Position numbers and translations under genes: made by a program. 40,079 nt of DNA from NCBI GenBank assembly GCA_029287435.1, contig JARFRD010000025.1, positions 1 to 40,079 of the forward strand, given 5' to 3'. The DNA comes from Gammaproteobacteria bacterium. Lineage in GTDB: Bacteria > Pseudomonadota > Gammaproteobacteria > SZUA-229. Of this stretch, positions 1 to 40,079 are shown piece by piece (position 1 is the first letter of the stretch; the number at the start of each line of letters is the position of its first letter). Under the pieces are notes generated by a model. That model worked only from the letters and a program-made list of their open reading frames with translations, was not told the DNA's origin and made no database searches.

Positions 1-206
1 CAGAGCTTGACCTGGTGGATGTGGCCCTGCAGATCTCAAATGATAACAGCGAACAGGTCAAAACCTGGATGAGTACTGGCAAGCTTGCTCCTGTCTCTGA
101 TGATCAGGCAAAGTACTGGATAGAAACTGATGCGACTGTATGGGCAGTCGTGGTTAAACCCTGGGTACTGGTTCAAGATATAAAAAGAGACAAGCATGAA
201 CACTAA
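1..206 (+). CDS. DUF2288-like small protein, 5' end outside window
   Basis: Open frame from base 3 reads ELDLVDVALQISNDNSEQVKTWMSTGKLAPVSDDQAKYWIE...WAVVVKPWVLVQ; the C-terminal 'W.VVV.PWVLVQ' resembles DUF2288. Confidence 0.7.
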   Translation, partial: ELDLVDVALQISNDNSEQVKTWMSTGKLAPVSDDQAKYWIETDATVWAVVVKPWVLVQDIKRDKHEH

Positions 207-309
207 AAAAGACAAGACTATCGACCATGAGGCAATCCAGTTTGCATCTTGCTTTTTCAAACCACTACTCGAAAATACGCCGGCAGCTGCCTGACAGGTA
301 AACACATAG

Positions 310-2778
310 ATGAGCTGGCTCAGGCCTTTCAACTATATCGGCAGAAAGCTGCTCTATATATGGGTGAAGGTTGAGGTTGTCCCTTCCAGTGTTGAGCAGC
401 TGGCGCTCGACCCGGACAAACCGGTTATCTATGTACTTGAGTCACGCGCATGGACCAGCTTGCTGGTTTTGCAACAGGAATGTGCGCGGCTCAACCTGGT
501 CTCGCCGTTAAAGCGCCTTTCGCCGAAGCAAATTAGCAACTGGCATTCAGTCTATACCATAGCCCCGCGACAGCCTTTCAAGGCATGGCTGTTGAAAGAG
601 CCAAAACGCTCGCGCATGATTCGCGGCCTGCTCGAAACAATGCTGGAATACCCGGAGCTTGATATTCAGCTGGTGCCAGTATCCATTTTCTGGGGCCGCC
701 CGGTGGCCAAGCAACAAAGCACACTTACCGTATTGTTTGCACATTCATGGGAAATCGGAGGTCGTATCCGACAGTTCTTCAGGATACTGATACATGGGCG
801 AGACACCCTGTTACAGTTTTCTGAAGTCATCTGTTTTAGAGACCTGGTCGATGCTGATAAAGAAAACGATGACAACATCGACCACATTCAGGGCGTTCTC
901 TCCGACAGATTACACAAGGTAAAAACCGCGACACTTGGGCCTGATACTTCACATCGCCGCACTCTTGTCAGGGAATTACTGACCCTGCCTGATGTACAGG
1001 ATGCCATCCAGAAACGCAGCATCGAAGATAACAAGTCTCACTATCAAGCCGCTTTGCAGGCGAGAAGATACCTGTACGAGATCGTTGCCGACCGCACCAG
1101 CATTACCATTCGCCTGATGCAAAAGGGGCTCACATCCTTCTGGAACAAGTTTTATTCAGGCATAGAAGTGATCAACGCTGCACAATTACGGCACCTGGCT
1201 CTGACACATGAGCTGGTTTATGTCCCCTGTCACCGCAGTCATGTCGATTACCTGTTGCTTTCATATGTGATCTATTACGAAGGGCTTTCAATTCCGCATA
1301 TTGCTGCCGGTAAAAATCTGAATATGCCGATTATTGGTCCGATTCTACGAGGTGGTGGTGCATTCTTTATACGACGCAGCTTCAAAGGTAACGAGCTGTA
1401 CTCCACCGTGATGTTCGAGTACCTGGCCAAACAGATATCCACAGGCATTCCGGTTGAATATTTCATAGAAGGCGGGCGTAGTCGTACCGGCAGACTTTTA
1501 ACCCCCAAGCCGGGCATGCTGGCCATGACCATTCGCAGCTTTCTGAAGTATCGCGAACGGCCCGTTGCTTTTATTCCCGTCTATGTTGGCTATGAAAAAA
1601 TGATTGAAGGCAAGGCCTACCTTGCTGAACTTGGCGGCCAGGACAAAAAAGCTGAATCCCTGTTTTCATCCATAAAATCCATTTTCAGCATCAAGGGCAA
1701 GCATGGCAAGGTTTACACCAGTTTCGGCTCACCCGTATTTTTAACCAGCATACTTGATAGCCAAAATCCGAACTGGCCACTGCAGAGTTATGATGACGCG
1801 CATCGGCCAGAATGGGTAAGAGACGTGGTTAATGAAACAGCAAACGAAATCATGCTGAACATTAATCGCGCAGCCCATGTGAATGCAGTCAATCTCATCT
1901 CAACGGTGCTGCTCACCACGCCCAAACAACATATGGACGAGAACCAGTTGGCTTCCATGATCGAACTGTATCGCTCCCTTATCCTTGCCATCGACTACTC
2001 CGATAACATCAACGTTACCGAGCTGTCGGGGCAGGAGCAGATATCGCGTGCCGAGTCCCTAAAGCGCGTACGTCGTCGCAAGCACAAAATGGGGGACATT
2101 ATTTATCTAGACAGAAAACATACAATACTGCTGACCTACTACAGAAATAACATACTACACCTGATGGCACTGCCATCAGCCATAGCCTGCTGTTTCAATA
2201 ACACTAATACACAAACTCATGAACAGGTACTAGCGCAAATATCTCCTGTATATCCATTCCTGCGCAGACAGTTATTCATTACCTGGGGTCAGGAAGACCT
2301 CCCTGAAATTACCGCGCATATACTCGGTATACTGGTCAGCAAAAAGCTGTTACATAAAGACAAAAAAGGCGTTTACAGTCGCCCACGCACAAGCAGCATT
2401 GAGTCGGCACAACTGGATTTATTATCAAAAGTGATTACTCCGATATTGCAGGTGTACTACATGACCTTTGCGATCCTGTTCAACACCGGAAGCAGGAAAA
2501 TCACCAGGGCAGAACTTATCGAACTCAGCCACCTTATGGCACAGCGCGTCTCGATGATTTATGATTTGAGCTCGCCTGACTTTTTCGACAAGCGCCTGAT
2601 CACCAATTTTATCGATACGCTGAAGGATATCGATTACATCAATTTCGATAATGACGGGCCCATTGAATACAGCGACGAATCACTCGCGGTAGGTGAAGAC
2701 GCTGTCTCCCTGCTCGACAAAGGCGTCAGAAGCAGCATATTACAGCTACTGTCTGCCGACAAAATCAGGAAACAATGA
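310..2778 (+). CDS. plsB: glycerol-3-phosphate 1-O-acyltransferase PlsB
   Basis: 822 aa; acyltransferase motifs CHRSHVDY, GAFFIRR, FIEGGRSRTG in the PlsB context. Confidence 0.96.
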   Translation: MSWLRPFNYIGRKLLYIWVKVEVVPSSVEQLALDPDKPVIYVLESRAWTSLLVLQQECARLNLVSPLKRLSPKQISNWHSVYTIAPRQPFKAWLLKEPKRSRMIRGLLETMLEYPELDIQLVPVSIFWGRPVAKQQSTLTVLFAHSWEIGGRIRQFFRILIHGRDTLLQFSEVICFRDLVDADKENDDNIDHIQGVLSDRLHKVKTATLGPDTSHRRTLVRELLTLPDVQDAIQKRSIEDNKSHYQAALQARRYLYEIVADRTSITIRLMQKGLTSFWNKFYSGIEVINAAQLRHLALTHELVYVPCHRSHVDYLLLSYVIYYEGLSIPHIAAGKNLNMPIIGPILRGGGAFFIRRSFKGNELYSTVMFEYLAKQISTGIPVEYFIEGGRSRTGRLLTPKPGMLAMTIRSFLKYRERPVAFIPVYVGYEKMIEGKAYLAELGGQDKKAESLFSSIKSIFSIKGKHGKVYTSFGSPVFLTSILDSQNPNWPLQSYDDAHRPEWVRDVVNETANEIMLNINRAAHVNAVNLISTVLLTTPKQHMDENQLASMIELYRSLILAIDYSDNINVTELSGQEQISRAESLKRVRRRKHKMGDIIYLDRKHTILLTYYRNNILHLMALPSAIACCFNNTNTQTHEQVLAQISPVYPFLRRQLFITWGQEDLPEITAHILGILVSKKLLHKDKKGVYSRPRTSSIESAQLDLLSKVITPILQVYYMTFAILFNTGSRKITRAELIELSHLMAQRVSMIYDLSSPDFFDKRLITNFIDTLKDIDYINFDNDGPIEYSDESLAVGEDAVSLLDKGVRSSILQLLSADKIRKQ

Positions 2779-5465
2779 TGGGAAAGACTGACAAGCTGAT
2801 ATCACGCACTAAAACACTTTACCGTGACAATCCATGGCGTGGCCGCATCCTGCTCACGCTGGCAATCATTCTATTATTACTCGTAATTACCCGGGTAATG
2901 CTTGCGCCTACGATTATCTACAGCGCAACCACCTGGCTCAATAACCAGGGCATTGACGCCACTATCGAAGACGTTTCCTTTCGTATTATCGGTGGAGAAT
3001 TTTCCCTGATAAACGCTGTAGGCAAAAATGAAAGCGGCGAGCTATTTCATGTCGATGAAATCGGGGTCCACTGGTCGTGGCGTCCGCTTGCCAAAAAGAC
3101 TGTGGTCGTTCATCGCATTGATCTAAAAAATTTCAAGGCTGATGTGCAACAATATACCGATGCCATCGTCGTCGCCGGCATCTTGATACCTCTTGGCGCC
3201 GCGCCCGCCACAGAACAACCCGAGGAACCCGTGGATGAAGGCCCAATACAGTGGGCTGCCGAACTCAACGAGGTCACATTCCAGAATATTGAATCCTGTT
3301 ATGAACAGCACCTGTCCAAACACAGCGATGCTGAACCCCGGAAACAACTTGATTACTGTGTAGCTCTCTCCGGCCTGAAGTGGAGCGGTAGCGTTGGTTA
3401 CGCAGTCAATAAATCTCTTATCGACAAGGACCCCGTGCCTGTGAGCTCGGAAGGCGACTTTCTTTTATCAGGTTTCAGTGTCACGGATCGAATCCAGTCG
3501 AAATCCATGCTCTTTATTGATGAAACCCGGCTGAATAACGTTCGCATCAATGGACTCAACGATATCAGTATTGAGCGCGTTAACATAAACCTGCTGTCTG
3601 CCCTGCAGCGGGAAGATTCCAAACATAAAGATATCGTGCGCCTGAGCGACCTGTTGCTATCAGGCGTTTCGCTCAAGAACCTCTCAAATCTGACGCTTGC
3701 CGAGATTAGCCTCGACAGCCCCGGCCTTTATCTTGTCAAAGGCAAAGACACCTGGGAATATGAATCCTGGTTACCACCGAGCAACTCGACAAATGAAGAT
3801 ACAAAAAAATCAACTGAAGCAAAGCAATCAAGCGCGCAAACAGAAACTGGCAGCTTCAAACTTAATCTCGGTAACATCAGGATCACAAAATCCGACTTTT
3901 GCCTTAACAAGACTGACATCAAACAATACTACTGCCTGAATCTGGCTGATGTTAACTGGAATGGCGAATTTAATGTGGATGCATCTGATTCTGAAAAAGT
4001 CTCGGCAAAAGGCTCGCTCACACTTGATAGCCTGCTGGTGCGTAATCGAACAATAGAGCGAGGCCTAACCAGGTTCGACAAACTGGCCATTGATAATATC
4101 GATGTAAAGGATATTAATAACGCAGCCATTCAGAATGTAACACTGACCAAACTTGCTGCATTGCAACGCAGTGAAAAAGAAGATGACCAGACTGTCATAC
4201 TGGATGCCATCAATGTGAAATCAACAAGCTTTAAAGATGGCAACGATCTGCATATCTCGAGCGTCATTATTTCTGAATTGGGTGCTCATGCCTCTATCAA
4301 TAAGGACGGCGCTTTTGAACATGACAAATGGCTCCCCAAAGATAATAGCGCGAAGAAAGGGGAAGAATCAGCTGCAAAGGCGGATAAAACCAATGATGAA
4401 GCTAATAAGCAAGGTCAAGATCTCAACTTCCGGCTGGATAACTTTGAACTCAAAACAAAACGTCCACTGCTTTTTACCGACAGCGTGTACTCACCACCAC
4501 TTGAAGCAGGATTGAAAACTCTTAGTTTATCTGTACAAAAACTTGACTCGAGCAAACCCGAGCAGGAAAGTCCGTTTGAGTTAAGCACCAAAACTACGCG
4601 ACATGGCACCGCCGATATAAAAGGTGTCATTATGCCTTTCAAGGAAAGGCTGTCATTTGATGCGACAGGCAACGTGGACGGAATTGATTTACGCGCTTTC
4701 TCCAATGCGGCCAAAAAAGAAATTGGCCACATTATCAAGAGTGGGCAACTCGATGCTGAATTAAAACTTCTTGCAGTAGACGGTCAGCTAGACAGTGTTA
4801 TTGATCTGAAATTACAAAAATTTAATCTTAAGGCAGTAAGCAAAGAGGACGCCAAGGCACTGGATGACATGTTTGGTATGCCTATCAACCAGTCCCTGAT
4901 TCTGCTAAAGGACAAAAAAGATACGATCAAACTCAGTATCCCCATCACTGGAGATGTGAATAATCCTAATTTCGATCCAACAAACGCGATTATACAGGCC
5001 ACGGCGAAGGCAACAACGGTGACACTGGTTACATTCTATACGCCTTATGGCCTCGCCTATGCAGGCGGCAATGTGTTGTTCAACATGGCTACTGCGCTCA
5101 ATTTCGAACCTATACCGTTTGATGCCGGTTCACCAGAGATGACTTCTGCGGGCAAAGAGCAACTCGATAAGCTTGCAATATTACTCAAGGAAAAGCCGCA
5201 CCTGCATTTAACCATGTGCGGCATGACTAACCTTACAGATATACATAAGCTGTATTCACGCACAAAGGATCTCAAAGAGGGCGAGGAATTACAACTCAAG
5301 CCAAAACAGATTGAAAAACTTGAGACCATTGCACAACAAAGGCAGACAAAAGCAAAAGATTACCTGGTCAACACACATGCCATAGACCACTCCCAGCTGA
5401 TTCTCTGCACGCCCGAGTACCACACTGATGCCGAGTCTGTCAGTGGCGTTGAAATTACGATTTAA
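2775..5465 (+). CDS. DUF748 / AsmA-like membrane-anchored protein with OmpA-like C-terminal segment
   Basis: 896 aa, N-terminal TM, AsmA-like repeats, C-terminal 'PFDAGSPEMTSAGKEQLDKLAILLKEKPHLHL'; ATGA overlap with plsB stop. Confidence 0.8.
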   Translation: MMGKTDKLISRTKTLYRDNPWRGRILLTLAIILLLLVITRVMLAPTIIYSATTWLNNQGIDATIEDVSFRIIGGEFSLINAVGKNESGELFHVDEIGVHWSWRPLAKKTVVVHRIDLKNFKADVQQYTDAIVVAGILIPLGAAPATEQPEEPVDEGPIQWAAELNEVTFQNIESCYEQHLSKHSDAEPRKQLDYCVALSGLKWSGSVGYAVNKSLIDKDPVPVSSEGDFLLSGFSVTDRIQSKSMLFIDETRLNNVRINGLNDISIERVNINLLSALQREDSKHKDIVRLSDLLLSGVSLKNLSNLTLAEISLDSPGLYLVKGKDTWEYESWLPPSNSTNEDTKKSTEAKQSSAQTETGSFKLNLGNIRITKSDFCLNKTDIKQYYCLNLADVNWNGEFNVDASDSEKVSAKGSLTLDSLLVRNRTIERGLTRFDKLAIDNIDVKDINNAAIQNVTLTKLAALQRSEKEDDQTVILDAINVKSTSFKDGNDLHISSVIISELGAHASINKDGAFEHDKWLPKDNSAKKGEESAAKADKTNDEANKQGQDLNFRLDNFELKTKRPLLFTDSVYSPPLEAGLKTLSLSVQKLDSSKPEQESPFELSTKTTRHGTADIKGVIMPFKERLSFDATGNVDGIDLRAFSNAAKKEIGHIIKSGQLDAELKLLAVDGQLDSVIDLKLQKFNLKAVSKEDAKALDDMFGMPINQSLILLKDKKDTIKLSIPITGDVNNPNFDPTNAIIQATAKATTVTLVTFYTPYGLAYAGGNVLFNMATALNFEPIPFDAGSPEMTSAGKEQLDKLAILLKEKPHLHLTMCGMTNLTDIHKLYSRTKDLKEGEELQLKPKQIEKLETIAQQRQTKAKDYLVNTHAIDHSQLILCTPEYHTDAESVSGVEITI

Positions 5466-5537
5466 ATGCCCGGTCTGACTAAATTTGCAATAAAAATCTG
5501 CTATATACCTTGGTGAATCAGTAAAACTTGTGTATTC

Positions 5538-6230
5538 ATGCGCCTACTTAAACTTGCAAGATTATTTCTCCCGTTACTTGCCTTTGTTTCACTGCTCGGT
5601 TGCGATAGCGATGATGACGGCAATCGCGTGTTGATTGGCAACTCGAGTACTCTGCTTGAGCTGGGCAGCCTTCAGTACCAGGAAGAATTCGCGGTGCAGG
5701 TATCGGACCCTGAAGGTGCGCCTTCAGCCAATACCTTTGTTACCATCAAGCTCACACCGCTGTCCTATAACAAGGGTCAGTATGTGGCTGTTGATAGCAC
5801 GGTGCCGCCTGATGGCACTGCTGATCGTTGGGGCACCAGCGTGTCTGCGGTCTGCGCCTCTGAAGACACGAATAACAACGGTGCACTGGATGCGGGTGAA
5901 GATGTGAATGGCAACGGCGTACTCGAGCCGGATGTACCTACCTTAACGGAACACCCAACAAAAGTACCTACAATCAGCCCCGGCTCAAACATTGTGGTAA
6001 CGGATGAGAACGGATTCGGTTACTTTGCGATCACGTATCCCAAGTCTGAAGGCGCCTGGTCTGACGTCAGGGTAACCGCTGAAGTATCGGACGGACTTCC
6101 CGGCAGCACTTCCAGCTATGACCTTAGTTTGCGTGTCCTGGTTAAAGACCTGGAAGACCTGAGTATCGACCCGCCAGGGGGTGTATTCAGCCCGTATGGC
6201 ACCGCTGCAAACTGTGCCGATCCCTCTTAA
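5538..6230 (+). CDS. putative lipoprotein with Ig-like/Ca-binding-type segment
   Basis: Lipobox LLGC near N-terminus; 'DTNNNGALDAGEDVNGNGVLEPD' motif. Confidence 0.7.
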   Translation: MRLLKLARLFLPLLAFVSLLGCDSDDDGNRVLIGNSSTLLELGSLQYQEEFAVQVSDPEGAPSANTFVTIKLTPLSYNKGQYVAVDSTVPPDGTADRWGTSVSAVCASEDTNNNGALDAGEDVNGNGVLEPDVPTLTEHPTKVPTISPGSNIVVTDENGFGYFAITYPKSEGAWSDVRVTAEVSDGLPGSTSSYDLSLRVLVKDLEDLSIDPPGGVFSPYGTAANCADPS

Positions 6231-6257
6231 TCCAGACATCCTCCAGGCTAGTACAAA

Positions 6258-7331
6258 TTAACGCACGTTGAAGTAAATCTTCTCGGAGATATCGTGCCAG
6301 GCCATAACCTGTTTTCTGAACTTGTCGTAAGACTGGTATATTTTTTTAGCGGCTTCATTCTTGCCGGCCAGTTCGGTGACGACTTCTTCTGACAGGCCCT
6401 TGAGTTTACCGAGCACGTCATCGGGTAATTTACGTACATCGACCTTGTACTTGTTAACCAGCGTATCGAGTGCCGCATTATTTTTCGCGGTGAACTCGGT
6501 CGACATGTCCTGGTTAACCATGCGGCAGGCATTTTTAACAATACTCTGTAAATCCTTATCCAGGGCTTCAAACGCCTTCTTGTTGATAACCGCTTCCAGC
6601 GTCGTGCCTGGCTCATGCCAGCCGGGGTAGTAGTAATACTTGGCGGCCTTGTACAAACCAAAAGCCAGGTCGTTATACGGTCCTACCCACTCGGTAGCAT
6701 CAATCGCGCCGGTCTTTAACGAGGTAAACAGTTCGCCGCCCGGCAGGTTCACGGGGGTACCACCGGCGCGTCTCAACACTTCACCACCGAGCCCGGGGAT
6801 ACGCATTTTCAAGCCCTTGAGGTCTGCAACGCTGTTAATTTCCTTGTTGAACCAGCCAGCCATCTGCACCGTGGTATTACCCGCTGCTGCAGGCAGCACA
6901 CCGAACGGCGCATAGGTTTCTTCCCACAGCTCCATACCACCACCGTGATACAACCAGGCTGTCATTTCCTGCGCATTCATGCCAAACGGTACCGTTGAGA
7001 AAAATTGCGCCTCTTCGATTTTGCCTTTCCAGTAATACGCCGCGCCGTGACCCATTTGCGCCGTACCTCTGGACACCGCATCAAAAACTTCGAAAGCCGG
7101 CACCAGCTCGCCTGCGCCATAAACTTTCACACTGATGCGCTTGTCTGACATTTCGGTAATCAGCCTGGCCAGTTCATTGGCCCCGGTACCCAGTACAGGA
7201 AAGTTCTTCGGCCAGGTAGTAACCATTTTCCACTTGAGCTTCGTTTTGGCACTGACAATGGCAGGTGCTGCAACACTGCTAGCGGCAACACCACCTATTC
7301 CAGCCTTCTTGATAAAGTCACGACGTTTCAT
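6258..7331 (-). CDS. TRAP transporter solute-binding protein (DctP family), Tat-type signal
   Basis: MKRRDFIKKAG... signal; DctP-like 'RIPGLGGEVLRRAGGTPVNLPGGELFTSLKTGAIDATEWVGPYND'. Confidence 0.9.
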   Translation of the reverse strand: MKRRDFIKKAGIGGVAASSVAAPAIVSAKTKLKWKMVTTWPKNFPVLGTGANELARLITEMSDKRISVKVYGAGELVPAFEVFDAVSRGTAQMGHGAAYYWKGKIEEAQFFSTVPFGMNAQEMTAWLYHGGGMELWEETYAPFGVLPAAAGNTTVQMAGWFNKEINSVADLKGLKMRIPGLGGEVLRRAGGTPVNLPGGELFTSLKTGAIDATEWVGPYNDLAFGLYKAAKYYYYPGWHEPGTTLEAVINKKAFEALDKDLQSIVKNACRMVNQDMSTEFTAKNNAALDTLVNKYKVDVRKLPDDVLGKLKGLSEEVVTELAGKNEAAKKIYQSYDKFRKQVMAWHDISEKIYFNVR

Positions 7332-7381
7332 TTAATTACCTCATCACTGGCCACAGGGGCACAAGAATTATATAAACACAC

Positions 7382-7460
7382 TGTCATCTCGACTGCAGGG
7401 AGAGATCCCCTGAACTGAGCTAAAAACTTCGGGAGATTTCACCCTGCAGTCGAAATGACA
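7382..7460. repeat. 79-bp palindromic intergenic element, copy 1
   Basis: TGTCATCTCGACTGCAGGGAGAGATCCCC...GGGAGATTTCACCCTGCAGTCGAAATGACA; arms are imperfect reverse complements; same length and arms as copies 2 and 3. Confidence 0.9.
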
Positions 7461-7481
7461 TGTTGTTAATTAACAAAATGT

Positions 7482-9692
7482 TTAAACGGGCTGCAGGTTG
7501 GCATAAGCCATAACCAGCCATTTTGTTCCGGCATATTCAAAGTTCACCTGTACCCGGGCATGCGCACCGCTACCCTCGACATTTAGCACGGTACCCTCAC
7601 CAAACTTGGCATGCATTACACGCATGCCAACACCAACACCATTAACCGGAGCAGCAGCTGTGGCCTGCGGCTGATAAACCGGCTGTGATACCGACGGCTT
7701 CGATCGTATTTCATTGAGCAAGTGTTCGGGGATTTCGCTGATAAAGCGTGATGGTGTAGGGTACATGTCCTGGCCATAGAGCCTGCGATGCTCAGCGGAT
7801 GTTAATACCAGCTGCTGTCTTGCACGCGTTATGCCGACGTAACAAAGCCTGCGTTCTTCCTCGAGTTTGCCTTCCTCGTCCAGTGAGCGCTGGCTCGGAA
7901 ATAAACCTTCTTCAAGACCAACAATGAAAACCAGCGGGAACTCGAGTCCTTTCGCACTGTGCAAGGTCATCAACTGTATGCAGTCTTCCCATTCCTTCGC
8001 CTGGCCTTCACCCGCTTCCAGTGCCGCATGCGTGAGGAATGCGGTGAGCTTGGCCATACCCGTGTACTCATCGCTATCTGCATCATAATCAAAACCACGC
8101 GCTGCTGTGACCAGTTCCTCGATGTTTTCCACGCGTGCTTCGGCTTTTTCTGACTTTTCTTTACTGTAATGCTCGATAAGACCACTGGCATGGATTACAT
8201 GTTCTACCTGTTCAAACAGGTCGAGCTCGGCTGAATCTTCTGACAAGCTATCAATCAGGCGTACAAAACCTGCTATCGCATTGGTTGCGCGTGCAGCGAG
8301 TTCCTTGCGATCAAGCAATGTGCGCGCGGCTTCCCACATCGAATAATTTTTCTGCTTCGCGACTTCGCGTATCTTTTCAACGCTGCGATCGCCTATGCCA
8401 CGCGTTGGCGTATTTACAACACGCTCAAACGAGGCATCATCGTTTCGGTTATCAATCAGGCGCAGGTAAGCGAGCGCATCTTTAATCTCGGCACGTTCGA
8501 AGAATCGCAAACCACCATAAACACGGTAAGGTATACCTTCACTGACCAGGCGCTCCTCGAATACACGTGACTGCGCGTTAGAGCGATACAGTATCGCGAT
8601 TTCCGAACGCGCATGGCCATTCTCAATCCACTGTTTCGCACGGTCGATGGCAAAGCGTGCTTCATCAAGCTCATTGAACGCGTTGTAAAAAAGTATCTGT
8701 TCGCCATCTTCGCCACTGGTCCAGAGCTTTTTACCCATGCGATCACTGTTGTGATCGATTAACGCATTCGCCGCGGAAAGGATGGTCGTTGTGGAACGGT
8801 AGTTTTGCTCCAATCGTACCAGCTCTGCATCTTTGAAATGTTTCTGGAACAGCTGAATGTTTTCAACGCGCGCACCACGCCAGGCATAAATCGCCTGGTC
8901 ATCATCGCCCACACTAAAGACTTTATTGTTGTTACCTGCGAGTAAACGAATCAATGCATTCTGTATAGTATTAGTATCCTGGAACACATGGACCAGCAGG
9001 TGTTTAAAGCGACTCTGATAATGCTCAAGCAGCGACTGGTTATCGCGCAATAATTCAAGTGTACGCAGCAGCAATTCAGCGAAGTCGATAACACCTGCGC
9101 GCTTGCAGGCTTCTTCGTAGGCCGTATAGATTCTTACCAGCTGCGTATAGATCGGGTTGCTTGAGGTGTCTACGTGCTGCGGTCTTTGACCTTCATCTTT
9201 ACGCGCGTTGATGAAGCCTTGTGCCTGTCGCGGCGGCCAGCGTGATTCATCAAGTTCCAGCGCCTTGAGCACACGTCTGATCAGGCGGTATTGATCATCA
9301 GAATCCAGTATCTGAAAGGTCTGAGGCAGACCGGCTTCTTTCCAGTGTGCGCGTAACAACCGATGTGACAGGCCATGGAAGGTGCCGACCCACATACCCG
9401 AAACGGGCATGCCCTGCAGTTTCTCAACACGGCCACGCATTTCTGCTGCCGCCTTGTTGGTAAAGGTCACGGCAAAGATATTGTAGGGCGATACGCCCTC
9501 GACCTGGCATAACCATGCAATACGATGCACCAGCACTCGCGTCTTGCCGCTGCCGGCGCCGGCCAGTACCAGCATATGCCCGGGTGGTGCGGTTACGGCT
9601 TCACGTTGTGCCTCGTTGAGGCCATCGAGAATATGCGAAACATCTGCATTTGCTGCTTCTTCGAAAGCCATATCAACGAGGTCATTACTCAT
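7482..9692 (-). CDS. uvrD: UvrD/PcrA-type superfamily 1 DNA helicase with altered Walker B motif
   Basis: Motif I AGAGSGKTRVL, Ia TFTNKAAAEM, III VGDDDQAIYAWRGA, IV EQNYRST, V TLHSAKGLEF, VI YVGITRARQ; C-terminal domain present; motif II reads HVFQDTN. Confidence 0.93.
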   Translation of the reverse strand: MSNDLVDMAFEEAANADVSHILDGLNEAQREAVTAPPGHMLVLAGAGSGKTRVLVHRIAWLCQVEGVSPYNIFAVTFTNKAAAEMRGRVEKLQGMPVSGMWVGTFHGLSHRLLRAHWKEAGLPQTFQILDSDDQYRLIRRVLKALELDESRWPPRQAQGFINARKDEGQRPQHVDTSSNPIYTQLVRIYTAYEEACKRAGVIDFAELLLRTLELLRDNQSLLEHYQSRFKHLLVHVFQDTNTIQNALIRLLAGNNNKVFSVGDDDQAIYAWRGARVENIQLFQKHFKDAELVRLEQNYRSTTTILSAANALIDHNSDRMGKKLWTSGEDGEQILFYNAFNELDEARFAIDRAKQWIENGHARSEIAILYRSNAQSRVFEERLVSEGIPYRVYGGLRFFERAEIKDALAYLRLIDNRNDDASFERVVNTPTRGIGDRSVEKIREVAKQKNYSMWEAARTLLDRKELAARATNAIAGFVRLIDSLSEDSAELDLFEQVEHVIHASGLIEHYSKEKSEKAEARVENIEELVTAARGFDYDADSDEYTGMAKLTAFLTHAALEAGEGQAKEWEDCIQLMTLHSAKGLEFPLVFIVGLEEGLFPSQRSLDEEGKLEEERRLCYVGITRARQQLVLTSAEHRRLYGQDMYPTPSRFISEIPEHLLNEIRSKPSVSQPVYQPQATAAAPVNGVGVGMRVMHAKFGEGTVLNVEGSGAHARVQVNFEYAGTKWLVMAYANLQPV

Positions 9693-9704
9693 AGTAAATA
9701 CACC

Positions 9705-11369
9705 TTAATCCTGTGTAGCTATCAGCAGCAAGGCAGCACCCAGCCCACCGGTTATCCAGGTAATTAAAGGTGCGCCTCCGTACAGTGTCGAAGGATAAAC
9801 ATCGAGGCCGTAGATAATTAATCCGGACATGACCAGGCCGGTACCAATGATTGTCAGTACGCTACGCTGGTTATTGCGCCTGAGCTCACCCCGTATCTTG
9901 TGAATCTCTCTCGTTAACCGCTCGACATCTTCACCTTCGGCAATGCGTTTGGTAGCAGCGTAGATCAGGCTTGGCATCTCGGGCAACTTCTCAACCAGGT
10001 GCGGCAGGTTGTCTTTGAGGCCATTCATCATGGAATTCACGCCAACCTGTTCTTCCATCCAGCGCTCGAGGAACGGCTTGGCCGTTTTCCATAAGTCGAG
10101 TTCCGGGTAGAGCTGTCTGCCCAGGCCCTCGATATTCAATAGCGTTTTCTGCAACAGTACCAGTTGCGGCTGCACTTCCATATTAAAGCGACGCGCCGTC
10201 TGGAACAGTCGCAGCAGTAGCTGCCCAAAAGAAATCTCGCTTAACGGCTTTTCAAATATGGGTTCACAAACACTCCTGATCGCGGACTCGAATTCATCGA
10301 CACGGGTACCAGCAGGAACCCAGCCTGACTCAACATGAAGTTTTGCAACCTTGTGGTAATCACGCTGAAAAAACGCAAGGAAGTTTTCAGCGAGGTAGCG
10401 CTTGTCGACGGTGTTGAGTGTACCCATGATGCCAAAATCGACCGCGATATATTTTGGATGCTCCGGGTCATTGATATCGACAAATATGTTGCCCGGATGC
10501 ATATCAGCATGAAAAAAATTGTGGCTGAATACCTGGGTAAAGAAGATCTCAACGCCGAGCTCCGCGAGGCGCTCCATGTTGGTATCTTTACGTTTCAGTT
10601 CATCGACATTACGAATAGGCACGCCATAGATGCGCTCCATAACCAGTACGTTTTTGCTGCAGTAGTCCCAGTACACTTCTGGCACGTACAGGCTGCTGGC
10701 GCCTTCAAAATTACGGCGTAACTGGCTGGCATTGGCAGCTTCACGTAGCAGGTCGAGCTCATCAATTATGGTCTTTTCATATTCGGCAACGACCTCTACC
10801 GGGCGCAGGCGTCGAGCCTGTGACGAATAGCGCGCAGCCAGTTCAGCAATGATGTAGAGCAGAGAAATATCACGCTTGATCACCGGCATCACATCGGGGC
10901 GCAGCACCTTGATGATGACCTCTTCGCCGCCTTTCAGCCTGGCGGCATGCACCTGTGCAATCGATGCAGAAGCCAGTGGATCCTGCTCGAACTCATCTAC
11001 TACATCATGTACTGGCTTACCAAATGCCTGTTCAATAATACGTTGTGCTACTACACCGGGAAATGCGGGCACTGCATCCTGTAATTTTTCCAGCTCATCA
11101 GCAACATCATCTGGCAGCAAATCACGCCTTGTCGATAACATCTGGCCAAACTTGGTGAAAATCGGCCCCAGGTCCTCAAGTGCTTTTCTGACTCTTACCG
11201 CCCTGGGTTCACGCTTACGTGGAAGCCAGTTAATCGGATTAAGATATATCAGAAAGCGGAATGGTCTGAACAGGTGAGTGGCAAAGACAATGTCATCCAG
11301 ACCATGACGCATCAAGACAAAATTGATACGTAGCAGCCTGAAAAACTCGTTGGGCCGTAGATAACGCAT
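9705..11369 (-). CDS. ubiB: UbiB-family protein, ubiquinone biosynthesis
   Basis: KFGQMLSTRRDLLP, ASASIAQVH, FFHADMHPGNIFV, DFG motifs; next to ubiJ and ubiE. Confidence 0.95.
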   Translation of the reverse strand: MRYLRPNEFFRLLRINFVLMRHGLDDIVFATHLFRPFRFLIYLNPINWLPRKREPRAVRVRKALEDLGPIFTKFGQMLSTRRDLLPDDVADELEKLQDAVPAFPGVVAQRIIEQAFGKPVHDVVDEFEQDPLASASIAQVHAARLKGGEEVIIKVLRPDVMPVIKRDISLLYIIAELAARYSSQARRLRPVEVVAEYEKTIIDELDLLREAANASQLRRNFEGASSLYVPEVYWDYCSKNVLVMERIYGVPIRNVDELKRKDTNMERLAELGVEIFFTQVFSHNFFHADMHPGNIFVDINDPEHPKYIAVDFGIMGTLNTVDKRYLAENFLAFFQRDYHKVAKLHVESGWVPAGTRVDEFESAIRSVCEPIFEKPLSEISFGQLLLRLFQTARRFNMEVQPQLVLLQKTLLNIEGLGRQLYPELDLWKTAKPFLERWMEEQVGVNSMMNGLKDNLPHLVEKLPEMPSLIYAATKRIAEGEDVERLTREIHKIRGELRRNNQRSVLTIIGTGLVMSGLIIYGLDVYPSTLYGGAPLITWITGGLGAALLLIATQD

Positions 11370-11959
11370 CAGACAAGCGCACCCATGTACTGTTTGATTT
11401 TCGCTTCCAGCCGATCTGTATCATTGCGCAAGGCATCGACATCATCAAAAAATGCTTCCATTTCAGCACCGCTGACAACATCCCGACTTTCTTCCTGCAG
11501 GTATTCGCCAACATCATCCGTGAAGTTCTCTGCGGCAGAACGCCCCCAGGCTCTCAATCCGTTAAACACCTGCATCACATGGTGCGCAGCGACATCTCCC
11601 ACAATAGCGGCAAGCTGTTCTTCCCAGTCAATGTCCATCTCTGTAAGCAGCGCCCTGAACTGACGCCCAAGTCGGACATCGCCGCGTATTTCTATTTCCC
11701 GTGCAAACAACAAAGGAGCCGCATCCCGCTTGATGCCCAGTTTGAGCAGGGCAGCAGGCGTGCCACTGATCACCGTGTCCGGCTCAATGTCACAATCCGG
11801 CATGACATCGATACGCGACCCTTTGACAAAGAGATAGATGTTTTTATTAACGCCAAGAACTTCTATGCAAATCAATTTGCCATCAAAAGCCGCCAGCTTT
11901 TCCGGCGCTTCCGGGTCCAGCGCCAGGTAGTTATTGAACGCTTTTTCCAGTAGCAGCAT
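11369..11959 (-). CDS. ubiJ: UbiJ, SCP2-domain ubiquinone biosynthesis accessory factor
   Basis: SCP2-like N-terminus (GTPAALLKLG...), position between ubiE and ubiB; abuts ubiB start. Confidence 0.9.
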   Translation of the reverse strand: MLLLEKAFNNYLALDPEAPEKLAAFDGKLICIEVLGVNKNIYLFVKGSRIDVMPDCDIEPDTVISGTPAALLKLGIKRDAAPLLFAREIEIRGDVRLGRQFRALLTEMDIDWEEQLAAIVGDVAAHHVMQVFNGLRAWGRSAAENFTDDVGEYLQEESRDVVSGAEMEAFFDDVDALRNDTDRLEAKIKQYMGALV

Positions 11960-12097
11960 TTATATCTGCCTGCTATCAACTAAATAAGGTTTTTTGTTTG
12001 ACAACAAGGCGCATTGATTTTGAGTAGCGCCATGTATATGTAATTCACGAGGACACGCAGAAATTAACGCAACACCGTTATCGAACAAAAAGATCAT

Positions 12098-12844
12098 TTA
12101 GAGTTTGAACCCTTTATGCAAGGCAACAATGCCGCCGGACATATTGTGATAACTACAACGCTCAAAGCCTGCATCCTGCATCATCTGTTTGAGTGTATCC
12201 TGTGAAGGGTGCATACGAATGGATTCTGCAAGGTAGCGATAACTCGCTTCATCGTTAGCGATGACCTTGCCCATGGCAGGCAAGACATTGAAGGAATAAA
12301 AATCGTATAGCTTGTTAAGGCCGGGAACGACAGGCTTTGAAAACTCAAGCACGAGCAAACGACCACCCGGTTTCAATACCCGGTACATCGAGGACAGCGC
12401 CCTGTCCTGGTGTGTGACGTTACGCAAACCAAACGCGATGGTTATGCAATCGAAGCTGTTATCTTCAAACGGCAGGTCTTCGGCATTGGCCTCAACGAAC
12501 TGAACGTTGCCGGCGACACCCTTATCCAGCAAGCGGCGCCTGCCCTGCTCGAGCATAGCCGCATTGATATCCGACATAACAATTTCACCGGTCGGGCCAA
12601 CCTGCTTTGACATCTCAATACTGAGGTCACCGGTACCACCGGCCACATCAAGTGCTCGCATACCTTTTTTCAGGCCGGTATGCTGCAGTGCAATTTTTTT
12701 CCAGATGCGATGGATACCGAACGACATGACGTCGTTCATCACATCGTATTTACCAGCAACAGAATTGAACACACCGGCAACCAGGCTCTCCTTCTTGTCT
12801 TCGTCAACCTGGGAATAACCAAAATGTGTTTTTTTGGCGCTCAT
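12098..12844 (-). CDS. ubiE: demethylmenaquinone/2-polyprenyl-benzoquinol methyltransferase UbiE
   Basis: SAM motif [38 protein letters not shown]. Confidence 0.97.
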
Positions 12845-12847
12845 GAT

Positions 12848-13234
12848 TTAGTCCGGTTTCTTGCGCTCGTGGCCAGCTTGCTTAACGCGTTCAAGGTAAT
12901 CCTGCCACTTGTTGTCATAGTCAGCTCCCAGTTCGTACAGGTATTCCCATGTATACAGGCCGGTATCGTGTTTATCATCAAATACCAGTTTAATCGCATA
13001 GTTGCCCTGGGGTTCGATCGCGGTAATGTTTACATCTTCTTTACCCAGTTGCAGGACCTCCTGCCCTGGACCATGGCCAGTGACTTCGGCGGATGGTGAA
13101 TACACCCGCAGGTACTCGCAGGGCAACTGAAAATTTTTGCCATCATCGAAATCAATTTCGAGGACACGGCTTTTCTGGTGCAGGCTGATATTGGTTGGTT
13201 TTGGCATAATTATTACTTGTCCGCTTTTATTCAC
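12848..13234 (-). CDS. DUF971 (gamma-butyrobetaine hydroxylase-like N-terminal) protein
   Basis: LEIDFDDGKNFQLPCEYLRVYSPSAEV...GNYAIKLVFDDKHDTGLYTWEYL typical of DUF971; typical position next to hslU. Confidence 0.85.
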   Translation of the reverse strand: MNKSGQVIIMPKPTNISLHQKSRVLEIDFDDGKNFQLPCEYLRVYSPSAEVTGHGPGQEVLQLGKEDVNITAIEPQGNYAIKLVFDDKHDTGLYTWEYLYELGADYDNKWQDYLERVKQAGHERKKPD

Positions 13235-13260
13235 TATTTCTGGCTTTATTACAGACCCTG

Positions 13261-14592
13261 TTACAGGATGTAGCGGCTCAGGTCTTCATCCTGGGCCAGT
13301 TCGCCAAGGCTGTTTTCAACATATTCCCTGTCAACGATCAGATTCTGCCCTGCCTTGTCGGGCGCATCAAATGATATCTCTTCGAGCAGGCGCTCTATTA
13401 CAGTATGCAGGCGTCGGGCACCGATGTTTTCCGAACGCTCATTTACATCAAATGCGACTTCGGCAACACGTTCGACACCATCACTGGTGAACTCGATATC
13501 AACGCCCTCGGTTTTCATTAATGCGCTGTACTGTGTGGTCAGGGAAGCGTCCGGTTCGGTCAGGATGCGCTTGAAATCGTCCGCATTCAATGCCGTAAAC
13601 TCGACACGTATTGGCAAGCGGCCCTGTAACTCCGGGATAAGATCTGACGGCTTGGATAGATGAAATGCACCGGACGCAATGAACAGGATATGATCGGTTT
13701 TGACCATACCGTACTTGGTGGTCACAGTGCAGCCTTCCACCAATGGCAGCAGGTCGCGTTGCACGCCTTCGCGGGACACATCGGCGCCGCCACCTGATTC
13801 AGCGCGCTTGGCCACCTTGTCGATTTCATCGATAAACACGATGCCATTCTGCTCAGCGTTTTCCAGCGCACGGCTTTTTATCTCTTCTTCCTTGATCAGT
13901 TTGGCCGCCTCTTCATCCAGCAGCAGCTTTTGTGCCTGGGCAACGCTCATTTTGCGCGTCTTTTTCTTGTCGCCAGACATATTCTGGAACATGCCCTGTA
14001 ACTGCGAAGTCATTTCTTCCATCCCGGGTGGCGCCATGATTTCGACACCCACGGGTTTCACCGTGACTTCGATTTCGATTTCCTTGTCATCGAGCTCCCC
14101 CTGGCGCAATTTGACGCGGAATTTCTGTCGTGTTGATGATTCCTGGTCAGACACGGGTTCACCGAAGCTGTCGCGTGGTGGTGGCAGCAACGCATCGAGA
14201 ATGCGCTCTTCAACGGCATCTTCAGCCAGGTGACGTACCTTTTCCATTTCCTGCTCACGCGTGGTTTTTATCGACATGTCGACAAGATCGCGTATGATCG
14301 AGTCAACTTCACGCCCAACATAGCCAACTTCGGTGAACTTTGTTGCCTCCACCTTGACGAACGGGGCTTTCGCCAGTTGTGCCAGGCGACGTGCGATTTC
14401 GGTTTTACCGACGCCGGTGGGTCCGATCATCAGGATATTTTTCGGTGTAATCTCGTTGCGCAGACTCTCTTCGATCTGCATACGGCGCCAGCGGTTACGC
14501 AGTGCAATCGCCACGGCACGCTTGGCCGCATCCTGGCCAACAATGTGTTTATCCAGTTCCTGGACAATTTCACGGGGTGTCATTTCAGACAT
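13261..14592 (-). CDS. hslU: HslU ATPase subunit of HslVU protease
   Basis: [27 protein letters not shown]-terminus DLSRYIL. Confidence 0.98.
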
Positions 14593-14613
14593 AATTCAAG
14601 TTTCCTGGCTAAG

Positions 14614-15150
14614 CTATTCGATTTCTTCGACCGTCAGCGACTGGTTGGTGTAGATACAGATATCACCGGCAATCATCAGGCTTTTTTCGACAATATCGCG
14701 TGCAGACAATTCGGTATTATCGAATAAAGCGCGTGCAGCAGACTGGGCATAAGGGCCGCCAGAGCCGATCGCGATGAGGTCATCGACCGTATCGATCACA
14801 TCACCGGTGCCCGAGATCAGTAGCGAAGAGCCCTTGTCTGCAACGATCATCATGGCCTCGAGACGGCGCAGAGCCCGGTCTGTACGCCAGTCTTTGGCGA
14901 GCTCGACGGCAGCGCGTTTGAGCTGGCCGTTATGCTTTTCCAGCATACCTTCAAAGCGCTCAAGCAGGGTAAATGCATCTGCGGTAGCGCCGGCAAAGCC
15001 CGCGATCACCCTGTCCTGGTACAGTTTACGTACCTTGGTCGCATTACCTTTCATTACGGTATTACCTAGTGTGACCTGACCGTCACCGCCGACGACAACA
15101 TTATTGCCGCGACGCACCGTTACGATCGTGGTGCCATGGAAATTTTCCAC
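14614..15150 (-). CDS. hslV: HslV protease subunit
   Basis: [38 protein letters not shown]; upstream of hslU. Confidence 0.98.
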
Positions 15151-15232
15151 GCTTATCTCCTGAATTTCTTTTTAAGCTCGGGGGGACGTGATTTTACACC
15201 GTTTAGCGCCGTGTTGCGGGCTCTGGCTGTAT

Positions 15233-16015
15233 TCAGGGTGAAGCTGGCTGCGCGCGCTCAAAGGTCCACTGCGTGTCATCCGAGAGCGCTTTGGAAAACT
15301 TGTAACCGCCCTGCTTGAATTTTTTCAGGTCAGCCGGTTTCTCGATTCGGTTGCGAATGATGTAATCAGCCATCATGCCGCGGGCGCGCTTGGCAAAGAG
15401 TGCCACCACGCGCGTCTTGCCGTCCCTGGTATCCTTGAAATTGATATTGAGCAGTTTGCCCTTGAGCATTTTAGGCTTCACCGACTTGAAGTATTCGTTG
15501 GAAGCCAGGTTCACCAGTGTTGGATCTTGCTGTTTCACCAGCTCCTTGTTCAACTTTTCGGTAATGCTCTCACCCCAGAACTGGTAAAGATTATCGCCGC
15601 GCGGGTTGTGTAATTTGGTCTTCATTTCCAGACGATACGGCTGAATCAGGTCGAGTGGACGCAGGCAGCCATACAGCCCGGAAAGAATGCGCAAGTGGTC
15701 CTGCGCATAGGCAAGATCATCGTCATCAAAATGTTCGACATCGATACCGCTATAAACATCACCCTTGAACGCATAAATGGCCTGTTTCGCGTTTTTTGTA
15801 TTGAACGGCGTATTAAAAGCCTTGTAACGATCAACGTTGAGTTCGGCAATATTCTCACTGATTGTCATCAAGGACTGCAGGTCTTTCTGCTTGATCTTGC
15901 GCAGTTCCTTAATCAGTATCTCTGAATCTTTGAGCGCAACAGGCTTGCTGTACTTGCGCGTTGGTGCCGGTATTTCAAAATCCTGGCCCTTGGAAGGGGA
16001 AAGCGTAATCAGCAT
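15233..16015 (-). CDS. yaaA: peroxide stress protein YaaA (DUF328)
   Basis: AIYAFKGDVYSG, LRILSGLYGCLRPLDLIQPYRLEM, NLASNEYFKSVKPK. Confidence 0.95.
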   Translation of the reverse strand: MLITLSPSKGQDFEIPAPTRKYSKPVALKDSEILIKELRKIKQKDLQSLMTISENIAELNVDRYKAFNTPFNTKNAKQAIYAFKGDVYSGIDVEHFDDDDLAYAQDHLRILSGLYGCLRPLDLIQPYRLEMKTKLHNPRGDNLYQFWGESITEKLNKELVKQQDPTLVNLASNEYFKSVKPKMLKGKLLNINFKDTRDGKTRVVALFAKRARGMMADYIIRNRIEKPADLKKFKQGGYKFSKALSDDTQWTFERAQPASP

Positions 16016-16099
16016 AACAATCTAAACAAGTTAATGATGGTGTGATTATACCTGTTTCATACAAAAGACTTACTTACATGTTTTGGTGGTATTTTTTTT

Positions 16100-16241
16100 A
16101 CCGCGGAGGCGCAGAGTTGTTAATAATGTTGTCATTTCGACCGCAGGGAGAAATCTCCCCGGCGTTCTAATGCTGTTCAGGAGATCTCTCCCTGCGGTCG
16201 AGATGACAGAACACCTATAAAAAACTCTGCGCCTCTGCGGT
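16100..16241. repeat. Nested palindrome: outer 19-bp inverted repeat around 79-bp element copy 2
   Basis: Outer arms ACCGCGGAGGCGCAGAGTT (16100-16118) and AACTCTGCGCCTCTGCGGT (16223-16241), 18/19 complementary; inner element 16130-16208. Confidence 0.9.
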
Positions 16242-16244
16242 TAA

Positions 16245-17138
16245 TCACTTATTGCGTGATCTTGGATGTGCCTTATCGTAAACACCAGCCAAATGCTGGA
16301 AATCGAGATGGGTATAAATCTGCGTGGTACTCAGGTTGGCATGGCCCAGCAGTTCCTGTACCGCGCGCAGGTCATTAGATGACTCGAGGATGTGGGATGC
16401 AAACGAATGCCGCAGCATGTGGGGGTGCAGCGATATCCCAACACCCTGCTGTAATGCGCGCTTTTTCAGGCGCTGTTGCACGCTACTGTTACTGATGCGG
16501 GTGCCACGGCTGCTTATAAATAATGCCTTTTCATCCTGCTGTAACCAGCCATTACGCTGCTTGATCCAGTGCTTCATGGCGGCTTCCGCTTTGCTACCAA
16601 AAGGAATCACGCGTTGCTTGCTGCCTTTTCCTGTAACCATCACAGTTTTCTGTTGCCAGTCGATATCACCCAGGTCCAGACCGGTCAGTTCGGAAAGGCG
16701 CAGCCCGCAACCGTAAAACAATTCCATGACGGCACGATCACGGCAAGCCAGGGCATCATCACCCTTGAAGGCCAGTAAGCGGTCAAGCTGATCAACACCC
16801 AGTGTTTCGGGCAGACGATTCACCGACCTGGGCGCCGGCACCCCCTGGGCCGGATTGCTGTCTGCACGTTTGTGTCGACACAACCAGTTGAACAAGCTGC
16901 GTATCGAAGACAGCTGCCGTTGTAAACTTTTACCGGAAAGCCCTTTACGATGCTGACTCGCAACAAAGCCACGCACGACATGGTCATCAACCGTTTTAAA
17001 CTGCTCAATACCACGTTCTTTGCCAAATGCAATGAACGCATCAAGGTCACGGTGATACGCAGCGAGCGTGTGTGGTGAATACCTTTTTTCTGATTGCAGA
17101 TAGGTCAGGAAATCTTGCAGATCAGTTTCGAGAGACAT
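16245..17138 (-). CDS. xerC: tyrosine recombinase XerC
   Basis: GCGLRLSEL, HPHMLRHSFASHILE, LGHANLSTTQIYTH; dapF-DUF484-xerC neighbourhood. Confidence 0.95.
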   Translation of the reverse strand: MSLETDLQDFLTYLQSEKRYSPHTLAAYHRDLDAFIAFGKERGIEQFKTVDDHVVRGFVASQHRKGLSGKSLQRQLSSIRSLFNWLCRHKRADSNPAQGVPAPRSVNRLPETLGVDQLDRLLAFKGDDALACRDRAVMELFYGCGLRLSELTGLDLGDIDWQQKTVMVTGKGSKQRVIPFGSKAEAAMKHWIKQRNGWLQQDEKALFISSRGTRISNSSVQQRLKKRALQQGVGISLHPHMLRHSFASHILESSNDLRAVQELLGHANLSTTQIYTHLDFQHLAGVYDKAHPRSRNK

Positions 17139-17842
17139 CAGTCTTCGAGGTGCACTGCGAGTGCAGCGCTTACCAGTTCACCGATCTGCTTGAGAAATTC
17201 TGTGCCCATGGAAATATTGAAGCGATGCTCGTCCCTGCCGCCAAGGCCCAGAAGGCCAAGTCGTGAGCCCGCAACCAACGGAATTATCGCTGCAGAACCG
17301 ACAGCGTCTGCCTCATCTCTGAACATGAAGGCCTTTTGTTCTTCGCTACAACGTCCACATACCGGGTTACTGTTGTCGAGCATGGTGGTAAAAGCGCTCA
17401 AGCCTTCATCATCCGAATGCACAAACACATCCGGTTTGTTGTCGATAATTTGCTGATCATCACTGAACAGGCGAAGCACGGCAAAATCCGCATCCAGCTC
17501 GTTACCAAGTTCAGCCAGAACCAGGCTAATGACATCATCAAGATCATGCGCGCCGAGTAAATTGATTGCCAGACGGTGGCGACTTTCGGCAAGCCTTTCG
17601 TTACTGCGGGCGATATCCATGAGTTCGCGTAATCGCTTGTCAGAACTCTGTAACTTGTCACGCAGCGTACTGACCTGGCGTTCGATCAACGACACGGCCT
17701 TGCCGGTTTCATGCGTGATTTCGAGCTCAGTCAGTAAGGAAGGATAGCGGCTTAAAATATCTGGAAATTGTTTTAACAGCTCAATCAGCTGTTGTTCTGC
17801 ATCAAGCGATTCTTGTTTTTGTTCTTGTGCTTGTGTATTCAC
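17138..17842 (-). CDS. DUF484 (GAF-like) protein
   Basis: 234 aa between dapF and xerC, the usual DUF484 position; '[12 protein letters not shown]' and GAF-like region. Confidence 0.9.
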
Positions 17843-18681
17843 AGTGTTATTTGCCCTTCAAATACAGTTTGTGCCGGCCCCGTCATCAGTAATGGTTCAC
17901 CGTGTCCAGACCAGCGAATAGTAAGGTCGCCCCCTGTTAACTCTGCATGAACCGTTTCATCCAGCAAGCTGTTATGGATGCCCACCGCTACTGCAGCACA
18001 GGCACCGGTACCACAAGCCATGGTTTCTCCTGCGCCGCGCTCAAACACGCGCAGGCGGATATGGCTACGATCCATAATTTCCATGAAACCAACATTAACA
18101 CGTTCAGGAAACCGTTCATGATTTTCGATAGCTGCGCCGAGTTCTTCAACCGGCGCTTCTGCCACTGAATCGACCAGCAACACCGCGTGCGGATTGCCGA
18201 CAGATACAGCACCTATAGCATATTTTTCACCATTCACCATCAACTGATGGTATTCAGTGTCGTCTGCATCGCTTTCATTGGCAATAAACGGTAAATCCTC
18301 GGGATCAAACGAGGGTATGCCCATATCAACACTGACCTGGCCGTCGTCTTCGATCTCTAGATAGATCATGCCCGCTTGCGTCTCAACTGGAATCGTGGTG
18401 CTGGTAGTCATGCCACGGTCCGTGACAAAACGCGCAAAACAACGGGCACCATTGCCACATTGTGATACTTCACCGCCGTCCGCATTATATATACGGTAGC
18501 GAAACTCTGCGCCTTCCAGCGTTGGTGGTTCGACCAGCAACAACTGGTCACAACCGACACCAAAATGCCGGTTCGCAATGAAGCGAACCTGTTCCATGCT
18601 CAGGTCGATTGACTGGTTGATCGCATCGATGACAACAAAGTCGTTGCCGATGCCATGCATTTTGGTGAAGTTGATTTGCAT
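17839..18681 (-). CDS. dapF: diaminopimelate epimerase
   Basis: [19 protein letters not shown] start; [11 protein letters not shown] and ACGTGACA catalytic Cys motifs. The ORF-track start at 18717 is upstream of the conserved start. Confidence 0.97.
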
Positions 18682-18779
18682 GGGGTTGATTTCACCGCAA
18701 AGACGCGAAGAACGCAAAGATAAAAATTATATGTTTTAGGTAATTAGGCGCGGAGTTTTTTCTTGTATAGGGCCATGCA

Positions 18780-18858
18780 TGTTATCTCGACCAACGGCAG
18801 AGATCTCCTGAACAGCATGAGAACGCCCGGGAGATTTCTCCCTGCGGTCGAAATGACA
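18780..18858. repeat. 79-bp palindromic intergenic element, copy 3 (loop inverted relative to copy 2)
   Basis: TGTTATCTCGACCAACGGCAGAGATCTCCTG...CGGGAGATTTCTCCCTGCGGTCGAAATGACA; its reverse-complement core matches the copy 2 core closely. Confidence 0.88.
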
Positions 18859-18903
18859 ACAATCGTAAGACCTCTGTGCCCTCTGTGCCTCCGTTGCAAC
18901 CAA

Positions 18904-18931
18904 AAAAAGGCCACCCGAAGGTGGCCTTTTC
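18904..18931 (-). terminator. Rho-independent terminator downstream of the rhodanese gene (probably bidirectional)
   Basis: AAAAAGGCCACC-CGAA-GGTGGCCTTTT stem-loop with A/T tracts, 20 nt past the rhodanese stop. Confidence 0.85.
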
Positions 18932-18952
18932 ATACATCTGGATGATGCGGGA

Positions 18953-19612
18953 TTACTTGCCTGGAACAGTGCTCAGACCCAGGATTTCCCAGTCCTGCAT
19001 ACCACCACGGTACCACTTGATCTTGTGTGCAGGGTAACCGAACTTAAGCAGGTTCTTGATGTTGTTCGGAGACTGACCACACCACATGCCGTTACAGAAC
19101 AGAACAAGGGTCTTGGCTTTGCTGAAGTTCAGCAGGCCTTCACTTTCAGTTACACCAAACTCGTCTTCCATGATTTCCATGATAGAAACAGGATCAGCAC
19201 CCTTGGCAGGATTCAGCTTGGTCCATGGAAGATTCTTGGCGCCAGGAATAGTGCCTTTCTTGACCCAGTCAGGTGTACGTGAGTCAATCACCAGGATGGT
19301 CTCGTCACCCGCTGACATTTTCTTCAGGTACTCGATGACTTCGACTTCGCCGATGGTTTCAACGCCTGGAGCCAGCGTAGATGGCTGAATACAGAACGGC
19401 GGGCATGGGCGTGAAGTCTTGGCAAATGATGGGTTAACTGTGTTCTTGTTATTCTGGTTACGTGAAATTTTCACTTTTTTACCATCATGAACAACTTCAG
19501 CGTCCATCATCTTCGGCGTAATGCCAACCGGCTTGCCAGCTGCAAACGCATTTGCAGAAATCGTCAGGCCAGCGGCCAGCATTGAAACAGCAACAAGTTT
19601 TGCTTTTAACAT
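18953..19612 (-). CDS. exported rhodanese-like sulfurtransferase
   Basis: Signal peptide MLKAKLVAVSMLAAGLTISANAFAAG; FCNGMWCGQSPNNI active-site loop; WYRGGMQDW; CPPFC upstream; GGAGGA Shine-Dalgarno before ATG at 19612. Confidence 0.9.
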   Translation of the reverse strand: MLKAKLVAVSMLAAGLTISANAFAAGKPVGITPKMMDAEVVHDGKKVKISRNQNNKNTVNPSFAKTSRPCPPFCIQPSTLAPGVETIGEVEVIEYLKKMSAGDETILVIDSRTPDWVKKGTIPGAKNLPWTKLNPAKGADPVSIMEIMEDEFGVTESEGLLNFSKAKTLVLFCNGMWCGQSPNNIKNLLKFGYPAHKIKWYRGGMQDWEILGLSTVPGK

Positions 19613-19720
19613 GAGAGTGGTCTCCTCCAATAGGTGTTTACTCGCAGTCTCTCGACTGCTTATTTAAAAAAATATTTATTGATTACTTATATGGACAACC
19701 AGGTGATACAACAGGTGTGA

Positions 19721-19903
19721 TTAATCACATTCAGGTTCTTCTTCACCTTCTTTTGGCTTTTCGCCTTCAGGTTTTTTGTCGCCATCAGCTGCAACGATGT
19801 CACATGCCGCACCAGCATCGATACCGGTAACAGAAGCATGAACAGGCAGTGCAAAACTGGCAAACATAATTAGCAAAAATGCCAGGCGAGATAATTTATT
19901 CAT
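19721..19903 (-). CDS. small exported acidic protein with two cysteines
   Basis: 60 aa: signal peptide ending PVHAS, mature part GIDAGAACDIVAADGDKKPEGEKPKEGEEEPECD; intergenic, same strand as rhodanese. Confidence 0.7.
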   Translation of the reverse strand: MNKLSRLAFLLIMFASFALPVHASVTGIDAGAACDIVAADGDKKPEGEKPKEGEEEPECD

Positions 19904-20016
19904 TGATATTCCTCTATTACAACTAAACTAACTTCATTAGCATAACAAAGTGGCCTGAAAACAATAGGACAATTTGGCAGAAAAAAGAAAAATCAGGCAG
20001 ATTAACCCTTTTATTT

Positions 20017-21294
20017 TCAGCTTAATATGACTTCATTCTGGAATAATTGTTCGATAGTTTCACGTTTTCGCACTATCTCGGCTTTTTCTCCATCCACCAT
20101 AACCTCGGCCGCGCGCGGACGGGTGTTGTAATTGGAGCTCATGGAAAATCCGTAGGCGCCCGCTGAACGCACCACCAGGTAGTCGCCCTGCTCGATAACA
20201 AGATCGCGGTTTTTGCCCAGGAAGTCGCCGGTTTCACACACCGGGCCCACCACATCATAGGTTTTCACGCTATCGTCCAGGCTGTCGACTTTTGCCGAAG
20301 ATCTATCTTCAGGCTGCTTCAGCGGAAGGATCTCCTGCCAGGCTTGATACAAAGCGGGGCGCATTAAATCGTTCATTGCGGCATCAACAATCGCAAAGTT
20401 TTTATCTTCATTATGTTTCAGGTATAGAACCTGCGTGATTAATATACCTGCATTCCCGGCTATGGCACGTCCAGGCTCGATCAGAATTTCCAGCTCACGC
20501 TCGCGTAAACGCTCAACCAGTGCGGCAGCATGTTCAGCCGGTTCAGGCGGCTCTTCATCTCGATAGCGGATACCAAGACCACCGCCCATGTCGAGATGCT
20601 TCAGCTTGATACCCAGCCCATCGAGCTTGTCGATCAGCGCCAGCACACGGTCCAGGGCATCAACAAACGGGGCTATTTCGGTAAGTTGAGAGCCGATATG
20701 ACAGTCGATGCCATGCACCTCGAGGTGACTGGATTCAGCCGCGCGCTGATACGCGGCTATGGCGTCTTCCATGGACACACCGAACTTGTTCTCTTTCAAA
20801 CCTGTTGAAATATAGGGATGCGTTTTGGCATCCACATCCGGATTCACCCGTAATGAAACGGGAGCCACTTTACCCATGTCGGCGGCCACCTGCTCGATCA
20901 GCTCGAGTTCAGCAAGCGATTCCACGTTAAAGCAACGGATACCGACTTGCAGCGCGCGCTCGATTTCGTCGCGGCGCTTGCCGACACCCGAAAATACGAC
21001 CTTGCCTGCCTCACCACCCGCCGCAAGCACGCGCTCGAGTTCACCCACAGAGACAATGTCAAAACCCGAGCCCAGCCTGGCCAGCAGATTCAGCACGGCC
21101 AGCGACGAATTGGCTTTCACGGCATAACAAACCAGGTGTGGCAACGCTGACAGCGCTTGATCGAATGCTTTCCAGTGGCGCTCCAGGGTTGCGCGTGAAT
21201 ACACGTAGCAGGGCGTACCCCACTCGGCAATGTGCGCACTGATATCGACATCCTCGGCCCACAGCCGACCCTCGCGATAATTAAAATAATCCAT
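20017..21294 (-). CDS. lysA: diaminopimelate decarboxylase
   Basis: CYAVKANSSLAVL PLP lysine, HLDMGGGLGI, EPGRAIAGNAG, CETGDFL. Confidence 0.97.
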   Translation of the reverse strand: MDYFNYREGRLWAEDVDISAHIAEWGTPCYVYSRATLERHWKAFDQALSALPHLVCYAVKANSSLAVLNLLARLGSGFDIVSVGELERVLAAGGEAGKVVFSGVGKRRDEIERALQVGIRCFNVESLAELELIEQVAADMGKVAPVSLRVNPDVDAKTHPYISTGLKENKFGVSMEDAIAAYQRAAESSHLEVHGIDCHIGSQLTEIAPFVDALDRVLALIDKLDGLGIKLKHLDMGGGLGIRYRDEEPPEPAEHAAALVERLRERELEILIEPGRAIAGNAGILITQVLYLKHNEDKNFAIVDAAMNDLMRPALYQAWQEILPLKQPEDRSSAKVDSLDDSVKTYDVVGPVCETGDFLGKNRDLVIEQGDYLVVRSAGAYGFSMSSNYNTRPRAAEVMVDGEKAEIVRKRETIEQLFQNEVILS

Positions 21295-21404
21295 TAGCTT
21301 GTCTGCTCCTTTTCCTGTTGGTCGTCTTCAGGCAAGTACAACGGCCCGGTCTGGCCACAGGCAGAGATCAGTAGCATCCAGATGAGTACAAATGTTACGC
21401 GCAC
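21294..21404 (-). CDS. lptM: LptM (YifL)-type small lipoprotein
   Basis: Read directly from sequence (below the ORF-track length cut): (GTG)RVTFVLIWMLLISACGQTGPLYLPEDDQQEKEQTS*; lipobox ISAC followed by GQTGPLYLP; TAATG overlap with lysA start. Confidence 0.88.
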   Translation of the reverse strand: MRVTFVLIWMLLISACGQTGPLYLPEDDQQEKEQTS

Positions 21405-21492
21405 GAATAAATTCAACCTTGTTGAGTAGTCAAAGGGCGATTATTGCAATATTCTGTGCGCTCCGAAACCACCCTGTTGATAATGCCTGGCC

Positions 21493-22167
21493 ATGAACAG
21501 CGAAGATGCACCCATCATTATTGAAACCCGGCCGGGCGAACCGGCGTCGGCTGCCGTGATCTGGCTGCACGGTCTTGGTGCCGATGGCAGTGATTTTGTA
21601 CCGCTGGTTTCCGAACTGGATCTGCCGGCCAACATCAACATACGTTTCGTGTTCCCGCACGCGCCGGTGCGGCCGATCACCATCAACCAGGGTTATCACA
21701 TGCGCGGCTGGTATGACATCACCAGCCTGGATATCGCCAACCGCGACGACATGGAAGGCATCCTGGCATCAGCGCAAATTCTGAACCGCTTATGTGATGA
21801 ACTGGTCGCCTCGGGTATCGCTTCTGAGCGCATTGTGTTTGCCGGTTTTTCGCAGGGTGGCGCCATAGCGCTCTATGCCGGACTGCGCTATCCGAAAAAA
21901 CTCGCCGGCATCATGGCATTATCAACGTACCTGCCGCTCGGCGACACACTGGCACAGGAGGCATCGGCCGCAAACCGTGACACTCCGATTTTCATGGCCC
22001 ATGGCCTGCAGGATGATATCGTGGCATTTCAGTTCGGGGTTCGCAGCCGTACCCGGCTGCAACAACAGGGATACCCGGTGCAGTGGACCGATTATTCGAT
22101 GGGGCACAGCGTCAGTATTGAAGAAATTCGTGATATCGGTAACTGGTTGAAAAATACACTGAACTAA
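21493..22167 (+). CDS. carboxylesterase/phospholipase, alpha/beta hydrolase
   Basis: VIWLHGLGADGSDF, GFSQGGAIALY, AHGLQDDIV, GHSVSIEEI. Confidence 0.93.
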   Translation: MNSEDAPIIIETRPGEPASAAVIWLHGLGADGSDFVPLVSELDLPANINIRFVFPHAPVRPITINQGYHMRGWYDITSLDIANRDDMEGILASAQILNRLCDELVASGIASERIVFAGFSQGGAIALYAGLRYPKKLAGIMALSTYLPLGDTLAQEASAANRDTPIFMAHGLQDDIVAFQFGVRSRTRLQQQGYPVQWTDYSMGHSVSIEEIRDIGNWLKNTLN

Positions 22168-22379
22168 TCCGCGAGCATGTGGAACCGGGATGGAATATTG
22201 ATCAGCACACGATTGCAGCAATAGACTGCTTTTTTGCCGACGATCGATGCCAAACAGGTCCATATCGTGCTGTAATTATATCCTGAGCCAGGCCCTGGTA
22301 GTGCCTGTGACTGATCTACACGCCCGTGGTAGATATGGGCTAATATAGGTTTCAGATCGTTTAGAAAACGAGGCGCCAC

Positions 22380-22742
22380 GTGGACAAAACCAGTAATAGC
22401 GAGATCACGCTCAGCATCGACATGGAGCCGGCCGAGCCGCTATGGAAGATTGCGCCCACGCGTGATGAAAACGGCGACCACCTCAGCGACTTTCTGATGA
22501 TCATCCCCAGGCTGCGCCAGAAACCCGAAAATCATATCAAGCGCACCCTCAACAACATCGATCGCGCTCTGAAACAGTTCAACCAGTCCGTCGTCTTTGC
22601 CAACATGGATATGAAGCTGAACACGCTGTGGGTTTCATTCAAACCCGAACCCGGTCTGTTCATGGAAATCGCGGCCGCGATCAAACTACAGGTACCCGAA
22701 GCTGTCCTGGTCGGCGACATGAGTTCCCGCATCACCAAGTAA
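22380..22742 (+). CDS. conserved-looking hypothetical protein, GTG start
   Basis: 120 aa open frame filling an intergenic gap, co-directional with Hpt; no recognised domain. Confidence 0.6.
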   Translation: MDKTSNSEITLSIDMEPAEPLWKIAPTRDENGDHLSDFLMIIPRLRQKPENHIKRTLNNIDRALKQFNQSVVFANMDMKLNTLWVSFKPEPGLFMEIAAAIKLQVPEAVLVGDMSSRITK

Positions 22743-22807
22743 ACGCGATTTCAGCGTCTATACTCTTTGATAAAACCCGCTACTCTACGACTACTGAAGG
22801 AAATTGC

Positions 22808-23149
22808 ATGGAACAAGCATTGAACACGGATGCACTGGCCGAATTGCGTGAACTCATGGGCGATGCGCTCAATGATGTGATACGCACCTTCATTGATTAC
22901 ATGCCAGAGCAGGTCGACTCTTTAAGCAGCGCTATTAACGCCAAAGATGCTGATACTGTTTTTAACGTGGCGCATAAAATGAAAAGCTCATGCGGCAGTA
23001 TAGGAGCTATCGGTCTGGCACAGCTGGCTGAAGAAATCGAACTGATCGGTCGCTCGGGTACAACCGAGAATACATCGGTGTTGTTCGAAAAATTCCGCGA
23101 TCTTTATACCGAGGTCGATGCCCAGCTAAAGGCCGAGCTGGAAAAATAA
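22808..23149 (+). CDS. Hpt (histidine phosphotransfer) domain protein
   Basis: MEQALNTDALAELRELMGDALNDVIRTFIDYMPEQVDSLSSAI...VAHKMKSSCGSIGA phosphotransfer motif; ATG at 22808 with GAAGGAAA upstream. Confidence 0.9.
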   Translation: MEQALNTDALAELRELMGDALNDVIRTFIDYMPEQVDSLSSAINAKDADTVFNVAHKMKSSCGSIGAIGLAQLAEEIELIGRSGTTENTSVLFEKFRDLYTEVDAQLKAELEK

Positions 23150-23165
23150 ACCTGTCTTCCAGGCG

Positions 23166-24587
23166 TTAACCGAGCAGGCGCTTGTGCGCTGCTTTAGCTG
23201 CCTTGCGTACCTGGTCCGGTGCCGTGCCGCCGATATGGTTTCTTGCTGCGACAGAACCTTCCAGCGTCAGCACATCAAAGACATCCTCTGTGATCATATC
23301 CGAGAATTGCTGCAACTGATCGAGCGGCATCTCGCTGAGGTCGAGCTTGCTTTCGATACCAAACGCCACGGCTTTACCAACGACCTCATGGGCATCACGA
23401 AAGGGCAGGCCCTTGCGCACCAAGTAGTCCGCGAGATCCGTCGCCGTAGAAAAGCCCTGTTTGGCTGCTGCGTACATGTTTTCCCGCTTGCACTCGATGG
23501 CCGGCACCATGTCAGCAAACGCGCGCAACGAACCCGACACGGTGTCGATGGTATCGAACAGTGGTTCCTTGTCTTCCTGGTTGTCCTTGTTATAAGCCAA
23601 TGGTTGTGACTTCATCAACGTCAGCATGCTAACCAGGTTACCGTTGACGCGACCGGTTTTTCCACGCACCAGTTCCGGAACATCCGGATTTTTCTTTTGC
23701 GGCATGATGGATGAGCCCGTGCAATAGCGGTCGGGCAGCTCGATAAAGTCAAACTGTGCCGATGACCACATCACCAGTTCTTCAGACATACGTGAAAGAT
23801 GTGTCATGAGCACAGCTGAAGCCGCGCAAAACTCGATTGCAAAATCACGATCGCTTACAGCATCGAGGGAATTGGCCGCCGGCGCAGAAAAGCCCAGCTC
23901 ATCAGCGGTGAACTCGCGGTCGACAGGGTAACTCGTACCCGCCAGTGCTGCCGCACCCAGCGGTGATATGTTCATGCGCTCACGACAATCGTGCATGCGC
24001 GTAGCATCGCGCTGCAGCATTTCGAACCAGGCCAGCATATGGTGACCGAAGGTTACAGGCTGTGCTACCTGCAGGTGAGTGAAGCCGGGCATGATGGTAT
24101 CGGCTTCACGTTGCGCCAGGGCGAGCAAGCCTTTCTGCATTTCCAGCAGCTGGGCAATAATGAAATCAATCTGTTCCCGCAGGTAAAGACGGATATCCGT
24201 CGCAACCTGGTCATTGCGCGAGCGACCCGTATGCAGGCGTTTTCCAGCATCACCGATCAGATCCGTCAAGCGTGCTTCGATATTCATGTGTACATCTTCG
24301 CGCGCTACAGACCAGTCGAATTCACCATTTTCAATTTCCTGTTCAACACTATCCAGGCCTTTCAGAATGGCTTCACAATCGGACTTCGACAACACGCCTG
24401 CCTTTTTCAGCATACGTGCATGCGCTCGCGAACCAGCAATGTCCTGTTTGTACATGCGCTGGTCAAACTGAACCGATGCCGTAAAGGCCTCGACAAACGC
24501 ATCGGTCTGTTCGCTAAAGCGCCCACCCCAGGCAGTATTAGTTGCCTCGCTGGCCGGATTTTTCCTGTTGTCGTCTTTCTTGCTCAT
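23166..24587 (-). CDS. argH: argininosuccinate lyase
   Basis: [20 protein letters not shown] and [12 protein letters not shown]. Confidence 0.98.
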
Positions 24588-24650
24588 AATTGTTCGCGAG
24601 TATATCAGAACAAAACTTGCAATCCGGGCTTGCTCGTCTATTTGTTATGA

Positions 24651-25703
24651 ATGGACAGTACTTCTGGCGATAACAGGCAGAACCTTATTGATACCGGTTT
24701 TTTGCCGGACTTTTGTGATGTACGCGTGATCTTCATGCTGGTGCTGATCGTCGAGCTGGTGGCGATCGTGCTGGCCATGACTATCCCGTCTTCTACTGAA
24801 GAAATCTGGGACAACCTCGCCTTTATCTCAATGATGATGCAGTGGATTGCCTTGCTAAACGCTGCAGCATTATGCGCCAGCCGCAAATGGATGAACCGGC
24901 TCGGTGGTGCGCTCACCATGATCGCAAGTTTCTGCCTGATGATGTCAGTCAGCCTGGTATTCAGCCTGATCATGCTGAAACTGAACACCTGGATGGGACT
25001 GGATGAAGTCACTTCACCGTTGGGTGAAACTTTTCTGTTACGTATGATGGTGATCAGCGCAGCCATCTATGCTGTCGTGTTGCGCTATTTTTATATCCAG
25101 CAACAATGGAAACTGAACCTGAACGCGCAATCGAAAGCCGAGGTACAGGCACTCAAGGCACGTATACGTCCGCACTTCCTGTTTAACAGCATGAATACCA
25201 TCGCCAGCCTGATTTCCTTCAAGCCCGTTGAAGCGGAAAAAGCCATCGAAGACCTGGCTGATCTGTTCCGTGCCAGCCTCCGCGAGCAGAACATTCATAC
25301 CCTGAAAGATGAAATAGAGCTCACGCGCAGCTATCTCGATATCGAAAAACTCAGGCTGGATGACCGGCTTCAGATCAGCTGGGATATCGATAATTCGCAA
25401 TTTGATGCAGAAATTCCGGCATTATCCCTGCAACCTCTCGCAGAAAACGCTATATATCATGGTATAGAACCGTTGCCTGATGGTGGAACCATCCATATAT
25501 CGGCAAAACGGCAAGGTGACAGCCTGATAATCGCAGTCAGTAATCCAGCACCGGATGACGAAGCTGCGCATACCAGCGGTAACCAGATGGCCCAGGAAAA
25601 CATACGACAGCGCTTGAAGCTCGTCTATGGAAGCAGGGCCGGATTCAACATAAATGCAACCAAACAAAATTACACCGTAACACTGGAAATACCGGTCACG
25701 TAA
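24651..25703 (+). CDS. algZ: LytS/AlgZ-type membrane sensor histidine kinase
   Basis: Four TM segments then RPHFLFNSMNTIASLI and LQPLAENAIYHGI; divergent from argH and followed by a LytTR regulator. Confidence 0.88.
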   Translation: MDSTSGDNRQNLIDTGFLPDFCDVRVIFMLVLIVELVAIVLAMTIPSSTEEIWDNLAFISMMMQWIALLNAAALCASRKWMNRLGGALTMIASFCLMMSVSLVFSLIMLKLNTWMGLDEVTSPLGETFLLRMMVISAAIYAVVLRYFYIQQQWKLNLNAQSKAEVQALKARIRPHFLFNSMNTIASLISFKPVEAEKAIEDLADLFRASLREQNIHTLKDEIELTRSYLDIEKLRLDDRLQISWDIDNSQFDAEIPALSLQPLAENAIYHGIEPLPDGGTIHISAKRQGDSLIIAVSNPAPDDEAAHTSGNQMAQENIRQRLKLVYGSRAGFNINATKQNYTVTLEIPVT

Positions 25704-25705
25704 TT

Positions 25706-26440
25706 ATGAATGTATTGATTGTTGATGATGAACAGCTGGCGAGGCAGCGCCTGCGTCAAATGTTAAGCGGCATGGGAGAGCAGGTTGTCGGGGAGGCGGC
25801 TAACGGCGAGCAGGCTTTATTACAATCACAGAATGCCAATCCAGACCTGGTATTAATGGACATACGTATGCCGGGCATGGATGGTCTCGAAGCTGCGGGC
25901 TATATCAACCAGATTGATAATCCACCAGCGATTATTTTCACCACGGCCTATAGCGATCATGCGCTCAAGGCGTTTGAAACCCATGCCGTTGATTACCTGC
26001 TCAAGCCCATCAAGCAGGAACGGCTGGCCGATGCAATCAATGCCGCAAAGCGGCTGACCCGCGCCCAGATCGAGCGCCTGCGTACCGATGATGACGATGA
26101 ATCACGCAGCAAGATCTGTGTAAAAAGTCGTGGCTCACTCGAACTGATTCCGATTGAAGACATCATCTATTTCAAGGCAGATCAGAAATATGTCACGCTA
26201 CGTACGGATGATCACGAATACCTTATTGAAGAGTCGCTGAAAGCACTGGAGCAGGAATTCGGTCAGCGTTTTATTCGTATCCATCGAAATGCGCTGGTTG
26301 CAGAACACCAGATAAACGGTTTATCCAAGAACGAAGCCGGTCACCAGTGTATCCGGCTGAATGACACGGATGACCTGCTGGAAATCAGCCGTCGCCACCT
26401 GCCATCGATACGCAAGAAACTGAAAAACATGGGGGGCTAA
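25706..26440 (+). CDS. algR: LytTR-family response regulator (AlgR-like)
   Basis: Receiver LMDIRMPGMDGL; LytTR domain 'IIYFKADQKYVTLRTDD...FIRIHRNALV'. Confidence 0.92.
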   Translation: MNVLIVDDEQLARQRLRQMLSGMGEQVVGEAANGEQALLQSQNANPDLVLMDIRMPGMDGLEAAGYINQIDNPPAIIFTTAYSDHALKAFETHAVDYLLKPIKQERLADAINAAKRLTRAQIERLRTDDDDESRSKICVKSRGSLELIPIEDIIYFKADQKYVTLRTDDHEYLIEESLKALEQEFGQRFIRIHRNALVAEHQINGLSKNEAGHQCIRLNDTDDLLEISRRHLPSIRKKLKNMGG

Positions 26441-26464
26441 CCAGCACCCAACTCTTATCACTGG

Positions 26465-26974
26465 CTAGTTCGAATGAGCTGGAGCCTCGCTGATAGCTTC
26501 TTCGATTGCCTTGTCGACAGCTTCGGCAACGTAATCCAGTACCGTAATACCAACCACGCGCTGGCTGATTTCGCGTCCCTCAGCATCAAAGAATACCAGG
26601 GTCGGATATAAATCCACGCCATATTTACGGCTGAATTCAGCCGTCTTATAGCGCTTGCCATCAAAGCCGATGACATCCGAATAAGTATCTATCTGCAGTT
26701 TCCTGATGATGATCGCATCGCTGTATTTATCACTGCGTATCAGGGGCTCAAGAATCTCTACTTCCAGGGCCTCACAATAGGCACACCATGGTGTGCTGAA
26801 CTCAACCATGATGGGTTTGCCGGCCTGCTTCATCTCCTGTTCAAAGTTGAGCACAGCGGCTATCAGTGATGTGCGCTCCTCGTCGTCCTCGTACTGGTAA
26901 ACAACGCCTGAGGCCGCAACCGGGTTGCAACATATCCATAGAAACAAAAGGGTAGTGGGGCGAATCACGATCAT
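26465..26974 (-). CDS. exported thioredoxin-fold protein
   Basis: Signal-like MIVIRPTTLLFLWICCNPVAASG; EFSTPWCAYCEALE (CxxC), YPTLVFFD. Confidence 0.85.
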   Translation of the reverse strand: MIVIRPTTLLFLWICCNPVAASGVVYQYEDDEERTSLIAAVLNFEQEMKQAGKPIMVEFSTPWCAYCEALEVEILEPLIRSDKYSDAIIIRKLQIDTYSDVIGFDGKRYKTAEFSRKYGVDLYPTLVFFDAEGREISQRVVGITVLDYVAEAVDKAIEEAISEAPAHSN

Positions 26975-27090
26975 AGGTGTCTGACTATTGCACAGGCTCG
27001 GATTGAAATACAATAGCTCAAACCCACAGCCAATAACAATCGACCAAATGTGTCTATCGCGGCGGCTGTTGCAAAACAACTGGTATAAAA

Positions 27091-27849
27091 CTGGATACTC
27101 TCACCAACATAAAAGTCCTGGTTACACGCCCCAGGCAACGCGCCTCTAAGCTGTGTGCTCTTATTGAGCAGGCGGGCGGCACGGCTTTGTCTTTTGCAGC
27201 CATAGAAATTACCGCACCCGATGACATCAGCAGTCGTGACTATATTATTGAACACCTGCGCGAGTTTGACCTCGCCATCTTTATCAGCCCCACGGCCGTC
27301 GAGGAAAGCTGCAAGACGATCACCCGGTTTCCCGCTGCATTAAAGCTGGTTGCTATTGGTAGCAAAACGGCTCGGGCTATAGAAGACTGCGGTTATAACG
27401 CGGACATCGTTGCCGATGGCCATGATTCCGATTCACTGTTGCAGCATGAACAGTTACATAGCGATGCTATCGCAGGCAAGCGCATCGTAATATTTCGTGG
27501 TGTTGGCGGTCGTGAGCTACTGGCTGATGTCCTGGGTGAGCGCGGCGCCAGTGTTAGATACGCCGAAATGTACCAGCGCTCCAGGCCGGTCTGCGTAGAT
27601 GAGTTCAACCAGCTGCTAGAACAGGCGGACATCCTTACCGTTAGCAGTAATGAAGGTCTGCAAAACCTGTATGACCTGGCTGCGGATAAAAAAGCCCTGA
27701 CCCGACTGCCCGTGGTCGTCCCAGGTGAGCGGGCCCGGGTGCTCGCACAGGCGCTGGGTTTTGACGAAATCAGGGTTGCAGACAACGCCACAGACGAAGC
27801 CTGCCTAAATGCGATAAAATACTGGCGTTCACAAATGGGTGAAAAATGA
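27091..27849 (+). CDS. hemD: uroporphyrinogen-III synthase; start codon uncertain, possibly CTG
   Basis: Frame reads (CTG)DTLTNIKVLVTRPRQRASKLCALIEQAGGTALSFAAIEI...; LVTRP and FISPTAVE typical of HemD. The ORF track starts at an internal TTG (27187). Confidence 0.85.
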   Translation: MDTLTNIKVLVTRPRQRASKLCALIEQAGGTALSFAAIEITAPDDISSRDYIIEHLREFDLAIFISPTAVEESCKTITRFPAALKLVAIGSKTARAIEDCGYNADIVADGHDSDSLLQHEQLHSDAIAGKRIVIFRGVGGRELLADVLGERGASVRYAEMYQRSRPVCVDEFNQLLEQADILTVSSNEGLQNLYDLAADKKALTRLPVVVPGERARVLAQALGFDEIRVADNATDEACLNAIKYWRSQMGEK

Positions 27850-29105
27850 TGAAAAGACTCGTATTTATACTGTTATCTGCAGCGATCATTGCTGGCGGTG
27901 CTGCCATGTACATGAAACAGGATGTCGGCAACATGCAGGTCAGCTTCGCTGAATATCAATACCAGGCCACGCTGCTTGAAGTCGGCATCGGCTTACTGGG
28001 CATACTGTTTGCATACCTGTTGTTGTCATACACCTTTAACCTGTTGAAGAAAGTTACGTCGCTGTTTGGTGAAAAGCGCCACCAGCGCCTCGCCGAAAGG
28101 GCCCGTCACTCACTGGAGCAGGGTCTGATTGAGCTGTCTGAAGGCCGCTTTGCCAAGGCCGAAAAAATCCTGCTGCAGAAAGTTGAGCATAATGAAAATG
28201 CCCTGTTGACCTACCTGGCTGCAGCACGTGCCGCACAATACCAGGGTGCTCACGATCGCCGTGATGACTACCTGAGACAGGCACACAAAAGTAACCCGGA
28301 AGCCGATATTGCTATCGGCCTGACCCAGGCCGAGCTACAACTTGAACATCAGCAGTTTGAACAGGCTTTAGCAACGCTGAACCGTCTCAACGAACTATCA
28401 CCCTTGCATTCATATGTACTTAAACTGCTGGCAAAAGCGCACCATAAGCTTTCCGACTGGGACAGCTTGCGTGAACTCATGCCGGAATTACATAAAACAA
28501 ACGCCATGTCTGATGAAAAATTGCTATCGCTGGAGATCGATACCTGGTGTGGCCTGATCAGCGACCGGAGTCGAATTAACGACATCAGCGCCATGACCCA
28601 GCTGTGGGATGAAGTACCTCGCAATATCAGGGAGCTGCCCGAGGTAGTGGAATATTACGCATCAGAACTGGTTAGTGTGCAAGCCTCGGGCGAGGCGGAA
28701 CAGGTATTGCGTGATTACCTGAATAACAACTGGCAGGAATCAACCATCGTGCTGTACTCCGAACTCGATATTCTTGCTACCGAGTCACAGTTACTGAATG
28801 TTGAAGCCTGGCTAGAGGATCACCAGCATAATGCGTACCTGTTGCTTGCCCTGGGCAAGATGTGCGCACGCATGAGCCTCTGGGGTAAGGCCAGAAGTTA
28901 CCTTGAAGCCAGTCTTTCAGTACAGCCGATGCCGGTTACTTTTTTAAAGCTGGCTGAATTGCTCGAAGATCACATGAATGAAAAAATACTGGCACAGGAT
29001 TATTATCGACAGGGTTTGCACATGCTGTCAGGTGATTATGGCGAGCACACATTGGCTAATGATTTCGAACGTGTGGTGCAGACACCCGAGTTAAAGATCA
29101 TTTAA
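27846..29105 (+). CDS. hemY: HemY-type TPR membrane protein
   Basis: Two N-terminal TMs and TPR-like region, directly downstream of hemD with overlap. Confidence 0.88.
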   Translation: MMKRLVFILLSAAIIAGGAAMYMKQDVGNMQVSFAEYQYQATLLEVGIGLLGILFAYLLLSYTFNLLKKVTSLFGEKRHQRLAERARHSLEQGLIELSEGRFAKAEKILLQKVEHNENALLTYLAAARAAQYQGAHDRRDDYLRQAHKSNPEADIAIGLTQAELQLEHQQFEQALATLNRLNELSPLHSYVLKLLAKAHHKLSDWDSLRELMPELHKTNAMSDEKLLSLEIDTWCGLISDRSRINDISAMTQLWDEVPRNIRELPEVVEYYASELVSVQASGEAEQVLRDYLNNNWQESTIVLYSELDILATESQLLNVEAWLEDHQHNAYLLLALGKMCARMSLWGKARSYLEASLSVQPMPVTFLKLAELLEDHMNEKILAQDYYRQGLHMLSGDYGEHTLANDFERVVQTPELKII

Positions 29106-29612
29106 CATCACGACGCGATCACCCGCGCAATTACCCACGCTATCACCCAGGGCAATCCAGCCACCCTGAATAATTCTGGCTGTAATACCACCATGCCCCC
29201 GCATCGCGTTGTAACCGCCTTGACCCAGTATTTCTTCCATGCGCGAGCACGGATGGCAGACCCCTGTCATCTCGAACAACGCCTCACCAATACAAAAACG
29301 TTTACCCTTGAGTGCCAGTAAATTGATACCGCTGACCATGATATTACGTCGCAACTCATGAGGCATTACTGCGTGCTTATTTAGTACTGATGCGATAACA
29401 CCAAGGTGTTCCGCCTGAACCAGGGTCACGCTACGGTTACCGCTGCGTCCGGCATAATGATCGCCTTCAAGCCCTTTACCTTCAATCGCCAGCGCCTTAT
29501 CAACAATAACCATATCCGCTCTTTTGTGCGGACGCAGCCCGATCCATTCAACCTTGCCGTGTTGTGGCAAGTTGTTTGTCAGCTGCTGAATCGTTGCTTT
29601 GGTGTCGGACAT
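29091..29612 (-). CDS. MOSC domain protein
   Basis: GLEGDHYAG, GNRSVTLVQAEHL, LRRNIMVSGINLLALKGKRF, MTGVCHPCSRME. Confidence 0.92.
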   Translation of the reverse strand: MSDTKATIQQLTNNLPQHGKVEWIGLRPHKRADMVIVDKALAIEGKGLEGDHYAGRSGNRSVTLVQAEHLGVIASVLNKHAVMPHELRRNIMVSGINLLALKGKRFCIGEALFEMTGVCHPCSRMEEILGQGGYNAMRGHGGITARIIQGGWIALGDSVGNCAGDRVVMLNDL

Positions 29613-29632
29613 GATTTGTCACAGACAAATCA

Positions 29633-30679
29633 TCAGGACCGGGGTTTGGTGATACCCATGGCTTTGAGGGCATCATCCGAATACTCAAATGAATCCGAGA
29701 AGATCTGGGTTTCCGGCAGGCCATGCGCATAGAAGGCATCCATGCCCGCCTTGATCATGGGTGGCGGCCCACTCATGTAGACATCGTATCCCGAAAGCTC
29801 AGGGTAGGCTGTAACAATGGCCTCATGTACAAAGCCGGTTTCACCCTGCCAGTCGTCACCTTCGTCGGGATCTGACAGTACCGGGGTGTACTTGAGATTA
29901 TCGTGTTGCTGCAACCAGTCATTTACCATGTTATCCATGTACAGGTCTTTAAGTGCACGAACACCACAAAATAAATGGATCGGCCTTTCGATGCCAACCT
30001 GGAAAGCATGTTCCAGCATACCTTTGAGTGGTGCAAATCCGGTACCGCCACCAACCAGAATAATCGGTCGATCGCTATCCTCACGCAGGTAAAAACTACC
30101 GAGCGGGCCTTCAAGTCGCAGCAGCTCTTTCACCTTCATACCGTTGAATACATAATCGCCAAACTGGCCATCAGGCACGTGGCGTATATGGAGTTCGATG
30201 TAACGATCATCATGGGGTGCATTCGCGATAGAAAAAGCACGGCGCTTGCCGTCTTTTAACAGGAATTCGATATACTGGCCCGCAAGAAACTGCAGGCGTT
30301 CTGTTTCTGGCAGTTTGAGTTCAAGCTTCATGATGTCATGTGCGAGCAACTCCATTGCCTCTACCCGGCAGGGCAGTGTCTTGATCTCGATATCCTGACC
30401 ACTGGTAATCTCGCGCACCTTGATTTCGAGATCGCTCTTGGGCCGTGCCTGGCAAAAAAGGGTCTTGCCCTGCTTATATTCATCCAGCGCCATACTTCTC
30501 AACTCATCAGCATACCCAATATCACCGCTAATCAGCTCGCCTGCGCATTTACCGCAGGCGCCATTGCGGCAACCGTAAGGCAAGCCGATACCCTGGCGTA
30601 AAGCTGCCTCGAGCACGGACTCGCCATTTTCAACTGTAAAAGTATGACCTGTGGCCGGTACGGTCACTTTGAAACTCAT
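29633..30679 (-). CDS. 2Fe-2S ferredoxin/flavin reductase (CDP-6-deoxy-delta-3,4-glucoseen reductase-like)
   Basis: CRNGACGKCAGEL...LFCQA 2Fe-2S motif; RAFSIANAP flavin and GGGTGFAPLKGML NAD(P) motifs. Confidence 0.92.
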   Translation of the reverse strand: MSFKVTVPATGHTFTVENGESVLEAALRQGIGLPYGCRNGACGKCAGELISGDIGYADELRSMALDEYKQGKTLFCQARPKSDLEIKVREITSGQDIEIKTLPCRVEAMELLAHDIMKLELKLPETERLQFLAGQYIEFLLKDGKRRAFSIANAPHDDRYIELHIRHVPDGQFGDYVFNGMKVKELLRLEGPLGSFYLREDSDRPIILVGGGTGFAPLKGMLEHAFQVGIERPIHLFCGVRALKDLYMDNMVNDWLQQHDNLKYTPVLSDPDEGDDWQGETGFVHEAIVTAYPELSGYDVYMSGPPPMIKAGMDAFYAHGLPETQIFSDSFEYSDDALKAMGITKPRS

Positions 30680-30772
30680 GTAAAATCTTCCACTTGATAC
30701 AGCTTCTCATTTTCACATAATCTAATTTCATTAGAAACAACCTTTTAGTGATGCATTAAGCACAAAATAACC

Positions 30773-31027
30773 ATGGCAAGAGTAAAAGTATTCAGCACCG
30801 CTATCTGTCCAATCTGTGACAAAACCAAATCCCTGTTAACCAGGTGGCGCATTCCCTATGAGGAAGCGCGCGTAGATACCGACATGTCGGCAAGACGTGA
30901 ATTTACCGCGGTCACCAATGGCGCCCGCACCGTGCCACAGATCACCATTGACGGTAACTGGATTGGTGGCTTTAGCGAGCTAACCGAGCTACACATGGAT
31001 GATGCGCTGGACCATTTAGTAGAATAG
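30773..31027 (+). CDS. glutaredoxin-family protein
   Basis: CPICDKTKSLL, TVPQITIDGNWIGGFSEL. Confidence 0.93.
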   Translation: MARVKVFSTAICPICDKTKSLLTRWRIPYEEARVDTDMSARREFTAVTNGARTVPQITIDGNWIGGFSELTELHMDDALDHLVE

Positions 31028-31052
31028 ACTTATCCAGACCGCATCAATAATA

Positions 31053-32204
31053 ATGATTCAAACCATGCGTCCTGTTGTTTCTATCGCTTTATTCATCTTC
31101 AGTTTATATCTACTTCCTGTTTACAGTGTTCGGGCAGAAGATACGCCACCAGACAACAGCGACAAAGCTACTGAAGAATACACCGAGAATATTTTTACCT
31201 GGGAAAAATCGAAACCTATGGTTACTGATTTTGACTGGGTGCAGCTGGTTTCAGGCGAATGGCTCAAAGGTGAGATCAAGGGACTTTACAAGGATAGTCT
31301 GGAATTCGATAGCGACAAACTGGATCTGTTAACCCTGGACTGGGAAGATGTTAAATATGTCGAAACCCACATTCCAGGGGCCGCCTATATCGAATACTAC
31401 GGCAGGGTTTACGGTTATTTCGTCATCGACCAGAATAAAATTAAAGTCATCAATGGTGATAATGTGCAGGAATTTGATCGTTCAAGGCTGGTTAATTTCA
31501 TAACCGGTGGTGAACAGGAAAAGGACTACTGGTCAGCAAAATTAACACTGGGTCTTAACATTCGTAGCGGTAATACCGACCAGGTTGATTACAATGCAAA
31601 GGCAAACGTGCGGCGGCAGACTTCGTTCTCCCGATTTATTTTAGATTACATCGGTAATATCTCACAAACGTCAGATATAGAAACCAGTAATAATCATCGT
31701 TTAAGCGGTACACACGATATTTATAAAACCCGCCGTTTTTTCTGGCGCCCCATCTTCGGTGAATATTTTCGCGATCCCTTTCAGAATATAGATTCGAAAA
31801 TCACGGTTGGTCTTGGTCTTGGTTATACCCTGGTTGATACCAAGCGGGTCGAATGGGACGTAGCGGGTGGCCCTGGTTACATGGAAACACGATTCGTGAC
31901 TGTAGAGGCCGGCGAAAACATCAAGGAAACCACGGCAGTAGTTGTTGTCGGCACGCATTACGAAGTTGAAGCAACCAGTAAGATTGACTTTATCTATGAT
32001 TACAATATTACCTGGGGCAATACGGAATCTGGCGGATACACCCATCACATGGTTGCCACATTTGAGAATGAAATAACCGGCTCTTTCGACCTGGATATAT
32101 CACTGGTGTGGGATCACATCAGTAATCCAACAGCCGGTGATGATGGTGTGATTCCTTTTGAAGATGATTACCGGTTAACTCTGGGTATCAGCTACGAATA
32201 CTGA
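31053..32204 (+). CDS. DUF481 outer-membrane beta-barrel protein (YdiY-like)
   Basis: Signal peptide; 'LTLGLNIRSGNTDQVDYNAKANVRRQT'; terminal aromatic ISYEY. Confidence 0.87.
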   Translation: MIQTMRPVVSIALFIFSLYLLPVYSVRAEDTPPDNSDKATEEYTENIFTWEKSKPMVTDFDWVQLVSGEWLKGEIKGLYKDSLEFDSDKLDLLTLDWEDVKYVETHIPGAAYIEYYGRVYGYFVIDQNKIKVINGDNVQEFDRSRLVNFITGGEQEKDYWSAKLTLGLNIRSGNTDQVDYNAKANVRRQTSFSRFILDYIGNISQTSDIETSNNHRLSGTHDIYKTRRFFWRPIFGEYFRDPFQNIDSKITVGLGLGYTLVDTKRVEWDVAGGPGYMETRFVTVEAGENIKETTAVVVVGTHYEVEATSKIDFIYDYNITWGNTESGGYTHHMVATFENEITGSFDLDISLVWDHISNPTAGDDGVIPFEDDYRLTLGISYEY

Positions 32205-32234
32205 TAAGCATTATTCATCGCTCCCGGGATTTGC

Positions 32235-32603
32235 ATGTTGTTTACGCTGGCGAATATCTTAATAGTGCTGGTTGCATTATTGCATGGCAGCTTTATTGTG
32301 CTGGAAATGTTTCTTTGGAACACGCCCGCAGGATATAAAGCTTTTCGAATTAAACCTGAATTTGCTGAAAAGACTACGGCACTGGCAGCAAACCAGGGCC
32401 TGTACAATGGTTTTCTGTTAGCCGGCTTAATCTGGGGTTTTATCCATTCCTCAGCCGGTTTTGATATCCACGTTTTCTTTTTAAGCTGCATCATTGTTGC
32501 GGGTGTTTTTGGCGCATATGCCGTCAATCGTTTAATTTTCTGGTTACAGGCATTTCCCGCAATCATTGCCTTGGTTCTGCTTTTTTTGGCACAATCAGCA
32601 TAA
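32235..32603 (+). CDS. DUF1304 membrane protein
   Basis: LVALLHGSFIVLEMFLWNTPAGYKAFRI...ALAANQGLYNGFLLAGL typical of DUF1304. Confidence 0.88.
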   Translation: MLFTLANILIVLVALLHGSFIVLEMFLWNTPAGYKAFRIKPEFAEKTTALAANQGLYNGFLLAGLIWGFIHSSAGFDIHVFFLSCIIVAGVFGAYAVNRLIFWLQAFPAIIALVLLFLAQSA

Positions 32604-32646
32604 TATGCACTCTGATCGGACACGCCACTGCTTAAAGGGGTAAGGC

Positions 32647-33828
32647 ATGGATTTTCTACAGGAATTTATCAAGAAAGAGTCATCAGCCGGTATCACGCTG
32701 ATCTTTGTTACTTTTCTTGCGCTGCTGCTGAAAAATTCAGCTCTATCCGAGCTATATGAAGCTTTCCTGCACACGCCTGTTGAAATACGCTTTGGCGCAC
32801 TGCACATCGACAAGCCCCTGTTACTCTGGATCAACGATGGCCTGATGGCTGTGTTCTTCATGTTGATCGGGCTCGAAGTCAAACGCGAACTCATCGAAGG
32901 ACACCTGTCTACACCGTCACAAATCGTGTTGCCAGGAATAGCCGCGATCGGCGGTATGCTCATTCCCGCCCTGTTCTATGTCTACTTTAACGAGGGTGAT
33001 GCTATAGCGATGAGCGGCTGGGCGATACCAACCGCGACTGATATCGCGTTTGCGCTTGGCATCCTGTCACTATTAGGCAAAGCTGTTCCAATATCGCTCA
33101 AGATCTTTTTAATGGCTTTGGCCATTATAGATGACCTTGGCGCTATCGTGATTATCGCGCTTTTTTACACCGTAAAACTGTCAACTCTGTCGATTACCAT
33201 CGCAGCGATTTCACTGGCTGTACTCATTTTCATGAATTACCGCGGTGTCGTAAAGAAAGCCGCCTACATCATCGTCGGTGTCATACTTTGGGTCAGCGTA
33301 TTGAAGTCCGGTGTACATGCGACACTCGCAGGCGTCGCTCTTGCGTTCACCATTCCTTATAAGAGCAGAATGCCTGATGGCAGCGAATATTCCATGTCAA
33401 AGGAAATTGAACAGGATCTTCACTTCTGGGTTGCCTTCTTCGTACTACCCCTGTTTGCTTTCGTCAACGCGGGTGTAGACCTCAGACAGGTTTCACTCGA
33501 ACAAATGACCGGTCCTGTTCCTCTTGGCATTATGGCTGGACTGTTTTTTGGCAAACAAATCGGTGTTTTTGGCTTCAGTTTCCTTGCGATCAAGCTCAAG
33601 ATAGCAAAAATGCCCGAAGGCGCCAGCTGGCAACAACTTTATGGTGTCGCCATCCTCACGGGTATTGGCTTCACTATGAGTTTGTTCGTGGACTCACTCG
33701 CCTTCAAGGATGATACGCTTTATCAGCATGCTGACAGGCTGGCTATTCTGCTTTCTTCTTTCATGGCCGGTTTGCTAGGCTATTTCGTTCTCCGGTACTC
33801 TAAAGAAAGCCGAGCATTGAAAAAATAA
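32647..33828 (+). CDS. nhaA: Na+/H+ antiporter NhaA
   Basis: PTATDIAFALGILSLLG and ALAIIDDLGAIVIIALFYT, with the double Asp conserved. Confidence 0.97.
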   Translation: MDFLQEFIKKESSAGITLIFVTFLALLLKNSALSELYEAFLHTPVEIRFGALHIDKPLLLWINDGLMAVFFMLIGLEVKRELIEGHLSTPSQIVLPGIAAIGGMLIPALFYVYFNEGDAIAMSGWAIPTATDIAFALGILSLLGKAVPISLKIFLMALAIIDDLGAIVIIALFYTVKLSTLSITIAAISLAVLIFMNYRGVVKKAAYIIVGVILWVSVLKSGVHATLAGVALAFTIPYKSRMPDGSEYSMSKEIEQDLHFWVAFFVLPLFAFVNAGVDLRQVSLEQMTGPVPLGIMAGLFFGKQIGVFGFSFLAIKLKIAKMPEGASWQQLYGVAILTGIGFTMSLFVDSLAFKDDTLYQHADRLAILLSSFMAGLLGYFVLRYSKESRALKK

Positions 33829-33830
33829 CT

Positions 33831-36140
33831 ATGAAGCATCTAAAACTCACTCAGCTTTTTCTTTTATTTCTGTTGCTGTTTACTTGTTCGTTAACAGCAA
33901 CTGCAGATATCGATAATCTTGAAGGACTGGAAAAACTTTCTAACCAGATTAAAACCATTAACTGGAAACTCGATCGAGGAAAGTATGAAAAGGAAGATCT
34001 CGCCAAGTGGACCAAGATAACAATCAAACTGAGTGGCGGAGCTTCAGTTTGTATATCGGATCGCGAAACAGCGATTAAAAAACTGGACGAGTCACTCACA
34101 GGGCTTGGAGAAAAAGCCACGGATGAATCAAAAGAAGTCACTAAACAACGTGACAAACTAACTGCAAAAAAAACTCAACTCGAAAAGGAACTGGCCAAGT
34201 GTACTGTTTTCAAGCAGAAAAGTGATCAGGCCTCTGAGCATATAAACCTGGCTGAAAAATCTTACTTCAAGGAAAAATACCTGATTCGTGGTCCACATAT
34301 TCTTATTTTGATTAAAGAATATGTTGAGAGTCCTTTCGAATTGATCATGGATTCCGGTAATTTTCTCTGGCAACATACAGGTTTTCAGGCGCTTGATACA
34401 GATGAGCGTGTAGTCAATACAATTCTCGTATTTCTCGCGTTTGGCCTGGGATTATGGTTTCGTAAATTGCTCAATCAACTTGAGCGGTCTTATGCTTGGA
34501 TTGATGATTTTTCCGAAAAAATACTGCGTGCAATAATAACGACCTCTGCGTTATTTGTTCCATGGTTACTGGCTGCCACGACAGCAGCGATCATTCTTTA
34601 TTTTGAAACAAAGGAAATTGAACCGACGCCCTTTATTAAAACACTATCGTTTGGGCTGGTAGCGTTTATATCATTTATTGCTGTTATCAGGCTGCTGTTC
34701 AACCCGGCAAAGCCGGCAGAACCATTCTTTGATTATTCTCCTGGTGTTGCGACCAAGCTATCACGACGCTTTCATATTCTTGCTTTACTAAGTCTGCTTG
34801 GATACCTGGCCTTTTATACTGTTTATTCAGAAAGCATTCCGGAGCTTAATCGCCTGCTTTTACGTGATGCATTTTCATTGGCATTAGTACTCAACCTGAT
34901 CTGGCTATTCTGGGTTCTATTGAGATCACCCAAACTGATAGTCTATCGCTGGTTGTTTATTGGCCTGATAGTTTCTTTTGCAGTTACACTAGGTATGGAA
35001 TGGTCTGGCTATCGTAACCTGGGGCTCTCTGCCAGGCGTTTCATACTCGCCTTACTTGCCTTGTTTTTCCTGTTCTTCACCGTTTCAAAGATGTTCAGGG
35101 ATCTGTTCAATGCCATGGATGATGGCACCTATGTGTGGACACAGCGTCTGCATGAAAGACTGGCATTGGAACCCAAACAAACTATACCCGGACTTATCTG
35201 GATCCGCCTTATCACAACAATTATTGTGTGGGGTCTGTTTGCGTACATCATTATCATTTCTATAGATACAACGGGTGCGATCTTAGAACACACAAGAAAC
35301 TATATTGTTAATGGTTTTAACATTGGTAATTTCAGAATCGTACCCAGCCAGATTCTGATGTCCATCCTCGTCTTTGGTCTTATCCTGGCTTCTTCAGGAT
35401 GGATGCGACGTAACATGGAACAAAACTGGCTACCCAAGACCAGCATGAATAAAGGTGGTCGTGAAGCCATGGTAACCATCACCGGTTACATTATGTTCGT
35501 AGTCGCTGCTCTGGCCGCACTATCCGTAGCAGGTTTCGACTTTAGCAACATCGCAATTATTGCCGGTGCATTATCTGTTGGTATCGGTTTTGGTTTACAG
35601 AATATCGTTAATAATTTTGTATCAGGTTTGATCCTTCTATTCGAGCGACCGATTAGAAAAGGTGACTGGGTTGTTGTTGGTACAACTGAAGGTTATGTAA
35701 AAGATATCCGCATACGCTCTACGCGTATCACAACTTTTGATCGCTCAGACGTTATCGTCCCCAATTCAGAACTCATATCAAACCAGGTTACCAACTGGAT
35801 GTTAGAAGACGTACGTGGTCGCGCTATTATTAAAGTAGGCGTAGCGTATGGTAGTGACACAGACAAAGTACAATATATTCTGAATACTGTTGCTGAGGAA
35901 AATGAAATGGTGGTAAAAGATGGCAGCTCTCCAAAACCCATGGTTTTATTCAAGGGTTTCGGTGAGAGTTCACTGGATTTTGAACTGCGTGTTCATCTTT
36001 ATGATGTCGACAGGCGCCTTAGTACAATAAGCGATATCAACTTTGCTATTGATCGTGCATTTAGAGAAGAGGGTATCGAAATTCCATTCCCGCAGCGCGA
36101 TCTTCATGTAAAGAGCTTGCCTGAAGATTTTTCGAAGTAA
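33831..36140 (+). CDS. large MscS-family mechanosensitive channel
   Basis: Signal peptide, coiled-coil periplasmic region, multiple TMs, GALSVGIGFGLQNIVNNFVSGLILLFERPIRKGDWV. Confidence 0.94.
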   Translation: MKHLKLTQLFLLFLLLFTCSLTATADIDNLEGLEKLSNQIKTINWKLDRGKYEKEDLAKWTKITIKLSGGASVCISDRETAIKKLDESLTGLGEKATDESKEVTKQRDKLTAKKTQLEKELAKCTVFKQKSDQASEHINLAEKSYFKEKYLIRGPHILILIKEYVESPFELIMDSGNFLWQHTGFQALDTDERVVNTILVFLAFGLGLWFRKLLNQLERSYAWIDDFSEKILRAIITTSALFVPWLLAATTAAIILYFETKEIEPTPFIKTLSFGLVAFISFIAVIRLLFNPAKPAEPFFDYSPGVATKLSRRFHILALLSLLGYLAFYTVYSESIPELNRLLLRDAFSLALVLNLIWLFWVLLRSPKLIVYRWLFIGLIVSFAVTLGMEWSGYRNLGLSARRFILALLALFFLFFTVSKMFRDLFNAMDDGTYVWTQRLHERLALEPKQTIPGLIWIRLITTIIVWGLFAYIIIISIDTTGAILEHTRNYIVNGFNIGNFRIVPSQILMSILVFGLILASSGWMRRNMEQNWLPKTSMNKGGREAMVTITGYIMFVVAALAALSVAGFDFSNIAIIAGALSVGIGFGLQNIVNNFVSGLILLFERPIRKGDWVVVGTTEGYVKDIRIRSTRITTFDRSDVIVPNSELISNQVTNWMLEDVRGRAIIKVGVAYGSDTDKVQYILNTVAEENEMVVKDGSSPKPMVLFKGFGESSLDFELRVHLYDVDRRLSTISDINFAIDRAFREEGIEIPFPQRDLHVKSLPEDFSK

Positions 36141-36257
36141 GAAAGAAGTTACAAAGATTATCTGCTTGGCTACCAAAAGCAGAATTTTAAGATTGGGTTA
36201 ACAGGTGCGATGTTGTGTAGCGTCCTTTGTTAAACGAGTTGATATTTAACTAATTGC

Positions 36258-36509
36258 TCAGTCATTCTCCGTGGGACGAGACATGCCTGTAAACTTGAAA
36301 ATGAGTTTATCAAGATATCTGTTTGTCGGGCGTAACACATACGCTGCTGCAGCTGGCATAATTGTGAAGAAAAAACGCTCTTCGTTATCACTGGCGACAA
36401 ACAGCACCAAAATAACGATAAGCACAATCGTTAGCAGTGCATAAATCAGCCAGGCTTTCTTAATATAGGATTGATATTTCTTATCTTGGTTGTTTGTCAC
36501 GTCATTCAT
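36258..36509 (-). CDS. small two-TM membrane protein of unknown function
   Basis: 83 aa with hydrophobic segments WLIYALLTIVLIVILVLFVA and FFFTIMPAAAAYVL; intergenic. Confidence 0.5.
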   Translation of the reverse strand: MNDVTNNQDKKYQSYIKKAWLIYALLTIVLIVILVLFVASDNEERFFFTIMPAAAAYVLRPTNRYLDKLIFKFTGMSRPTEND

Positions 36510-36697
36510 TAATGATTACTGGTTAATGTTGAATTATTATTTCAAGGACTATTGGTGGAAGTCTTTCCTGTTCCTGCTGCAATGTGAGATAACATATATG
36601 CTATCTCTATCAAGATCAATAATTCAAAGTATTTTTTTAATTAACCATACTTTTAATGTTTATTTTGGGTTGTTAATTAAAGTCTAATATTAGTTTT

Positions 36698-38164
36698 TCA
36701 ATCAATACCCAGCTGATCCCATATTTCATCAACCCGTTGTTTTACGTTTGAATCCATAACTATCGGTGTACCCCATTCACGCTCAGTCTCACCCGGCCAC
36801 TTGTTAGTAGCATCGATACCCACTTTCGAACCAAGCCCTGAAACCGGTGATGCAAAATCCAGGTAATCGATAGGTGTATTTTCAACCAGGGTGAAATCAC
36901 GTACAGGATCAACGCGGGTACTGATTGCCCAGATAACATCTTCCCAGTTGCGCGTATTCACATCTTCATCGACCACGATAACGAATTTGGTATACATAAA
37001 CTGGCGCAGGAAAGACCAGACACCCATCATTACGCGCTTGGCATGCCCGGCATACTGTTTCTTCATGCTTACAATAGCAACCCGATACGAACAGCCTTCG
37101 GGTGGTAAATAGAAATCAATGATTTCAGGAAACTGTTTCTGTAATATCGGCACGAATACTTCGTTTAACGCGACTCCCAGTATTGCCGGCTCATCGGGTG
37201 GGCGGCCAGTATAGGTACTGTGATAGATAGGTTTTTTTCTGTGGGTAATTCTTTCAATGGTAAATACCGGAAACATTTCAGTTTCGTTGTAATATCCCGT
37301 GTGATCACCAAACGGGCCTTCCTCGGCTTCTTCTCCTGGGTAGATGTATCCTTCGAGAATGATTTCTGCGTTGGCCGGCACCTGCAGCTTACCGACACCA
37401 CACTCAACCACTTCTGTTTTACTGCCACGCAATAAGCCGGCAAAACCATATTCTGATAGCGTATCTGGCACCGGTGTCACTGCACCCAGTGTTGTTGCCG
37501 GATCGGCACCCAGTGCGACGGCTATCGGGAATGGTTCACCCGGGTGTTTCTGCAACCACTCGCGGTAATCCAGTGCTCCACCACGATGTGATAACCAGCG
37601 CATGATAACCTTGTTTTTTCCAATCAGTTGTTGCCGGTATATACCCAGGTTCTGGCGTTCCTTTTCCGGTCCGCGTGTTATCACCAGTCCCCAGGTAATC
37701 AATGGCGCAGCATCACCCGGCCAGCAGGTCTGTATCGGAATCCTGGATAAATCGACGTCATCTTTTTCAATGATGATTTCCTGGCAAACGGCTTTTTTCA
37801 CCAGTTTCGGTGCCATGTTCAACACTTGCTTGAACACTGGCATCTTTTGCCAGGCATCTTTCATCCCTTTTGGTGGATCTGGCTCTTTCAGAAAAGCCAG
37901 CAATTTACCTACTTCTCTGAGTGCTTCGACATTTTCCTCGCCCATACCAAAAGCAACACGGCGTGGTGTTCCAAACAGGTTGCCCAATACAGCAATATCT
38001 GAACCTTTCACTTTCTCAAACAACAATGCCGGACCCTGGGCCTTTAGGGTACGGTCACATATCTCGGTCATTTCGAGATAAGGGTCAATTTCCTGTTTAA
38101 TACGTTTGAGCTCACCCAGCTGTTCCAGCTGCTCGATAAAATCACGCAAATCTTTATGTTTCAT
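36698..38164 (-). CDS. ubiD: UbiD 3-octaprenyl-4-hydroxybenzoate carboxy-lyase
   Basis: [63 protein letters not shown]. Confidence 0.97.
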
Positions 38165-38235
38165 ATCTCAGCCTGATTACTATGCCGTGCAGATCGTATT
38201 TTATAGAAGGTATTGCCGAGTTCGTACGCTATTTT

Positions 38236-38244
38236 TTATCCACA
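38236..38244 (+). promoter_or_regulatory. Perfect DnaA-box-like 9-mer TTATCCACA
   Basis: Exact TTATCCACA between ubiD and gyrB; near match TGTGGATAT (inverted) at 38363-38371. Confidence 0.45.
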
Positions 38245-38381
38245 GGATATTCAATAAAAGATGGGAGCCGCGAGCCAGGCAGAATTATCTTCGCGATTTA
38301 AGCAGTAGTATTCTTACTATCTGATAAGTAAGCAATTATTTAAACAGATGCTGTTGAAAAACTGTGGATATATAAATTCGA

Positions 38382-40079
<1,698 letters not shown>

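Follow-up and report, generated by a model that had tools for sequence, protein, structure and literature searches.

The window analysed here, a stretch of 40,079 nucleotides that forms one whole contig of a MAG (218 contigs, 77% complete, 4.5% estimated contamination), carries at 7482..9692 on the minus strand an ordinary uvrD from the chromosome of a gammaproteobacterium that is represented here by this one MAG. In the sequence as given, codons 235-236 (8985..8990, minus strand) read CAT GTG and place His-Val where motif II (Walker B) of the helicase has Asp-Glu. Judged by sequence comparison, this His-Val most likely does not exist in the organism, and we find no support for treating the gene as a notable helicase variant. 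A short stretch of the consensus (about 8914-8990) is quite probably wrong through a base-call or assembly error. In our best reading, a wrong consensus ranks above a very recent real inactivation, with a conserved pseudo-ATPase as the least likely explanation.

The uvrD gene and its motif II

The gene encodes DNA helicase II at full length (736 aa, including the C-terminal tudor domain) in an ORF that is open end to end with no frameshift, and the local gene order is ubiE-ubiJ-ubiB-uvrD. The protein scored 1195 bits against the family model NF008743 (cut-off 965), its best-scoring family among the UvrD, PcrA and Rep models was UvrD, and the Pfam domains UvrD-helicase, UvrD_C and PcrA_UvrD_tudor were all found in it. 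With TIGR01075 the score of 1139 was narrowly under the cut-off of 1144; damage was rejected as the cause, since two sister proteins that are intact likewise score below the cut-off. E. coli UvrD (2is1) could be aligned over the full length (E=1e-278), with motifs I, Ia, III, IV, V and VI present in the window protein. The claim of the first-pass annotation that these motifs and the C-terminal domain are intact over the 736 aa was thus borne out by the 2is1 alignment and by Pfam, and the six motifs contain zero private residues in comparison with the 104 relatives described below.

In the same alignment, the motif II Asp-Glu of 2is1 lies opposite H235-V236. His235 is encoded by CAT at 8990-8988 and Val236 by GTG at 8987-8985 of the minus strand, the surrounding stretch of the 736-aa ORF reads FKHLLVHVFQDTNTIQNALIRLLAGNNNKVFSVGDDDQAIYAWRGA, and translation over the two codons gives LLVHVFQDTNTIQ. 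The Asp-Glu pair that a UvrD requires at motif II is therefore replaced by HV in the window as given, and the coordinates and reading originally reported for this substitution were right.

Comparison with related genomes

As relatives we used 104 distinct related loci, translated, from the same genus, family and class and from the GTDB species set. Asp and Glu occupy the two positions in 104/104 of these UvrD relatives, five same-genus genomes included. Sister genomes with an intact pair had been set in advance by the first-pass annotation as counting against its reading, and all five same-genus species proved to have one, with GAT/GAC and GAG/GAA at the two codons. These closest genomes belong to other species, whose proteins are 83-89% identical to the window UvrD, so a species-specific change is possible.

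A degenerate DNA search for HVFQDTN over 369 genomes of the class returned the window only (0/368 other genomes), whereas DEFQDTN was detected in 326 of the same 369. A viral origin of the motif was considered and rejected: the 17 exact matches to its DNA in IMG/VR, close to the chance expectation by a rough estimate, include none in a helicase frame.

A genus-wide loss of uvrD, which incomplete copies in two genomes (G001 and G002) might suggest, was also rejected, since the G001 copy is split at 100-N runs and the G002 copy is truncated by a contig end. G001 is a same-genus single-contig genome in which codons 1-46 and 63-736 of uvrD (L280 and L281) lie ~44 kb apart on opposite strands, and a run of 100 N terminates each part. 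The genome is near-identical to CP070838.1 (in L035) and is presented as one chromosome, in which this arrangement looks like the result of wrong scaffold joins. A separate observation concerns a MAG record titled Klebsiella pneumoniae (L088, CAMCBU010000008.1): over the motif II-III stretch its UvrD nearly matches the one from a Nevskiaceae MAG (L086), and the title is therefore probably a misnomer.

A cluster of four private transversions

Six residues in the 736 aa of the window UvrD are absent from all 104 relatives, and four of them (D235H, E236V, Y245N and S260) fall within codons 235-260, with two elsewhere. Codon 245 (8958..8960, minus strand) is AAT and gives Asn in place of an invariant Tyr (104/104; TAT in four of the five same-genus species and TAC in the fifth), the altered first base of TAT>AAT being at 8960. 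Codon 260 (8913..8915, minus strand) is AGT and gives Ser, where only Val, Ile or Ala occurs in the relatives (V43 I32 A29 of 104) and the five same-genus species have ATC/ATT; the base altered in this I/V/A260S change (ATT/ATC>AGT) is at 8914. Relative to the codons of the nearest relatives, each residue corresponds to one transversion (G>C, A>T, T>A and T>G), and two of the four changes, Y245N and S260, affect non-catalytic conserved positions. From the private-residue scan and the same-genus codons, we delimited a 77-nt stretch (8914..8990, minus strand) as a suspected consensus error. The change at the catalytic pair that had drawn attention to this gene is real in the sequence, but the pair makes up only half of a wider cluster, which had been overlooked.

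In post hoc calculations, the location of three of the four broken invariant columns of UvrD within 11 residues had a P of about 0.003 by permutation, that of four of the six private residues within 26 aa a P of about 0.002, and four random changes within 77 of 2211 nt, if independent, a P of about 2e-4. The fourth broken invariant column is Q690M, near the C-terminus. Codon 690 (7623-7625) reads ATG there versus CAG in 5/5 same-genus relatives, a difference of two adjacent transversions that may be real or a further error.

The altered base of Y245N also completes a perfect 8-bp palindrome, AATGCATT, at 8953-8960, either by coincidence or perhaps through a quasi-palindrome effect. Direct and inverted repeats in the vicinity gave matches no longer than chance and were rejected as templates for the changes.

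Constraint elsewhere in the gene, window and genome

Outside the cluster, the window UvrD departs from the relatives at a single invariant column. As a baseline, 26 relatives were each taken as focal in turn and counted for broken invariant columns, which gave 0-5 per relative with a median of 1. The gene thus bears no mark of long relaxed selection, and a real loss could only be very recent. UvrA, UvrB, MutS and MutL of the same genome (MutS and MutL being cut by contig ends) break 1/810 invariant columns, by a mild L>I. No erroneous stretch was found in the about 2800 aa of these four proteins, and the assembly is therefore not generally error-ridden. In the other conserved genes of the window, private changes were scattered and for the most part mild, and radical ones formed no cluster like that in uvrD. 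As for gyrB (38382-40028), its N-terminal part is missing and its ORF reaches the contig end, by which it is probably cut.

A second uvrD or rep with an intact DExx, for which the first-pass annotation had recommended a search, was not found in the 77% complete MAG. The only candidate for a second intact UvrD was rejected, the sole other DEFQDTN in the genome belonging to a 1162-aa RecB-like protein. Most family members carry a Rep-like protein (about 40% identity), and Rep may be missing from the MAG through incompleteness. With no other UvrD or Rep found, a dead UvrD would leave the cell without any.

A probable local consensus error and its alternatives

The changes are private, clustered and all transversions, and they lie in a fragmented draft MAG whose uvrD is otherwise intact, as are the partner repair genes; that their cause is an error and not a mutation is what we infer. 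A short base-call or assembly error at about 8914-8990 would make four residues private, the Walker B Asp-Glu pair among them. In that case the cell's own enzyme would be an ordinary SF1A helicase of 3'-5' polarity, with the motif II Asp binding Mg2+ and the Glu serving as catalytic base. Three options had been raised at the outset, namely an ATPase-dead helicase kept by the cell, a recent inactivation and a local error. The last fits best because the cluster to which the pair belongs also touches non-catalytic conserved positions, while the proposed non-catalytic role found no support. Counting against an error are the open full-length ORF, the lack of any such cluster in the neighbouring genes, the clean UvrA, UvrB, MutS and MutL, and the fact that the relatives are other species.

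The main rival, which we consider unlikely, is a real and very recent inactivation, whereby a clustered multi-base mutation in the sampled population would have killed the UvrD ATPase and left a mutator, excision-repair-deficient strain. The altered motif II residues are indeed those that bind Mg2+ and act as catalytic base, the remainder of uvrD is still conserved, as a recent loss predicts, and natural mutators that have lost mismatch-repair function do occur. One change would suffice for this, however, and four non-silent transversions in 77 nt need a special mutational event; no nearby template for them was found, UvrA, UvrB, MutS and MutL look intact, and the MAG offered no compensating Rep or second UvrD. 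In E. coli, cells that have lost Rep as well as UvrD are inviable when growing rapidly (PMC5389703). A consensus that is mixed or chimeric, with reads from another strain or organism merged into the stretch, would be in keeping with the contamination estimate of the bin (4.5%), but the altered bases occur in none of the relatives and a second uvrD is not in the bin, and we regard such a mixture as very improbable.

It is likewise hard to believe that a full-length, motorless UvrD has been retained for binding DNA, MutL, UvrB or RNA polymerase. The ORF is full length with its DNA-binding and C-terminal parts intact, and inactivated SF1 domains exist in AddB and RecC (PMC4824097). Yet His-Val is confined to one genome among 369 of the class, motif I and all the other ATPase motifs are kept without erosion, it is not obvious what Y245N and S260 would do in a protein of this kind, and Walker B-dead PcrA is toxic even alongside the wild type (PMC8318588). 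There is a very slight chance that this is a natural full-length UvrD that has lost both Walker B acidic residues and is kept to bind DNA without acting as a motor, in a lineage where no other UvrD or Rep was found.

If true, such a protein would be a striking case of a natural housekeeping helicase without its ATPase pair. When a catalytic-pair change is seen in a single MAG, we advise looking for private transversions nearby and for intact sister copies before proposing a pseudo-enzyme, and we suggest masking 8914-8990 in alignments that use the window uvrD.

Comparison with known systems

The Asp of motif II binds Mg2+. Its Glu is the catalytic base in this NTPase class, and PcrA/UvrD changed at this Glu binds DNA and ATP with no ATP hydrolysis, the mutant being dominant-negative and toxic, with severe growth defects (PMC8318588). 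Because such mutants bind without hydrolysis and are dominant-negative, a real His-Val enzyme would be expected to be inert or harmful. The passages of PMC8318588 on laboratory Walker B mutants name PcrA E224Q and cite Brosh and Matson 1995. The window protein resembles these mutants in having the catalytic Glu replaced in an otherwise complete helicase; they are engineered, however, whereas in the window the Asp, the Glu and further conserved residues are changed.

RecC and AddB, which contain inactivated SF1 helicase domains, would share with the window protein, if its sequence is right, an SF1 fold without a working ATPase. They differ in that most or all of their motifs are missing, their inactivation is conserved across species and they are complexed with an active motor (PMC4824097), none of which applies to the window UvrD. 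Only motif II and its surroundings differ there, and the change recurs in 0/104 relatives and 0/368 other class genomes; the motif erosion and conservation expected of a pseudo-ATPase of this type are both missing. The protein matches UvrD itself (NF008743, TIGR01075, 2is1) in its full-length alignment, its motifs other than II and its tudor domain, and departs from it in reading HV and not DE at motif II, with Y245N and S260 alongside.
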